Of a DNA stretch of 62,936 bases, positions 1 through 62,936 are shown one piece after another. Made by a program: the position numbers and the translations under genes. The DNA is from Coleofasciculus sp. LEGE 07092 (GTDB lineage: Bacteria > Cyanobacteriota > Cyanobacteriia > Cyanobacteriales > Coleofasciculaceae): contig NZ_JADEWY010000020.1 in the NCBI RefSeq assembly GCF_015207375.1, positions 1 through 62,936 on the forward strand, read 5' to 3'. The number at the start of each line of letters is the position of its first letter. The stretch's first letter is position 1. The notes under the pieces were generated by a model. The model was not told the origin of the DNA. It searched no databases and saw nothing but the letters and a program-made list of their open reading frames with translations.

Positions 1-34
1 TTCTATCCCCTTGTCCCCTTGTCCCCTTGTCCCC
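1..34. repeat. Octamer tandem repeat TTGTCCCC at window start
   Basis: Three perfect copies of TTGTCCCC lie at 11-34, followed by ACTCCCC. The reverse complement of the same octamer is repeated at the far end of the window (62901-62936). Short tandemly repeated sequences of this kind are common in filamentous cyanobacteria. The frame of the first gene stays open through the repeat to the window edge. Confidence 0.85.
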
Positions 35-2888
35 ACTCCCCAATATACAGGTGACTCAACTCCAACCCACCGACTACGCCGCTATTATTCGCGCCGCAAA
101 AAAAGCCAGTCAACAACCTCCTGATTTCCTTGCGCCTGGGAAACCCATTCGTTCCCGATGCTACGGTACGGGAAATGTTGTCGCTCTTCTAGGCAACCGC
201 CTGATTGTCCAATTTAGTGCCTACTCCAATCCCGTCCATTTTTCCGATTGGCAGCAAGCAGTGGAGTCAGGAGAACTAATGCTGCTTGAGGCGTCGATAA
301 CTCCTGCGAGTGTTACCAATGACTTGTCCCAACCCTCAACGGAGATTAGTTTAGAAAAAATCCAAGAGATTGACAAGCCGGAATTTCGGGAAGTGGCGAC
401 GGAGTTAGCGTCCATTATTACTGATATCAGTATTATTCCCGCCGCTCCGGGTCAGTTGTACCCTATTCCAGAGGATGTACCTCCAGCGTTGAAGCGATCG
501 CTCCAGCAAGTCGGGATTACTGGATTATACGGGCATCAAGTAGAAGCGTTACTGCAACTCAGAAGCGGCAGAGATTTATCCCTAGCCACACCCACAGCTT
601 CAGGCAAAACCCTCTGCTATAATCTAGCGGTTCTAGAATCCTGCCTCAATCAACCCAGAAACTGCGCTCTCTATATTTTTCCCCTCAAAGCGCTGGCGTA
701 TGACCAATTGCGGAAACTTCAGCGTATCGTTGCCACCCTTCCTTCTTCTCAACGGCTAAAAGTTGGGCAGATAACGGGGGATACTCCCTATAGCGATCGC
801 AAACAACTCTTTCTCCCCCACCCTCCCCATATTCTGGCAGTTAGTCCTGACTTACTCCACTACCAACTTGAAAAAGTGCGGCGACTGGAGGAATGGCAAC
901 CTTGGCGGGAGTTTCTGTTGCGCCTGCATTGGGTAGTCATTGACGAAGCCCATACCTATATTGGTGCATTTGGCGCTCACTTTGCTAATTTAATGCGCCG
1001 CTTGCGTCGTGCGGTTGATAGTGTCGGTGGAAATAGCGATCGCCTTCAGTTTATTTGCTCCTCTGCCACCATTGGCAATCCAGCAGAAATGGCACGGCGT
1101 TTTAGTGGCAGAACTCACCAACCCGAACGACTGCATTTAATAGACACAAGTGAGGCGACGGCTTCCGAACAAACCATTCTCTGGGCAACCCCCAGTCAAA
1201 CTGCCAATCCCGATGCTTGTAAGATAATCCTATCGCTGTTGCACCATTCCTTAAGCGGGATTGTCTTCTGCAATTCTAGAGCGGCTGTTAAAAATTTAAT
1301 TGAATTGGTGCAACGAGAGACGAGCAGGCAAGGGGTTGGCTATTTAGCTAAAAAGGTAGCACCGTTTTATGGTTCTCTCAAAGGCGATCGCCGTCGCCGT
1401 TTGATTCAGCAGTTGGGAACGGGGGAGGTTAACGTCATTGTTTCTACGTCAGCGCTGGAAGCAGGGATTGACTTACCGGAACTCGACTGCTGTGTCATTC
1501 GCGGTTATCCCGGTTCAATTATGTCATTTCGCCAGCGCTTAGGACGGGTGGGACGGCAGAATCCAGGATTAATTATCTTCCTCCCCGTCGCTCAGAATCC
1601 CCTCGATTACTATTACGGACAGTACCCGCAACAGTTACTCTCAGAAACGGTGGAAAGTGCCGCTTTCAATCCTGATTATCCCACGATTTTAAGTAAGCAT
1701 TTAGAGTGCTGCTGTGTTGAAAGCGGTTTACCTCTAGTTGAGGTAGAACTTAACTTTGGCACAGCCGGCGGTATTGTGGCATCTGGACTGCTGGAACAGC
1801 GGAAACTGTTTCTATCATCCCATCACTGCTTATGGGCGTCGGGATATCCCCACCGAGGTGTCAATCTCAGAGGGAATGCACTTTCCAGCGTTGAGTTGGT
1901 AGATATTAGTACAGGCGAAACCTTTGAGGAAATGTCCTTAGAGATAGCCTATCGAGAAGTTTTTCCCGGTGCGATTTATACCGCTAGTGATGAGGGGGGG
2001 AATTTAGTTACCTATCGCTGTGAAAGCTTGAATTTAGAAAGCAATAAGGCACTGTTGCAACCGCTTCCTTCCAATCCAGGAATTTTCACTCAGGCAGAGA
2101 CTAGTTTAGAAATTCAATGTTTGGGAAGACTGGAGGAACCTAAGATTATCGCTACCGACTTTCCGGAAGGAAGATTGCGGTTGCGGTTGAATTGGGGGGA
2201 AATTACTACTGTTGTGAAAGGATATAAGATATTGAGCCGAGACTATCGGCTGACTTGTACAAATGTTACCTGTCTAAACTATCATCAACCGCTATCGGGG
2301 AAAGCTTGCTCAGTTTGCCGCCGTCAACTGTACTATGCAGAAGTAACGCAGGTGAAGGAGGAGGTTCCATTTCAGCAGCCTTATCGCAGTAATTATCAAG
2401 CGCCTGTGGTGAAGGTGGAGATTAATCCTGGGGTAGTTGAAGCGGTAGTTGAGAAGGTTAATGTCCTTAAGTCTGAAATTAAAGCAGAATACGGTAATGC
2501 GATTCCTGATGTTTTAAAAGAGCTTTGGACGAGTAGTCCTGATTGGGTAGCGTTGCATAGTTTAGGGCATCAAATTATTTTTGCACTGCCGATGGTGGTT
2601 CTTTCATCGAGTCAGGATGTTAACTGTGTAGTGGAGAAAGAGGACAAGCGGGTGGTTGGCTATTTCTTCGATACCTGTGATGGGGGAAATGGTGCAGCCG
2701 AGGCAATTTTTCAGCAGTTACCTGTATTGGCGGCTAAAGCGAAGTCTTTGGCAAGTATTTGTGATTGTGCTGATGGTTGTCCAAGGTGTCTAACTCAGTC
2801 AGGGTGTCCACAACAGAATGCAGGGTTGCATAAGGAGGTGGGGTTGTTTTTGTTGAGAGCTATTGGTTCTGAAGTCGAATCAGCTTGA
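27..2888 (+). CDS. DEAD/DEAH-box helicase with C-terminal DUF1998 (MrfA/YprA-like)
   Basis: Superfamily 2 helicase of about 953 residues. Visible motifs are a Walker A TASGKT near residues 190-195, DEAH at 306-309, a motif III-like SSATIGNP, and motif VI FRQRLGRVGRQ. The C-terminal part carries a cysteine-rich segment (CDCADGCPRC) typical of the DUF1998 zinc-binding domain. In Bacillus, MrfA of this family is a 3'-5' DNA helicase in repair of mitomycin C damage; the same role here is an inference. The start is uncertain. TTG at 27 sits inside the TTGTCCCC tandem repeat, GTG at 51 is the first start after it, and the frame is open to the window edge, so the N-terminus could also continue upstream. 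Confidence 0.88.
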   Translation: MSPLPNIQVTQLQPTDYAAIIRAAKKASQQPPDFLAPGKPIRSRCYGTGNVVALLGNRLIVQFSAYSNPVHFSDWQQAVESGELMLLEASITPASVTNDLSQPSTEISLEKIQEIDKPEFREVATELASIITDISIIPAAPGQLYPIPEDVPPALKRSLQQVGITGLYGHQVEALLQLRSGRDLSLATPTASGKTLCYNLAVLESCLNQPRNCALYIFPLKALAYDQLRKLQRIVATLPSSQRLKVGQITGDTPYSDRKQLFLPHPPHILAVSPDLLHYQLEKVRRLEEWQPWREFLLRLHWVVIDEAHTYIGAFGAHFANLMRRLRRAVDSVGGNSDRLQFICSSATIGNPAEMARRFSGRTHQPERLHLIDTSEATASEQTILWATPSQTANPDACKIILSLLHHSLSGIVFCNSRAAVKNLIELVQRETSRQGVGYLAKKVAPFYGSLKGDRRRRLIQQLGTGEVNVIVSTSALEAGIDLPELDCCVIRGYPGSIMSFRQRLGRVGRQNPGLIIFLPVAQNPLDYYYGQYPQQLLSETVESAAFNPDYPTILSKHLECCCVESGLPLVEVELNFGTAGGIVASGLLEQRKLFLSSHHCLWASGYPHRGVNLRGNALSSVELVDISTGETFEEMSLEIAYREVFPGAIYTASDEGGNLVTYRCESLNLESNKALLQPLPSNPGIFTQAETSLEIQCLGRLEEPKIIATDFPEGRLRLRLNWGEITTVVKGYKILSRDYRLTCTNVTCLNYHQPLSGKACSVCRRQLYYAEVTQVKEEVPFQQPYRSNYQAPVVKVEINPGVVEAVVEKVNVLKSEIKAEYGNAIPDVLKELWTSSPDWVALHSLGHQIIFALPMVVLSSSQDVNCVVEKEDKRVVGYFFDTCDGGNGAAEAIFQQLPVLAAKAKSLASICDCADGCPRCLTQSGCPQQNAGLHKEVGLFLLRAIGSEVESA

Positions 2889-2919
2889 ATACCTGTAATT
2901 CAGCTATTCCGCATTTAAA

Positions 2920-3085
2920 TTGCACCAGTGGCAACAACCCGTCAGTGGTTAAAACCACTGTCTCATAGCTTGCATTCGTCTTGCATAGGACTGGATAAGA
3001 CTTGTAGTCCATTTCAATGGACTTAAGCTATTAGCCCAGAGTTAAAACTCCGGGCTAGTTTTCGGGTTTACTGACAATGGTGCAA
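2920..3085. repeat. MITE-like structured repeat, copy 1
   Basis: About 166 bp bounded by TTGCACCA and TGGTGCAA. Inside are at least two hairpins: AGTCCATTTCAATGGACTT, and a TAGCCC..GGGCTA stem around 3030-3058. A closely matching copy lies at 49955-50122 and a partial copy at 50131-50200. No coding capacity. It fills most of the 456-base gap between the helicase and the transporter operon; the remainder (3086-3344) holds only HIP1 sites near 3098 and 3143. Confidence 0.75.
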
Positions 3086-3344
3086 GATGTGAGCATAGCG
3101 ATCGCGTTTCTCGTTCTCCTTGCATCTCACATCATAATCTAAGCGATCGCTCCTTACAGCAGTTCCCGATGTTATGAAGTACAGTTGTCTGAGTTTGCCA
3201 GCGCTGGCAGATGGCGTTAGCAATATCTGAGGGTGAAGACAAATGTGCTGAACTCACTGCACCCCCCAATTCCCGCCAGAGAGTGTTGATAGTTCATTGG
3301 GTGAGAACCGTGAACCATGGCTACATCAGCGATTGTTGCAACCA

Positions 3345-4238
3345 TCACCCCTTAACCGAACCCGCCAAAATCCCCCGCACAAAATACCGTTGAAGCGCAA
3401 AAAATACAATGAGCGGCACAATCATCGTAATAAATGCACTCGCGGTCAGCAAGTGCCAATCCTCCCCGCGAGAACCCACCAATGTAGTTAAACGCATCGT
3501 TAAAGGTGCAACGTCTGGTGTCCCTCCCAAGTAAACTAAAGCTACCAACAAATCATTCCACACCCATAAAAACTGAAACACGGCAAACGAAGCGATCGCA
3601 GGTAGAGAAAGGGGTATAATTAACCGAGTAAATGTTGTCAAATGAGACGCCCCATCTACGGCGGCGGCTTCAATTAAATCCTTTGGTAACGCACCAATAT
3701 AATTGCGCAGTAAATAAATTCCCAGAGGCATTCCGTAACCCGTATGGGCTAACCAAATTCCTAAAAACGAGCCTGATAATCCAAACAGATTGTAAGCTCG
3801 CAACACTGGAATTAAGGTCATTTGTAATGGTACGACTAATAAACCTACTACCGTAATAAATAATACCTGACGACCCGGAAACTTCATCCAGGCAAAGGCA
3901 TAGGCAGCAAAGGTAGCAATGGCAATAGGAATTATCGTAGCGGGAATGGCAATGGTAAGACTGTTAAGAAACGCTTGCCCCATCCCTTCGGCAGTGAATA
4001 CTTCGATATAATTCCCTAACTGATACTGAGTGAAATCAAAGGGGTGTTGAAACACCGTCCACCAACCACTATTCAATAGGTCATCTCGGTATCGTAAGGA
4101 ACTAATAAATAACCCCATAGTAGGTAATGTCCAGATTAAAGAGATGACAACTACAGCTAAATGAACCGGGACGCTGTTGCAGAATTTCTGAAGACGTTTC
4201 ACTGAACTATCTTTACGAGAATGTTTCTTAGGCTTCAT
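3345..4238 (-). CDS. Sugar/compatible-solute ABC transporter permease (MalG/GgtD type)
   Basis: Inner-membrane permease of 297 residues with about six hydrophobic segments. It carries the binding-protein-dependent transport loop with the EAA-type motif (EAAAVDGASHLTTF...IPLSLPA, about residues 188-215), which contacts the ATPase. It overlaps the preceding permease by four bases (ATGA), so the two are translationally coupled. With the upstream binding proteins it resembles the ggtB-ggtC-ggtD set for glucosylglycerol, sucrose and trehalose uptake in Synechocystis. As in that organism, no ATPase gene is adjacent. Substrate is inferred, not shown; AglG-like alpha-glucoside transport is an alternative. 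Confidence 0.85.
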   Translation of the reverse strand: MKPKKHSRKDSSVKRLQKFCNSVPVHLAVVVISLIWTLPTMGLFISSLRYRDDLLNSGWWTVFQHPFDFTQYQLGNYIEVFTAEGMGQAFLNSLTIAIPATIIPIAIATFAAYAFAWMKFPGRQVLFITVVGLLVVPLQMTLIPVLRAYNLFGLSGSFLGIWLAHTGYGMPLGIYLLRNYIGALPKDLIEAAAVDGASHLTTFTRLIIPLSLPAIASFAVFQFLWVWNDLLVALVYLGGTPDVAPLTMRLTTLVGSRGEDWHLLTASAFITMIVPLIVFFALQRYFVRGILAGSVKG

Positions 4239-5200
4239 CGAGTTGCCTCCTGCTGACGGAAGCGGCGGATATTACTAATCATCACGGGAATAATAGCCAG
4301 TAACAAGATAACCGCGATCGCACTCCCCCGTCCAAAGTCCCGATAATTGAACATTTCTTTAATCATGCGGCTCGCAACCACTTCTGTACCTTGATTGCCA
4401 GCAGTCATCACGTATACAATATCAAAAACTTTCAGTACCATAATCACTACCGTCGTTGCCACCACAGCCAGGGTAGAACGAATCATAGGGATGGTAATGC
4501 GCCAGAAAATTTGCCATTCATTCGCACCATCCATCCGTGCAGCCTCGATAATATCGTTGGGAATACCTTTAACCGCAGCGGAGAGTAAAATTAAGCAAAA
4601 TCCTGTTTGCAACCATATCATAATCGCAATCAGGGCAAAGTTATTAATGGAGCGCTCCACTAACCAACCTACTGGTTCAAATCCCAGACTAGTAACAATA
4701 CCATTGAGTAACCCAATTTGCTCTGAACCAGATGGACGAAAGGCGTAAACAAATCGCCAAATCACGCTAGCGCCGACAAAGGAGATTGCCATCGGCAAAA
4801 AGATTAGAGACTTAGAAATGGGTTCGTAGCGTACCCGATCCATCAGCACGGCTAAAATTAAGCCCAAACCCACACTAAAACCCGTTACGAGAACTAGCCA
4901 TAGCAAATTGTTACGAAAAGCAACTAGCATGGTGTCGCTGGTAAAGGCAAAAATGTAGTTATCCAGTCCGATAAAATTTTGCGATCGCCTGTCAAAAAAG
5001 CTGATGTAAATCGTATTTATAGTAGGGAAAACTAGGTAAGCCGTTAATACAATGAGGGCAGGGGCTAAGTATACCCACGGCAGAATACGCGATCGCCATT
5101 TATCAGGCAGGAAATTTACGAGGTAATTCATGCCATAAAATAAGGCGATAATCCCCCCACAACCGAGAATGACGGCAAGGATGACACTAAAAATTTTCAT
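4235..5200 (-). CDS. Sugar/compatible-solute ABC transporter permease (MalF/GgtC type)
   Basis: Permease of 321 residues with an N-terminal membrane anchor, a second segment WVYLAPALIVLTAYLVFPT, and the EAA loop IIEAARMDGANEWQIFWRI followed by TIPMIRST. This is the partner of the MalG-type permease downstream, forming the heterodimeric channel. Its start codon overlaps the stop of the upstream methyltransferase (TTATGA) and its own stop overlaps the next permease, so methyltransferase-ggtC-ggtD form one tightly coupled unit. Confidence 0.85.
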   Translation of the reverse strand: MKIFSVILAVILGCGGIIALFYGMNYLVNFLPDKWRSRILPWVYLAPALIVLTAYLVFPTINTIYISFFDRRSQNFIGLDNYIFAFTSDTMLVAFRNNLLWLVLVTGFSVGLGLILAVLMDRVRYEPISKSLIFLPMAISFVGASVIWRFVYAFRPSGSEQIGLLNGIVTSLGFEPVGWLVERSINNFALIAIMIWLQTGFCLILLSAAVKGIPNDIIEAARMDGANEWQIFWRITIPMIRSTLAVVATTVVIMVLKVFDIVYVMTAGNQGTEVVASRMIKEMFNYRDFGRGSAIAVILLLAIIPVMISNIRRFRQQEATR

Positions 5201-5889
5201 AATTTATAATTCATAATTGCCTGATATTCAATCCGAAGCTGTGTAATCGATGGGTTCTCTTCCTCAATAAAAGTATCCCGGCGGATTTCAGAGAATCCCA
5301 ATTCCTTAAACTGGGCAAGTTCAGACTCTGACAGGTGCCAGGGAGGACCATCGGGTTCGGCATCGGTATCACGAAAGCGAGTAATCACTAACAGTGTTCC
5401 TCCTTTCGTCACCCAAGACGCGATCGCTTCGATCACCTCAGATCGCACATTCAAGGGTAACGCTTGGATGTTGCGCGATTCCACAACCAAATCGAAGGCA
5501 CGATGCCATTCCGGATTGGGGGCAAACAAATTAGCAACAAGGTAGTTTACTGAAGAATCTGGGAATCGTTTCTGGCACCAAGCGATCGCAGTTGGAGAAA
5601 TATCAAATGCTGTCACCTTGAAGCCTAACCTAGCCAAGGCTTCAGCGTCATCCCCCAACCCACAGCCGATGACAAGTACACAGCGATTGTCACCCTGGAT
5701 TTGATAACGATCAAGCCAATCTTGCAGGTAGGGATGAGGCGTCAACTTCGCCCATGGCACTTGTTCTGGATTCTCATTCGCTTCGGAATATAAGACTTCA
5801 AACCATCCCGATGGATCAGATTTATCAAGCGCTTCCGTCGCTAACGACTTAACCTTCTGCCGCAAGTTTTCCGGTTGTTGTTCAAACAT
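5197..5889 (-). CDS. Class I SAM-dependent methyltransferase (TPMT/TehB-like)
   Basis: Soluble protein of 230 residues. Motif I is VLVIGCGLGDDAEALARLG, followed by the acidic end of strand 2 (VTAFDISPTAIAW) and RWxxP-like features of small-molecule methyltransferases. It resembles thiopurine/tellurite methyltransferases (TPMT family). The substrate is unknown. The gene ends in a four-base overlap with the permease gene, so it is co-translated with the transporter, an unusual partner. It might modify the imported solute or simply share the transcript; the sequence does not decide. Confidence 0.8.
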   Translation of the reverse strand: MFEQQPENLRQKVKSLATEALDKSDPSGWFEVLYSEANENPEQVPWAKLTPHPYLQDWLDRYQIQGDNRCVLVIGCGLGDDAEALARLGFKVTAFDISPTAIAWCQKRFPDSSVNYLVANLFAPNPEWHRAFDLVVESRNIQALPLNVRSEVIEAIASWVTKGGTLLVITRFRDTDAEPDGPPWHLSESELAQFKELGFSEIRRDTFIEEENPSITQLRIEYQAIMNYKL

Positions 5890-5905
5890 AGATGTTAGTG
5901 GGTAG

Positions 5906-5960
5906 GGGCGGGTTTAACCAAGCTATTGGTTTTCTCACCTAGATATCGGTAAACCCGCCC
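5906..5960. repeat. Inverted repeat GGGCGGGTTTA...TAAACCCGCCC
   Basis: A perfect 11-bp dyad (5906-5916 and 5950-5960) in the 139-bp gap between the substrate-binding-protein gene and the methyltransferase gene. It has no U-run, so it is more likely a dispersed palindromic repeat or mRNA-stabilising stem than a classic terminator. It could uncouple expression of the binding protein from the permeases. Confidence 0.6.
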
Positions 5961-6028
5961 TCACGAAATGTGACATATATAGATTCAAAAAAGGGGTTAG
6001 GGAGGATCGAACCGATGACATTTTAACC

Positions 6029-7309
6029 TTAATCAGCAGCCGACCAACTCTCTTCAATATCCTTCAACACCCTATCGACATCCTTCCCGCCAACATAATC
6101 AACAATACCCGTCCAAAATGCCCCCGTCCCCACTGCCCCTGGCATCATATCCGAAGCGTCATAGCGTATGATTTCAGCCTCAGCTAAAAGTTTCGCCTGA
6201 CGCTTAGTGACTGCATTCGGGTAAGCCTCTAAACTCACCTGTTTGTGCGGGGAGATGTAACCCTTAATTCCTGCCAAAATTTCATGGGGTTTGACAGTTG
6301 TCAGATACTCGATCAACTGCTGTGCCTCTGGGGTATCGTTGAACATTGCAACCACCTCCCCCCCCACCAACATTGGCACGCCGAACTCTTTTTTAATCCC
6401 CGGTAGCGGAAAAACATCAACATCTTTACCCAACATCACAGTTTCGGGGAAAAACGAAGCGATAAACGTAGCTTGGCGATGCATATAACAGCCCGGTGTC
6501 TTGTCAAAAAGTGGCTTAGGTGAATCGCCGAAGGGAATGCTAATCGCTCCTGTTGTTCCACCTACTATATAGTTAGGATTAAGGGCAATCTTGCCAAACT
6601 CCTCGAAGGCATTTTTAACGGCTGAGTCGTTAAATGGAATTTTGTGGGTCATCCATTGGTCATAAATTTTGGCTCCAGCCGTGCGCAGCATGATATCTTC
6701 TACCCAATCTGTCCCTACCCACCCTGTCGCATCACCGCTTGCCATACCCAGACACCAAGGAACACCGCCATCTGCCACAATTTTGTCTGAGAGTGCCATC
6801 ATTTCATCCCAGGTTGTGGGGACTTTATACCCCTTTGCCGCAAATGCTTCTGGACTATACCAAACCAGACTCTTGGCAAATACCCGATACCAGATGCCGT
6901 AGAGTTTGCCATCCACAGTACCTAAGTCAAGCCAGTTTTGAGAAAATGCCTCCGATAGTTGCGATCGCTTCAGAACGGTATCAAGGGGTACTAACTGGCT
7001 ATCTCTGGCAAAGTCAGCCATCAATCCCGGTTGCGGGAACATGGCAATATCCGGTGGATTCCCAGAGTCAACGCGCACAGGTAGGAGGGTAGCAAAAGCA
7101 TCCGTTCCCTCATACACGACTTTGATACCCGTTTCTTCTGTAAAAGGCGCTAATACCTGTTTGAGTTCTTCTTCACCTTTGCCGGTTACTGAACCCATAA
7201 TCGTCACCGTGGGGCTGTCAGAACTTCCGCCAGAGGAGTTGCAAGCAACTAAAAGTATCGATAAACCGAGTAGTAAAGAGAGTAGCTTACCGATTTTTCG
7301 TTTGAGCAT
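6029..7309 (-). CDS. Carbohydrate ABC transporter substrate-binding lipoprotein, copy 2 (GgtB/AglE type)
   Basis: Family 1 extracellular solute-binding protein of 426 residues. The N-terminus is a lipoprotein signal peptide with lipobox LLVAC, so it is anchored at the outer face of the plasma membrane. The segment PWCLGMASGDATGWVGTDW followed by VEDIMLRTAG is characteristic of alpha-glucoside/glucosylglycerol binding proteins. It is a close paralogue of the next gene upstream (7437-8717), with the same length and long identical stretches, so a tandem duplication is clear. It precedes the methyltransferase and the two permeases on the same strand. Confidence 0.88.
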   Translation of the reverse strand: MLKRKIGKLLSLLLGLSILLVACNSSGGSSDSPTVTIMGSVTGKGEEELKQVLAPFTEETGIKVVYEGTDAFATLLPVRVDSGNPPDIAMFPQPGLMADFARDSQLVPLDTVLKRSQLSEAFSQNWLDLGTVDGKLYGIWYRVFAKSLVWYSPEAFAAKGYKVPTTWDEMMALSDKIVADGGVPWCLGMASGDATGWVGTDWVEDIMLRTAGAKIYDQWMTHKIPFNDSAVKNAFEEFGKIALNPNYIVGGTTGAISIPFGDSPKPLFDKTPGCYMHRQATFIASFFPETVMLGKDVDVFPLPGIKKEFGVPMLVGGEVVAMFNDTPEAQQLIEYLTTVKPHEILAGIKGYISPHKQVSLEAYPNAVTKRQAKLLAEAEIIRYDASDMMPGAVGTGAFWTGIVDYVGGKDVDRVLKDIEESWSAAD

Positions 7310-7370
7310 CTGGATACCGTTTTAATAGATATCGATTATAAACCAGGCAGTTAGGGCAACAAGAAATCCT

Positions 7371-7398
7371 GTAGAGACGTTGAAAACAACATCTCTAC
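7371..7398. repeat. GTAGAGACGTT palindromic repeat, copy 1
   Basis: Near-palindrome GTAGAGACGTTGAAAA followed by CAACATCTCTAC in the spacer between the two binding-protein genes. Two related copies lie at 10756-10783 and 22783-22810. Confidence 0.75.
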
Positions 7399-7436
7399 TC
7401 TGGGCTAATTGCTCCTCCTCATCCCCTCTATCTCCT

Positions 7437-8717
7437 CTACTTTTGAGTCCAACTCTCCTCAATATCTTCCAAAACGCGATCGAGTTCTTGCCCCCCCACA
7501 TAATCAACAATACCCGTCCAGAATGTACCCGTACCTACCGCCCCTGGCATCATATCCGAACCATCGAAGCGCAAAACTTTTGCATTCGTTAAAATTTCTG
7601 CCTGCTGCTTGGTAACATCATCCGGGTAAGCCGCTAAACTCACCTGTTTGTGAGGTGAGAGATACCCTCCAAAACCTGCCCAGATTTCATGGGCTTTGGG
7701 TGTCACCAAATACTCCATCAACTTCCGCGCCTCTGGGGTGTCGTTAAACATACCAACCACTTCACCGGATACCAGTACTGGCGCACCTACCTCTTTTTTA
7801 ATAGCTGGTAGCGGAAAAATATCAATATCCTGACCCATCACTACATTATCAGGGAGGAAGGCGGCGATAAAGCTACCTTGGTGGTGCATATAACAACTGG
7901 GTGGCTTATCAAAAAGTCCCTTGGGTGAGTCACCAAAGGGCGTACTAATTACCCCAGTTGTGCCACCCACAACATACTTGGGATTGAGGGCAATCTTACC
8001 AAACTCCTTAAACGCTGTCTTGACTTCTGGATGATTAAAAGGAATTTCATGAGTCACCCACTGGTCGTAAACTTTCGGTCCAGCCGTGCGTAACATGATA
8101 TCTTCTACCCAGTCTGTACCCACCCAACCGGTCGCGTTGCCGTTTTCCATACCCAGACACCAAGGTACGCCTCCATCTGCCACGATTTTGTCTGAGAGTG
8201 CCATCATCTCATCCCAAGTTGTTGGGATTTTATAGCCCTTTGCTGCAAATGCCCCTGGATTGTACCAAACTAAGCTTTTAACGAAAGCCCTGTACCAAAT
8301 ACCATACAACTTGTTATCAACAGTACCCAAATTCAGCCAGTCTTTGGCATAGGCATCCGAAAGCTGATTTGTATCCATGAAGGTGTTGATGGGCACGAGT
8401 TCACCTTCTCTAGCAAAGTCAGCCATCAAACCCGGTTGTGGAAACATGGCAATATCTGGGGCATTTCCAGAGTCAACTCGCACGGGTAGGAGGGTAGCAA
8501 ACTCATTGGTTCCTTCATACACTACCTTGATACCCGTTGCTTCAGTAAAGGGGGCTAATGCTTTTTGAAGTTCTTCTTCACCTTTCCCGGTGACAACTCC
8601 CATAATCGTAACCGTACCGCTTTTAGAAGTCTTATCTTCTGGGGAACCGCAGGCGACTAACAGCAGGGATAAACCCAGCAGCAACGTCAGCGACTGACCG
8701 ACTTTTTGTCCGAACAT
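7437..8717 (-). CDS. Carbohydrate ABC transporter substrate-binding lipoprotein, copy 1 (GgtB/AglE type)
   Basis: Solute-binding protein of 426 residues with a lipoprotein signal (lipobox LLVAC, then GSPED). It shares with the downstream paralogue the blocks GVVTGKGEEELQKALAPFTE, PWCLGMENGNATGWVGTDW and MMPGAVGTGTFWTGIVDYVG. It is the first gene of the transporter cluster in transcription order. Two binding proteins for one permease pair may widen the range of sugars or compatible solutes taken up; this is an inference. Confidence 0.88.
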   Translation of the reverse strand: MFGQKVGQSLTLLLGLSLLLVACGSPEDKTSKSGTVTIMGVVTGKGEEELQKALAPFTEATGIKVVYEGTNEFATLLPVRVDSGNAPDIAMFPQPGLMADFAREGELVPINTFMDTNQLSDAYAKDWLNLGTVDNKLYGIWYRAFVKSLVWYNPGAFAAKGYKIPTTWDEMMALSDKIVADGGVPWCLGMENGNATGWVGTDWVEDIMLRTAGPKVYDQWVTHEIPFNHPEVKTAFKEFGKIALNPKYVVGGTTGVISTPFGDSPKGLFDKPPSCYMHHQGSFIAAFLPDNVVMGQDIDIFPLPAIKKEVGAPVLVSGEVVGMFNDTPEARKLMEYLVTPKAHEIWAGFGGYLSPHKQVSLAAYPDDVTKQQAEILTNAKVLRFDGSDMMPGAVGTGTFWTGIVDYVGGQELDRVLEDIEESWTQK

Positions 8718-8798
8718 CTTGATTTGTTACCAAAGGGAATACACTACACCGTTGCAAGCACCCTAGTTGCAAAGCGAAAAATACTTTATGTTAAGGGG

Positions 8799-8966
8799 GA
8801 ATAGCACTGACTTAAGCCGACATACCCCGCCCTGAATTTAAAGATACTGGTGGCGAATGAATAGAGGGGTTAGACCCCTTTCCAACCCCTCTTCTCTTAG
8901 GGGAGGGGTTTTCTGAATTCGGCAAGAGTATCATTTATTTCCAGGCGATAGGAGTCAGTGCCATTC
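8799..8966. repeat. Small element with GAATRGCACTGACT inverted ends
   Basis: GAATAGCACTGACT (8799-8812) and AGTCAGTGCCATTC (8953-8966) form inverted ends with one mismatch. The interior holds a C-rich/G-rich hairpin around 8860-8910. The same ends bound a 99-bp element at 25821-25919. No coding capacity. It makes up about half of the 380-base gap 8718-9097; nothing else is recognised there. Confidence 0.6.
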
Positions 8967-9097
8967 ATGCTAAGAGCGATCGGCAACTATCAACACCGAA
9001 CCCTTAACCGTAGCCCTTCCAAGATAACCGCAATCAAAAACCTTCGGCAACCGCTCTATCAAGGTGCATTTTCTAGGTTAACCCATCTCAGAAGAAG

Positions 9098-10582
9098 TCA
9101 ATCTAACCGACAGAACTTGCGATCGCGGTCAAATTCAGGGTCTTGCCAAGAATAGGCAAAATGGCTTACCCCGTTGATGCGCGGCGTTTTCTGGCGTAGT
9201 GCCTGCATCTGAGCTTCTAAAGAGGGACGATTGCTGACAGATTTACCCCAAGTTCCTGCTAGTGCGGGTATCACTGGTGTGCTGGGGTCGGCTCGATCTG
9301 TCACCCGCTTGACTAAATTTTCAATGCAACCGGTGTGACCACAGACACCGTAAGACATCGGATGCCACTCCAGAGACGGCGAAAAATGATCCCAAGGCTG
9401 GAGGCGGGAATCATACCCACCCTGACCGACTACCTGGTTGGCATCAGGGAAAAATACCGCTCCTGCTGTTACTCCAGCACGTTGGGCAGGAAGTGTTGCT
9501 ACTGCCAGAAAGTCCAGAACACCTTGGGCGGCGTGGGCGACACTAAGCTGCCATAGTTGCCAGTTTAGAGATGCGACTGTCTCGTTTTCACTGGGAGTAC
9601 GTCCCTGCCACAGAGGTGCTCCCTCCGTGGGGTAAAGGTCTTGAACGGCTTTCACATCACTAGCACTAATGGAACCGTTACGAATGTAGCGCTGAATGAG
9701 TTCTCGCCCTTGATTGTTAAGACTCCGGTTGTAGAGTGCCTGTTTAGAGGCATCACCGTAAATCCACAAATCCTCTAGTTTGGTGGCGACAGAATCAGCT
9801 CCTGACCCGCGCGGATAGCGAATGTAATCGAATAAAATTCCGTCTGGGCGTCGCTTGAGTACAGCTTGAACGAGTTGGTAGTAATCGGTTTTGGCTTGAT
9901 TGTTGTAGGGGTCGATGAAGACTTGTGACTGGTCGCGGACAAAGGACAAGCTTGTTTCTCCCCGACCATTACGGGCTAGCACTCCTTTTCGGTCGAGGCG
10001 TTGGGCATAGGTGTAGCCAAAATTCATTGTGAACATCCAGGCGTAAACCTGTAAGCCCCGCTCATGTCCTTTTTGAATGGTCTGAGCTAACAAGTCTACT
10101 TGCTCAGTTCCAGGCGATCGCAAAGCCGAGAGCCAAGGCGTTGGGTTATCGGCTGAGGGAAGCAGTACCTGACCGTCAAAAAATACTTCTAGGTAAACTT
10201 TGTTGTAGCCTCGGTTAACGATGCGGTCTAGAATTTCATCAATTCCCCCAGAGCGAGCGTCACAGGGATAGACGCGCAGCCAAACGGCTTGGTCTTTGGG
10301 CCAAGTGCGAGAGCGGCACTGCCGCAAGGAATCAGCGTGCTGCTTAAGCAGGGCTTTGTAGCGGTTATCAGAATCGGGATTGCCTTTGAGGGCATTGATG
10401 CGTAAGCTTTCTTTTTGAGCGATCGCATCCTTAGAGAAATGGCAGTAGGCTGCTGTTTGAGCCTGAGCTTTCTGAGTCAAAGCATAGGGACTAATTAGAC
10501 TGCTGCTAGTTAAGGTTGCTGCAACAACACTTCGACAAATATAACGCTGATATCGCGGAAAACCGTTATACATTACCTGCAA
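9098..10582 (-). CDS. Secreted GHL10-type glycoside hydrolase-like protein (DUF187 family)
   Basis: Protein of 494 residues with a probable signal peptide (hydrophobic stretch SVVAATLTSSSLISPYALT). A TIM-barrel glycosyl-hydrolase-like (GHL10) core follows: AVWLRVYPCDARSGGIDEIL, KVYLEVFFDGQ, GLQVYAWMFTMNFG and the segment GILFDYIRYPRG. Relatives such as E. coli YddW/DigH cleave denuded peptidoglycan glycans, so a cell-wall role is plausible but not shown. Alone between repeats, it is probably monocistronic. Confidence 0.78.
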   Translation of the reverse strand: MQVMYNGFPRYQRYICRSVVAATLTSSSLISPYALTQKAQAQTAAYCHFSKDAIAQKESLRINALKGNPDSDNRYKALLKQHADSLRQCRSRTWPKDQAVWLRVYPCDARSGGIDEILDRIVNRGYNKVYLEVFFDGQVLLPSADNPTPWLSALRSPGTEQVDLLAQTIQKGHERGLQVYAWMFTMNFGYTYAQRLDRKGVLARNGRGETSLSFVRDQSQVFIDPYNNQAKTDYYQLVQAVLKRRPDGILFDYIRYPRGSGADSVATKLEDLWIYGDASKQALYNRSLNNQGRELIQRYIRNGSISASDVKAVQDLYPTEGAPLWQGRTPSENETVASLNWQLWQLSVAHAAQGVLDFLAVATLPAQRAGVTAGAVFFPDANQVVGQGGYDSRLQPWDHFSPSLEWHPMSYGVCGHTGCIENLVKRVTDRADPSTPVIPALAGTWGKSVSNRPSLEAQMQALRQKTPRINGVSHFAYSWQDPEFDRDRKFCRLD

Positions 10583-10755
10583 ACACTACAATATAATACA
10601 AAGTGGCTGCCTTTAGTCTTAACAGACGGCTTAATCAATGGGCAAAATTATATAGGGTTTGGGCTGCATTCTCTGTCTTCAGCGATTTTTCTGGCTATTC
10701 CGGACGTTTGCTCCGAAATTTCTCAGTGTTTCCTTGAGTTTGCCATTTTTTTTAA

Positions 10756-10783
10756 GTAGAGACGTTGCAGGCAACGTCTCTAC
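10756..10783. repeat. GTAGAGACGTT palindromic repeat, copy 2
   Basis: Perfect palindrome GTAGAGACGTTGC-AG-GCAACGTCTCTAC, extending to a 16-bp stem (10753-10786). Same family as 7371-7398 and 22783-22810. The adjacent T-run lies on the wrong side for it to terminate psb27 transcription. Confidence 0.8.
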
Positions 10784-10827
10784 TTAGCTTCAGCAAAAAA
10801 TTGAGAAGGCGGAGCGTAAACCCAAGA

Positions 10828-10862
10828 TTGATGGCTAATAACTCCATGCTATTAGCCATCAA
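10828..10862 (-). terminator. 13-bp stem downstream of psb27
   Basis: TTGATGGCTAATA and TATTAGCCATCAA form a perfect 13-bp stem with a 9-base loop, 12 bases past the psb27 stop. There is no U-run, so it may be a 3' stabilising or processing hairpin rather than an intrinsic terminator. Confidence 0.5.
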
Positions 10863-10874
10863 GCGTCAAAACCT

Positions 10875-11276
10875 TTAAGCACCCCGCTGCAAAGCTCTCT
10901 CTACCTGCCGAAATTCCTGTTCTAGCCGTTTCTTTAGTTTTTCCGGCAGAGGACGGTTGGGATAAGAACTGTAATGACCGGCTAAGGAATTCAAAGCAGT
11001 TCTCATGGTAGTAAAGGAACTGAGGTTTGCCACAGAGCCATCTCGCCGATAGCGAGAGGCAAATTCATTGATGTTTTGACGCGCTTCTGACTGAGCCGCA
11101 GCCTTATCTGGCGCATCTTTGGGTAATTCAATGGCGGCTCTCAGAGTATTCAGCAACGTCAAGGTATCCTGGCGGTAATCCCCAGTGAAGCCTGTGGTAC
11201 TGCTTGCTGAACACCCCATTAGACCAATCATAACAACTAAGACAAGGGCAACAAGACGGGATAAGTAGCGCTTCAT
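10875..11276 (-). CDS. psb27: Photosystem II assembly lipoprotein Psb27
   Basis: Lipoprotein of 133 residues. The signal peptide ends in lipobox LMGC; the mature part is a four-helix bundle with the family blocks TGDYRQDTLTLLNTLRAAIE, the ASRYRRDG region and NSLAGHYSSYPNRPLPEKLK. Psb27 binds the lumenal side of CP43 in assembling or repairing photosystem II and keeps the extrinsic oxygen-evolving proteins off until the manganese cluster forms. Single gene with its own flanking spacers and a 13-bp stem downstream. Confidence 0.95.
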   Translation of the reverse strand: MKRYLSRLVALVLVVMIGLMGCSASSTTGFTGDYRQDTLTLLNTLRAAIELPKDAPDKAAAQSEARQNINEFASRYRRDGSVANLSSFTTMRTALNSLAGHYSSYPNRPLPEKLKKRLEQEFRQVERALQRGA

Positions 11277-11616
11277 AAGTATGATTCACAACAGACGGAT
11301 TTTCAAAATTAGAACTGATCCTAACCCGGAATGGTGCATCGGGGATCGTCTCTAGATGACGGATTAGGATAGGGCTTGGAGTTTTCGCTGATAGCTATTC
11401 GCTCAGAGCGATACTTAGAGCTTGAGCAATTTTTCAGAGTTTGACCGATCAATAGGAGTGTAACGGCACAGGCTTTATTCAATTGATAGTTTATTCTTAT
11501 GATTACTATTCAAAATAATTATCCTTAACGCCGATAAAGACATAAGTGGCATTCTTAAACGCAATCCTCAGATAGTCTCTCTATCCTGCTTAACACATCA
11601 GTTTTACCTAAAAGTA
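11277..11616. other. Intergenic, nothing recognised
   Basis: About 340 bases between psb27 and the microprotein gene. It should contain the psb27 promoter (minus strand), but no convincing -10/-35 pair, RNA gene or remnant was seen. Confidence 0.4.
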
Positions 11617-11724
11617 TTACTTTTGTTGTTTTCGTTTTTCAATCGCTTCTCGCAGTCGTCGAGCTGTTTCCTCTTGAGCTTTCTTCTCTCGTTGAGATTG
11701 CTTATCGTTATTGCTCTCTCCCAT
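11617..11724 (-). CDS. Charged microprotein, 35 aa
   Basis: A 35-codon reading frame starting ATG at 11724, preceded on its strand by a Shine-Dalgarno-like TAGGAGC seven or so bases upstream. The product is extremely hydrophilic, rich in Lys, Arg, Glu and Gln (starts MGESNNDKQSQREKKAQEE, ends EAIEKRKQQK), and should form a single charged helix. It resembles unnamed short helical proteins seen in other cyanobacteria; function unknown. It is independent of thf1, which ends in a strong terminator upstream. Confidence 0.5.
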   Translation of the reverse strand: MGESNNDKQSQREKKAQEETARRLREAIEKRKQQK

Positions 11725-11941
11725 GATTAAAGCTCCTAACCATTCATTATGTTAATTCGATAATTAACGAATGGGGTAGAGCTGAGGATGAGGGGGGGGA
11801 AACACCCCTGATAGCAATCCTTACGAAAGGACTGACGCCAACAGCCACATTTCTTGAGGTAATAAAAACCCCACTGGGATGACTGGGAGTGGGGTCGGGA
11901 ATGAATGAAACTGCACTGTTGATCTTACGGGTTTGCCTTTG

Positions 11942-11981
11942 AAAAAGCATCACCCATTCTGTTCATCCAGGTGGGTGATGC
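11942..11981 (-). terminator. Rho-independent terminator of thf1
   Basis: On the minus strand GCATCACCCA and TGGGTGATGC form a perfect 10-bp stem (11947-11956 with 11972-11981), immediately followed by TTTTTC. It lies 54 bases beyond the thf1 stop. Confidence 0.85.
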
Positions 11982-12034
11982 TAGTCATTGAGGTACTTCA
12001 CAAGCATGAGAACTGCTATATTCATGCTTCATAA

Positions 12035-12760
12035 TTACGATGCCTTGGTCGATTCTTGTGAATCACTCGCAGAGCTTTCGGCTTTATTTTTCTCTTGAGC
12101 ACGCTGTTCCCGTTTTTTGCGATCCGCTTGAATGGCATCTTGTATAGCAATCTGCGCCTGAGCCATTTTTTCTAGGTTACTGCGGTACAACTCCAAATCT
12201 TTTTGCAATTTTTCTTCGGGAAGATGCAAAGCTTCACCTATTTGCCTGAGTGTCTCGGTAACTTGCTTTTGGTCTTTGACCAACTCCGAGTCAGCCTCTT
12301 CTAGGAGGCTATACAAGCCAATTGCAAACAGACGACTGTATTTAAACTTAGGGTTGTCCGAGATACCTACCATAGTGGTATGCAGATCCGGAGCGCTATC
12401 TAAGGGCGTTGGCGAATTCAACCAGGAGATGAATTGTTGCCCCGACCAAGGCTCTGCCGCTGTTTTTAACCGTAGAGCATCTTGCTGGTATTGCTGTGGG
12501 TTATCCCCAACTGCCTTACAAAGGGCTTCAAAGATGGATTCTTTATCTCGTTCCGGTTGATAGCCTTGCATGAAGCGGTTAAAGGATGTTACGACTCCCA
12601 ATGCATAAATTGGATCGTAGTGGAAATCCACATTCACCGATAACAGATGCATCTCTACCATCAACTCTTCTACCACTCGTCGGTAAATTGAGTTAATCGG
12701 ACGGGTGTGATAGTTATAAAAATCTCGTTTGGTATCCGAGACTGTGCGAAGATTATCCAC
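12035..12760 (-). CDS. thf1: Photosystem II biogenesis protein Thf1/Psb29
   Basis: Protein of 241 residues. The N-terminal block RTVSDTKRDFYNYHTRPINS, followed by IYRRVVEELMVEMHLL, is diagnostic of the Psb29/Thf1 family, which acts in thylakoid formation and in FtsH-dependent photosystem II repair. The C-terminus is a long charged coiled coil (QADRKKREQRAQEKNKAES). Monocistronic, with a clear intrinsic terminator downstream. Confidence 0.95.
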   Translation of the reverse strand: MDNLRTVSDTKRDFYNYHTRPINSIYRRVVEELMVEMHLLSVNVDFHYDPIYALGVVTSFNRFMQGYQPERDKESIFEALCKAVGDNPQQYQQDALRLKTAAEPWSGQQFISWLNSPTPLDSAPDLHTTMVGISDNPKFKYSRLFAIGLYSLLEEADSELVKDQKQVTETLRQIGEALHLPEEKLQKDLELYRSNLEKMAQAQIAIQDAIQADRKKREQRAQEKNKAESSASDSQESTKAS

Positions 12761-12977
12761 AAAGCCGAATTGATTTGGTATTTGATCCCATTGTCTCCCT
12801 TAAGGACACGTTTGCCAAGGTTATCTATTCTAGAGGGACTCAACTCGAGGATCGCGTAGCATTAGCGATGGGGGGCAGTTAACATTTAATCCTAGGCGGT
12901 TCTGATGCTACCTCTAGCGTTAGCGAATGGCTGCTATCGCCCGAAATCCACCACGATAAAAGCGTTAATAAACATCA

Positions 12978-13592
12978 ATGACTTTTCCGACAGAGCTAAT
13001 TACCCTGGCACGCTACATGGCTGGCGAATTCGACAACCAAAAGCAAGCACTTGCCGAACCTGCCTGGTACGTTCACCTCCGCCTCTGGCAACGACCTGTA
13101 CCCCTATTTACTGAAGATAGCTTAACTCTCTTTGCTGAACAAGCCAGTATTGTTAACCTTGATCACCCCTACCGTCCCCGCATCCTGCGGCTACAGCTAA
13201 TCGAGACAAATCCTGTCTTATTGCAGGTGCAATATTACATGATTAAGGAGCCAGAAGCGATTGTAGGGGCTGGTCGTAACTTAGAGATGTTAAAGCAACT
13301 CACAACCGAACAAATCGAATTTTTACCGGGCTGTGTTCTCAAGGTTCAACCGCGCCAAGTTGGATTAAATTCCTATGAGTTCTCCGCTTCATCGGCAACA
13401 GGTAGCCCTTGTCGCTTTAGTTATCAAGGCAACAACTACCAAGTTTCTCTTGGTTTTGAGGTGACAGAGGCAGAATTTCGCAGCTATGACAAGGGCATCG
13501 ATCCCGCAACCGGAAAAGCCATTTGGGGAGCCTTACTCGGTTCATTTCGGTTCACCAAGCGTCAAAATTTTGCGGCTGAACTCCCCGTTTGA
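12978..13592 (+). CDS. cpcT: CpcT/CpeT-family phycobilin lyase
   Basis: Protein of 204 residues of the CpcT/CpeT beta-barrel family: block LARYMAGEFDNQKQALAEP, then PAWYVHLRLWQRPVP, YRPRILRL, and a C-terminal YDKGIDPATGKAIWGALLGS. CpcT attaches phycocyanobilin to Cys-153 (155) of phycocyanin beta; CpeT-like members chaperone or attach phycoerythrobilin. The full-length, well-conserved sequence favours an active lyase, but CpcT versus CpeT cannot be separated by eye. ATG start at 12978. Confidence 0.87.
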   Translation: MTFPTELITLARYMAGEFDNQKQALAEPAWYVHLRLWQRPVPLFTEDSLTLFAEQASIVNLDHPYRPRILRLQLIETNPVLLQVQYYMIKEPEAIVGAGRNLEMLKQLTTEQIEFLPGCVLKVQPRQVGLNSYEFSASSATGSPCRFSYQGNNYQVSLGFEVTEAEFRSYDKGIDPATGKAIWGALLGSFRFTKRQNFAAELPV

Positions 13593-13684
13593 TTGTCACT
13601 TGTCAGCGAGTGGCAAAGGATGGGAGTAACGGATGTAATGGATAATTTATCAATTCTCATTTACTAATGACTAATGACCAAATG

Positions 13685-14053
13685 TCAGGTTGCTATGCTC
13701 CGGGGAACCCCCTCAAGAGCTTCCTCCTCGGTTTCAAAGATTTCAAATACTGAATCCATCATAGTTACTTCAAACACCAGCTTGGCTTCGGGATGAACAT
13801 TACAGATGCGGAAGCTACCTTTAACTTTGTCAGCATCTCGCATTCCTGCCACCAAGGATGTTAAACCAGAACTGTCAATAAAATTAACTTGACTGAGATT
13901 GACGACCACATGGCGACTGAGCTTAGAAATAGATTCTTGCAACTTGAGACGAAATTGCCAAGCTGTAGTAATATCTAAGCGTCCCATAGGGGCTAAGACA
14001 ATAACAGTCGTTCCCTCTTTTGTCGTATACGTTTTTTGATCAATATGAATCAT
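13685..14053 (-). CDS. STAS-domain anti-sigma-factor antagonist-like protein
   Basis: Single-domain STAS protein of 122 residues. The phosphoacceptor region reads VNFIDSSGLTSLVAGMRDAD, with the conserved serine pair of SpoIIAA-like antagonists. A strong Shine-Dalgarno (GGAAGGAGGTCACTG before ATG) supports the start. Members of this family are switched by serine phosphorylation and partner switching; no cognate kinase or phosphatase is adjacent, so the partner is elsewhere. Confidence 0.88.
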   Translation of the reverse strand: MIHIDQKTYTTKEGTTVIVLAPMGRLDITTAWQFRLKLQESISKLSRHVVVNLSQVNFIDSSGLTSLVAGMRDADKVKGSFRICNVHPEAKLVFEVTMMDSVFEIFETEEEALEGVPRSIAT

Positions 14054-14422
14054 CAGTGACCTCCTTCCAGCAGCAGCTCCTTTCGATCGTCAAGAGGAGT
14101 CATGTAGCTTAGGGTTGTTCCCGCTCGCGTCAATGAAGGCTCGAACACTCCATTTGAGCCACGAAGCTCGATCCAGTTCAGATAAAGTCAACTCAACCCC
14201 TCTCCCAGCCAGCACGCTTGTCCCGTTTTCCTTTCTGGGTAAGAGGGAACAGGTAGAGTCAGACTCCTCCTTAGTTACCCCCCTTACAGAGAAAGATAGG
14301 TAGAACGGTTTTACGCACAGCCTGCGCGAAGGAAAGAAGTTGGAAAATAGGTGAACCGAACCGTATTGCAACAAGTACCTCGATCGAGCAGCCTTCGCTA
14401 CTTATCCCCCCCGTAGTTTAAC
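14054..14422. other. Intergenic, nothing recognised
   Basis: About 370 bases between the STAS gene and hemF. Short open frames occur here but have no ribosome site, family motif or coding-like composition. It should hold the STAS gene promoter. Confidence 0.4.
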
Positions 14423-15469
14423 TCAGATATCTTCTGAGGTAGCAGGTATCCAGTTCGCCCAATCTTGAGGTTTGAGGAAGGTTTGGTACAACTGAGCTTC
14501 TGGAGTATTGGGTTGGGGTTGGTAGCCGTATTCCCACCGGACTAAGGGAGGGAGAGACATGAGAATGGACTCAGTACGTCCATTGGTTTGCAAGCCAAAG
14601 ATGGTGCCTCGGTCGTAAACCAGGTTAAATTCTACATAACGACCCCGACGATAGAGCTGGAAGTTTCGTTCACGATCGCCATACTCGAGCCCTCGCCGCC
14701 CCTCAACAATGGGCAAGTAAGCGGGTAAAAAAGCATTACCACACTCCTGCACAAAAGCAAATAGTTCTTCCCAGGGGCGCAAATTTAACACTCCAACTTG
14801 ATTGCTATAAGTTGCTGCTTCGCCCTCGAGGTGAGGACCCCGATACAGTGTTCCCCGTCCATCTTGATAGTCAAAAAACAGTCCACCAACACCCCGCATT
14901 TCTTGGCGGTGTTTCAGATAGAAATATTCATCGCACCAGCGCTTGAAGACGGGGTAATAGTCAGTGTGGTGAGCGTCGCAGGCGGTTTTAAAGGTTTTGT
15001 GAAAATGAGCTGCATCTTCGGCGAAGGGATAGTAAGGGGTTAAATCTGCGCCGCCGCCAAACCACCAAACCGGTCCAGCCTCAAAATAGCGATAATTTAG
15101 GTGAACTGTGGGGATGTAAGGATTGCGGGGGTGCAGTACCATGGATGTGCCAGTGGCAAAGAAGCCATGTCCGGCTGCCTCTGGGCGCTGGGTTAAGATT
15201 GAGGGCGGAAGCTGAGTGCCCCATACTTCCGAAAAGTTTACCCCTCCCTGCTCAAAGACAGCACCGTCCCGAATAACACGGGAACGCCCGCCGCCGCCTT
15301 CTTCTCGCTCCCACGTATCTTCTTTGAAGGTACTAACACCATCTACCAGGGTGAGAGCCTCGCAAATCGAGTCTTGTAGCTGCTGCATAAACAGCTTGAC
15401 TCGTTCCCTAGAGTTAGTGGGAGGTAAAGAAGTAGTGGGGGTCGTTACGTCTGTCTGAAAAGCTGTCAT
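14423..15469 (-). CDS. hemF: Oxygen-dependent coproporphyrinogen III oxidase
   Basis: Protein of 348 residues, normal length. Signature blocks are [26 protein letters not shown] with [15 protein letters not shown], and [20 protein letters not shown] with [11 protein letters not shown]. It decarboxylates coproporphyrinogen III to protoporphyrinogen IX with O2 in haem and chlorophyll synthesis. Soluble homodimer. ATG start; single gene. Confidence 0.96.
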
Positions 15470-15619
15470 AATTTCAAGTCAATGCAGTTAAATCAAAAAC
15501 GAATAGCTGCTAAAAGAATAGTTTGATGGTTCAAGGGTTTATTTTAAGCTAAGTGCGTAACGGTGTTCTAGCACCACCATGCGATCGCTTCCCTGTCTGG
15601 AGAATCTTGACCGAGTTGT

Positions 15620-15885
15620 TTTATCAAAAATCTTGGGTCTAAAAGCCCGTCGTGCCAAGTCAGTTCAGGAAATGGCTAGAGCATTTCGGGGTCAAGTTCG
15701 GCAAGATAACCGTAGCGGTTAATCCGGCATATACCTCCCAGGAATGTTCTAACTGTGGTGCGATAGTCAAAAAGTCTCTGTCAACGAGAACCCACATCCA
15801 CAGACGTGGGTTTGTTCTGGATAGAGACTGGAACGCCGCCATCAACATCCTGAAATTAGCCTTGAGTATGGTTAATTATCCTTAG
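15620..15885 (+). pseudogene. TnpB (IS200/IS605 OrfB) C-terminal remnant, copy A
   Basis: The C-terminal zinc-ribbon part of TnpB: FRKWLEHFGVKFGKITVAVN, then PAYTSQECSNCG, and RDWNAAINILKLAL. The first CxxC is intact but the second pair is lost (THIHRRGF instead of the THVCxxCGF type), and the RuvC core is absent. Nearly the same sequence occurs in inverted orientation at 16660-16902. The segment before 15652 reads SKILGLKARRAKSV in another frame, a decayed upstream part. Confidence 0.82.
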
Positions 15886-15980
15886 AGGAGTTGCCAATCC
15901 ATTCTGTAGTAGGATGTTTAGGCAACACCCCTAACCTAAGATAAAAGATTTGCCAGAGGGTCGCTACAGGAGGTGTGGTT

Positions 15981-16463
15981 GTGATTCTTAACTTTTCCTT
16001 CAAGTTAATTGCTGGTCGAGAGGGGATTTTGTGCAAGTTTTCCCTCTTGAGAACCTATCGTGTTTTAAGTAGCGCTCCGGTAGACGTACTCTGGCAAAAA
16101 TTAATCAATCTAGCAGATGTTTCCTGGCATCCCCTCTTCTCCAGCACCAATGCACCTCAAGGGCTAATCGCCAAACCCGGTTTGATTTATCAAGTGGTGA
16201 CTCGTTTGACCCCAATTCCGGTGCGAATTTTTGTTGAACGGGTACTACCGGGCGAACTACTCAGCGTCCGTATCCTGGCAATTCCTGGCGTAGAGAATCG
16301 AGTAACCTACCGAGTTGAATCTGCGGTTTGCGGTACTTACGTATCTTACTCAATGACACTGCGGGGTTGGTTGTCTCCGTTACTCTGGTGCTTGATTCGT
16401 CCCTACGCGGCGCGTGTGGCATCTGAATTAGCTCAGGCAGCCGAGCAAGCGGGAGTCCTTTAA
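15981..16463 (+). CDS. SRPBCC-family (polyketide cyclase/dehydrase-like) protein
   Basis: About 160 residues with an SRPBCC ligand-binding fold pattern: TYRVLSSAPVDVLWQKLINL, DVSWHP, the strand FVERVLPGELLSVRILAIPG, and a C-terminal helix RPYAARVASELAQAAEQAG. GTG at 15981 is preferred because AGGAGGT (15968-15974) lies six bases upstream; GTG at 15975 abuts the ribosome site. Ligand unknown. It sits between two inverted TnpB remnants, which suggests this short segment was moved or bracketed by transposition. Confidence 0.7.
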   Translation: MILNFSFKLIAGREGILCKFSLLRTYRVLSSAPVDVLWQKLINLADVSWHPLFSSTNAPQGLIAKPGLIYQVVTRLTPIPVRIFVERVLPGELLSVRILAIPGVENRVTYRVESAVCGTYVSYSMTLRGWLSPLLWCLIRPYAARVASELAQAAEQAGVL

Positions 16464-16515
16464 AGGGTTTGTCCTTTGTCAAATCAAGGACCAATCACTT
16501 TTGACACTCCCCTGG

Positions 16516-16902
16516 CTAAAGCCGAAGGGATTCTTCGTTCATAAATCCAACTTGCCCTGACAGGACTTCGACAACGCTCAGTCCAACCGGAGTAGAGGTC
16601 GAATCTCCCGAAGCGTTCGGATCTAAGATCCAAGTTCCAGTATGCCCTACCGTACTCAAGGCTAGTTTCAGGATGTTGATGGCAGCGTTCCAGTCTCTAC
16701 CTAAGATGAATCCACATTCACAAACATGGGTTCTCGTTGACAGAGACTTTTTGACTATCGCACCACAGTTAGAACATTCCTGGGAGGTATATGCCGGATT
16801 AACCGCTACGGTTATCTTGCCGAACTTGACCCCGAAATGCTCTAGCCATTTCCTGAACTGACTTGGCACGACGGGCTTTTAGACCCAAGATTTTTGATAA
16901 CT
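16516..16902 (-). pseudogene. TnpB (IS200/IS605 OrfB) C-terminal remnant, copy B
   Basis: Inverted partner of copy A. Here the zinc ribbon is closer to intact (CSNCG, then THVCECGFILGRDWNAAINIL) and the typical cyanobacterial TnpB tail follows (GHTGTWILDPNASGDSTS, ending near NEESLRL). The catalytic RuvC domain is missing, so it cannot act as a nuclease. The upstream breakpoint shared with copy A shows the truncation preceded the duplication. Confidence 0.82.
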
Positions 16903-16964
16903 AATGACTTATGACCGGAACCCATTAAGATCTATGAAGAATCGAGGAAGCAATTGCTCCTGGG

Positions 16965-18062
16965 TTGTCTGTAGGCAGGAATGGGAACGTTACTATGGTT
17001 GATACTAATTCAGTTTTAGAGGTATTGAGACCCGTCCAAGACCCCGAACTCCGCAAGAGTTTGGTGGAATTGAACATGATTCGCAATGTCAAAATGGACG
17101 GGAGTACGGTCAGCTTTACGTTAGTGTTGACAACTCCGGCTTGCCCTTTGCGAGAATTTATCGTTGAGGATTGCCAGAAAGCGGTTAAGCAGTTACCGGG
17201 GGTCGAAGATGTGGTGGTGGATGTGACAGCCGAGACACCTCAGCAAAAATCCCTACCGGATCGCACAGGCATTGAGGGCGTAAAAAATATTGTTGCCGTC
17301 TCTAGTGGCAAGGGTGGCGTCGGCAAGAGTACTGTTGCAGTGAATGTCGCTGTGGCACTAGCACAGTTGGGTGCTAAAGTCGGTCTAATTGACGCGGATA
17401 TTTACGGACCCAACTCAGCGGCAATGCTGGGGTTAGGAGACGCTAAAGTAAAAGTGCAACAAAGTCCCCAAGGTGAAGTACTCGAACCCGCATTTAACCA
17501 TGGGGTTAAATTGGTATCCATGGCGTTTTTAATTGACCCAGACCAGCCAGTTATTTGGCGAGGACCGATGTTAAATGGGATAATTCGCCAGTTTCTCTAC
17601 CAGGTCAATTGGGGACAATTGGATTATCTGATTGTGGATATGCCACCGGGAACGGGCGATGCCCAGCTAACGATGTGTCAGGCGGTGCCAATGGCTGGGA
17701 CAGTAATCGTGACGACACCGCAAAACGTGGCGCTGCTAGATGCTCGTAGGGGTTTGAAGATGTTTCAGCAACTGGGGGTATCGGTGCTGGGGATTGTGGA
17801 AAATATGAGTTATTTTATCCCGCCGGATTTACCTGATCGCCAGTATGATTTGTTTGGTTCTGGTGGTGGCGAGAAAACCTCGCAGGAACTCGGTATCCCC
17901 TTGCTCGGTTGCATTCCCCTAGAAGTTTCCTTGAGAGAGGGAGGTGATCGGGGTTTGCCGATTGTGGTGGCTGAACCTGAGTCAGCGTCAGCTCAAGCAA
18001 TCGTCGCGATCGCTAAAGCTATGGCTGCAAAAGTCTCGGTTGCTGCTCTGGGTAGCAGTTAG
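16965..18062 (+). CDS. mrp: Mrp/ApbC/NBP35-type Fe-S cluster carrier ATPase
   Basis: N-terminal DUF59/MIP18 domain (LRPVQDPELRKSLVELNMI; TPACPLREFI) followed by a deviant Walker A P-loop SSGKGGVGKSTVAVN and IDADIYGPN. These proteins carry or assemble Fe-S clusters. The usual CxxC cluster ligands after NMSYF are absent (NMSYFIPPDLPDRQYDLFGS), a cyanobacterial variation. The translated frame opens at TTG 16965, but ATG 16995 (MVDTNSVLEVLRP) matches the family better. Confidence 0.92.
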   Translation: MSVGRNGNVTMVDTNSVLEVLRPVQDPELRKSLVELNMIRNVKMDGSTVSFTLVLTTPACPLREFIVEDCQKAVKQLPGVEDVVVDVTAETPQQKSLPDRTGIEGVKNIVAVSSGKGGVGKSTVAVNVAVALAQLGAKVGLIDADIYGPNSAAMLGLGDAKVKVQQSPQGEVLEPAFNHGVKLVSMAFLIDPDQPVIWRGPMLNGIIRQFLYQVNWGQLDYLIVDMPPGTGDAQLTMCQAVPMAGTVIVTTPQNVALLDARRGLKMFQQLGVSVLGIVENMSYFIPPDLPDRQYDLFGSGGGEKTSQELGIPLLGCIPLEVSLREGGDRGLPIVVAEPESASAQAIVAIAKAMAAKVSVAALGSS

Positions 18063-18155
18063 TCTTTTTAGAGTAAAATCTCTTTCAAAATTCCTGACTG
18101 TTACATTCGATCTACGCTAATTGCTAAAAGACTCCAATCCCTAGCCACTTGTTTT

Positions 18156-19409
18156 ATGTTGCAAAGGTCAATTACTGGTATTCGCTGGAAGTCATTCCTA
18201 GCCTCGTGGCTGGAGATGGACTGGCAGTTATTAATTATTAGTGTTGGGCTCACCTTCCTTGGAGGGGTGATGATTCACAGCGCTGAACTCAACGATGCAC
18301 TGTCAGACTGGTGGTGGCACTGGCTCATTGGTGGCATTGGCTTGGGGCTGGTGCTATTGATTGCGCGATCGCGTTACGAAGCCCTTCTCCAATGGCACTG
18401 GTTTGTTTATGGCTTTACCATCTTCTTCCTGATTGCGGTGAGATTCATTGGTACTGATGCCAACGGTTCCCAACGGTGGATTAACATTCTTGGCTTCCAC
18501 GTTCAACCCTCTGAATTCGCCAAGCTGGGATTAATTATCACCCTAGCGGCGCTTCTCCATTCTCGACCGGCATCAACCTTGAGTACGGTTTTTAGAGTAT
18601 TAGGGGTAGCCTCAGTTCCCTGGCTCCTCGTATTTTTGGAACCTAACCTGGGAACTTCACTGGTATTTGGTGCAATTACTATGGGGATGCTCTATTGGGG
18701 TAATGCCAATCCTGGCTGGCTATTGCTAATGATTTCTCCCATTGTCTCGGCAATTCTGTGCAACGTGTTTTTGCCAAGTTGGTTTGTTTGGATAGCAGCA
18801 ATGGCAGTTATTGGCTGGCGCACCTTACCTTGGCCCCTGTTGGGTTCCTTGGGGGCTTTGGTCGTTAATGCCGTCTCAGGAGGCTTGGGAAACCTGTTGT
18901 GGGGGCTGCTCAAGGATTACCAAAAACAGCGACTCACGTCCTTTTTAGACCCCGATAAAGATCCTCTAGGCACCGGATACCACCTGATTCAGTCGCGGAT
19001 TGGTATTGGTGCCGGTCAGCTTACAGGCAGGGGGCTTTATGAGGGGACTCAAACCCAACTCAATTTCATTCCTGAACAACATACAGACTTTATTTTCTCT
19101 GCCATTGGGGAAGAACTGGGTTTTGTCGGATGTGTATGCGTCCTATTTGCTTTCTGGTTACTTTGTTTGCGCTTGGTGATTATTGCTCAAAACTCTAAAG
19201 ACAACTTTGGTTCTCTAATCGCCATTGGTGTTCTATCGATGATCGTGTTTCAGACTGTGGTGAATATTGGCATGAATATTGGCTTGGCTCCGATTACGGG
19301 GATTCCGTTGCCTTTGCTGAGTTTCGGAAAAGCGGCGTTGCTAGCGAACTTTATAGGTATTGGGTTGGTGGAGTCTGTTGCCAATCACCGACATCGATTG
19401 CGGTTTTAG
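18156..19409 (+). CDS. rodA: RodA/FtsW-type SEDS peptidoglycan polymerase
   Basis: Integral membrane protein of 417 residues with about ten transmembrane segments. Family signatures: GSQRWINILGFHVQPSEFAK, then SFLDPDKDPLGTGYHLIQS and, near the C-terminus, ITGIPLPLLSFG. SEDS proteins polymerise glycan strands in elongation (RodA) or division (FtsW); the SFLDPDKDP and ITGIPLPLLSFG forms favour RodA. Follows mrp by 93 bases on the same strand. Confidence 0.93.
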   Translation: MLQRSITGIRWKSFLASWLEMDWQLLIISVGLTFLGGVMIHSAELNDALSDWWWHWLIGGIGLGLVLLIARSRYEALLQWHWFVYGFTIFFLIAVRFIGTDANGSQRWINILGFHVQPSEFAKLGLIITLAALLHSRPASTLSTVFRVLGVASVPWLLVFLEPNLGTSLVFGAITMGMLYWGNANPGWLLLMISPIVSAILCNVFLPSWFVWIAAMAVIGWRTLPWPLLGSLGALVVNAVSGGLGNLLWGLLKDYQKQRLTSFLDPDKDPLGTGYHLIQSRIGIGAGQLTGRGLYEGTQTQLNFIPEQHTDFIFSAIGEELGFVGCVCVLFAFWLLCLRLVIIAQNSKDNFGSLIAIGVLSMIVFQTVVNIGMNIGLAPITGIPLPLLSFGKAALLANFIGIGLVESVANHRHRLRF

Positions 19410-19522
19410 TCATTGGTTCTTCGTCATCAGTCATTTCTGAATAAGCGTTAGCAATAACCAATGGCTGGTGACTCATAGTAAGCTAATAAACGGACACTCA
19501 GTTGAAGCAACCGAAGTAACCT

Positions 19523-19717
19523 ATGATTCTTCCTGGCTCGATTGTGCGCGTAACCAATGCCGACGACATCTATTACAAATTTGAGGGGCTAGTCCAGCGT
19601 ATTAGCGATGGCAAGGCTGGCGTCCTGTTTGAAGGCGGCAACTGGGATAAAATCGTAACCTTTAACCTGTCAGAATTAGAAGAAGTAGACCTGACGGCAG
19701 GAAAAAAAGGAAAATAG
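19523..19717 (+). CDS. ndhS: NDH-1 complex ferredoxin-docking subunit NdhS
   Basis: Small SH3-like protein of 64 residues (starts [15 protein letters not shown]; core [28 protein letters not shown]). It matches the NdhS/CRR31 family, which forms the ferredoxin-binding site of the photosynthetic NADH dehydrogenase-like complex in cyclic electron flow and respiration. Length fits cyanobacterial NdhS. Confidence 0.9.
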
Positions 19718-19787
19718 TTATTAGTCATTTGCCCTTGCTGATTGGTAATTCCGAAGGACTAAAGACAAAGGACAACGGGCAAAACCT

Positions 19788-20456
19788 ATGCGTCTTCCCC
19801 TACCCCAATTTGCCATTGGCGATCGCCCTGACCATCATATTGCTGAGGTGATCGAAACTGCAACTACAGAATTTCTGGCTCAGTGTTTGGAACCAGAAGA
19901 TTTGAGTTTTCCTGTTATGCCTCCCTTTGGCAGTTGGTTAAAGTCAGTGGATGAAGAATCGGGGAATCAAGTTATAGCAGTGGTTTACCACGCAACTACT
20001 AGCCCGATTGATTCCGTTCACCGGGCGGTAGCACTAGGATTGTCGCTGGCAGAATTACGGGAGCAGCAGCCTCAGATTTTTGCCATGCTCAAAACGGAGT
20101 TCCGCGCTGCCATTGTGGGATTCACGCCTCCGACTGAAGGGAGAAACGGTGCGCAGCCGCCTCTGGGTTCAGTATATCAATACCTGCCACCCCGCCCACC
20201 CCAAATTCACCAAGCCGTCTACAGGTGCCAACCCTCAGAAATTATTCACTTCAGCGAGGAGTTGGATTTTTTGCGAACACTCTTACAGGTGAAGGGAGCA
20301 CCCATTGAGGCGTTAACAGCAGCGGCGATTCGAGAAATTTATCAACTGCGTCAGGGCGATCGCAATTGGCTAGTGCAGGCGGGACGAACCCTGAGCATTT
20401 TGTTGAAGGATGACTACGATCGCTTGCGGTATATTTTGAGTCAACTGCATTGGTGA
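19788..20456 (+). CDS. Conserved cyanobacterial protein, possible HAS-barrel domain
   Basis: Soluble protein of 222 residues, starting MRLPLPQFAIGDRPDHHIAE. The N-terminal half (ATTEFLAQCLEPEDLSFPVM...FGSWLKS...VIAVVYHATTSPID) looks like the small beta barrel shared by HerA and F1-ATPase N-termini (HAS barrel), but this is from memory of similar annotations. The C-terminal half is helical. No catalytic motif seen. Function unknown. Confidence 0.65.
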   Translation: MRLPLPQFAIGDRPDHHIAEVIETATTEFLAQCLEPEDLSFPVMPPFGSWLKSVDEESGNQVIAVVYHATTSPIDSVHRAVALGLSLAELREQQPQIFAMLKTEFRAAIVGFTPPTEGRNGAQPPLGSVYQYLPPRPPQIHQAVYRCQPSEIIHFSEELDFLRTLLQVKGAPIEALTAAAIREIYQLRQGDRNWLVQAGRTLSILLKDDYDRLRYILSQLHW

Positions 20457-20489
20457 CCATTTAATGGGAATCGAGTTCAGAACCAATAG

Positions 20490-20693
20490 CCCCCAAAAAA
20501 AATAAGCCCAACTCGTGCAATTAGGTATTTCTCGGTACGTGAAAGCGCACGCCTGCAAACATTTCCTGATGATTATCTCATACATGGCTCTTGGACAGAG
20601 AGTATGAGGCAGTTAGGAAATGCTGTTCCTGTTCGACTAGCCGAAATTGTAGCAGCAAGTGTCCGAGAGCAGATACTCAGAAAAGTTGGATAA
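20490..20693 (+). pseudogene. C-terminal remnant of a C5-cytosine DNA methyltransferase
   Basis: An open frame without start encodes RYFSVRESARLQTFPDDYLI, HGSWTESMRQLGNAVPVRLA and then EIVAASVREQILRKVG before a stop. These are motifs IX/X of Dcm-type methyltransferases (VREsARLQTFPDd; QlGNAVP). The catalytic PCQ and ENV motifs and the SAM-binding site are gone. It ends 8 bases before the convergent HIT gene. Confidence 0.85.
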
Positions 20694-20700
20694 GAGCCAC

Positions 20701-21051
<351 letters not shown>

Positions 21052-21060
21052 CTATTCGGT

Positions 21061-21090
21061 ATAAATGCTTACCACATAAATGCTTACCAC
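21061..21090. repeat. 15-bp direct tandem repeat upstream of hinT
   Basis: ATAAATGCTTACCAC occurs twice in direct tandem. It lies 18 bases before the HIT gene start on the opposite strand, in its leader or promoter region. Confidence 0.8.
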
Positions 21091-21250
21091 GAAATTATCA
21101 CAGACTGGAGGAAAAAGCGTAAGATTGCATAAAAGATAATTAAGAAATTCTTCGTTTACGACCAACTCCAGCATAATCTGTTGTCTGAATCCCTTGACCA
21201 CTCAATAATAGTTTTTCACACTGAAATCACAGAAGTAGAAAAATCTGCCC

Positions 21251-21625
21251 ATGTCCATTGAAAAACTTCAGCCTGCCGACAAAGGTGCTGTTGGCGTTTA
21301 TATGCCGTACTACCAGGGAAACAAGCGCACGCTACTGCCCCTGGCAATCAGTCTCTACCAACAAGGCTCCTTAGAGGGGCAGCGCCAGATTGAAGGGGGT
21401 GATAGCATTCCCTTTGTAGCAACCTGGTATGTCTCAAAGCTGCCTTCGGAATTAACTCGGTGTCGGTTCCAGTTTGATGGCAATGCGGAGCTGAGTTACG
21501 AAATCATGATGGCAAATTCTGAGTTCATCAATTACTTAATCGAAGTGATTATGCATTTCAAGCGATCGCGGGCGACGGATTTTTCGCAGACGTTTTACCG
21601 AAAACTGCTACGGATTGAGGAGTAA
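21251..21625 (+). CDS. ebsA: EbsA-like type IV pilus biogenesis protein
   Basis: Protein of 124 residues, starting MSIEKLQPADKGAVGVYMPY and containing EGGDSIPFVATWYVSKLP and RCRFQFDGNAELSYEIMM. It looks like the cyanobacterial EbsA family, a component of the type IV pilus assembly/secretion complex that represses biofilm formation in Synechococcus elongatus. Assignment is from remembered family sequence. It is followed 23 bases later by the DRTGG gene on the same strand. Confidence 0.65.
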   Translation: MSIEKLQPADKGAVGVYMPYYQGNKRTLLPLAISLYQQGSLEGQRQIEGGDSIPFVATWYVSKLPSELTRCRFQFDGNAELSYEIMMANSEFINYLIEVIMHFKRSRATDFSQTFYRKLLRIEE

Positions 21626-21660
21626 ACTCGAGTTGAAATCTTACAGGAGTGAAATCAGGG

Positions 21661-22752
21661 GTGGCAAAATCTGCTAAATATTTATTGGTCGGGTCAACAG
21701 AAGCTTACAGCGGCAAGTCAGCGACAATTCTGGGAATTGCCCATCAGTTACAAGAAAAAGGAATCGATATCTCCTACGGTAAGTTACTGGGAACCTATCG
21801 CCAAGGCAGGCAACCGGAAGCAGAAGAAGAAGATATCGGGTTTATGACGAAAGCACTGAACTTGCCTTCAAATCGAGTATGCTTTCCCCTACTGTCTTTA
21901 AATACCGAGACAATCCAAAAACGCCTGAGCAAAAAGAACTCAACCCGTTATCGTCAAGAACTCAAAACCTATCTCCAGTCCCCCAGTAGCGACATGATGT
22001 TGATAGAAGGACCGGGTACTCTGTGGGAGGGTAGCCTCTTTGACTTGTCATTGCTCGACATCGCTGACGAAATTGATGCCGCAGTCCTGCTGGTTGCTCG
22101 TTTTCACCCCGTCTTACTGGCAGACGCTTTATTATCTGCCAAACAACAACTTGGCGATCGCTTGCTGGGAGTTCTGATTAACGCAATTCCCCCTAACCAG
22201 CAGTCAATAGCTCAATCAACAGTACAACCTTTTCTCGAAGAGCAAGGAATTCCAGTATTGGGAATGCTGCCCACTAGCGACTTACTGCGCAGTGTCAGCG
22301 TTCGGGAACTTGTCCGTCAGTTGCAAGCAGAAGTACTCTGCCGTAGCAACCGATTAGATTTGATGGTAGAAGGCTTGACAATCGGTGCAATGAATGTTAA
22401 TTCTGCATTAAAGTATTTCCGTAAAGGCAGGAACATGGCAGTAGTGACCGGAGGCGATCGCACTGACATTCAGATGGCAGCCCTTGAAACTTCCACTCAC
22501 TGTCTCATTCTCACAGGTCACTTGCCACCGCAACCGATTATCCTCAACCGTGCCGAAGAGCTAGAAATCCCAGTTCTATCCGTTGACTTAGATACGCTCA
22601 CCACCGTTGAGATTATCGACCGAGCGTTCGGTCAAGTTCGCCTCCACGAACCAATTAAGGTTCAGTACCTCCAAAAGTTAATGGTCGAACATTTCGACAT
22701 CGAGCGATTGATGAATCAGCTCGGTTTGGAGCCAGCCGTATCCACCCATTGA
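21661..22752 (+). CDS. DRTGG-domain / phosphotransacetylase-family P-loop protein
   Basis: About 363 residues. N-terminal BioD-like P-loop domain (LLVGSTEAYSGKSATILGIA) and a central/C-terminal DRTGG domain (VVTGGDRTDIQMAALETS, HCLILTGHLPPQP). Similar modules form the N-terminus of bacterial Pta and are thought to be regulatory; no phosphotransacetylase catalytic domain is present. The frame also offers GTG at 21649, but AGGAG at 21645-21649 suits GTG 21661 better. Confidence 0.8.
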   Translation: MAKSAKYLLVGSTEAYSGKSATILGIAHQLQEKGIDISYGKLLGTYRQGRQPEAEEEDIGFMTKALNLPSNRVCFPLLSLNTETIQKRLSKKNSTRYRQELKTYLQSPSSDMMLIEGPGTLWEGSLFDLSLLDIADEIDAAVLLVARFHPVLLADALLSAKQQLGDRLLGVLINAIPPNQQSIAQSTVQPFLEEQGIPVLGMLPTSDLLRSVSVRELVRQLQAEVLCRSNRLDLMVEGLTIGAMNVNSALKYFRKGRNMAVVTGGDRTDIQMAALETSTHCLILTGHLPPQPIILNRAEELEIPVLSVDLDTLTTVEIIDRAFGQVRLHEPIKVQYLQKLMVEHFDIERLMNQLGLEPAVSTH

Positions 22753-22782
22753 AATTCCCTTGATGCGATCGGGAAAAACCCT

Positions 22783-22810
22783 GTAGAGACGTTCCATGGA
22801 ACGTCTTTAC
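22783..22810. repeat. GTAGAGACGTT palindromic repeat, copy 3
   Basis: GTAGAGACGTTCCATGGAAC followed by GTCTTTAC; a variant of the copies at 7371 and 10756 with a compensatory change in the centre (TTCCATGGAA) that keeps the palindrome. Confidence 0.75.
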
Positions 22811-22853
22811 ATTTATAGCGGTTATAGCAGTTCTCACTTACCTGAGATACAGT

Positions 22854-22881
22854 CCCATTCCCTATTCCCCACTCCCTACTG
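22854..22881. repeat. Heptamer tandem repeats (CCCACTC type)
   Basis: Four degenerate heptamers CCCATTC CCTATTC CCCACTC CCTACTG in the spacer before the UPF0104 gene. Related heptamers lie at 41561-41595. Confidence 0.55.
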
Positions 22882-22953
22882 CCTACCTTCATCAGGGTGT
22901 ACCTCACCAGATAGAGAAACGCTATATATGCTGACTTTTCCTGCAAACGTTTT

Positions 22954-23889
22954 ATGAATCGACGCTTTTCTCCGCTCGGCTTGCCCCTTTTAGGCTTACT
23001 CCTATTTAGTCTATCCCTCTGGGTCATCCATAAAGAGCTGCGAAATTATCACTACAGCGATGTGCTCAACAGTTTGGCAGGAATACCAAAAGGCAATCTA
23101 GTTTTAGCGCTAGCATTCACCATCCTCAGTTATCTAGTTCTAACCAGCTACGATCTCTTGGCATTCCGCTACCTTCGCCGTCCCATAACCAAGGGTTTCA
23201 TTGTCTTCACCGCCTTCATTAGCTACGCTGTCAGCAATAGCGTCGGGTTTGCTATTCTAACTGCCAGTACGATTCGCTACCGCCTCTACTCAGCGTGGGG
23301 AATATCTGCTGGTGCAATCACTCAGATTATTGCTTTTGGGAACCTCAGCTTTTGGCTGGGACTGTTTGCTGTCAGTGGGGTGGTATTTTTAATAGAACCC
23401 CTAGTCATTCCAGATTTACTTCATTTACCCATTGTTTCGCTACAGCCCATTGGTCTTATTTTCCTGCTCGTGGATGGAACGTACCTTTTAGGGTGTCTTT
23501 TGAGCAGGCGACAGTTCAGAATTTCTAGGTGGGTATTTTCGCTACCCTCTCCGAAACTTGCGATTAGTCAGATTGGAGTATCTGCCTTAGACTGGGCGCT
23601 AGCTAGTGCCGTACTTTACGTGTTGCTTTCTCATACTATACTGCTATCCTATCCAAGCTTTTTCAGTATCTATGTATTAGCTGTGACTGCGGGTGTTGTG
23701 AGTCACGTGCCTGGTGGGTTAGGCGTCTTTGAAACTGTAATTCTCTTGCTATTAGGCTCTAAAGTTCCAGCCGCAACAGTACTGGGAGCGCTATTAGTGT
23801 ATCGGATAATCTATTTTTTGCTGCCATTGATTGTCGCTGTTGGACTACTGGGACTCTATGAACTCCATCAGCGGTTGAAGGAAAAGTAG
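22954..23889 (+). CDS. UPF0104/YbhN-family membrane protein (MprF flippase-like domain)
   Basis: Integral membrane protein of 311 residues with about eight transmembrane segments. Motifs RPITKGFIVFTAFISYAVSN, AILTASTIRYRLYSAWGIS and SHVPGGLGVFETVILLLLGS are those of the lysylphosphatidylglycerol synthase/UPF0104 membrane domain. Only the membrane half is present; the soluble aminoacyl-transferase half of MprF is absent, so lipid transport rather than lysinylation is likely. ATG start. Confidence 0.87.
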   Translation: MNRRFSPLGLPLLGLLLFSLSLWVIHKELRNYHYSDVLNSLAGIPKGNLVLALAFTILSYLVLTSYDLLAFRYLRRPITKGFIVFTAFISYAVSNSVGFAILTASTIRYRLYSAWGISAGAITQIIAFGNLSFWLGLFAVSGVVFLIEPLVIPDLLHLPIVSLQPIGLIFLLVDGTYLLGCLLSRRQFRISRWVFSLPSPKLAISQIGVSALDWALASAVLYVLLSHTILLSYPSFFSIYVLAVTAGVVSHVPGGLGVFETVILLLLGSKVPAATVLGALLVYRIIYFLLPLIVAVGLLGLYELHQRLKEK

Positions 23890-24094
23890 GGAGTAAAGTA
23901 GGAGACAGGTGATGGCGAGAAAAATTACTTCCTTTAGGCGCTCATCTGGGAAATAAGTTTTTGAATCTTGATTCAACATTTCTGCCCTAAAGTATCCTAA
24001 TTTGCTGAGAGTTAAACTTAAAGTCTAATACCTCCTGGCTTAATCACTTTCGTTCAATGCAACAGCCCTACACCCACACCTTTGACAATCACCT

Positions 24095-24250
24095 CTGGTT
24101 GAAGAATTGAGAGTGACTGTCGTAGATGGGGGTACAGATGCTGGCATCATGGGATTTATTGGTCAAGCTCACACCCGAATTGCTGCCACGTTTCCTTTTA
24201 TTCCGAAAGATCGGGTTGCATATTTGCCCAAAAACTATATACTTTCGTGA
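24095..24250 (+). pseudogene. LSDAT/SLOG-like protein remnant
   Basis: A short frame encodes VTVVDGGTDAGIMGFIGQAH and then TRIAATFPFIP. The GGTDAGIM-x-x-x-GQA block resembles the nucleotide-binding loop of prokaryotic LSDAT (TRPM-associated SLOG) proteins. The rest of the domain is missing and the frame closes after YLPKNYILS. The assignment is by motif only. It lies in the 400-base gap before glgA (23890-24289), in which nothing else was recognised. Confidence 0.45.
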
Positions 24251-24289
24251 AGTTAAGACAATATCATTTGCCTTTTGTGAGGAGTAGCT

Positions 24290-25774
24290 ATGTACATCGT
24301 ACAAATTGCCTCTGAATGTGCTCCCGTCATCAAAGCTGGAGGCTTGGGGGATGTCGTTTACGGTCTGAGTCGGGAGTTAGAAAATCAGGGTCATTGCGTC
24401 GAACTTATTCTGCCGAAGTACGATTGCATGCGCTACGACCATATCTGGGGACTCCACGACGCCTACCTCAACCTGTGGGTACCCTGGTATGGTGGTGTAA
24501 TTCACTGTTCTGTCTATTGTGGTTGGGTACACGGGCGACTGTGCTTCTTCATCGAACCCCACTCCCAGGATAATTTCTTCAATCGAGGCTGTTACTACGG
24601 TTGCAACGACGACAATATGCGGTTTGCCTTCTTCAGCAAAGCCGCTTTAGAATTTCTGTTCAAGAGCAACAAGCGCCCCGATGTTATCCACTGCCATGAC
24701 TGGCAAACCGGCTTAGTCCCTGTCATGCTCTTCGAGAACTATAAATATGAAATGGGCAATCAGCGGGTTTGCTACACCATCCACAACTTTAAACATCAGG
24801 GTATGGGAGGAGCCGAAACGCTTTGGGCAACGGGTCTAAATCAAGAAGCATATTTCTTACAATACGATCGCCTGCGCGATAACTTCAACCCCTTCGCCTT
24901 GAACTTTATGAAAGGAGGCATCGTTTACTCCAACGCCGTAACAACCGTGTCACCCAATCATGCTTGGGAAGCTCATTTCAGCGAGGTGGGTTGTGGCTTA
25001 GGTCACACGTTACATATGCACCAAGATAAGTTTAAAGGGGTACTCAATGGCATCGATAATGATTTTTGGAGTCCTGAAGTTGACCGCTACATTCCCTACC
25101 ACTTTACGAAAGAGAACCTGGAAGGAAAGGCGAAAAACAAACAAGCCCTGCGCGAACGTCTCCTGCTGCGCGATGTTGATAAGCCCCTGATTTCCTACAT
25201 TGGTCGTTTAGACGATCAAAAAGGGGTTCACCTCGTCCATCATGCAATTTACTACGCCCTCCAAAAAGGAGCGCAATTTGTTCTGTTAGGTTCAGCCACA
25301 GAATCCGGAATTAACGCTCATTTTTGGCACGAAAAACAGTTCTTGAACGATAATCCCGACGTTCATTTAGAACTGGGTTTCAATGAAGAATTGTCCCACC
25401 TGATCTATGCTGGCGCTGACATGATTATTGTCCCCAGTAATTACGAACCCTGTGGATTAACTCAGATGATTGGCTTGAAATACGGCACCGTACCTATTGT
25501 CCGAGCAGTCGGCGGTTTAGTCAATACCGTCTTTGACCGAGACTACGACGAAAACCACTTACCTGAGGAACGCAATGGTTACGTGTTCCATCATACCGAC
25601 CCTCACGCTCTGGAATCAGCAATGGATCGGGCAATTGGATTGTGGCAGGACTATCCTGAAGAATTCCGCAAACTTGTGCTTCAGGGTATGAGTTATGACT
25701 ACTCGTGGAACTACCCAGCGAAGGACTATCTAGAAATTTACAGATCTATTCGACACAACCAACTTATCCCCTAG
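24290..25774 (+). CDS. glgA: Glycogen synthase (GT5), GlgA2 type
   Basis: GT-B glycosyltransferase of 494 residues. The N-terminal ADP-glucose loop is KAGGLGDVVYGLSREL (KxGGL motif); the C-terminal half has YIGRLDDQKGVHL and NYEPCGLTQMIGLKYGTVPI. It transfers glucose from ADP-glucose to alpha-1,4-glucan. The opening (MYIVQIASECAPVIKAGGLG) and PKYDCMRYDHIWGLHDAYLN are of the second cyanobacterial isoform, so another glgA probably exists elsewhere. ATG preceded by GTGAGGAGTAGCT. Confidence 0.95.
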   Translation: MYIVQIASECAPVIKAGGLGDVVYGLSRELENQGHCVELILPKYDCMRYDHIWGLHDAYLNLWVPWYGGVIHCSVYCGWVHGRLCFFIEPHSQDNFFNRGCYYGCNDDNMRFAFFSKAALEFLFKSNKRPDVIHCHDWQTGLVPVMLFENYKYEMGNQRVCYTIHNFKHQGMGGAETLWATGLNQEAYFLQYDRLRDNFNPFALNFMKGGIVYSNAVTTVSPNHAWEAHFSEVGCGLGHTLHMHQDKFKGVLNGIDNDFWSPEVDRYIPYHFTKENLEGKAKNKQALRERLLLRDVDKPLISYIGRLDDQKGVHLVHHAIYYALQKGAQFVLLGSATESGINAHFWHEKQFLNDNPDVHLELGFNEELSHLIYAGADMIIVPSNYEPCGLTQMIGLKYGTVPIVRAVGGLVNTVFDRDYDENHLPEERNGYVFHHTDPHALESAMDRAIGLWQDYPEEFRKLVLQGMSYDYSWNYPAKDYLEIYRSIRHNQLIP

Positions 25775-25820
25775 TTAAAATACGGGGGATTCCGAACGTT
25801 GTTAAGCAACAGAGTTGAGG

Positions 25821-25919
25821 GAATGGCACTGACTTAAGGAGTTTGTAGTCAGCAATGCGATGCCTACGATTCTGGCACGCTTTGTACTGACTAGGAACTA
25901 AGTTAGGTCAGTGCCATTC
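25821..25919. repeat. 99-bp MITE-like element with GAATGGCACTGAC inverted ends
   Basis: GAATGGCACTGACTTAAG (25821-25838) and its near-perfect inverse CTAAGTTAGGTCAGTGCCATTC (25898-25919) bound a 99-bp non-coding element. The same ends occur at 8799-8966. This is the pattern of a non-autonomous transposon or a deletion derivative of an IS. Confidence 0.65.
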
Positions 25920-25965
25920 TAATTAGGTACACATCGACGCCAGTCAACAGGAAACCTGAGAACCC

Positions 25966-27216
25966 GTGACCCAGTTAACGTTACTCTTTACTGTTTCTTT
26001 TATAATCAGCCAAGGATTTGCTGTCGCTGTGAAAGCCGCTAATCCTGAACACTTAGAACGGCTGAAAAGAACTAATACTTGTTATGAGTGTGATCTCACA
26101 GATGCTGATTTAACAGATGTAAATCTCCAGAAAGCAGACCTAATAAATGCTAAATTAGACGGTGCTAAACTATCGAATGCTAACTTAACCGAGGCAAACC
26201 TAACGGGTGCCGAGTTGTCAGGAGTCCAACTTTCTGGGGCTAATCTGAAAAATGCTAATTTGAGAGAAGCAAAATTAGGAGTTAGACAGCAAAACGATAA
26301 AATGGTGGTTTCTGATTTGCAGGGAACCAATCTTCAGGGGGCTAACTTACACGGGGCTGTCCTGACTCGTGCTATGTTAACTCGTGCGGACTTGCGAAAC
26401 GCCCAACTTAGCTATGCCAACCTATCATCTGCCAACTTGGAGAATGCTAACCTTACTAATGCTAACTTAGTGGCGGCTAATGTAACGGAAGCAAATTTAA
26501 AAGCGGCACGAATGGAAGTTGCTGATATTAGTGGGGCTAACCTTACAGGAGCTAATCTCAATAGTGCAAATCTGGATACGGTGAATGCAGATAATGCTAA
26601 TTTGAGTAGTGCCGATTTGAGTCAAGCTTATTTGAATCAAGCTGACTTGAATGGTGCAGTACTTGCAGGAACAAAACTTCCTGGGGCGGTTCTAACTGCC
26701 GCCAATCTCCAGATTGCCAATTTGAGTGGTGCTGATTTTAGCGGGGCGGTGTTGAAGGGTGCAGGTTTGAATCGGGCGAATCTAACGGGGGCGAATTTGG
26801 AACGTGCAGATTTAAGCAATACTAAATTTGCGATCGCAAACCTCACCAAGGCCCAACTCGCAGGTGCCAAACTTCACTCCGCTTACTTGCACAGCGCAAA
26901 ACTTACTAACGCTAATTTAAACGGTGCTGATGTACGGCAGGCAGTACTACGAAATGCTGACTTAACCAATGCAACCCTAGTGGGTGCTACTTTAGAAAAT
27001 GCCCGTCTCATCAGTGCCAAGCTGACAGGTGCTGATTTAACTTACAGCAACTTAACACTATGTGATTTGCGAGGTGCTAACTTGACGGGGGCAAATTTGA
27101 GTTATGCTAACCTGAGTCAGGCAGATTTTGGGTTAGCATCCTTGATTGATGCAAATCTGAGCGGTGCTAATTTGAATGAGACGAATTTCAAAGGGGCAGT
27201 CGGAGTTAATCGTTAA
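25966..27216 (+). CDS. Exported pentapeptide-repeat protein
   Basis: Protein of 416 residues: a hydrophobic N-terminus (LLFTVSFIISQGFAVAVKAA) looks like a signal peptide, then LERLKRTNTCYECDLTDADL, then about 70 A(D/N)LxX pentapeptides to the C-terminus. These form a right-handed quadrilateral beta helix. The L..L..T..C..CDL lead-in is a recurring cyanobacterial arrangement. GTG start at 25966. Role unknown; location probably periplasm or lumen. Confidence 0.85.
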   Translation: MTQLTLLFTVSFIISQGFAVAVKAANPEHLERLKRTNTCYECDLTDADLTDVNLQKADLINAKLDGAKLSNANLTEANLTGAELSGVQLSGANLKNANLREAKLGVRQQNDKMVVSDLQGTNLQGANLHGAVLTRAMLTRADLRNAQLSYANLSSANLENANLTNANLVAANVTEANLKAARMEVADISGANLTGANLNSANLDTVNADNANLSSADLSQAYLNQADLNGAVLAGTKLPGAVLTAANLQIANLSGADFSGAVLKGAGLNRANLTGANLERADLSNTKFAIANLTKAQLAGAKLHSAYLHSAKLTNANLNGADVRQAVLRNADLTNATLVGATLENARLISAKLTGADLTYSNLTLCDLRGANLTGANLSYANLSQADFGLASLIDANLSGANLNETNFKGAVGVNR

Positions 27217-27585
27217 ATATAAGTAACTGTTACACTGGTACAATGGCGATCGCTGAGGGGAAGCGATCGCGTAAATTTGTCAGACCCTGACTGAACAACA
27301 ATTGGATTTCTTCCTGGGATAATATTTTTCCCTTGCCATGCCTGTCTCGTTTCACCCTATGACCCCCATCATGATGTCCCTGATTTAACTCCTCTGGGGT
27401 AGAGTCTGTCCAGTGGGAGTCGGAGCAATCTTAGCCAACGAGTGAGACTCTTGAGACGATTAAGCCAGAGGGATGTCAGGACGGGTGAGTGCCTAAAAAC
27501 ACTGAGAGCGCCTAGATATAGCAAACAAAAGTTAAAACCTAGACATTAAAAAGCCGTCAGCAGTGACGGCGGAAGATACCTAAAC
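27217..27585. other. Intergenic; terminator at its right end
   Basis: A pair of HIP1 sites (27247 and 27264 region) follows the pentapeptide gene. No gene or RNA recognised. The right end holds the minus-strand terminator listed separately. Confidence 0.4.
27544..27570 (-). terminator. Rho-independent terminator of the small gene at 27586
   Basis: On the minus strand GCCGTCA-CTGC-TGACGGC followed by TTTTTAATG. Perfect 7-bp GC-rich stem with U-run, 15 bases past the stop of the upstream gene. Confidence 0.85.
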
Positions 27586-27807
27586 CTATTCAGATGGTTT
27601 GTCTACTTTCTCTTTTTTCCTCTCAGCTTTCGGCTTTGTAGGCTCCGGCTTTACTTGCTCTACTAGGGTTATTCCCCATCCAATCACGCTAATCATTGTC
27701 TTCGCCGTTTTAAGGGCTACTGGGTCGCCTTGGCTAAAGAACAGCATAGCCGTCAACAAACCGTTTACTAAAGTGAGGCTTAGTTTCACTAACTTGATGC
27801 GGGTCAT
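27586..27807 (-). CDS. Small membrane-anchored protein, 73 aa, unknown
   Basis: Starts MTRIKLVKLSLTLVNGLLTA, has one or two hydrophobic stretches (LTLVNGLLTAMLFF; TMISVIGWGITLV), and ends in a charged tail rich in Lys, Glu and Pro (KPEPTKPKAERKKEKVDKP). ATG 27807 is chosen over an upstream ATG because GAGAGGAAAC precedes it at proper spacing. A clean intrinsic terminator lies 15 bases downstream, so this is an expressed unit. Family not recognised. Confidence 0.6.
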   Translation of the reverse strand: MTRIKLVKLSLTLVNGLLTAMLFFSQGDPVALKTAKTMISVIGWGITLVEQVKPEPTKPKAERKKEKVDKPSE

Positions 27808-27840
27808 GTAGAGTTTCCTCTCTGCTAGTGAAAGCAGCAA

Positions 27841-28194
27841 GGCGCTCTACACGCCTTCTCATTTAAGTTAGTTATTCCACCCTTTAACCTCTCTTCCTCC
27901 TACTTGCGCCATTCTTTCCGCCATTCTTTCCGCGTGAACTTTTGGCATTACTTGCCCTGCCACCGTACTTATGGGTACTTATGGGACTTCAGGGGATTCG
28001 CGTCTAGGGGTTGTAACACCTTAGTTGGATGCTTGTAAAGCACCCCGCTAACTTTCGGTGTACATCTTGATAATAAAAAGCTTTTATAAGAAGTGCCTGA
28101 TATTTTCCGTACCCCCCTTTTAGGGATAACCGAACGAATTAATATTCGCTAAAGCGACTTCATTAGAGCAGACAAACAGATGCATTTTTCTGCT
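27841..28194. other. Intergenic with two short direct repeats
   Basis: Contains GCCATTCTTTCC twice in tandem (27908-27931) and TACTTATGGG twice (27966-27985). No gene recognised in these 354 bases. Confidence 0.45.
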
Positions 28195-29265
28195 CTACTC
28201 TTGATCTTGAGGTCTGGTAATTTCAGCCTCCATCTCTGATGCCATTGTATTCAACTCTATCTCTAGCTGTTCTAGGGTTGGTAGATTGCCCTGGAGTGTT
28301 TGAGGCAGAGAATCCTTCAGTTTATAAGTCGAAATGCCAATGGGCTTGTTGAGATCACGCAGGGCATATTCGGCTACTGTCTTCTTTTTCCCTCTGCACA
28401 AGATGATGCCGATGGTGGGTTGGTCATCTGAGTGACGTAGCAAATCGTCCACGGCTGAGATGTAGAAGTTCATCTTGCCCGAATACTCCGGCTGAAACTC
28501 TTTCATTTTCAGATCGATGACCACATAACAGCGCAACCGCAGATGGTAACATAACAGGTCGATGTAGAAATCGTCTCCTTCGATTTCTAGGTGATACTGG
28601 CTCCCTACAAACGCAAATCCTACTCCTAACTCCAGCAAAAAGTCACGGATGTGGTTGACCAAAGCACGTTCTAAATCTCTTTCCTGGACTTCCTCACCAA
28701 GACTGAGAAACTCGAAATTGTAAGGGTCTTTCAATAGCTGCTGTGCCAGATCGGATTGAGGCTTGGGGAGTGTTCGCTCAAAGTTGGTGAGTGCAGCGCC
28801 CAATCGACGGTGTAAACCCGTTTCAATTTGGTGAACGAGAACATTACGGCTCCAGCCGTGTTCGACGGTTTTCTGGGCGTACCACAGCCGCTCCTCTGGC
28901 GATTTCAACTTCTCAATCAGGGCGATGTTGTGATACCAGGTAATTTGTGCAAGCACCTCTTGCACAATTGGTTCATTCGGGTAAGCTTCAGCAAAAGCTC
29001 TCATGTACTTGAGGTTACGTGGCGAGAACCCCTTCATATCAGGGAATTCCTTCTGTAAGTCACTCGCTAGCCTATCGATCACCTTAGCTCCCCATCCCTG
29101 CTGTCGCTGCCTGGTCAGGATATCTTGTCCAAGTTGCCAGTAGAGCAGCACCAATTCCCGGTTGACTGAAAGGGCTGCCCGCACCTGGGCGCTCCTAATG
29201 CGTTCTTTCAGGTCATGCAAGAAGTCATCATAGTTCTCTGGGATGGGAGATGGTCGCTCCGACAC
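28195..29265 (-). CDS. DUF1016/YhcG-type PD-(D/E)XK nuclease-domain protein
   Basis: Protein of 356 residues. N-terminal DUF1016 winged-helix-like part (LKERIRSAQVRAALSVNREL; KGFSPRNLKYMRAFAEAYP), C-terminal nuclease part with DDFYIDLLCYHLRLRCYVVI ending in DLKMKEFQPEYSGKMNFY, which supplies the D...(D)xK pattern, and PTIGIILCRGKKK. Such proteins are typical of accessory regions and are linked to restriction or mobile DNA; biochemical role is poorly known. It stands alone, with no adjacent partner. Confidence 0.88.
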   Translation of the reverse strand: MSERPSPIPENYDDFLHDLKERIRSAQVRAALSVNRELVLLYWQLGQDILTRQRQQGWGAKVIDRLASDLQKEFPDMKGFSPRNLKYMRAFAEAYPNEPIVQEVLAQITWYHNIALIEKLKSPEERLWYAQKTVEHGWSRNVLVHQIETGLHRRLGAALTNFERTLPKPQSDLAQQLLKDPYNFEFLSLGEEVQERDLERALVNHIRDFLLELGVGFAFVGSQYHLEIEGDDFYIDLLCYHLRLRCYVVIDLKMKEFQPEYSGKMNFYISAVDDLLRHSDDQPTIGIILCRGKKKTVAEYALRDLNKPIGISTYKLKDSLPQTLQGNLPTLEQLEIELNTMASEMEAEITRPQDQE

Positions 29266-29632
29266 AGTACGAGTACCTTACAACTCAATATATTGCAAGT
29301 ACACTAGTACACACGGACGTAAGTTTACCTACCATTAAGCTGCTAGCCGATTGAATATTGGTGTCATTGAGAAATGGTAGGCGTATTGACGCCAGCCTGC
29401 ACTAGTGGTTCATGTCATTAGTTCTGATGGGTTAATTGAGGCTGAAACTTCCTTAATTAGGTCAATCCTACCTTTCAACATTAATGCGATATAAAGGTCA
29501 GCTCCTCAAGACGGCAATACCCCCTACCGAAGGGGTGAACACCGATCCTAGCGATCGCATCCGGCTTTTTACAATTGGGGCAGTTAGAGGAATTATCTAA
29601 GTCATAGGTTCAATAGTAAGCGATTTACGACG
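29266..29632. other. Intergenic upstream of clpB
   Basis: 367 bases. A short hairpin CCCCCTACCGAAGGGG lies near 29520-29535. No CIRCE element (TTAGCACTC-N9-GAGTGCTAA) is present, so HrcA control of clpB is not supported by the sequence. Confidence 0.5.
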
Positions 29633-32260
29633 ATGCAACCGACTAATCCTAATCAATTTACAGAAAAAGCCTGGGAAGCGATCGCCCAAACGCCAGATAT
29701 TGTCAAAGCTTCCCAGCAACAACAAATCGAGAGCGAACACCTGATGAAAGCGCTACTCGATCAAAATGGACTCGCTACCAGCATTCTCAGTAAAGCTGAA
29801 GTATCCGTGCAGCGAGTGCGCGAAGCAACCGAAAGCTTCATCCAACGCCAGCCCAAAGTATCTGGTAGCAGCGGTTCTGTCTACCTCGGACGCAGCCTTG
29901 ATACCCTGTTAGACCGAGCTGACTCCTATCGCAAAGAACTTAAAGACGACTACATCTCGATTGAGCATCTGATGCTAGCGTATGTCAAAGACGATCGCTT
30001 TGGCAAAGCCTTATTCCAAGAATTTAAACTGGATGAAAAGAAGCTTAGAAGCACGATCACCCAAATTCGGGGGAACCAGAAAGTGACCGACCAAAACCCA
30101 GAAGGCAAATACGAAGCACTGGAAAAATACGGACGTGATTTGACAGAGGCGGCACGGGAAGGCAAACTTGACCCAGTAATTGGGCGGGATGATGAGATTC
30201 GCCGCACCGTGCAAATTCTCTCTCGCCGTACCAAAAATAACCCGGTACTCATTGGGGAACCCGGAGTGGGTAAGACTGCTATTGCCGAAGGATTAGCACA
30301 GCGCATTGTTGCGGGTGACGTGCCTCAGTCTCTCAAAGATCGGAAACTGATTGCCCTAGACATGGGCGCACTAATTGCAGGTGCCAAGTTTAGAGGTGAA
30401 TTTGAAGAACGCCTGAAAGCGGTACTCAAAGAAGTCACCGACTCCAAGGGGCAAATCATCATGTTCATCGATGAAATCCATACCGTCGTCGGTGCAGGTG
30501 CTACCCAAGGGTCAATGGATGCGGGGAACTTGCTCAAACCCATGCTGGCTAGAGGCGAGTTGCGCTGTATTGGTGCTACCACCCTAGATGAGTACCGCAA
30601 GTATATCGAGAAAGATGCGGCATTAGAACGGCGGTTCCAGCAAGTCTACGTTGACCAACCTAGCGTTGTCGATACTATCTCAATTTTGAGAGGACTCAAA
30701 GAACGCTACGAAGTTCACCACGGCGTTAAAATTTCTGACAGCGCCCTAGTTGCTGCAGCGACCTTATCAACGCGATATATTAGCGATCGCTTCTTACCCG
30801 ATAAAGCCATTGACCTCGTTGATGAAGCGGCGGCACGGCTGAAAATGGAGATTACCTCCAAACCCGAAGAACTTGATGAAATCGACCGTAAAATCCTCCA
30901 GTTGGAAATGGAGAAGCTGTCGCTGCAAAAAGAAAGCGACCCCGCTTCTATTGAACGGTTAGAACGGCTGGAAAAAGAACTGGCTAACCTTAAAGAAGAC
31001 CAGCGCACCTTGAATGCCCAGTGGCAGTCGGAAAAAGACGTAATTGAGCGAATTCAGGGCATTAAAGAAGAGATTGACCGAGTTAATCTGGAAATTCAGC
31101 AGGCAGAGCGCAACTACGACCTCAACCGAGCGGCTGAGTTGAAATATGGCAAATTAACTGAGTTGCAAAAATCTTTGCAGGCAGCAGAAACCAATTTAGC
31201 TGAAACCCAAACCAGTGGTAAATCGCTGCTACGGGAGGAAGTGACTGAGTCTGATATTGCTGAAATTATCTCCAAGTGGACGGGTATTCCCATCAGCAAG
31301 TTAGTAGAGTCAGAGAAAGAAAAGCTACTGCACCTCGAAGATGAATTACATCAGCGCGTAGTAGGACAAGAGGAAGCCGTTGCTGCGGTTGCCGATGCGA
31401 TTCAGCGATCGCGTGCAGGTTTGTCTGACCCCAATCGCCCAACTGCTAGCTTCATTTTCTTAGGTCCGACGGGTGTAGGTAAGACAGAATTAGCGAAGGC
31501 GCTAGCGGCTTATCTATTCGATACCGAAGACGCCATGGTGCGGATTGATATGTCCGAGTACATGGAGAAGCACTCTGTCTCCCGCTTGATTGGAGCGCCT
31601 CCAGGATACATTGGTTACGAAGAAGGCGGTCAACTTACTGAAGCCATTCGCCGCCGTCCTTATGCGGTGATTCTGTTTGATGAAATCGAGAAGGCGCACG
31701 CCGATGTCTTCAACGTAATGCTGCAAATTCTTGATGATGGTCGCGTCACCGATGCTCAAGGTCATACGGTGGACTTTAAGAACAGCGTCATCATTATGAC
31801 CAGTAATATTGGTTCCCAGTACATCTTAGATGTTGCTGGAGATGATTCGCAGTATGACGAGATGCAGAGTCGGGTGATGGATGCGATGCGGACTAACTTC
31901 CGTCCGGAGTTCCTGAACCGGATTGATGAAGTGATTATCTTTCACGCTCTGCAAAAACATCAGTTGCGCAATATCGTCCTACTGCAAACTCAGCGCTTAG
32001 AACAGCGGTTAGGGGAGCGCAAGATGTCTCTGAAGCTCTCGGAAGCTGCCATTGACTTTTTGGCAGATGTAGGGTATGATCCGGTATTCGGCGCACGACC
32101 ACTGAAGCGAGCCATTCAGCGAGAGTTGGAAACCCAAATAGCTAAAGGCATCCTGCGGGGTGAGTTTAATGATGGCGACACTATTTTTGTGGATGTGGAA
32201 AATGAACGATTGGTATTCAAGCGCCTGCCAGCAGAGTTGCTGACCACTCACTTAGGCTAA
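29633..32260 (+). CDS. clpB: ATP-dependent disaggregase ClpB
   Basis: Class 1 Hsp100 protein of 875 residues: N-domain, AAA+ module 1 (Walker [29 protein letters not shown]), the long coiled-coil middle domain (about residues 410-530), and AAA+ module 2 ([28 protein letters not shown]). With DnaK it resolubilises aggregated proteins. It lacks a ClpP-binding loop as far as seen. ATG start at 29633; strong terminator follows. Confidence 0.96.
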
Positions 32261-32284
32261 TTTCCAGGCTAGATGCTAGGCTAG

Positions 32285-32322
32285 AACAGGTTGTGTGGTG
32301 ACGCAGCCTGTTTTTCTTTTTC
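32285..32322 (+). terminator. Rho-independent terminator of clpB
   Basis: AACAGGTTGTGT-GGTG-ACGCAGCCTGTT forms a 12-bp stem with G-U pairs, followed by TTTCTTTTTC. Confidence 0.85.
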
Positions 32323-32431
32323 TTCTTCTGAAGCCAGATTAGGGCGAAGTAACCTTGAGGCTGACAAATAAGGCTACTGCTTATGTAAAAATAAGTGCCG
32401 TAGTTGTCCAGTTATTTCAAGGAACTCGATT

Positions 32432-32635
32432 GTGAATCAACCCCCCGATCAAGGCACAAAAGTCTTTTTGTATATTGTTGGCATTGCTCTTGGTGTCGGA
32501 TTGCTGCTGGCTGCCTTCGTTTTGCTTTTGCTGGGACTTGGTGTGGTTAAGCAAATTCCGATCTACATCATTTGGGCAATTATTCTCTTTGCGATTGGTT
32601 TAGGTATCCTTGGCGGTATCAGTGTAAGGCGTTAA
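32432..32635 (+). CDS. Small two-helix membrane protein (67 aa)
   Basis: Two hydrophobic helices (VFLYIVGIALGVGLLLAAFV and YIIWAIILFAIGLGILGGI) ending in a positive VRR tail. GTG start with AAGGA about eight bases upstream. The next gene encodes a protein of the same length and pattern, so the pair looks like an ancient tandem duplication. Function unknown. Confidence 0.65.
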   Translation: MNQPPDQGTKVFLYIVGIALGVGLLLAAFVLLLLGLGVVKQIPIYIIWAIILFAIGLGILGGISVRR

Positions 32636-32746
32636 TCGTCAATACTTTAGGTTTTTAAGAGCTTATCAATATCTGTTCGCACTCCCACACCTAACATTTA
32701 GCTCAAAACCTTCTCTCCCGAAATTTCAACTCTAAACTTTAAGATT

Positions 32747-32944
32747 ATGAGTTCCCATCCTCGCTCAGAAACTCTACTCTATGCTTACATTTTTGGCACA
32801 ACTTTGGCAGTTACTCTTTTGGTTTATCTGCTTAGAGGCTTTGGCATTCTCACGTTTATGCCAGGTGGCATCCTTTTACTATTAATTTTCCTCTCCATTG
32901 GTACAGGAATTGTTTATGGCGTTCAAAAAACCCGCCGTTATTGA
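32747..32944 (+). CDS. Small two-helix membrane protein (65 aa)
   Basis: Two hydrophobic helices (YAYIFGTTLAVTLLVYLL; PGGILLLLIFLSIGTGIVYG) and a basic tail KTRRY. Parallels the preceding protein in spacing: aromatic start of helix 1, Gly-Phe/Val turn, Pro before helix 2, IGxGIxxG and an Arg-rich end. No clear ribosome site. Function unknown. Confidence 0.6.
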   Translation: MSSHPRSETLLYAYIFGTTLAVTLLVYLLRGFGILTFMPGGILLLLIFLSIGTGIVYGVQKTRRY

Positions 32945-33073
32945 GGGCAGTCTGATCAAATTCGATACACAGCAAGCAGCTTATCAACCTTAAGGGCGAT
33001 GTAAGGAGATTGTTGCCTTGAGTAGCCTTCTATAGGCAGTGGTGCCAAAAATTAATGCTTATGGAGGGTCTAG

Positions 33074-33841
33074 ATGGCTGACGAGTACAGAGCAGAACGC
33101 ACGGTTTCCGCCGTATTTAAGAAACAAGAGCAAGTTGATGGGGTAGTGCGGCGACTGATGGAACGGGGAGTTCCTCAAGACCATATTTCGGTAATGGGTA
33201 AGAATTTCCAGTCCCAAACTCGGATTGCCGGATTTATCTCTAAAAAGGATGTAATTTTAGGGGGACTACGAACAGGGGCAGTTTTTGGCTCTTTGTTCGG
33301 GTCTATTTTGAGTTTACTTAGCGGTGTCGGTGTATTATTTATTCCCTTTGTGGGTCCGGTGGTAGCTGCTGGTCCTGTGGGTGCAGTGCTGCTAGGGGCA
33401 GCTAGTGGTGCGCTAGCTGGGAGTGCAGGTGCAGGGCTAGTGTCAGTTTTCGTAGCGATGGGAATGCCAGAAGAAAAGGCAACAGTGTATCAAACTCGTC
33501 TGGAAGCGGGTGAGTTTCTGGTGATGGCAGAAGTTCCGGCAGGTAAATCTGGGCAATACCAGTTGTTGATGGAAAGTGCAGGTGGGGAGGAAGTGCATAC
33601 CAGCGATATGACTTTACCTCGTCCCTGTCCTGGCAAGTGTAATGATGCCAATGACTTGTCGCCTGAAGTTCGTTCTCATCTCTCTGAAGATGCTCAGAGG
33701 ACGTTTATTGAGCGTTACAACACCGTCTATGATGAGAATCAAGACCCCATCCAGGCAGAACAAGCCGCTTGGGAAATCATTCATCAGCAGTATGAAGAAG
33801 ATGAAAATGGGGTTTGGTCGAAGCAGAAGGTAACGGCTTAG
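33074..33841 (+). CDS. Glycine-zipper membrane protein fused to a ChaB domain
   Basis: Protein of 255 residues. N-terminal alpha/beta segment ([33 protein letters not shown]) like YflT/general-stress-17M modules; a glycine/alanine-rich membrane hairpin about residues 75-130; then a C-terminal ChaB domain ([20 protein letters not shown]...[19 protein letters not shown]). GGAGGG at proper spacing supports ATG 33074. ChaB was named for a supposed Ca/H antiporter regulator; its real function is unclear. Confidence 0.8.
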
Positions 33842-34134
33842 AATTCTGTCAGACTCAAGTCTGGGGCTATATAAATATAGATGCCTGCTAGGGCGGCTTT
33901 CTGTAGGGTAGCGTGCCTAGGTAGGCTTTTTATTTTTCTTATCTTTTCTGGTTTGGAGTTGGCGTAAGTTTCTATTGCTATCCACCCATCGGCACCACTA
34001 ATCACTGCTAGGAAAGCGATCGCCTCCAAGATTGCATCACGGAGGTGGTGAGCTTTGACAATCGTTGACAGGATTACCGGGTATAGATTGAGCCGTATTG
34101 TCTGGCAGCGCCTGTTCCTCATGTATATCCCCAA
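33838..34134 (-). pseudogene. ISAs1-family transposase N-terminal remnant
   Basis: The frame encodes AHHLRDAILEAIAFLAVISG followed by ADGWIAIETYANSKPEKIRK, the conserved N-terminal DDE-associated block of ISAs1-type transposases (H.L.D.L..A..AvI.GAd.W..IE.y...K..w). The DDE catalytic part is absent. It overlaps, in another frame on the same strand, the last ~33 codons of the nuclease-like gene at 34037-34795. Confidence 0.72.
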
Positions 34135-34795
34135 AAATCTGTAGAATCAGATGGTGACAACGAAAATCACGGGGGTAATTTTTGCCTTCTGGAACTGTGC
34201 GCTGATGGTCTGAGGTTTTGTGGTAGCGAGTTGGAAATCGCGGATGGTGATTTAGCTCACAATCAAGCTTAGCTTGAATACTTCTAAATGCCTTGTTTGG
34301 TTCGCTTGAAAGAAGATAGCCCAACATTCCCCCCTCACTGGAAAACGGTGCATATCGACATTTAAGGAATTCATTTTTAATGTCTTTTACATAGGGAGCA
34401 ACTGCCTTTACAGAACGCAAAACTTTAGCTTCTAAAGGCCACATAATTCCTGGTTTATCATACAGAACAAACGCAATATCATACTGTGGCGATTGCGCTG
34501 GTGGTGGCATTCGAGTCTCAAATTCGTAGGGACCATGCTCAACTGAAAATGGCTCATCTCCCGTCATCCGTTTGCGAATCATTGGCACAAAACGTTGAGT
34601 TATACTCCTTTCCAACTCCTCATAGTCTTGATTCCAGTTAATTTGCGATAGAACTTCATGCAGCAGATCGTATCCGTCCCAGACAAATGCAAGGAGAATC
34701 ATTGACGCATCTCCACACCACTCTTGAGCTAATTGAACAAAGTCAGGTGTATTTGGTAATCGCACTTCCAGTATCGTTGGTCGTCTCCTAGCCAC
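34037..34795 (-). CDS. Putative PD-(D/E)XK restriction-endonuclease-like partner
   Basis: Protein of 252 residues with no full family match recalled. A candidate nuclease core is PQYDIAFVLYDKPGIMWPLE followed by AKVLRS: Asp-106, Glu-122 and Lys-124 fit the D-x(n)-ExK catalytic pattern. GTG start one base after the stop of the upstream methylase gene (TAG-C-GTG), so the two are translationally coupled. The C-terminus (from about DIHEEQALPDN) runs into an ISAs1 transposase remnant and is probably replaced sequence, so the native 3' end may be lost. Nuclease activity is an inference. Confidence 0.6.
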   Translation of the reverse strand: MARRRPTILEVRLPNTPDFVQLAQEWCGDASMILLAFVWDGYDLLHEVLSQINWNQDYEELERSITQRFVPMIRKRMTGDEPFSVEHGPYEFETRMPPPAQSPQYDIAFVLYDKPGIMWPLEAKVLRSVKAVAPYVKDIKNEFLKCRYAPFSSEGGMLGYLLSSEPNKAFRSIQAKLDCELNHHPRFPTRYHKTSDHQRTVPEGKNYPRDFRCHHLILQIFGDIHEEQALPDNTAQSIPGNPVNDCQSSPPP

Positions 34796-34796
34796 G

Positions 34797-37700
34797 CTAT
34801 GACTTCTCCACGACCTGCAATTCTCTATCCAATTCCGTGCGCGACATCATAATATCTGCGGCAACCTCATCAGCATCTCGTAAAGCCATAGAGCGAGTCC
34901 AGTAACGGATTTTGTCAGGCTTGATTAAATAGATAGTGGGAACTGTTAGCCCATTCCATTGAACAGAATCATATACCTTGGCAACACGCTGATAAAATAT
35001 TCCACCATCTTCTGTATTCCCTTTCTCCAAGAACATTTGATTCAACCTCTCCAATCGTTCCAATAACTCGAGAGAATCAACAGGCTCTATATTTACCCCT
35101 TCACAGTTAGGTCTGTTGAGATGAATTGCTACTAAGCGGACAGGAAGGTGAGTTATGTTCTGCTCCTGAAAGATAGTAGCGCAGACATTCTTATCCTGAC
35201 CGAATCCTGCTTTGAGGACTCTCAAGAAATACTCGCAATATACACTCAACTCTGGCTCAATCTGTCTGTGCGACTGCCTTTGAGCGCTGCGGCAAGTTTT
35301 CTGCCGCCCCGGAGAAGAACCGTCCCCTTTAAAATCTGGCAATGTGTAATTAAAGAGATCCTCAATCAGTATCCACTCACTGTCTTTAAAGGAGAATGCT
35401 TGACGGATGCAGCGATCTACATCGTCAATCGTCTCAATGTTCTGTACTAATCCTGGGCGAGGATCGGGAATTGGTACGTGCAATAAGTCTCCTGGCTTAA
35501 CTTCTGGAATATAAGATGCAAAACGACCGCTTGAAAGTAGTAGATAATACACTGATAGCTTGCTGTTGTAACTTAAGCAGGCTGCTTCTAAAACTGAAAT
35601 ATCCTCCTCATAAACATGAACGCTGACGTAACTTTCAGAGCAAATAATACCTTTATTTGTCTGTCGATCCAATTCAGCTATAGCAGATTGAAATCTTTTA
35701 GAGTCTGCCTGCCAACTTTGTTTTATTATCAACTGTGGTGACTCAAAAGCACTTGACTTCTCTTTTCTTGGACGCTCTGCATATGGATCTTCGTTAATAT
35801 CAAGAAGTTCTGTATTAAGGTAAATAAAAGTTCTATCAGGAAATTTTTTTTCTTTTAAAATCCGTCTTTCCAAAAGCGCTTCATGCCGCTCTTTACGATT
35901 ACCTCTAATAATACCTTGAGCAGACACAGCGATCTGACTATTTTCCAGCTTTGCCAGACTATTTAGTTGCTTCAATCTCCGAAGAAGAGCTAGATCGCGT
36001 CTTCCCCCCCACATTAACGCTGTCCACACTAAAGGATCTATTATCGCCTCTTGCTGGTAAATTATATTGATATCTTGTAGCTCCATAACTATGCGATAGT
36101 CATCTTCATTTGTGCGAACTGGCTTTGGACAGATGTATGTCAAAGGCTTATCATCTGGAGGTATCGAGGACATTGTGATGATGCAAGCAGGCGAAATAGC
36201 TTCTTTGAAGAGTCCAAAACGCAATGCGGCTAAGTTAACTATTTCCTCAATCTTAAATTCTGAAAACAGCTTTTCTCGGAATTTTTTAGCCGTCGTAACC
36301 TGATTAAAAATCAGGGCAAGAGCAGGTTGCATCATTGAGATTTTTCCACTAGCCTTAGTCAAGGCAGCCGCTTTGGACAAAAAGAGGGGACCGATATTGC
36401 CGTAAGGACTGATCCATTCATTTTCTTTTGCCCAAGACTTGGCAAGTGAAGTCATACTATTCTTGCCCCAAGGTGCATTACCTATGACCAAATCGTACTT
36501 TGCAGCATCTGCAACTGTACGGAAACCTTCTATATCTTCTCGAAAGAAGTCTTTATCTATCAATCGTCGCTTTCGTAGTATTGGAAAGTGAACCTCCTGC
36601 CAATAATGCCGAGGATCGATTTCATCGCACATAGTCAGGTAGAGACTAAAAGATGCAACCCTTACAGCTTGACGATTGACATCAACACCAAACAGATTAC
36701 ACTCAAGCAGAGATTGCAAGATATTTGATGTTATTTCCTCACCCGGATGAGCTTTCTTCCAACGATGAATTAGTCGTTGAAATGCTTTTACTAGGAAAAT
36801 CCCCGATCCACAAGCAGGATCGAGAATCTTCACATCCCAAACTTCACTATCCCAAGGAAGAACACCATCAAGGATAAAGTCAACTATGTGTCCCGGCGTG
36901 TAGTGAACACTTATATCAGAATCATTTTCTCTAACGAATTCTTCATATATACTGCTGATAAAATCTAGCGGTATTGCATCAAAGGAATACTGGGGCCAAA
37001 GACAACGTTGTCCACTTTCCATCTCCAACTCACCACTAACAAACTCTGTAAGTAGATTGAGGTGTCGCTGAGTAACCTTTCGTTCCTCTGCTTGCCATTC
37101 AGCTTCACGTTCCGTTTCTGTAGCTCCTTTTCCGGGGAATAAATCTCCATTGAATTTATCGTTTAACCAGCGAAAAAACTTATAAGTGTCTCTGTGGTTT
37201 TTTAAGATTTCAGGTAAATCACGGTATCTAACAGATAATTCTCCAATTTCATGCAAGTGAGCAAGAAATTCTGCATTCAGAGCAGGATTGCCCTGAGAGT
37301 CTTTCCGATCGAATAGGAATTGAATGAAAATAATTCTTGCTAGTAAATCGTGGATAGTGTCGTAATCGAGGTTCAGCCTTCTTAGTTGCCGACGGACACT
37401 CTTGAGGTTGCTTAGTAGCATCTGGTCAGCAGAATGGCTTCGTTGAAACCGCTCTTTATGTTCTTGGAAAAACTGACCAGACACCAAATCAGCCCAGTGG
37501 AGGCGTAGGGTTTCAGCAGCCTGTTGTGAGAGAGAGGGTTGACCGAGCGATTCAAGCTCTCTCCTTGAAATTTCATCGACTGGGGTGAGGATATCAGACT
37601 CAGTTGGTGGTTCTTCGTAACACGTCCAAACTCTTAAACGGTCTGGCTCTGACGTGATCAATGAGGGGGATCGGGAGAAACTCCATGCGAGTCTATAGGT

Positions 37701-37967
37701 TTCTCTAAGGGTAGCCTCTGATACTGGTCTTTGGAAATCGCAGACTACAGCAATAGGCGCTTCAGTTTCGTCTCCGTTAGGATTTGCTGCCAGCACTCCT
37801 ACTTGTACACCAGCCCCATCTGGAAGGTTTCTGATAGTTCTTTCCAGTTTTTCTCGAGCAAGCTGCGCATAAATACTCGATCCAGCCCCAGATGGTTGCC
37901 AAATTTGACTGGGATTGGGCCAGTAAAGCTTCTCATGAGCCAGTTCTAGTAGTCCAGACTGCGGCAT
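34797..37967 (-). CDS. Eco57I-like N6-adenine DNA methylase
   Basis: Protein of 1056 residues. SAM-binding motif X/I: HYTPGHIVDFIL (about 354-366) and ILDPACGSGIFLVKAFQ (383-391 core); catalytic motif IV NAPW at 497-500 in YDLVIGNAPWGKNS, a variant of NPPY/F. About 350 N-terminal residues form a separate domain (start MPQSGLLELAHEKLYW) without an obvious PD-(D/E)XK site, and a further C-terminal domain follows residue 900. No specificity subunit or translocase is adjacent. It is coupled to the nuclease-like gene downstream, suggesting a two-gene modification/restriction pair. HIP1 octamers, frequent in neighbours, were not seen in this gene, hinting at acquisition. Confidence 0.85.
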   Translation of the reverse strand: MPQSGLLELAHEKLYWPNPSQIWQPSGAGSSIYAQLAREKLERTIRNLPDGAGVQVGVLAANPNGDETEAPIAVVCDFQRPVSEATLRETYRLAWSFSRSPSLITSEPDRLRVWTCYEEPPTESDILTPVDEISRRELESLGQPSLSQQAAETLRLHWADLVSGQFFQEHKERFQRSHSADQMLLSNLKSVRRQLRRLNLDYDTIHDLLARIIFIQFLFDRKDSQGNPALNAEFLAHLHEIGELSVRYRDLPEILKNHRDTYKFFRWLNDKFNGDLFPGKGATETEREAEWQAEERKVTQRHLNLLTEFVSGELEMESGQRCLWPQYSFDAIPLDFISSIYEEFVRENDSDISVHYTPGHIVDFILDGVLPWDSEVWDVKILDPACGSGIFLVKAFQRLIHRWKKAHPGEEITSNILQSLLECNLFGVDVNRQAVRVASFSLYLTMCDEIDPRHYWQEVHFPILRKRRLIDKDFFREDIEGFRTVADAAKYDLVIGNAPWGKNSMTSLAKSWAKENEWISPYGNIGPLFLSKAAALTKASGKISMMQPALALIFNQVTTAKKFREKLFSEFKIEEIVNLAALRFGLFKEAISPACIITMSSIPPDDKPLTYICPKPVRTNEDDYRIVMELQDINIIYQQEAIIDPLVWTALMWGGRRDLALLRRLKQLNSLAKLENSQIAVSAQGIIRGNRKERHEALLERRILKEKKFPDRTFIYLNTELLDINEDPYAERPRKEKSSAFESPQLIIKQSWQADSKRFQSAIAELDRQTNKGIICSESYVSVHVYEEDISVLEAACLSYNSKLSVYYLLLSSGRFASYIPEVKPGDLLHVPIPDPRPGLVQNIETIDDVDRCIRQAFSFKDSEWILIEDLFNYTLPDFKGDGSSPGRQKTCRSAQRQSHRQIEPELSVYCEYFLRVLKAGFGQDKNVCATIFQEQNITHLPVRLVAIHLNRPNCEGVNIEPVDSLELLERLERLNQMFLEKGNTEDGGIFYQRVAKVYDSVQWNGLTVPTIYLIKPDKIRYWTRSMALRDADEVAADIMMSRTELDRELQVVEKS

Positions 37968-38064
37968 ACGATTGGTTCGCGGTAGCAGAGTGTAACTTTA
38001 CCTTAAGGCTATCTTTGCCACCTGAGTCATTGTTCTCTGCTACTAAGCTACAGTATCCTCCTTA

Positions 38065-38299
38065 AGATGATGAAGTCTTCTGGGTTCAGCAAGATTGGAA
38101 AGACTTTCCGGAGAAAATGCCATTAGCCCTCAAGGTGGCGGGGAATAAGGGCAAAGATGTAGGTCAATACATCCTGCTGGTAATACCCCCACTGTCTGAA
38201 ATTGTTAACGAAGTCTGGGAAACAGCAGAAAAATCTCCAGGGGTGGATTTTGAAAGTTTTAAGCAACGGGCTAAAGCTAACTATACCAAAGTGGCATAG
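38065..38299 (+). pseudogene. Unrecognised gene fragment
   Basis: A frame beginning right after a stop encodes DDEVFWVQQDWKDFPEK, then an ATG at 38117 and a 60-residue stretch (PLALKVAGNKGKDVGQYILL ... VDFESFKQRAKANYTKVA). It reads like the coherent C-terminal end of a soluble protein whose 5' part is gone. Family not recognised; it could alternatively be a short complete gene from 38117, where GGAGAA sits too close to the ATG. Confidence 0.35.
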
Positions 38300-38534
38300 T
38301 AGAAAAGATGGTCAACCTAACAGCATCTCAGCTCAATTGCCATGAAATCTGCTACCCCTAAAGGAGAGATTGTCAGCAAAGCTGGGAAAATCTGCCCAAA
38401 TTTCCCTCTATACCCCCGCAGAGAGGATATCACCTTCACTCAGAGACGAGACAAAAGCCGAGTTTTTGTAATATCATCCTTTAGAGAGATGTATAGTTTC
38501 TGCCTCTGCCTCCACCAAGCAATTTTCTGGAAGT

Positions 38535-38852
38535 ATGGATAATCAAACCCTGAGCCTTCAGCTAGACAAGCGAGTAATTTCCTTATGGCTTGATTCCTTA
38601 GATAGTCTGCACAGGGAAGCGCTGCAACCCTGCGAAATAACACTTGAAACCTACAAACTGAAAAATAGCTTAGGAGTGTTATTACAATATCGCACAATCC
38701 GGATTGAATGCTTCGCTGAAGCATTGCGAAATGCCTTAATGATTGGATACCGCTACTATGCAACCAAATCTCATAGCTTGGGATTTGATGTCTGCTTGAG
38801 CGTGAATGGGGAATGGTCTGTGGCTTACAATGGCGGAGCGCTCACTAACTAG
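38535..38852 (+). CDS. Hypothetical protein, 105 aa
   Basis: Soluble protein starting MDNQTLSLQLDKRVISLWLD, with a predicted helix followed by strands (SHSLGFDVCLSVNGEWSVAY). Weak ribosome site GGAAG four bases upstream. No motif recognised. Codon use is unremarkable and the frame is uninterrupted, but it lies in an accessory stretch next to a gene fragment, so its reality is uncertain. Confidence 0.45.
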   Translation: MDNQTLSLQLDKRVISLWLDSLDSLHREALQPCEITLETYKLKNSLGVLLQYRTIRIECFAEALRNALMIGYRYYATKSHSLGFDVCLSVNGEWSVAYNGGALTN

Positions 38853-39187
38853 CCGCCAAATGCTGAAGAATAGGCAAAAGGGCAAGGGAACACACCAACA
38901 CCCCTTTGCCCGATTCAATGGGGAATAGCGCTCTTTTGTCACTCTAGGCGGAGAAAAAGTGGAAATCGGCAGCATTGTGATTGAAGAGAATAGCGCTAGA
39001 GGATCGATTTATAAAAGAAACTAATCGGGTAAAGCCCACTTCTAACACCACAATAGGAAAGACTTCTAACCCAAAATTAAAAAGATTGAAACCAATAAAG
39101 GGTTGTAGAAATAAGTAATGCTCGTCCATTTTCCCCAATCTCCTGAAACAATAAAAGTGTGAGTTAAACACTTAGGAGATTGAGACA
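38853..39187. other. Intergenic, nothing recognised
   Basis: About 335 bases. A short start-less frame (TLGGEKVEIGSIVIEENSAR) near 38940-39020 may be a remnant but cannot be assigned. AGGAGATTGAGACA precedes the response-regulator ATG at 39188. Confidence 0.35.
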
Positions 39188-39850
39188 ATGGCGAATGCCA
39201 GGATTTTAATCGTGGATGATGAGAAAAATATTCGGCAGGTGATCGCTCAGTCGTTAGACCCCTTAGACTATCAGATTATGACTGCTGTTGATGGTGAGGA
39301 TGCCCTCAAACAGTTACAAACCGAAGACTACGACCTAATTCTGCTAGATCTGAGAATGCCGGGAATGGATGGCTTAGAGGTACTGCGACGTGTTGTTGAG
39401 ATGCAGTCGGATATCCAAGTCATTATTATTTCGGGACACGGTACAGTTGAGAATGCCGTCGAAGCGATGAAATTGGGTGCAGCGGATTTTTTGGAAAAAC
39501 CCTTTACCCCACAGGAACTGCGCAACTTGGTTGCTGATGTGTTAAAGCGCGAATCTCTCAGTATGGAGCAGAATGCTGACTATAAGGGTGCTATGAAACT
39601 CGCAAAAAGCTGGGCTAACAAGCAACGATTAGATAAAGCGATCGCCCATGTTAAACAAGCAATTGGCTGTGACCCATCCCAATCTGAAGCTTTTACTCTT
39701 TTGGGCGAATTGCAGGAAGTCGATGGCAATTTCTGTGAGGCTTTAAAGAATTACCGAGTGGCAGTCAGCCTCGATCCGACCTACAAACCCGCGCAAAACA
39801 ACCTCGATCGAGTTTCGCGATCACCTAAAAATCGCCCAACAATGAAATAG
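39188..39850 (+). CDS. Response regulator with C-terminal TPR region
   Basis: 220 residues. CheY-like receiver (ILIVDDEKNIRQVI; phosphoacceptor in LILLDLRMPGMDGLEVL; ISGHGT; conserved Lys in LEKPFTPQEL), followed by about two TPR units (KAIAHVKQAIGCDPSQSEAF; FCEALKNYRVAVSLDPTYKP). No DNA-binding domain, so output is by protein interaction. AGGAG upstream supports the start. No histidine kinase is adjacent; the short KdpD-like gene downstream lacks a kinase. Confidence 0.92.
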   Translation: MANARILIVDDEKNIRQVIAQSLDPLDYQIMTAVDGEDALKQLQTEDYDLILLDLRMPGMDGLEVLRRVVEMQSDIQVIIISGHGTVENAVEAMKLGAADFLEKPFTPQELRNLVADVLKRESLSMEQNADYKGAMKLAKSWANKQRLDKAIAHVKQAIGCDPSQSEAFTLLGELQEVDGNFCEALKNYRVAVSLDPTYKPAQNNLDRVSRSPKNRPTMK

Positions 39851-39944
39851 CTCATGGGATTATTAATGAAAAGCATCACTGTGAGTATTTAATTTACCTA
39901 ATGCATAAGCTTATTGTCAGGTATACTATCTTAATTTTATCAAA

Positions 39945-41084
39945 ATGATTAGTAAGGACAAACTCATTGAGCAGTCTGCTTCATCTGCCTCTTACGAACC
40001 CCCGATAAGCAGTCGAGGAAAGCATCGAATGTATATTGGTATGGCTCCGGGGGCTGGCAAGACTTACCGAATGTTACAAGAAGCTCACAAACTGAGGACA
40101 CAAGGGATTGATGTTGTCATTGGTTTGCTGGAAACTCATGGACGCCAAGAAACCGCAGAAGTGGCTGAGGAACTGGAAACTCTACCCCTATTGAAAATCC
40201 AGCAAGACAACACCACACTGACGGAAATGGATACCGATGCTGTTCTGGCGCGTCAACCGCAACTCGTTCTCGTTGATGAACTGGCGCATACCAACGTATC
40301 CGGTTTGCCCCGCGAAAAGCGCTACCAGGATGTTGAGATAATTCTGGCAGCCGGAATTAATGTCTTTTCCACCGTTAATATCCAGCACTTAGAAAGCCTC
40401 AATGACTTAGTGGCAAAAATTACCGGGGTTGTCGTCCGAGAACGGATACCCGATCGCCTTTTAGACGAGGCGGATGAAGTAGTTATTGTTGATGTGACAC
40501 CAGAAACGATAAAAGAGCGATTGATAGAAGGCAAAATCTATGCCCCTGAAAAAATAGAACAATCCCTCCAAAACTTCTTCCAGCGGCGCAACTTAGTTGC
40601 CTTGCGGGAGTTGGCGTTGCGGGAAGTCGCTGACAACCTCGAACAAGCAGCCGAATCCTTGACACCAAGCGATCGCTATTGCAGCGTCCACGAGCGGGTT
40701 TTGGTGTGTGTTTCGACTTATGCGAATTCGTCTCAACTTCTGCGACGAGGAGCGCGGCTCGCTAGCCAAATGCGATCGCGTCTCTATGCCTTGTACGTTG
40801 CTCATCCAGAGCGTTTTTTGACTAAGGATGAAAGCCTGTATATCGAGATGTGTAAGCAGTTTTGCCAGCAATTTGGGGGTGAGTTCCTGCGGGTGACTAG
40901 CTCAAATACTCCGAAAGCGATCGCTGATACGGCATTCAAGTACCATATCACTCAAGTTGTGCTAGGGCAAAGTCAAAAATCTCGCTGGCAGTTATTATTG
41001 CGCGGTTCTACCGTTCAACAGTTGACGCGGTATCTCACAGATGTAGATTTGCACATCATTGCTACACAAAAATCTCGTTCCTAA
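39945..41084 (+). CDS. kdpD: Short KdpD-like protein (sensor N-domain and Usp domain, no kinase)
   Basis: 379 residues covering only the cytoplasmic N-terminal half of KdpD: P-loop GMAPGAGKTYRMLQEA, LVDELAHTNVSG, STVNIQHLESLND and the universal-stress-protein-like part (VHERVLVCVSTYANSSQLLR ... LLLRGSTVQQLTRYL). The four-helix membrane region and histidine kinase are absent. Similar short KdpD proteins are known from Anabaena. No kdpABC lies in the window. Control of K+ uptake is inferred from homology only. Confidence 0.88.
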   Translation: MISKDKLIEQSASSASYEPPISSRGKHRMYIGMAPGAGKTYRMLQEAHKLRTQGIDVVIGLLETHGRQETAEVAEELETLPLLKIQQDNTTLTEMDTDAVLARQPQLVLVDELAHTNVSGLPREKRYQDVEIILAAGINVFSTVNIQHLESLNDLVAKITGVVVRERIPDRLLDEADEVVIVDVTPETIKERLIEGKIYAPEKIEQSLQNFFQRRNLVALRELALREVADNLEQAAESLTPSDRYCSVHERVLVCVSTYANSSQLLRRGARLASQMRSRLYALYVAHPERFLTKDESLYIEMCKQFCQQFGGEFLRVTSSNTPKAIADTAFKYHITQVVLGQSQKSRWQLLLRGSTVQQLTRYLTDVDLHIIATQKSRS

Positions 41085-41171
41085 GGAATTCGCAAAATTT
41101 TAATTAGTCCAAACTCGAATTTCAAAAGACTTTAGGCTTATCTCCATTTTTGATTAAAAAGCTACGCCTTA

Positions 41172-41513
41172 GTGACTCAGAGCAGCCGTTTTAAAAAAAT
41201 GAAAAATTTAATAATATTTCTCACAACCTCCTTTATTGTGAGGGTTTTTATTTGGGTTCCCCTAAGGTTTTGGTTCCTCAGAATTTTTGGGTTGTATGTG
41301 GGAAGTCATCTCTTTAATTTTGTCGGAGGACTTTTAGTCCTCTACTTTCTAGAGAGATTTTTTGTCCTCTTCCAAGTAGATGATGGACGGGGTTTAGTCG
41401 GAGTGTTCATTCCTGAGTGGGTTGAGAAACCCGTCACTCTCTTTATTTTCAAGGTTACTCGACCTTTTAGGAAGCAGTGGTTCATCTTCAAAAACCGCTA
41501 TCCCCCGCAATAA
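41172..41513 (+). CDS. Small membrane protein, unknown (113 aa)
   Basis: Two or three hydrophobic segments (LIIFLTTSFIVRVFIWVPL; LFNFVGGLLVLYFLERFFVL) and an aromatic, basic C-terminus (VTRPFRKQWFIFKNRYPP). GTG at 41172 or ATG at 41199 (MKNLIIFLTT) are both possible and neither has a clear ribosome site. No family recognised. Confidence 0.5.
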   Translation: MTQSSRFKKMKNLIIFLTTSFIVRVFIWVPLRFWFLRIFGLYVGSHLFNFVGGLLVLYFLERFFVLFQVDDGRGLVGVFIPEWVEKPVTLFIFKVTRPFRKQWFIFKNRYPPQ

Positions 41514-41560
41514 TTGCGTGCAGGGGTGCAAGGGAGCAGGGAAGATGGGGGAATTTTAAT

Positions 41561-41595
41561 CCCTACTCCCTACTCCCTACTCCCCACTCCCTACT
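41561..41595. repeat. Heptamer tandem repeat CCCTACT x5
   Basis: Five CCCTACT-type heptamers (fourth is CCCCACT) ending four bases from the glutamate synthase stop codon. Same class as 22854-22881. Confidence 0.85.
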
Positions 41596-41598
41596 CTG

Positions 41599-44500
41599 TT
41601 ACTGAACCGAACTCAACTGCCGTTCTTTCACTGCCTCAGGATTTGCTTCTGGAGTATCTTCCTCTGAAGGCGGCACGACTTGCCAGAATTTCGGTAGATA
41701 GTCAGACCAGTTTGCCAGAATTAGCTTGGCTTTAGCGCTACCCGTTCGGTCAGCATGGGCTTGAATCAACTCTTTGAGCTGTTGCTCCCCAGCCGATGTT
41801 GTTACCCGTTGCATCTTGACAATTTCCGGGTTAACTTTTGCCGGGAAACTGCCATCTTCATCCAAGAAGTATGCCAAACCGCCGGTCATGCCAGCACCAA
41901 CATTACGACCGACATGACCCAAAACCACAACAACACCACCGGTCATATATTCGCAACAGTGGTCGCCAGCACCTTCAATGACAGCTTGACCTTTGGAGTT
42001 GCGGACGGCAAACCGCTCACCTGCACCACCATTGGCAAACAGAGTACCGCCAGTAGCACCGTAGAGGCAGGTATTGCCCACAATCACATTTTCGGCGGGG
42101 TCGTAGGTGGCATCGGCTGGAGGCTTGATAATAATCTCACCACCATGCATACCCTTGCCGACGTAATCGTTGGCTTCACCGGTCAAGATTAGCGTCATAC
42201 CGGGGAGATTAAAGGCACCAAAGCTTTGACCAGCAGCACCCTTGAAGTTAAGGGTAATTTGCCCCTCAAAGCCAGTGTTTCCGTATTGCTTGGCGATCGC
42301 ACCCGCCAACCTTGCTCCTACGGTTCGGTCAGTATTGACAACGTTTAGAGTCTTAGTCACAGACCCTTGGTTGCAGAGGCAAGATTGAATACCCTCATCT
42401 GCCAGCAGTCGATCGTCGAGGACGGGTCCGTTGCTGTGAACCTCTTCATGCTGAAGCCAACTACGCTCACTCCGGGTATCGGGTAAATCAGTTAGGCACT
42501 TCACCGTCAACGTTGAAGTCTTGGTCAGCGTAACATTCTCCCGCGCCTTCAATAAGTCAGCCCGACCGATGACCTCTTCTAATTTCCGATACCCCAAGCG
42601 TGCCAAGAGCGATCGCACTTCCTCGGCTACAAAGTAGAAGAAGTTCACCACATTCTCTGGCATTCCCGTAAACCGCTTACGCAGGTGTTCCTGCTGCGTA
42701 GCAACCCCAACCGGACAGTTATTGGTGTGGCAAATTCGCGCCATGATGCAGCCTTCGGCAATCATCGACACGGAACCAAAGCCATATTCTTCAGCTCCCA
42801 TCAACGCTGCCATCACGACATCCCAACCCGTCTTGAAGCCCCCATCTGCCCGTAGCAGAACGCGATCGCGCAGTTGATTTTCCATCAACACCCGATGCAC
42901 TTCCGTCACACCCAGTTCCCAAGGCACTCCAGCGTGCTTAATAGAACTCAGCGGAGATGCCCCGGTTCCGCCATCGTGACCGGAAATTTGGATGACATCG
43001 GCATTCGCCTTGGCTACCCCAGCCGCAACTGTACCGATACCGATTTCTGCCACTAGCTTCACCGACACGTGAGCTTGGGGATTGATTTGGTGCAGATCAA
43101 AAATCAATTGCGCCAAATCCTCAATAGAATAAATATCGTGGTGAGGGGGTGGTGAAATCAGCGGCACTCCTGGCTTAGAGCGCCGTAGCATCGCAATATA
43201 AGGGCTAACCTTTTTACCCGGTAACTGACCCCCTTCTCCCGGCTTGGCACCCTGAGCGATTTTGATTTCCAGTTGTTTGCCACTCATCAGGTACTCCGGC
43301 GTCACCCCAAAGCGACCTGATGCCACCTGCTTGGTTGCTGAACTTGCGGTATCTCCATTCCGCAAACCTTTCAGATGAGGCAGGGTGGGAGAATTTCCGC
43401 TTTCATCCACATCATCCAGTATTTTGAAGCGAACAGGGTCTTCGCCGCCTTCACCAGAGTTGGACTTGCCACCGATACGATTCATTGCGATCGCTAAGGT
43501 TTCATGTGCCTCCCGCGATAGGGAGCCCAGAGACATCGCACCCGTACAGAACCGCTGCACAATATCCGCCACGGGTTCGACTTCCTCAACTGGGATGGGA
43601 GTGCGATCGCTCTTGAAGTCCAACAAATCCCGCAACGCCGTTACGGGACGTTCTTCTAAGTATTTCTTGTAGACTTCGTAGTGGTCGTAAGCCTCCTGTT
43701 CTGAAGCGGTTGTCTGTTTACCGTTACTCGTAGACTGAACCCTGAGCGACTTGTCCTGAGCGACTTGTCCTGAGCGATGTCGAAGGATGTCGAAGGAAGC
43801 CGAAGGGTTAATGCTTCGGCTTCGCTCAGCAGAGGAAACAGCCTTATGCAGCGCCTTCGCCATTTCCGGGCTATTCATGTGATATTCCCCACCCGGACGG
43901 TACTGGATAAACCCGAAGTTTTCCAGTTTCTTGCCACTCAATTCCGGGAAGGCTCGCTGATGGAAGGAAATAACTTCCTGTGCCAACTCAGCAACGCTCA
44001 AACCACCCAAGCGGGAAGTCGTACCAGCAAACGCCAGTTTTAGCAAGTCTGAACCAATACCAATCGCCTCAAAAATTTGCGCTCCTTGGTAAGACGACAG
44101 CAAGGAAATGCCCATCTTCGAGAGAATTTTCAACAAACCGGCTTCTACTGCCTTGCGGTAGTTTTTCTGAGCTTCTTCGATGGTGATGCTCTCCAGTCTG
44201 CCCCGTTCCATCAGTTTCTGAGTCTTAGAATCTGACCACCAACTGCGCACGGATTCCCAAGCGAGGTAGGGACAAATTGCCGAAGCACCGTAACCAATCA
44301 AGCAGGCGAAGTGATGGGTACTCCAGCATTGAGCCGTTTCCACCACAATCGATGCCTTCATCCGCAGCCCCTGGCGGATTAGGTGGTGGTGAACAGCACC
44401 CACTGCCAATAGAGGTGGGATATAACTGTGGCTTTCCCTTGCACCGCCGTTAATGCTGAGCGAAGCCGAAGCATTGACCCTGAGCGACTTGTCCTGAGCG

Positions 44501-46536
44501 AAGTCGAAGGAAGTCGAAGGGTCAATCTTATCACTCAGAACCAGAATTTTAGACCCGGCTTTCACGGCTTCTGCCGCTTGGTCGCGCAAACGGTGTACGG
44601 CGACTTCGAGTCCCCCTGGACCTGTGGCAATTTCAAACAAGGTAGACAGTTGGGTTGTCTTAAACTCGGAGGTTTTCACCACCTCCAACTCTGCCTCGTT
44701 GAGTACAGGACTCTTCAGCTTCAAAAGTCGAGCATATTCGGGTTTGGCTTCGAGTAAATTGCCCCGTTCACCTAGCTCAATGCTCAGGGACATTACCAAA
44801 CTTTCCCGTAGAGGGTCGATGGGTGGGTTGGTGACTTGGGCAAAGCGTTGCTTGAAGTAGTCGTAGAGCAAGCGTGGCTTATTAGAGAGTACCGCCAAGG
44901 GAATGTCATCGCCCATGCAGAAGGTGGCTTCTTTTCCTTGAGCGACCATGGGCTGGAGTATCATCTCGATATCCTCAGCCGTATAGCCAAAGGCAGTTTG
45001 TTGGCGCAGTAACTCTCGCTCTTGAAGCTGGGGAGTTGATTCAAAGGATTGCGGCTGCAAAACCTGGCGGTGCTGCGCCAGCCATTCCCCATAGGGCAGG
45101 GCTTTTGCTACTCGCTGTTTGATTTCCCAGTTTTTGAGAATTTCGTGGTTTTCTAAGTCCACAGCAATCATCTGCCCTGGTCCAAGCCTACCCTTTTCGA
45201 TAATTTCGGCTTCGGGTAAGTCTACAACCCCAGCTTCTGAGGATACGACCACATAACCATCCCGCGTAATGCTATAACGCGCTGGTCGCAGTCCGTTACG
45301 GTCAAGGGTTGCTCCTACGGTTTTTCCATCGCTGAATACTAATAGAGCTGGACCGTCCCAGGCTTCCTGAATACCGCTGTAGTATTCGTAAAAATCGATA
45401 ATCTCCGGGTAGTTTTCCAAATCCGGTTGATTTTGGTACGCCTCTGGCACCATAATCATCAATGCTTCTACAGGGCTGCGTCCGGAACGCACCAATAACT
45501 CCAGCACGTTGTCTAAGGTTGCCGAATCACTGTTGTCAGGATTGACAATGGGTTTAAGGTCTTCTAATTCTGTATGAGGGGCTTCGGCAGGCATTTCCAG
45601 GGCTGCTTCTTGAGTCCTGATTTCTGACTCTTGAGTCGGGCTTCCCCATAGCGGATGGCTTAAATCTGCTTCACGAGCCATCATCCAGTTGATATTTCCC
45701 AACAGTGTATTAATCTCGCCGTTGTGTCCCAACAGTCGCATGGGTTGAGCGAGGGGCCACTTGGGCATTGTGTTGGTACTGAAGCGTCGGTGATAAACGG
45801 CAAAGGTGCTTTGGTAGTCAGGATTTTTTAAGTCTGTGTAAAATTCTCCTAGCACGACTGAACGCACCATGCCTTTGTAGACAATTGTGCGGTTGGAGAA
45901 CGAGCAAATGTAAAAATCGTCAGACCACTTTAGTCTTCCTTCCGTTTCTAAAGCTTTGCCAATTTGACGGCGAAATCTAAACAAAGTTCGCTCTAGATCA
46001 TCGCCCCGTTCGCCCATGGAACTCACAAACACCTGCTCGATTTGGGGCAGATTTTCTCGCGCTTGCGAACCAACAACCGACTCTTGCACGGGAACTTTTC
46101 GCCAGCCTAAAACAGTCAAGTTATCTTGTTTTAATACGTTCTCCACTGTTTCGCGGGCTTTCCTCACAAGCGTTCCATCTCTGGGTAGAAACACCATACC
46201 CACTCCCAACTGCTCAGTCGGTGGCATGGTAATTCCTTGCTCGGCAAACCAAGGCTCGAATAGTTTCCAGGGAATGGCAGTCATTAAACCTGCACCATCC
46301 CCAGAGTCTTGGTCAGCACTACAAGCTCCTCGATGTTCCAGGCAACCCAGAGCAATTAATGCCTGTTCGATTAACTTGTGGCTGGCAGTACCTGCGGTTG
46401 AAGCAATAAAGCCAACGCCGCAGGCATCTCGTTCTTCGACCAACCATCGTTGACCTGGATAAGGCATATCGCCTCGATTCCCAAGATGATCGTATTGATT
46501 TTTGGTGATGCTCCTGTTTTCCATCGGATGATTCAC
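41599..46536 (-). CDS. glsF: Ferredoxin-type glutamate synthase (GOGAT), with repeat-derived insertions
   Basis: Large-subunit GOGAT of 1645 residues. Short propeptide, then catalytic Cys-39 ([16 protein letters not shown]) of the Ntn glutaminase domain; FMN domain with the 3Fe-4S cysteines ([20 protein letters not shown]); C-terminal GXGXG helix domain ([20 protein letters not shown]). It makes two glutamates from 2-oxoglutarate and glutamine. The tail [17 protein letters not shown] and lack of an adjacent gltD favour the ferredoxin enzyme over NADH GltB. It is longer than the usual ~1550 because two in-frame segments encode repeat DNA ([19 protein letters not shown] and [20 protein letters not shown] regions). 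GTG start with ATG four codons later; no clear Shine-Dalgarno. Confidence 0.93.
43735..43838. repeat. CTGAGCGACTTGTC-type palindromic repeat inside glsF, insertion 2
   Basis: Repeat DNA with two tandem CTGAGCGACTTGTC units, the mirror GTCGAAGGATGTCGAAGGA, and an end AATGCTTCGGCTTCGCTCAG. It is inserted in frame in the linker after ALHKAVSS, where related enzymes have a short linker before EAYDHYE. Confidence 0.8.
44450..44526. repeat. CTGAGCGACTTGTC-type palindromic repeat inside glsF, insertion 1
   Basis: ATTGACCCTGAGCGACTTGT ... AAGTCGAAGGGTCAAT: ends ATTGACCC/GGGTCAAT are inverted, preceded by GTTAATGCTGAGCGAAGCCG. Inserted in frame between VLSDKI and [10 protein letters not shown] of the glutamate synthase. 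Same repeat family as 43735-43838. Confidence 0.82.
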
Positions 46537-47269
46537 GTTGTTTTTGTTGTTTTTACTGATACAAATTTACAGATTTTCAGGCGGTTAACCCTCTAACAGA
46601 ATTAAGCTTGACTGCTACAAGACTTGAAGAAATTAGAAACAATTTACGTTAAAGGAGAGTCTAGGGAATACAATCTTGTGTTGATGATGGATGCGCACTA
46701 GCGTCAGTGTCTGACAAGAAAGATACATCCTCAAGTTACGCTGGATGCAATTCGACTGGAGAGGCTTGACGCTTGGAACAGCACAGAAAATTTTCAATTG
46801 TGGGTTTAGGGCTTGGGTCAACCATCTGGCGGCTGACCAGAGTGGTAAGCAGCTCTAGTGCTTGCTTCAAACTATTACAGCTCCCCCCAGATACGGACAC
46901 CCTCCTAAGTTGGGAGATTAGACATCTTACTAGGAAATACTCTCCTATCGCAATCCCCCCTATTTAGGAGTGACTACTGTAACTTTCACTACAGAAAATG
47001 ATGTACTTTACTGTATCCGTGACTTAATCGACTAGGTTTACCCTCGGTAAGACGTTTCCAATAGCAGCCCTACTGTACTGACTAGGGTAATGCCGCAGGA
47101 GGGGCAAGTTGAGCAAGCTCGGGGAAACCTCCGAAGGTGTCTTACTTAACTATTATGAAGCTCAAGCTAACAAGACGAGTGCTATTAAGTCATTATTTCT
47201 TGATATGCTGCCGAAAGCTTCAACCACCAACTTTTACAAGACCAGATTCTGGGTCAAAGAGGCTGCTAG
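46537..47269. other. Long intergenic spacer, nothing recognised
   Basis: 733 bases between the divergent glsF and NAGPA-like genes. It must hold both promoters. No RNA gene, glutamine-riboswitch-like motif, or gene remnant was recognised; the small open frames have no ribosome site or family features. Confidence 0.45.
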
Positions 47270-49294
47270 ATGATTCTCAGAGTAACGCCCAAGACGGGCA
47301 TGGGTAATGACAACGGCTGGATAACTCAGCTTAAGTGGCAAATTGCCCTTTTACTCCTCACGCTTTCCCACTCATCTCCTTCCCTGGCAGCTACGCCAAC
47401 TCAAACGACTAAACTCCTAGTTTTGCAAAGCTTGCAAATGCAGGAATTTGTGCAAATTTTAGCCGTCCGTGCCACTGCCGAACTAGAACGCCAACTGGCA
47501 GAAGACCAAGTGTTGAAGGAGAAAGCGCCTCCGCGTCAGGTAACATTCTTGTCTCAGCAGCCACCCCAAGTCATTGGGCAAGGCACCAAGTTGTCGGTAA
47601 ACGGTCGCACATTAACCGTTGCTTGGAAACAATGGCAGGTAGGAGGGTCGGTGCGCACGGGCATCAGTGATGTGGGAGTGCAGCAAGCTCTAGGGATAGA
47701 ACTCTTGAGTACGGGCGATTTCACTCGACAGCCGATTCAGTGGTTTTCTGCTTCACCCACGACACCCCTAGTTCTCCCTAGTCAGCTTAGTGGTGCTTAT
47801 CGCTATCTGGATATTACCGATTTTGCCAGACAGGTTGGCTGGCAGTTGCAAGTTGAAGGGGATACATTACGCCTCTCTTCGATACCCGCACGGGTGCAGA
47901 ATATCAGAATGGGGGTTCAACCGTGGGGCTTTCGGATTGTCATCGATTTAGATCGTCCAACTCCCTGGCAAATCAGCGATCGCCGCACAGAAGGCTCAAT
48001 TAACCTGGAAGCCCTAGCCGATCCCTCACTGGTTGAACGATTTACTCCTCCCCCAACCGAACAGGTGCAAGGGCAGGAAGATACAGCACCGATATCCGTT
48101 GGGGCGCAAGAGGATGAACCTGTTATCCGACTTGAAAACGGTCAGAACCAAACGACTATCCGTGTCGATATTCCACAGGGACAGCGGATGCAGGTTTTTA
48201 GTGTACCGAATCCCAATCGTTTGGTGATCGACCTGCGACCGGATGCCATGGTGGAAAAGAATATCCTTTGGGCACCGGGAATCCAGTGGCATCAGCGCTA
48301 CGTGAATCTGGGGGATGAACGATTTCCAGTGGTGTGGCTAGAAATTAACCCTAAAACCTCTGGTACACTTTTCAGACCGATTTGGAGCAATCCGAGTACC
48401 CAGGTAGGAACTGCTCCCCTGATTCAAACCGCTCAGTTATGGCAGGCAGTTGCAGCCATTAACGCTGGTTTTTTCAATCGCAACAACCAATTACCTTTGG
48501 GGGCAATTCGCCGCGATGGGCGCTGGTTTTCAGGTCCAATTCTCAACCGGGGTGCGATCGCTTGGACTGATCAAGGTCAATTTCAAGTCGGACGCCTCAG
48601 CCTCAGCGAAACCTTAGTCACCTCCGGAGGAGCGCGTTTCCCTATACTTTTTCTCAATAGCGGCTACGTTCAAGGTGGCATATCTCGCTATACACCGGAA
48701 TGGGGAGCCACCTACACCCCCCTGGTTGATAATGAAGTCATTTTTGTTGTTCAAAACGATCAGATCATGACTCAGCTACCAGGAGGGGTGGCAGGCACCG
48801 AAACCTTTGCCATTCCTACTAACGGCTACCTCCTAACCCTACGCTCTAACGGTACGACTTTCGATACTAATTTGCTCGGCATTGGAGAGGGTTTGCGAAT
48901 AGAGAGCAGCACCGTACCGGCTGAGTTCAATAGCTATCCGCACATCCTGGGTGCTGGTCCTCTTTTAGTGCAAAACGGACAAATTGTTTTGGATGCCAAA
49001 GCCGAACAATTTAGTGATGCCTTTATCCAGCAAGCTGCGGTCCGCTCTAGCATCGGTACTACCGCCCCAGGCACTCTAATTATGGCTGCCGTTCACTATG
49101 GCACAGGCGGGCGCGGTGTCACTCTCATGGAAATGGGTCAGCTTATGCAACAACTCGGAGCTGTTGATGCCCTTAATTTTGACGGTGGCAGTTCAACGGG
49201 ACTTTTTCTGGGAGGTCATCTCCTTGACCGTTCTCCTGATACGGCAGCCCGCGTTCATAATGCTCTGGGACTCTTTCGTTCCACTCTTCCTTAA
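47270..49294 (+). CDS. Exported phosphodiester glycosidase-family (NAGPA/DUF2233) protein with AMIN-like region
   Basis: 674 residues. Signal peptide around WQIALLLLTLSHSSPSLAA, then SH3/copper-amine-oxidase-like and AMIN-like beta regions (MGVQPWGFRIVIDLDRPTPW; VFSVPNPNRLVIDLRPDAM), and a C-terminal NAGPA domain (AAINAGFFNRNNQLPLGAI; AVDALNFDGGSSTGLFLGG). AMIN domains bind cell-wall components, so a periplasmic or envelope glycan-processing role is likely; the substrate is unknown. ATG 47270 gives a longer N-region before the signal; a later ATG (47300) is possible. Confidence 0.85.
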   Translation: MILRVTPKTGMGNDNGWITQLKWQIALLLLTLSHSSPSLAATPTQTTKLLVLQSLQMQEFVQILAVRATAELERQLAEDQVLKEKAPPRQVTFLSQQPPQVIGQGTKLSVNGRTLTVAWKQWQVGGSVRTGISDVGVQQALGIELLSTGDFTRQPIQWFSASPTTPLVLPSQLSGAYRYLDITDFARQVGWQLQVEGDTLRLSSIPARVQNIRMGVQPWGFRIVIDLDRPTPWQISDRRTEGSINLEALADPSLVERFTPPPTEQVQGQEDTAPISVGAQEDEPVIRLENGQNQTTIRVDIPQGQRMQVFSVPNPNRLVIDLRPDAMVEKNILWAPGIQWHQRYVNLGDERFPVVWLEINPKTSGTLFRPIWSNPSTQVGTAPLIQTAQLWQAVAAINAGFFNRNNQLPLGAIRRDGRWFSGPILNRGAIAWTDQGQFQVGRLSLSETLVTSGGARFPILFLNSGYVQGGISRYTPEWGATYTPLVDNEVIFVVQNDQIMTQLPGGVAGTETFAIPTNGYLLTLRSNGTTFDTNLLGIGEGLRIESSTVPAEFNSYPHILGAGPLLVQNGQIVLDAKAEQFSDAFIQQAAVRSSIGTTAPGTLIMAAVHYGTGGRGVTLMEMGQLMQQLGAVDALNFDGGSSTGLFLGGHLLDRSPDTAARVHNALGLFRSTLP

Positions 49295-49517
49295 GGAGGG
49301 GTTAATTATTTGAAGTTTTTGTAAAGCCCCATCGTCTCAATGTAAAGAGTTCATATAATTTGACTAATTCACCCCGCCAACTAGTGACAGGAGATGAATT
49401 TAGTTTGCTATGGTTAATTGTGGTTGGCTTTTTTCTGGTTTATAACTTGCCATAATACTCACCTAGTCAACAAATTTTCTTTAAATTGATTTTGTAGCCA
49501 TTTTCAGGAGAAAAATT

Positions 49518-49946
49518 ATGAGTCACTCACCAGCCATTTCTGAAGTTTCGACTCTCACCCTACCTGCATCCATGACTGTCGAAGGTGCAGCCGCTACAGA
49601 GCTGCGTCCTTGGGGTTCGTTTACGATTTTGGAAGAAGGGCGAGGATACAAAATTAAGCGTATTGAAGTGAAGCCGAATCATCGTCTTAGCTTGCAGATG
49701 CATTACCATCGCAGTGAGCATTGGATTGTTGTGAGTGGAACCGCTAAGGTCATTTGTGGCGATAATGAACTGATCGTTCACCAAAATCAGTCTACCTACG
49801 TTCCTCAAGGTCACGCGCACCGATTGGAAAATCCGGGCGTTATTCCGTTGGTACTCATTGAAGTTCAAAATGGCGAGTACTTGGGCGAAGACGACATTAT
49901 TCGGTTTGAGGATGACTACGCCCGTAATAAACCTGAACAAAAGTAA
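49518..49946 (+). CDS. Cupin protein, mannose-6-phosphate isomerase type II C-domain
   Basis: 142 residues forming one cupin: RPWGSFTILEEGRGYKIKRI, HYHRSEHWIVVSGTAKV with metal ligands HxH and E, and QGHAHRLENPG. This equals the C-terminal isomerase half of bifunctional ManC/AlgA; the GDP-mannose pyrophosphorylase half is absent. It probably interconverts mannose-6-phosphate and fructose-6-phosphate for glycan synthesis. AGGAG 9 bases before ATG. Confidence 0.9.
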   Translation: MSHSPAISEVSTLTLPASMTVEGAAATELRPWGSFTILEEGRGYKIKRIEVKPNHRLSLQMHYHRSEHWIVVSGTAKVICGDNELIVHQNQSTYVPQGHAHRLENPGVIPLVLIEVQNGEYLGEDDIIRFEDDYARNKPEQK

Positions 49947-49954
49947 GCTCAGAT

Positions 49955-50122
49955 CTTGCACCAGTCTCACTAACCGCCAGTGGTTTAAACCACTGTCTTA
50001 TAGCTGGCATTCGTCTTGCATACGACTGGATAAGAGTTTTAGTCCACGCTTTGTGGACTTAAGCTATTAGCCCAGAGTTAAAACTCCGGGCTAATTTTCG
50101 GGCTTATCGACAAAGGTGCAAG
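49955..50122. repeat. MITE-like structured repeat, copy 2
   Basis: CTTGCACCAGT to AAAGGTGCAAG, 168 bp, matching copy 1 (2920-3085) along its length. Internal hairpins AGTCCACGCTTTGTGGACTT and TAGCCCAGAGT-TAAA-ACTCCGGGCTA. Begins nine bases after the cupin stop codon. Confidence 0.78.
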
Positions 50123-50130
50123 TTATTCAG

Positions 50131-50200
50131 TTGAAATGGACTTAAGCTATTAGCCCGGAGTTTTAACTCGGGGCGGGTTTTCGGGTTTACCGACAGTGGA
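50131..50200. repeat. MITE-like structured repeat, partial copy 3
   Basis: Right-hand half of the same repeat (ATGGACTTAAGCTATTAGCC ... CGGGTTTACCGACAGTGGA), directly behind copy 2 and 12 bases before the guaA stop codon on the other strand. Confidence 0.7.
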
Positions 50201-50211
50201 TTAGAGAAATA

Positions 50212-51861
50212 TTATTCCCACTCAATAGTTCCAGGCGGCTTAGAGGTGATGTCGTAAACCACCCGATTAACGCCCTTAACTTCATTAACAATGCGGTTGG
50301 AAATAAGTTCCAGTAAATCGTAAGGAACCCGCGACCAGTCAGCCGTCATTCCATCCTCACTAGACACAAAGCGTAAGACAATCGGGTAAGCATAGGTGCG
50401 CTGATCCCCCATTACTCCTACACTCCGCACCGGCAGCAGTACAGCAAAGGCTTGCCAAAGCTCATGGTATAGTCCATGCCGATTAATTTCCTGACGAACG
50501 ATGTAATCGGCGTCACGCAAGATATCCAGCCGTTCCTCAGTGACTTCGCCGATAATCCGAATTGCCAATCCTGGTCCTGGGAAGGGATGGCGCTGAACAA
50601 TTTCCCCTGGTAAGCCAATCGAGCGACCCACTTTGCGCACTTCATCTTTAAAGAGTTTGCGCAAGGGTTCGACTAACTTGAAGCGCAAGTCTTTTGGCAA
50701 ACCGCCAACATTGTGATGGCTCTTGATTTTTACTGCCACTCGCTCCCCAGTTTTGGGATCGACGTTAGTATCGGCTGATTCAATCACGTCAGGGTAGAGC
50801 GTACCCTGAGCTAGATAATTAAATGGTCCAAGACGTTTAGACTCTTCTTCAAAGACGCTAATGAATTCGTGACCGATGCACCTGCGCTTTTCTTCTGGGT
50901 CAGTGATGCCGTTGATTTGAGTTAAGAAGCGATCGCGAGCATCTACATATTCTACCGGAATGTGGAACTGCTCCTGAAACAGCTTCAGCAACCGCTCTGG
51001 CTCACCCTTGCGCATGAAGCCTTGATCGATGAACATACAAGTGAGCTGGTCGCCAATGGCTTTGTACAGCAAAAAGGCAAGGGTGGAGGAATCGACACCC
51101 CCAGAAAGGGCTAGCAGCACCCGTTTTTCTCCCACCCTGGCACGAATTTCCCGAATGCTTTCCTCAACGAAGGCTTCCGTCGTCCAAGTGGGTTGACAAT
51201 TGCAGATGTGGTAAACAAAGTTGCGGATTAGTGCCAGACCTCCAACCGAATGTACTACTTCCGGGTGGAACTGTACGCCGTACAGCTTTCTCTGGTGGTG
51301 CGCGATCGCAGCACAAGGAGTATTCTCAGTATGCGCTAAGACTTCAAATCCTTCGGGCAATGCCTCACAGGAATCGCCGTGGCTCATCCACATGGTCGAG
51401 CCTTCTTCCACGTTAGTCAGTAAATCAGTGGGGTCGTCAATGAGTAACGATGCCTTGCCATATTCAGCTCGTTCGGCACGGGTAACTTTTCCACCCAGTT
51501 GCTGCACCATTAACTGCATCCCGTAGCAAACTCCCAGCACGGGAATGCCCAGATTCCAAATCTCTGGGTCACACTGGGGAGCAGCCTTGTCATAGACAGA
51601 ATTGGGACCGCCGGACAGTATAATTCCTCGGGGGCTAAGTTGCCGGAGTTGTTCGGCAGTGGTGCGATAGGAAATAACCTCTGAATAAACTTGGGTTTCG
51701 CGGATGCGACGTGCAATTAGTTCGGAGTATTGAGAGCCAAAATCCAAAATGACGATCATCTGGCGATTTAGCTGCTTTTGTAGAGAGGCAGTCGGTATCC
51801 TCTCAACGTTGGGAGATGCTTTTTCTGTCTGTAGTGTCACTGCTGTTGTCCGTGATACCAA
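50212..51861 (-). CDS. guaA: GMP synthase (glutamine-hydrolysing)
   Basis: 549 residues. Class I glutamine amidotransferase domain ([18 protein letters not shown]; nucleophile in GVCYGMQLM; His/Glu in QFHPEV), ATP-pyrophosphatase P-loop [16 protein letters not shown], and C-terminal dimerisation domain ending KPPGTIEWE. Converts XMP to GMP. An N-terminal extension of about 30 residues precedes [11 protein letters not shown], so a start further in is possible. cbiD lies 126 bases upstream on the same strand. Confidence 0.96.
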
Positions 51862-51987
51862 TCGTGGGAATATGCAATTATCTCGCTGCCAAAATAAACT
51901 TATGAGCGGCGAGAATCTATTGCAGTCAATAAATCGGTCAAAACCTTATGGCTTTTAGAGAATTAGCCTATAGATATTCTTACCAAG

Positions 51988-53109
51988 TTAGCATAATTGT
52001 CCTAGTAACGTAGCACCGATTTGACTAGTGGTGACGATCTGGCGATCGCGATCAAATAGCACTGAACCAACTTGAACGCTTTGTTCTGAATGCTTGCGGA
52101 TGTAGTCCTGGGAGCGTTGATCGATAGCAAAAGCGATCGCGCCATAAACCTGTTCAACCCAATTACTACCTTCAGCGATATCTAATTGCCGGAGATATTG
52201 CAGCGCTACTTCCGTTGTCGGACTGGTAAAGATTACCTGTAACACTGAGGTTGGTAAACCCACTTGAGCGCAGTGAGCTGTAAGAATTTCTAACCGTCCA
52301 TCGGCGAGGTGGTGGTGGGTGTGAAAAATGCCGCCTGCTAATTTGATTAACTTACCGTGGTAGCCAAATAGCAAAATAGCCGGAACATGCTGCAATCCGG
52401 CGGTAACGAATAACGGTCCGAGCCAATTCGCTGTTTTAACCAACTGCTCTGGATTTATTCCTAAATTTCGGGCTAAATCTAAACCATTTTCCCCGACGCA
52501 GAAGACCAAACAATTAAAACGGCTGGCTTTCTCTTGCAATTCTTGCCGATAAGCTTCTAATTGCTCAGGAGAACTTAAGGGTTGAGAAATACCCGTCGTT
52601 CCTAGCAACGAGAGTCCTTCGACCACCCCAAAGGCAGCATTAGAGGTACGTTCTGCTAATTGGCGTCCTGCTGGGAGAATAAAGGTGACTTGAATTTTTT
52701 CTGCTGCTGCTAGTAGACGGCTCAGGTTGTCTTGCAGTAGACGCTGGGCGTAGGAGTAGATTGCTGCCTTGCCCCCTGCATTCATTTGCCGTCCAATTCC
52801 TTCACCCCCCAGTATCCGTACTTGTTCGCATTGATTGGGTTGCCCCCATTCTACTAATGCCCAAATTGGAGTATTGCGCGTGAGGTCGAGGTTATCACCG
52901 GGATCACTGCGCGTGATGGCTAGTGCTATACCTTCTCGGAGTCCTGCCACTTGCTCAATAGGAATGCTGACAGTTTCAGGCGGTGCGATTAAATCTACGG
53001 ATACGGCGTTTAGAGGTTGGGGTTGGCGCAACCAACGCAGGGCAGCAATAGCTGCGGCACAGGCAAAAACGGGTAAGGTGTAGCCTGATTGAGGTTGGGA
53101 AGCAGTCAT
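51988..53109 (-). CDS. cbiD: Cobalt-precorrin-5B (C1)-methyltransferase CbiD
   Basis: 373 residues with CbiD blocks SGYTLPVFACAAAIAALRWL, DPGDNLDLTRNTPIWALVEW, VRILGGEGIGR and LLFGYHGKLIKLAGGIFHTH. Methylates C1 in the anaerobic (early-cobalt) corrin pathway to B12/pseudo-B12. No other cobalamin gene or cobalamin riboswitch was seen nearby. Confidence 0.93.
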   Translation of the reverse strand: MTASQPQSGYTLPVFACAAAIAALRWLRQPQPLNAVSVDLIAPPETVSIPIEQVAGLREGIALAITRSDPGDNLDLTRNTPIWALVEWGQPNQCEQVRILGGEGIGRQMNAGGKAAIYSYAQRLLQDNLSRLLAAAEKIQVTFILPAGRQLAERTSNAAFGVVEGLSLLGTTGISQPLSSPEQLEAYRQELQEKASRFNCLVFCVGENGLDLARNLGINPEQLVKTANWLGPLFVTAGLQHVPAILLFGYHGKLIKLAGGIFHTHHHLADGRLEILTAHCAQVGLPTSVLQVIFTSPTTEVALQYLRQLDIAEGSNWVEQVYGAIAFAIDQRSQDYIRKHSEQSVQVGSVLFDRDRQIVTTSQIGATLLGQLC

Positions 53110-53157
53110 TCAAGGGGAAATCAAGGGGTACTGTTAGGCGATCGCTCCCCTGCCCTA

Positions 53158-53331
53158 TCAATGGGCAATCAAACAGGAGTTCGATCGCTGGATTGACAGC
53201 AATTGAGTAGGGCAATTGGGCAACTCTCGCAACGATTTTAAATCCTTGTTGCTTAACTCTCGCTCAAACAACACATTTAGAAAAATTGCAAAGACAGTGG
53301 GGTAGGCTAACAAAACTAATAATCCGATCAT
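53158..53331 (-). CDS. Small single-helix membrane protein (57 aa)
   Basis: Starts MIGLLVLLAYPTVFAIFLNV (one transmembrane helix), then a short soluble tail rich in Leu, Asn and Ser. A textbook Shine-Dalgarno GGAGGTG lies about six bases before ATG 53331, which decides this start over the upstream ATG at 53346. Function unknown. Confidence 0.6.
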   Translation of the reverse strand: MIGLLVLLAYPTVFAIFLNVLFERELSNKDLKSLRELPNCPTQLLSIQRSNSCLIAH

Positions 53332-53349
53332 AAAAATCACCTCCACTAT

Positions 53350-53562
53350 TAAATACGTCCAGTGAGTTGGAGATTATGCACATTAGTTTCAATTCTTTAC
53401 ATTTAGATAATGTACAGAATGAATGCTCTTGATCACAAAGGCAGCGGAGATAGGATCACCAAGGACTGATGACCTAAAACGATGCCTCTTTATCAGAAGC
53501 GATCGCAAAATAGGGAGGTTGCACTAGACCTGACCGACCCGCCAGAGTTGGCGGTTTTTTTT
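53350..53562 (+). ncRNA. Candidate small RNA ending in an orphan terminator
   Basis: The plus strand has a strong intrinsic terminator at 53539-53562 but no upstream plus-strand gene: the nearest upstream plus CDS ends at 49946. The sequence between holds possible pairing (AGGCAGCG with CGATGCCT). The 5' end is unknown and could lie anywhere from about 53350 to 53470. It matches no RNA family that I recognise. The rest of the 340-base gap (53332-53671) has nothing else visible. Confidence 0.4.
53539..53562 (+). terminator. Rho-independent terminator without an upstream gene
   Basis: CCGCCA-GAGT-TGGCGG followed by eight T. Six GC-rich pairs with a tetraloop and a U8 tract. Confidence 0.88.
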
Positions 53563-53671
53563 AGAGTACCGTTTGCGGGTTGTTGTTTACCAGTCCTAGA
53601 TTTGAGAAACTAAGTTGGCTCATTACCTAAAGTGCAGTAGCATAAGCTAGTTTGGGTTTTGTAAGAAACTG

Positions 53672-53998
53672 ATGATTCATCTGAGTACAGTGGCAGCCAA
53701 AGAGATCAACCGCTTGCAGTTGAAGCACCAGCAGCTAGAGGCACGACTGCGCTTGGGAGTTCAAAAGGGGGGCTGTGCTGAGTTTTACTACACCCTCGAT
53801 TTTGATGAAGGCATCAACCCAGGCGATCGCATTTATGAGTGTGGTGGAATCTCAGTTATCGTAGATGAGCAAAGCGTCCATTACATCGCTGATTTGACCC
53901 TAGAGTACTCAGAAGACCTGATGGGCGGCGGATTTAGATTCCATAACCCGAAGGCACTAGAAAGCTGTGGTTGTGGCAACTCTTTTCGAGCTGGGTAA
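53672..53998 (+). CDS. HesB/IscA/ErpA-type iron-sulfur assembly protein
   Basis: 108 residues with the A-type scaffold cysteines: one in QKGGCAEFYY and the C-terminal CGCG in ESCGCGNSF. A-type proteins bind iron or Fe-S clusters for transfer to apoproteins. It precedes rpsL by 92 bases, with a separate promoter between. ATG start. Confidence 0.9.
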   Translation: MIHLSTVAAKEINRLQLKHQQLEARLRLGVQKGGCAEFYYTLDFDEGINPGDRIYECGGISVIVDEQSVHYIADLTLEYSEDLMGGGFRFHNPKALESCGCGNSFRAG

Positions 53999-54006
53999 AG
54001 TTTAAA

Positions 54007-54036
54007 TTGGCACTTTTGCCAAAATGTCGGTATAAT
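54007..54036 (+). promoter_or_regulatory. Sigma-70-type promoter of the str operon with dyad over -35
   Basis: TTGGCA (54007-54012), 18-base spacer, TATAAT (54031-54036), 55 bases before the rpsL ATG. The -35 lies in a dyad TTGGCA-CTTT-TGCCAA, a possible operator or start of a leader hairpin. Confidence 0.7.
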
Positions 54037-54090
54037 CAGAATTTGTCGATTGTTATGATAGTGAAAAGAAAGCTTTACGCGCCGTAACTC

Positions 54091-54462
54091 ATGCCAACTA
54101 TTCAGCAGCTCATTCGTAGCGAACGCTTCAAAGCTAAGAAGAAAACTAAGTCGCCTGCGCTGAAGCAATGTCCGCAGCGTCGCGGTGTGTGTACGCGAGT
54201 TTACACAACAACACCTAAAAAACCGAACTCAGCCCTGCGAAAAGTGGCAAGAGTGCGTCTGACATCTGGTTTTGAAGTGACGGCATACATTCCAGGTATC
54301 GGTCACAACCTCCAAGAACACTCAGTCGTGATGCTCAGGGGAGGTCGTGTTAAAGACTTACCCGGCGTTAGATATCACATCATTCGGGGAACCTTGGATA
54401 CTGCCGGAGTTAAGGATCGACGTCAGGGTCGTTCCAAGTATGGAACAAAGCGTCCCAAGTAA
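54091..54462 (+). CDS. rpsL: 30S ribosomal protein S12
   Basis: 123 residues, normal length: [40 protein letters not shown] with the conserved decoding-site lysines, and [20 protein letters not shown]. First gene of the str operon. Confidence 0.98.
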
Positions 54463-54750
54463 GCTACAATCCGTCTGCCCCATTCCGAGTTACAGGATGC
54501 TAGGGTAGTGTCCTGAACTCATTCTGGTTTTAGCTAGACTGAGAGGCTGAAAAAATCAGGTTAAGTTTACTACCAAAGTAAAGCTTGTTGTTGAGATGCA
54601 ACGAGATAAAACCTGTGCTGGTTGAGGAAACTATGAACTTAATAGTGAGTTAAATAGACCTGAATCAAATCATTAGCAGCCTAGGGGTCAGTTGCGTCCG
54701 CTAGGTATTTTTCAACGTTTGCAATTGTCTATATTTTTTAAGGCTTAACT
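54463..54750. other. rpsL-rpsG spacer with stem before rpsG
   Basis: 288 bases without a gene. A stem CCTAG(GGGTCAGTTGCGTCCG)CTAGG lies about 45 bases before rpsG. The spacer could carry an internal promoter or an S7-type autogenous site; neither is proven. Confidence 0.45.
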
Positions 54751-55221
54751 ATGTCTCGTCGTACAGTTGTAAAAAAACGTCCTGTCCCCCCTGATCCGGT
54801 TTACAACAGTCGCCTGATCAGTATGATGGTGCGACGGATTATGCGTAGTGGCAAGAAATCCCTTGCCTATGGGATTATCTACGATGCCATGAAAATCATT
54901 GAGGAGCGAACGGGCAGCGAGCCTCTTGCTACATTTGAGAAAGCCATGCGGAATGTAACGCCGTTGGTTGAAGTAAAAGCCCGTCGCGTGGGAGGGGCGA
55001 CTTATCAAGTACCGATGGAAGTCCGCTCTGACCGAGGCACCAGTTTGGCAATGCGCTGGCTGATCCAATTTTCAAGGTCTAGAGCAGGTCGGACAATGGC
55101 TAGCAAGCTAGCCAATGAACTGATGGATGCTGCTAATGAAACCGGTAATGCTATTCGTAAACGGGAAGAAACCCATCGAATGGCAGATGCAAACAAAGCT
55201 TTTGCCCATTACCGATACTAA
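54751..55221 (+). CDS. rpsG: 30S ribosomal protein S7
   Basis: 156 residues: [39 protein letters not shown], and the C-terminal [20 protein letters not shown]. Binds the 3' domain of 16S rRNA. Follows rpsL by 288 bases and precedes fusA by 111. Confidence 0.98.
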
Positions 55222-55332
55222 CGACGTTCTCTAGCAGATTTAGGTACACAAACGCCTAAAAATTTAAACAAAGTATAGAATTGTAAAGAGATAGCAACGT
55301 GTAAAATTGCGGCGCAGACGAAGGAGGTAGCT

Positions 55333-57408
55333 GTGGCACGTACCATCCCGCTTGAGAAAGTACGCAATATGGGCATTGCAGCCCATATTGATGCGGGCAA
55401 AACAACAACAACGGAACGAATCCTGTTTTATTCAGGAATTGTTCACAAAATCGGTGAAGTCCATGACGGAACAGCCGTAACTGACTGGATGGAACAAGAG
55501 CGGGAGCGAGGAATCACCATTACTGCCGCTGCCATCAGCACTAGCTGGAAAGACCATCGAATCAATATTATTGATACGCCAGGTCACGTTGACTTCACAA
55601 TTGAAGTCGAACGCTCAATGCGGGTTTTAGATGGCGTGATCGCTGTGTTCTGCTCAGTGGGAGGTGTGCAGCCACAATCGGAAACTGTGTGGCGGCAAGC
55701 AGACCGCTACAAAGTGCCGAGAATAGCCTTCGTCAATAAGATGGACCGCACCGGAGCCAATTTCTTTAAGGTTTACGAGCAAATTCGCGATCGCTTGCGG
55801 TCGAATGCCGTCGCGATTCAAATTCCCATCGGCAGCGAAACTGAATTTAGAGGAATTGTAGATTTGGTCAGGATGCGAGCCAAAGTCTACAACAACGACT
55901 TGGGAACGGATATTGAAGACGTCGAAATCCCTGAAGACATTAAAGAGCTGGCTCAAGAGTACCATTCCAAACTCGTTGAATCGGTGGCTGAAACCGATGA
56001 AAGGTTACTAGAAAAGTACTTAGAAGGCGAGGAAATTAGCGAAGACGAAATCCGCAAAGTTCTGCGCAAAGGCACCATTGCAGGCACAATCGTACCTGTA
56101 CTGTGTGGCTCTGCATTTAAGAACAAAGGGGTTCAGCTTCTGCTAGATGGTGTTGTTGATTACTTACCGTCTCCCACCGAAGTACCGCCAATTCAAGGAA
56201 CCTTACCTGACGGAACCGTGGCAGAGAGAGTTGCTGATGATGAAGCCCCTCTATCAGCTCTGGCATTCAAAATCATGGCAGACCCCTACGGTCGCTTGAC
56301 ATTCTTGAGGGTTTACTCGGGAATCCTAAAGAAAGGCAGCTACGTCCTCAACTCCACTAAAGATCAGAAAGAACGCATCTCCCGCTTGATTATCTTGAAG
56401 GCAAATGAGCGGATTGAGGTTGATGAACTGCGGGCTGGTGACTTAGGAGCTGCCATTGGCTTGAAAGACACCATTACAGGCGATACTATTTGCGGCGAAG
56501 AGGCTCCAGTTGTATTGGAATCCCTCTACATTCCAGAACCCGTAATCTCCGTGGCAGTAGAACCCAAAACTAAACAGGATATGGAGAAGCTTTCCAAAGC
56601 GCTCCAATCCTTATCGGAAGAAGACCCGACATTCCGCGTCAGTATTGACCCCGAAACTAACCAGACTGTAATTGCTGGAATGGGCGAACTGCACCTGGAA
56701 ATTCTGGTAGACCGGATGCTGCGGGAGTTTAAAGTTGAAGCGAACGTCGGTGCGCCCCAGGTGGCTTACCGCGAAACGGTTCGCAAAAATGTTAAGGCGG
56801 AAGGCAAGTTTATCCGTCAAAGTGGCGGTAAAGGTCAGTACGGTCACGTCGTGATTCAACTCGAGCCAGGAGAACCCGGTACTGGATTTGAGTTTGTCTC
56901 CAAGATTGTTGGCGGTTCTATACCGAAAGAATTCATTTCGCCAGCAGAGCAAGGGATGAAAGAGGCTTGCGAGTCCGGCATTCTAGCTGGATATCCGGTC
57001 ATCGATCTCAAAGCCACTTTAGTAGATGGGTCTTATCACGATGTAGACTCTTCAGAGATGGCATTTAAGATTGCTGGCTCAATGGCAATTCGAGAAGCCG
57101 TGATAAAAGCTTCACCCGTTCTGTTAGAGCCTATGATGAAAGTGGAAGTTGAAGTGCCTGAAGACTTCCTAGGGGATGTCATGGGTGACCTCAACTCCCG
57201 TCGGGGTCAAATTGAAGGGATGGGCACTGAAGAAAGTATTGCCAAAGTCACTGCGAAAGTTCCACTAGCAGAGATGTTTGGTTATGCTACGGATATCCGC
57301 TCGAAGACCCAAGGTCGGGGTATCTTTTCGATGGAGTTCAGTCACTACGAAGAGGTGCCTCGCAACGTGGCTGAAGCTATCATTGCTAAGAGCAAAGGGA
57401 ACGCATAA
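55333..57408 (+). CDS. fusA: Elongation factor G
   Basis: 691 residues. G1 [16 protein letters not shown]2 [11 protein letters not shown]3 DTPGHVDF, G4 NKMD, then domains II-V. Translocase of the ribosome. GTG start preceded by AAGGAGGTAGCT, a strong ribosome site. Confidence 0.98.
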
Positions 57409-57431
57409 CTAGGAAAAGGAAAACGTAATTC

Positions 57432-58661
57432 ATGGCACGCGCAAAGTTTGAACGAACTAAACCCCACGTCAACATCGGCACAATTGGTCACGTAGACCAC
57501 GGCAAAACCACGCTAACTGCTGCTATAACCATGACCCTGGCAGCATCAGGTCAAGCGACAGCCAAGAAGTACGAAGATATTGATGCGGCTCCTGAGGAAA
57601 AGGCGCGGGGTATTACGATCAACACTGCTCACGTTGAGTATGAAACAGGTAATCGGCACTACGCTCACGTCGATTGTCCTGGGCACGCTGACTATGTGAA
57701 AAACATGATCACGGGTGCCGCTCAAATGGACGGAGCCATCTTGGTTGTGTCTGCCGCAGACGGACCAATGCCTCAAACGCGGGAACACATCCTGCTAGCC
57801 AAACAGGTTGGCGTTCCTAGCTTGGTCGTCTTCTTGAATAAACAAGACATGGTAGACGACGAAGAACTGCTAGAGTTGGTGGAACTAGAAGTCCGCGAAC
57901 TCCTTAGTAGTTATGAATTTGATGGTGACAATATTCCCATTGTGTCGGGTTCCGCTTTGCAGGCAGTGGAAGCGCTAACCTCCAACCCAAATATCAAGCG
58001 AGGTGACAATGAGTGGGTTGATAAGGTCTACTCTCTCATGGATGAAGTAGATGCTTATATTCCTACCCCCGAGCGGGATATAGACAAACCCTTCCTGATG
58101 GCAGTAGAAGATGTCTTCACTATTACCGGTCGGGGTACAGTTGCCACGGGTCGGATAGAGCGGGGCAAAGTCAAAATTGGTGATGAAGTGGAGTTGGTCG
58201 GACTGAGAAACACCGTTAAAAAAACCGTCACTGGAATTGAGATGTTCAAAAAGAGTCTCGAAGAAGGGATGGCTGGTGATAATGCCGGGATTTTGCTCCG
58301 AGGTGTTGAGAAAAAAGATATTGAGCGGGGAATGGTAATTGCCAAACCGGGTTCAATCACTCCTCACACTCAGTTTGAGTCGGAAGTGTACGTCCTGAAG
58401 AAAGAAGAAGGGGGTCGTCATACACCCTTTTTCGCAGGCTACCGCCCTCAATTCTACGTGCGCACCACAGATGTCACAGGAACCATCAATGCTTACACGG
58501 CTGACGATGGCACGACAGTCGAGATGGTGATGCCTGGAGATCGCATCAAAATGACGGTGGAGTTAATCAACCCCATTGCCATTGAACAAGGAATGCGATT
58601 CGCTATCCGTGAAGGTGGTCGTACCATCGGCGCGGGTGTCGTTTCCAAAATCCTCAAATAG
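57432..58661 (+). CDS. tuf: Elongation factor Tu
   Basis: 409 residues: [35 protein letters not shown]-terminal [17 protein letters not shown]. Delivers aminoacyl-tRNA. Length and the G-domain insertion typical of cyanobacterial/plastid TufA. 23 bases after fusA. Confidence 0.98.
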
Positions 58662-58680
58662 CACTGTTCTCAGCTAGAAC

Positions 58681-58715
58681 AGGAGCAGAAAGGCAAAGCT
58701 TTTCTGCTCCTTATT
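58681..58715 (+). terminator. Hairpin between tuf and rpsJ
   Basis: AGGAGCAGAA-(AGGCAAAGCTT)-TTCTGCTCCT, 10-bp perfect stem, then TATT. A weak or partial terminator/attenuator 19 bases past tuf, before rpsJ. Confidence 0.7.
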
Positions 58716-58787
58716 CATCTGTGTTTGACAAAAGCGCTTCTTTGTGTATTAGCTCCCTTTTGTTCCAGTACCTAGACAACTAAAAAA

Positions 58788-59105
58788 ATGGCAACGATTC
58801 AGCAGCAAAAAATTCGGATTCGTCTTAAAGCCTTTGATCGGCGATTGCTCGATACCTCTTGTGAGAAGATTGTAGATACAGCGAATCGAACCAATGCGAC
58901 CGCCATCGGTCCGATTCCCTTACCGACAAAGCGTCGAATTTACTGTGTATTGCGATCGCCTCACGTTGATAAAGATTCGCGGGAGCATTTTGAAACACGC
59001 ACCCATCGCCGGATTATTGACATTTATCAACCGTCTTCTAAAACCATCGACGCCCTGATGAAGCTGGACTTGCCAGCGGGTGTAGATATTGAAGTCAAAC
59101 TGTAG
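58788..59105 (+). CDS. rpsJ: 30S ribosomal protein S10
   Basis: 105 residues: [40 protein letters not shown] and [20 protein letters not shown]. In cyanobacteria rpsJ sits at the end of the str operon, as here; S10/NusE also takes part in antitermination. Confidence 0.98.
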
Positions 59106-59305
59106 ATAGGTTGAAGGTACGCAGGTAACGGGTGAAAAACAGGAAAATCTCTGGCGAATGCCTCCTGCCTGCTGTCTTCCTTATGCCTCTTGCTTTTCTG
59201 TCTGATGAGGAATTCAAGAGTTAGATGGGTGTTCAGGTTCTTGTCCAACGAAGAAATCCGTTAAAGTAGGTAAAGAAGCGCAGTTACCATTTTTACCAAG
59301 GCAAG

Positions 59306-59947
59306 ATGGCACCCTCTTCTTCGATTGCTGTTAGAGAACTCCCGTTATTTCCACTCGCTGAAGTGGTTCTGTTCCCTGGACGTCCTCTTCCCCTCCATAT
59401 CTTTGAGTTTCGCTACCGAATCATGATGAATACGATTTTGGATAGCGATCGCCGATTTGGGGTATTGATGTGGGACCCCGTTCAAGGTCAACCCGCTGCC
59501 GTCGGCTGCTGCGCTGAAATTGTCCACTTCCAGCGTTTGCCCGATGACCGAATGAAAATATTGACCTTAGGGCAACAACGGTTTCGCGTCCTGGAGTACG
59601 TCCGTGAAAAACCCTATCGCGTTGGCTTAGTGGAATGGATTGAGGATAAACCCACAGACACAGACTTGAGAGAAGTCGCTAAGTCAGTCGAACAATTACT
59701 GCGAGATGTAGTACATCTGTCAGGTAAGTTGACCGAGCAAAAAATCGAGCTGCCGGAAGACTTACCCGAACTTCCCTTAGAGTTATCCTATTGGATAGCT
59801 GGCAATCTCTACGGCGTCGCTTCTGAACAGCAGGCACTCTTAGAAATGCAGGATACAGCGGCACGTCTGGAGCGAGAGGCAGATATTCTCACCTCAACCC
59901 GCAACCATTTGGCAGCCCGTACAGTTCTCAAGGATGCTTTTAATTAG
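59306..59947 (+). CDS. LON peptidase substrate-binding domain protein
   Basis: 213 residues, a stand-alone Lon N-terminal domain: [33 protein letters not shown] and [20 protein letters not shown]. No AAA+ or protease domain. Conserved in cyanobacteria downstream of the str operon; possibly a substrate adaptor. 200 bases after rpsJ, same strand. Confidence 0.9.
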
Positions 59948-60165
59948 ATTAGAAACAAAGATGCATCGGTTCAATCCCATAGCTCCTTCCAACTCAGCTC
60001 CCCACAGGTAAGCATCTCGCAAATTCGCGCCACTCAAATCCGCTCTAACCAGGTTAGCTTCACTCAAATTGGCACTTCCCAAATTAGCATTTCTTAAGTT
60101 TGCACGGCTGAGATTTATCCCTGGTGAATTAACTTCAATTTCTTGGCTCGTCTTCTTTGTAGTCG
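59894..60165 (-). pseudogene. Pentapeptide-repeat remnant
   Basis: A start-poor frame on the minus strand encodes [20 protein letters not shown] and [20 protein letters not shown], ending [11 protein letters not shown], and then non-repeat sequence that runs into the antisense of the LON-domain gene's last 54 bases. About eight repeats. Upstream, in another frame, lies [21 protein letters not shown] broken or 5'-truncated pentapeptide gene. Confidence 0.55.
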
Positions 60166-60365
60166 ATTCAGCGCTCTATGTTGATATTTTTTCTTTAGCC
60201 ATTGTTTAAGAATCGGGAACCATTGCATTTTTGCGCTGAGTTGAGGGAGATTTAAAAACCGTTGTAAATTGCGGACTTGACTTTCATAAGGGCTTATCCT
60301 CTCTACTTTCCAGCCTCCTTGTCACCCCTTGAGATTCAAGGGGTGATCCCACTCTTGTCAAACAG

Positions 60366-61238
60366 TCACTCCTCAACCAGTGCTGTTGAATTAATAGGCA
60401 AGACATTGTAACTCCCAAAGATTTTAAGAATTTCTGTATGAGACGCTAATTCAGAAAGGGTAGCTTGCACGGAAGAAATAGAAGCATCCGCTTCCAAATC
60501 GATAAAGAAAAGGTACTCGCCAAGCGATCGCTTAGTCGGGCGAGACTCAATACGGCTTAAGTTAATCCCTCGATTGGCGAAGACTTGCAGGAGTTTTGCC
60601 AAGGCTCCAGGGACGTTGGCAGGTGTACTGAAGGCTAAAGAGGTATAACTGCCACCAGGAGAGGATTGTTTACCCACAACCCAGAATCGCGTGCAGTTGT
60701 CGGGATAGTCATTGATATTTGAAGCGAGGATAGGTACGTTGTACAGTCGTGCCGCTCGTTGAGAGGTAATGACTCCGGCTGTATGATCGGTATCCAGATG
60801 CTTGAGTGCCTCTGTTGTGGAATTCGTCGGCACCAGTTGCACTGAGGGGAGAGATGTCTCTAGCCACCTCTGACATTGCGCCAGCGCTTGGGGATGGGAA
60901 TAAACGGTTTGAATCGACTCTAGAGCAGCCGCCCGTGATAGCAAAGCGTGTTCGATGGGCAAAACTAAAGCTTGCTGGATTTGGAGCCCATGCAGTTGCC
61001 AGAGGGTATCGAGTGTAATTGTCACACTGCCTTCAATGGAATTTTCCACGGGGACTACAGCCAGATGAGCTTGCTCTTGGGCTACCGCACGTAAGGTTTG
61101 AGCAATGCTTGGGTAAGGACATAATAGGGATGGCTTGCCTGTTGTGCTGGCGAGTTCGCGCCGATAAGCTAGGGCAGCAGCTTCTGCGTAAGTGCCGGGA
61201 GGTCCTAAATGAGCAATGGAAACTGACATACAGTACAC
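60366..61238 (-). CDS. pheA: Prephenate dehydratase
   Basis: 290 residues. Catalytic domain with the NCTRFWVVG (TRF) motif and a C-terminal ACT domain (GALAKLLQVFANRGINLSRI, then ESRP). Makes phenylpyruvate; the ACT domain mediates phenylalanine inhibition. Monofunctional, without chorismate mutase. The likely start is the second Met (MSVSIAHLGPPGTYAEAAAL). Confidence 0.96.
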   Translation of the reverse strand: MYCMSVSIAHLGPPGTYAEAAALAYRRELASTTGKPSLLCPYPSIAQTLRAVAQEQAHLAVVPVENSIEGSVTITLDTLWQLHGLQIQQALVLPIEHALLSRAAALESIQTVYSHPQALAQCQRWLETSLPSVQLVPTNSTTEALKHLDTDHTAGVITSQRAARLYNVPILASNINDYPDNCTRFWVVGKQSSPGGSYTSLAFSTPANVPGALAKLLQVFANRGINLSRIESRPTKRSLGEYLFFIDLEADASISSVQATLSELASHTEILKIFGSYNVLPINSTALVEE

Positions 61239-61295
61239 TTCAACTCAGTAAATCTTTTTTAACCTTTCTAGGCAGTAGCCTGTCAATGCCAACAG

Positions 61296-61360
61296 ATCAT
61301 CCTTAGGAGATAGGTTTTGGGAGTCATACTCAACTCTTGGAGAGCTTTCCTAAGGATGAT
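61296..61360. promoter_or_regulatory. 13-bp dyad between pheA and the DUF1997 gene
   Basis: ATCATCCTTAGGA (61296-61308) and TCCTAAGGATGAT (61348-61360) are perfect inverse copies separated by 39 bases, in the 305-base divergent spacer 61239-61543. It may be an operator pair, a leader stem for pheA, or a dispersed repeat. Confidence 0.45.
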
Positions 61361-61543
61361 GGATGGTGAGCGTCTGAAGTTCTAGGATCTGAGAAGAATC
61401 GAGGTTGAGTGCGCTTCTTTTATAGAAAGGACAAGATACGACCCATAAAATAAAAATCCCATTTCAATTCCTGAGAAATCTTAAAGTAACTTTAACTAAA
61501 GTAAAATTAGTTAAAAGCCTAGAAGCTGACAATCTTTCCCCCT

Positions 61544-62134
61544 ATGAACAGCCAGTTTGTTGCATCCCAGTCGGTTGAAATCACTGTACCCCAACAACCC
61601 GTCCCCATTCAGCACTACTTGCGCCAGCCTCAACGCTTAGTTTATGCGATCGCTGATCCAAGTCTGATCCAGCAACGGAGTCCCCAACGCTTTCGCCTGA
61701 AAATGCGTCCCTTGAGTTTTCTGTCGCTGAACTTTCAACCCATGGTGGAGCTGAAAGTATGGACAGATGCTAACGGTACAGTTCACTTGACCTCTGTAGG
61801 CTGTGAGATTCCTGGCTTAGACTATATTAATCAACGCTTTTCCCTCGACTTAAAAGGTACACTTTATCCTTATCAGAGCAACGGAGTTACCACGCTCAAA
61901 GGCAGAGCGGATTTAAACGTGAGCGTAGACGTACCCCTTCCCCTTTCCCTCACACCCAAGCCCATTCTCGAAACGACAGGTAACGGATTGCTCAAAAGCG
62001 TCTTACTCAGGATTAAGCAGAAATTAATGCACCAACTGGTCGTAGATTATTGTCAGTGGGCGAAAAAGGATACCCAGACAAGTACTCACGATCAACCTCA
62101 AAAATTGTCACCGGCTGATAATCCAACTGTTTAA
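61544..62134 (+). CDS. DUF1997-family protein
   Basis: 196 residues with IQHYLRQPQRLVYAIADPSL, RFRLKMRPLSFLSLNFQPMV and a beta-rich middle (GTLYPYQSNGVTTLKGRADL). DUF1997 is found in cyanobacteria and plastids; function unknown, fold SRPBCC-like. ATG start. Confidence 0.85.
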   Translation: MNSQFVASQSVEITVPQQPVPIQHYLRQPQRLVYAIADPSLIQQRSPQRFRLKMRPLSFLSLNFQPMVELKVWTDANGTVHLTSVGCEIPGLDYINQRFSLDLKGTLYPYQSNGVTTLKGRADLNVSVDVPLPLSLTPKPILETTGNGLLKSVLLRIKQKLMHQLVVDYCQWAKKDTQTSTHDQPQKLSPADNPTV

Positions 62135-62168
62135 ACGCCTTGGAAAAAATAGAAAGGAATGCCTGGGT

Positions 62169-62810
62169 TTATCTTTTCCCATTTGTTCCCAATCCAAGAC
62201 AGGGACTAAAAGACAGACGGTGTTGGGGTGAAGAGCCATACTGTTGTAGCGCTAATCGGTGCCGCTCAGTTCCATAACCCTTATTTGCCGTCAAATCGTA
62301 GTCAGGATACTTGGCGGCAAAACGTACAATTAACTCATCACGCCAAACTTTAGCCACAACACTAGCAGCGGCTATTTCTAGCGATCGCTCATCTCCCTTC
62401 ACTAAGTTTTGTTGGGGAACGGGTAAGCCTTTCACAACCTGCTTACCATCCACTAAGCAAAGATGAGGCTGCACTTTCAGCTTGAGAACAGCCCGTTTCA
62501 TGGCGAGCAGTGACGCTTGCGAGATATTGAGCTGGTCGATTTCGGAACAAGTAGCATAACCAATTCTCCAATCGAGTGCCAACCGTTGAATCTCTTGAGC
62601 GAGCTTGATACGTCGCAGACGAGACAACTGTTTGCTATCTTTGACACCCGCTAGAGCAAGCTGGGGTAGGGTAGATGGGGGTAAAATTACCGCTGCTGCT
62701 ACTACCGGACCAAACAGAGCACCCCGTCCTACTTCGTCTATTCCTGCAACCAATCCTCGATCACCGGATAAATCTGGCAGTTCGCAGAAGTTGGATTGGT
62801 CATTAGTCAT
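62169..62810 (-). CDS. rnhB: Ribonuclease HII
   Basis: 213 residues. Active-site block [20 protein letters not shown] (DE motif), [13 protein letters not shown] and [12 protein letters not shown]. Degrades RNA in RNA:DNA hybrids and starts ribonucleotide excision. The ATG at 62810 falls inside a TTAGTCA-type heptamer repeat, so the true start could be the TTG before [10 protein letters not shown]. Confidence 0.93.
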
Positions 62811-62900
62811 TAGTCCTTGGTCATTGGTTGTGGTTAATTATTATCTCCCGACAGGGTATCCTTTAAAGAACTTCCAAGCAAAAAAATATTTCAGGGATAA

Positions 62901-62936
62901 GGGGACAAGGGGACAAGGGGACAAGGGGACAAGGGG
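62901..62936. repeat. Octamer tandem repeat GGGGACAA at window end
   Basis: Four copies of GGGGACAA plus GGGG, running to the last base. It is the reverse complement of the TTGTCCCC repeat at 11-34. Confidence 0.9.

Follow-up and report, generated by a model that had tools for sequence, protein, structure and literature searches.

The window (the whole stretch of 62,936 nucleotides that was analysed, contig NZ_JADEWY010000020.1 of Coleofasciculus sp. LEGE 07092) contains a large methylase gene followed by a small gene on the same strand, together with the remnant of a regulator gene. The features are as follows.

34797..37967, minus strand: methylase gene (open reading frame, 1056 aa, ATG start), predicted N6-adenine DNA methylase with a fused target-recognition domain (TRD), M~S
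34037..34795, minus strand: small gene (open reading frame, 252 aa, GTG start), predicted PD-(D/E)XK nuclease and proposed R subunit
37443..37967, minus strand: N-terminal domain of the methylase, aa 1-175, without a Pfam match
36795..36821, minus strand: methylase motif I (SAM binding), DPACGSGIF, aa 383-391, from the sequence
36468..36479, minus strand: methylase motif IV (catalytic), NAPW, aa 497-500, from the sequence
35628..35987, minus strand: hypervariable TRD core, aa 661-780
34848..35270, minus strand: conserved C-terminal domain past the TRD, aa 900-1040
34478..34480, minus strand: D106 codon, predicted metal ligand of the nuclease
34424..34432, minus strand: E122-A-K124 codons, predicted catalytic E-x-K of the nuclease
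38066..38296, plus strand: MerR-like regulator remnant, 77 codons, found by tblastn

Both open reading frames were found on the minus strand where the original prediction had placed them, separated by a single base (TAG-C-GTG). The DPACGSGIF and NAPW motifs of the methylase and the D106...E122-x-K124 arrangement of the 252-residue protein were likewise confirmed in the translations.

In HMM searches the methylase matched the Pfam families Eco57I (1.6e-18), N6_Mtase (1.5e-13) and MmeI_Mtase (3.5e-7), and the PADLOC model REase_MTase_IIG (6.3e-48 over aa 150-680). Its AF2 model (pLDDT 82.4, pTM 0.81) was compared with known structures using Foldseek, giving CamA (9.2e-17), BpuSI (1.5e-15) and PglX (2.2e-15); MmeI and DrdV were also among the structural matches. 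Judged by these families and this model, the protein is a predicted gamma-class N6-adenine methylase with a fused TRD. Methylases from 36 of 49 nuclease loci (numbered with the prefix L) were aligned with that of the window (alignment A4); left out were L024, L029 and eleven loci where the methylase is broken, partial or missing. Motif I reads DP[AS]CGSG[IV]F in 36 of the 37 sequences and DPACGSAAF in the other, and motif IV reads NAPW in 33, NPPW in three and NAPF in one. The mean pairwise identity of 13 close sequences falls to 0.38-0.56 in the four 30-residue blocks of aa 661-780, compared with 0.61-0.90 elsewhere. The claim that the locus has no specificity subunit applies to a separate S gene only, since the methylase itself carries a fused TRD in this hypervariable stretch. 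Past the TRD, the C-terminal domain is modelled with alpha/beta elements, and W1023, T1024, D1031 and D1033 are invariant in all 37 sequences; it is a possible docking site.

The large uncharacterised N-domain described earlier proved to be a domain of about 175 aa followed by a helical linker in the AF2 model, and Pfam had no match there. Its modelled elements are H28-46, E55-59, E73-77, H84-97, E102-107 and E110-115. The domain could be a worn nuclease, perhaps what is left of a fused one whose place the detached nuclease took. No similarity emerged when profiles of the methylase N- and C-terminal domains were compared with the small protein, so a common origin is unsupported by sequence. 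If the N-terminal nuclease were active, the methylase alone would be a fused Type IIG enzyme and the small protein an accessory. The PADLOC label agrees with such an arrangement, as does E-A-K in the N-terminal domain of three of the six far relatives printed (L102, L103 and L105). Against it, E-x-K is absent at the corresponding place of the N-domain in the eight rows printed from A4, the window's included, Pfam found no nuclease family in the methylase chain, and the catalytic motif conserved throughout belongs to the small protein. This explanation is considered very unlikely.

The small protein gave nothing near cut-off in Pfam, NCBIfam or PADLOC, and is annotated as a "hypothetical protein" in the six plasmid records where it was found. 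Homologues from 46 of the 49 loci were aligned with it (alignment A3; L049, L062 and L063, with broken nucleases, were dropped). These are 39-64% identical apart from one at 25%, and the homology stops near aa 222 of 252. E122 and K124 are present in all 47 rows, and D106 in all 46 that are readable, the remaining row being masked by N. In a further alignment of 23 sequences, with far relatives at 16-22% identity included, E122 and K124 are again kept throughout and D106 in 22, so the motif noticed in the window is not a chance occurrence. Half of the 14 far small proteins were put through the family searches, and one more through Pfam.

In the AF2 model of the small protein (pLDDT 86.1, pTM 0.80), D106, E122 and K124 sit at the core strands, as the PD-(D/E)XK motif requires. 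The VIA comparison returned mostly PD-(D/E)XK enzymes, led by OkrAI (Z 7.3, rmsd 4.6, 143 aligned), BamHI (7.1) and BstYI (7.0); none reaches the caution level of Z 8, and unrelated Rep15 entries appear in the same list at Z 6.2 and 6.0. The best Foldseek E was 0.02, with no single structural match significant. The confident model and the conserved motif nevertheless argue for a nuclease of the PD-(D/E)XK superfamily, with cleavage predicted. The gene is under purifying selection, its dN/dS being 0.14-0.49 in all ten pairs tested. These values, all below 0.5, and the unbroken conservation of E122 and K124 (with the three visibly broken loci left out) speak against an epigenetic or orphan methylase whose accompanying nuclease no longer functions. 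Damaged nuclease genes do occur in L049, in L063 and downstream of the L093 methylase, as that explanation would have it, but it is regarded as extremely improbable.

A methylase or a piece of one lies directly upstream in 46 of the 49 nuclease loci. Two of the other three run off the contig, and in L062 the nuclease is truncated and no methylase lies within 7 kb. Conversely, 386 cyanobacterial genomes yielded 24 methylase genes, 23 of them adjoined by the nuclease; the 24 are a lower bound since no more than two candidates were scored per genome. For 15 methylases at 22-27% identity, a profile built without the far loci matched the downstream open reading frame in 14; this is the independent version of the result, as the A5 profile includes ten far loci that it then recovers. 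The genes overlap or abut in 31 of 45 pairs. A close-relative scan of genome contigs with the window nuclease alone gave no match, and an alignment-based scan gave 48 loci; five of the eight whole-genome loci (L012, L013, L014, L016 and L017) were taken as repeats of named loci and counted once. The neighbourhood survey thus describes a strictly conserved, widespread mobile unit present across many phyla. Together with the predicted fold and motif of the small protein, this conservation favours the restriction or defence pair first suggested.

Another possibility is that the nuclease acts non-specifically as an abortive or backup effector, restrained by the methylase and freed when a phage disturbs it. 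Standalone PD-(D/E)XK proteins have been proposed as such in BREX-type loci, in the part of PMC12839542 available. Here, however, the nuclease is no optional edge gene but a constant partner whose gene mostly overlaps or abuts that of the methylase. In L041 the methylase lacks its TRD and the nuclease open reading frame is still intact, which ill fits a killer held back by its partner, although an assembly error is possible there. The failure of the nuclease to track the TRD (see below) agrees with the backup role, which is on balance judged distinctly unlikely.

Small regulators and transposon genes are the commonest genes in the flanks, and no third gene beyond these recurs beside the pair in ORF clusters from the flanks (up to 7 kb) of the 49 loci. 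The same flanks contain no recurring helicase, separate S gene, HsdR or Res-like gene, and no BREX gene; in L060 alone, upstream open reading frames appear HsdR-like by eye. Some related pairs have an intact MerR-like regulator next to them in divergent orientation, and the intact relative of L066 matches MerR_1 (1.2e-6). Among 68 loci searched, an HTH gene was found in ten and a MerR-like gene in nine, with L138 as a further case. A small HTH gene upstream of M may encode a controller protein; the window keeps only a remnant of the MerR-like gene without the DNA-binding half, 78% identical over 77 aa to the L030 regulator (tblastn, E 1e-37), which the original prediction did not mention. Defence neighbours and transposon genes were chosen by eye, the former being Gabija by L043 and AbiH by L064. 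The pair was found on plasmids (53 plasmid records with a methylase match, six of them examined besides pMOC1), and in some Cas12k (V-K) CRISPR-associated transposons (CASTs) no other cargo was seen. Methylobacterium oryzae CBMB20 is among the strains that have it. Phage records gave no match; a single viral contig did. For a possible link to the slr6095 methylase of Synechocystis, no record from that genus was among the 53 plasmid matches, in a collection that may omit its plasmid; one listing calls that methylase Type I.

TRDs have been exchanged between otherwise similar operons. The nucleases of L010 and L019 are 96% identical with TRDs at 37%, and L011 and L019 share TRDs 97% identical with nucleases at 72%. 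TRD identity is below 50% in 10 of the 13 nuclease pairs that are at least 85% identical, these pairs not being mutually independent. In Mantel tests, nuclease identity was correlated with that of the methylase core (r 0.64, p 0.0003) and gave a small but positive value with the TRD (r 0.17, p 0.064), while TRD against core gave r 0.37 (p 0.0018). The pairwise mosaics were relied on because counts of TRD-group changes did not discriminate between the nuclease tree and the core tree, being 10 on each. From these comparisons the nuclease appears to track the methylase core and not clearly the TRD. Dissimilar TRD sequences need not imply dissimilar targets.

Such exchange speaks against a conventional Type II system, in which the small protein would be a restriction enzyme in its own right, recognising independently the same target as the methylase. 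The separate R and M genes, and the HTH gene that precedes some pairs, are in keeping with Type II, the top VIA rows are the Type IIP enzymes OkrAI, BamHI, BstYI and BglII, and about 220 aa suffices for such an enzyme. A matched pair should, however, change together, and at the sequence level R did not change with M specificity, as the two mosaics above illustrate. The conventional arrangement is therefore rated unlikely. Since TRDs swap while the nuclease stays, the methylase probably picks the site and the nuclease is probably its subunit.

The preferred explanation, with a probability of roughly 0.6, is a restriction-modification (R-M) system divided as R + (M~S), having no helicase and no separate S. 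Also counted in its favour are the intact nuclease of L041, the regulators and defence neighbours beside some pairs, and the occurrence on plasmids and CASTs. The pair is best read as the equivalent of a Type IIG enzyme in which the nuclease forms its own subunit. The methylase, recognising its site by means of its fused TRD, would methylate adenine in the host's DNA. The restriction subunit would be the small PD-(D/E)XK protein, which probably lacks target specificity of its own; it would dock on the methylase and cut, with no ATP motor, wherever the TRD encounters a site that is unmethylated. We infer methylation, complex formation, cleavage and an anti-phage effect in this scheme.

Type III systems (Mod + Res) combine an M with fused specificity and a separate R subunit, the same partition as that proposed here; their Res subunit carries a helicase motor, whereas the R candidate of the pair has 252 aa and no motor. 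Type IIG enzymes (BpuSI, Eco57I, MmeI, DrdV) resemble the pair in their gamma-class methylase and fused C-terminal TRD, and hold both activities in one complex, as is proposed for the pair. Their R domain is fused N-terminally and "permanently present" (PMC3874165, in the part available), whereas in the pair R has its own gene behind that of the methylase and belongs to a family for which no curated model was found. The same part of PMC3874165 treats BcgI-type Type IIB enzymes as two-subunit Type IIG relatives; in BcgI R and M are fused with S separate, and in the pair M and S are fused with R separate. A split Type IIG has been proposed in Haloferax volcanii, HVO_A0006 with HVO_A0237 (available portion of PMC4389544), where a detached nuclease likewise completes a Type IIG methylase. 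That nuclease is encoded by a piece of a fused Type IIG gene and lies in a different neighbourhood from the methylase; the pair, by contrast, has a dedicated nuclease family coupled to its methylase in many phyla.

BREX PglX (BrxX) is, like the methylase of the pair, a large gamma methylase with a TRD. The best NCBIfam BREX score was 69 against a cut-off of 500 bits, and further core genes of BREX, DISARM or MADS do not recur beside the methylase. A BREX-related origin was considered and set aside; the available parts of PMC12839542 and PMC10853773 do not describe the pair. R-M genes are reported to be frequent cargo of cyanobacterial V-K CASTs (PMC9938897) and of Tn7-like elements (PMC8649781), and in several loci the pair is such a cargo of V-K CASTs; in the portions available, neither source names the pair or its nuclease. 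No description of the pair was found in the literature searched. The original prediction, of a candidate undescribed pair that is neither a standard Type I nor a fused Type IIG system, thus holds within these family libraries and publications.

Among known systems, Type I has the three functions as R+M+S, BcgI has them as R~M+S and Type IIG as R~M~S. An R+(M~S) system without a motor would close a gap in this series and show how several specificities can share one nuclease. As Pfam, NCBIfam and PADLOC all lack a model of the nuclease family, the methylases that accompany it are probably mistaken for orphan or Type IIG enzymes. There is an even chance that the pair represents an unnamed, widespread R-M class, in which a methylase-TRD chain directs a small motor-free PD-(D/E)XK subunit that itself has no specificity, and the whole is spread by plasmids and as the sole cargo of V-K CASTs. 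One nuclease would then serve many specificities, and a swapped TRD would be enough to create a new recognition site; if cleavage is directed by the TRD, such swaps would be a simple route to new enzymes. The system would be relevant to moving DNA into cyanobacteria and to the reason that RNA-guided transposons carry R-M genes; if that reading is true, the pair may help keep V-K CRISPR-associated transposons in the genome.

Two open reading frames were found where the original prediction had placed a methylase and a 252-aa gene one base apart on the same strand, and both genes were confirmed. A gene remnant is also listed.

34797-37967, minus strand: methylase, 1056 aa
34037-34795, minus strand: small gene, 252 aa
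38066-38296, plus strand: remnant of a MerR-like gene, last 77 codons only, intact beside some related pairs

The methylase was matched in Pfam by Eco57I (1.6e-18), N6_Mtase (1.5e-13) and MmeI_Mtase (3.5e-7), and over aa 150-680 by the PADLOC Type IIG model (6.3e-48). Its structural model (pLDDT 82.4, pTM 0.81) was searched using Foldseek, which returned CamA (9.2e-17), BpuSI (1.5e-15), PglX (2.2e-15), DrdV (2.1e-12) and MmeI (9.5e-12), and aligned using VIA-align with CamA (Z 24.8, rmsd 3.8, 477 aligned), MmeI (23.2, 5.3, 558) and DrdV (19.7, 4.5, 510). As modelled, the protein matches gamma-class methylases with target-recognition domains (TRDs). Motifs I (DPACGSGIF in the window) and IV (NAPW in the window) were each regular in 36 of 37 aligned methylases, with one odd row apiece. 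The N-terminal part of the window protein (aa 1-175) is modelled as a small alpha/beta domain that has no E-x-K; by eye, E-A-K was seen at apparently the same place in three of the six far relatives printed. The sequences hint that this is a worn nuclease domain; profile comparison of the N-domain with the small nuclease gave no similarity.

Searches with the small protein gave no hit in Pfam or PADLOC (threshold E 1) or among PDB sequences (threshold E 10), and the protein's sole NCBIfam row was a phycobilisome linker far under the cut-off (E 0.25). When it was aligned with 46 homologues (47 rows), E122 and K124 were present in every row and D106 in 46/46 readable rows. Foldseek with its model gave nothing below E 0.001 (top match Can2, 0.02), and PD-(D/E)XK enzymes made up most of the top 50, alongside a few unrelated proteins. 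VIA-align placed it with OkrAI (Z 7.3, rmsd 4.6, 143 aligned), BamHI (7.1, 5.8, 158) and BstYI (7.0, 4.1, 135); two entries for the unrelated Rep15 scored 6.2 and 6.0. Because no Foldseek E fell below 0.001 and no VIA-align row reached Z 8, assignment to the PD-(D/E)XK superfamily rests on motif and predicted fold jointly; by these together the small protein is a putative nuclease. The gene is under purifying selection (dN/dS 0.14-0.49, 10/10 pairs).

Scanning with the nuclease alignment yielded 48 loci in the genome collection and one more in viral contigs. By record title the hosts were Cyanobacteria, Pseudomonadota, Desulfobacterales and other deltaproteobacteria, Nitrospinia, Nitrospiraceae, Phycisphaerales, Acidobacteria, Verrucomicrobia, Chloroflexaceae, Zixiibacteriota and Patescibacteria. 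Since many of these records are metagenome bins, individual host names could be mistaken. A whole or partial methylase gene lay immediately upstream of the nuclease in 46 of the 49; the remainder were two loci with less than 170 bases of upstream sequence (L053, L056) and a truncated nuclease without a methylase (L062). The genes overlapped or abutted in 31/45 measurable loci, start codons being chosen by script. The unit is the pair.

With the methylase as query against 386 cyanobacterial genomes, and at most two candidates scored per genome, at least 24 genes reached E 1e-30 (25 rows, since one gene was in two pieces). Fifteen far methylases (blastp identity 22-27%) were retrieved, and the profile of the 47 nucleases, which took in no sequence from these loci, matched the ORF downstream of 14 (E 4e-20 to 3e-5; next-best ORF 1.5); at the exception, L093, pieces of a decayed gene lie downstream. 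A wider nuclease profile, built partly from the far loci themselves, gave hits at 25 positions in these 386 genomes. As 23 of these adjoin methylases, the nuclease is present beside 23/24 methylase genes. The other two are solitary nuclease-family fragments whose retrieved loci contain no methylase match (G000:C267:11263-11469, L137; G087:C20:44190-44450, L132). The pair was also present on plasmid pMOC1 of Methylobacterium oryzae, annotated 'N-6 DNA methylase' and 'hypothetical protein'. Six more far plasmid methylases were examined; a nuclease-family gene lay downstream of five (E 2e-25 to 1e-17), and the sixth (Anaerococcus) was a short methylase followed by a different gene. In Pfam, NCBIfam and PADLOC, seven of the far small proteins had no match near cut-off. 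On these sequence matches, coupling holds past close relatives. At L106:7835-11501 the nuclease gene is followed by another, overlapping gene of Eco57I/TaqI_C/MmeI type, possibly for a fused Type IIG enzyme.

Identity among 13 close methylases was 0.38-0.56 at aa 661-780 (the TRD) versus 0.61-0.90 elsewhere. Over 17 close gene pairs (136 comparisons), nuclease identity tracked that of the methylase core (Mantel r 0.64, p 0.0003); its correlation with the TRD was only weak (r 0.17, p 0.064), and the TRD itself tracks the core (r 0.37, p 0.0018). TRDs were less than 50% identical in 10/13 nuclease pairs of at least 85% identity, these pairs sharing members. Identity between loci L010 and L019 is about 90% outside the TRD, 96% in the nuclease and 37% in the TRD, and their DNA alignment drops in two blocks of the methylase gene (about 1500-1740 and 1980-2400); conversely, L011 and L019 share TRDs at 97% and nucleases at 72%. 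Changes of TRD group numbered 10 on the nuclease tree and 10 on the core tree, a count that does not tell the two apart. Were the nuclease to recognise a matched site of its own, it would be expected to change alongside the TRD; since it did not, these pairwise comparisons favour steering of the nuclease by the methylase. At L041:4661-7666 an intact nuclease ORF accompanies a methylase without its TRD (query aa 603-870 missing), through natural deletion or assembly error.

A helix-turn-helix (HTH) gene directly precedes the methylase in 10/68 loci searched, with a 4-base overlap at the methylase start in eight; plasmid locus L138 also has one (61% identical). A MerR-like gene was found in 9/68 loci (5 divergent, 4 same strand). 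In L050 the start of the large methylase is overlapped by a gene for a D12-class adenine methylase (2956-3843), possibly a second-strand modification enzyme. Elsewhere in the window, a candidate defence gene for a YhcG-type PDDEXK protein lies about 5 kb from the pair (28195-29265, minus; Pfam YhcG_C 2.7e-67, DUF1016_N 2.9e-48; PADLOC PDC-S02 1.8e-161), and long ORFs opposite genes at 35148-35450 and 29950-30306 (100 and 118 aa) are most likely due to chance.

A split Type IIG enzyme has been suggested for Haloferax HVO_A0006 and HVO_A0237 (PMC4389544, in part). No description of the pair was found in the portions of the literature searched (including PMC12839542, PMC10853773, PMC9938897 and PMC8649781); a REBASE listing is possible. 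The reading as a candidate restriction or defence pair is supported and can be sharpened to a widespread putative R + (M~S) restriction-modification system, a separate nuclease subunit with a methylase fused to its specificity domain, new as a variant. By analogy with Type IIG and Type I enzymes, from which methylation, docking, cutting and their order are inferred, the methylase would scan DNA through its TRD and methylate its own genome, and with the nuclease bound it would cut invading DNA that is unmethylated, close to the site and with no need of ATP.

Cas12k was identified in L029 and L040 (NCBIfam 9.3e-201 and 2.6e-275; the L029 copy in two ORFs), L029 also encoding TniQ (1.3e-10), TniB (6.1e-31), Mu-transpos_C (7.2e-20) and a MerR protein (3.2e-14). 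Five transposon proteins used as queries matched 13/75 loci; the window is not among them. Judged by these matches, several cyanobacterial copies reside in V-K CRISPR-associated transposons. The pair was the sole cargo seen in five loci, some of the transposons being visibly decayed.

L015, 5888-15330: nothing but the pair between tniQ and the MerR/cas12k end
L029, 1324-10998: the same
L040, 907-10014: the same, with its own regulator added
L104, 4564-10493: nothing but the pair between tniQ and the MerR/cas12k end
L095, 448-7825: pair between the MerR/cas12k end and tnsC

Mere transposon pieces flank the pair on both sides in L010, L024, L027 and L028, and lie less clearly beside it in L011, L019, L023 and L026. 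Defence neighbours, picked by eye from a gene listing and indicating occurrence, not frequency, were Gabija GajA/GajB by L043, a Type IIG enzyme by L058 and AbiH by L064. Restriction-modification genes are reported as frequent cargo of V-K CRISPR-associated transposons (PMC9938897, in part) and of Tn7-like elements (PMC8649781, in part), and the pair may help to retain the transposon and outlast it.
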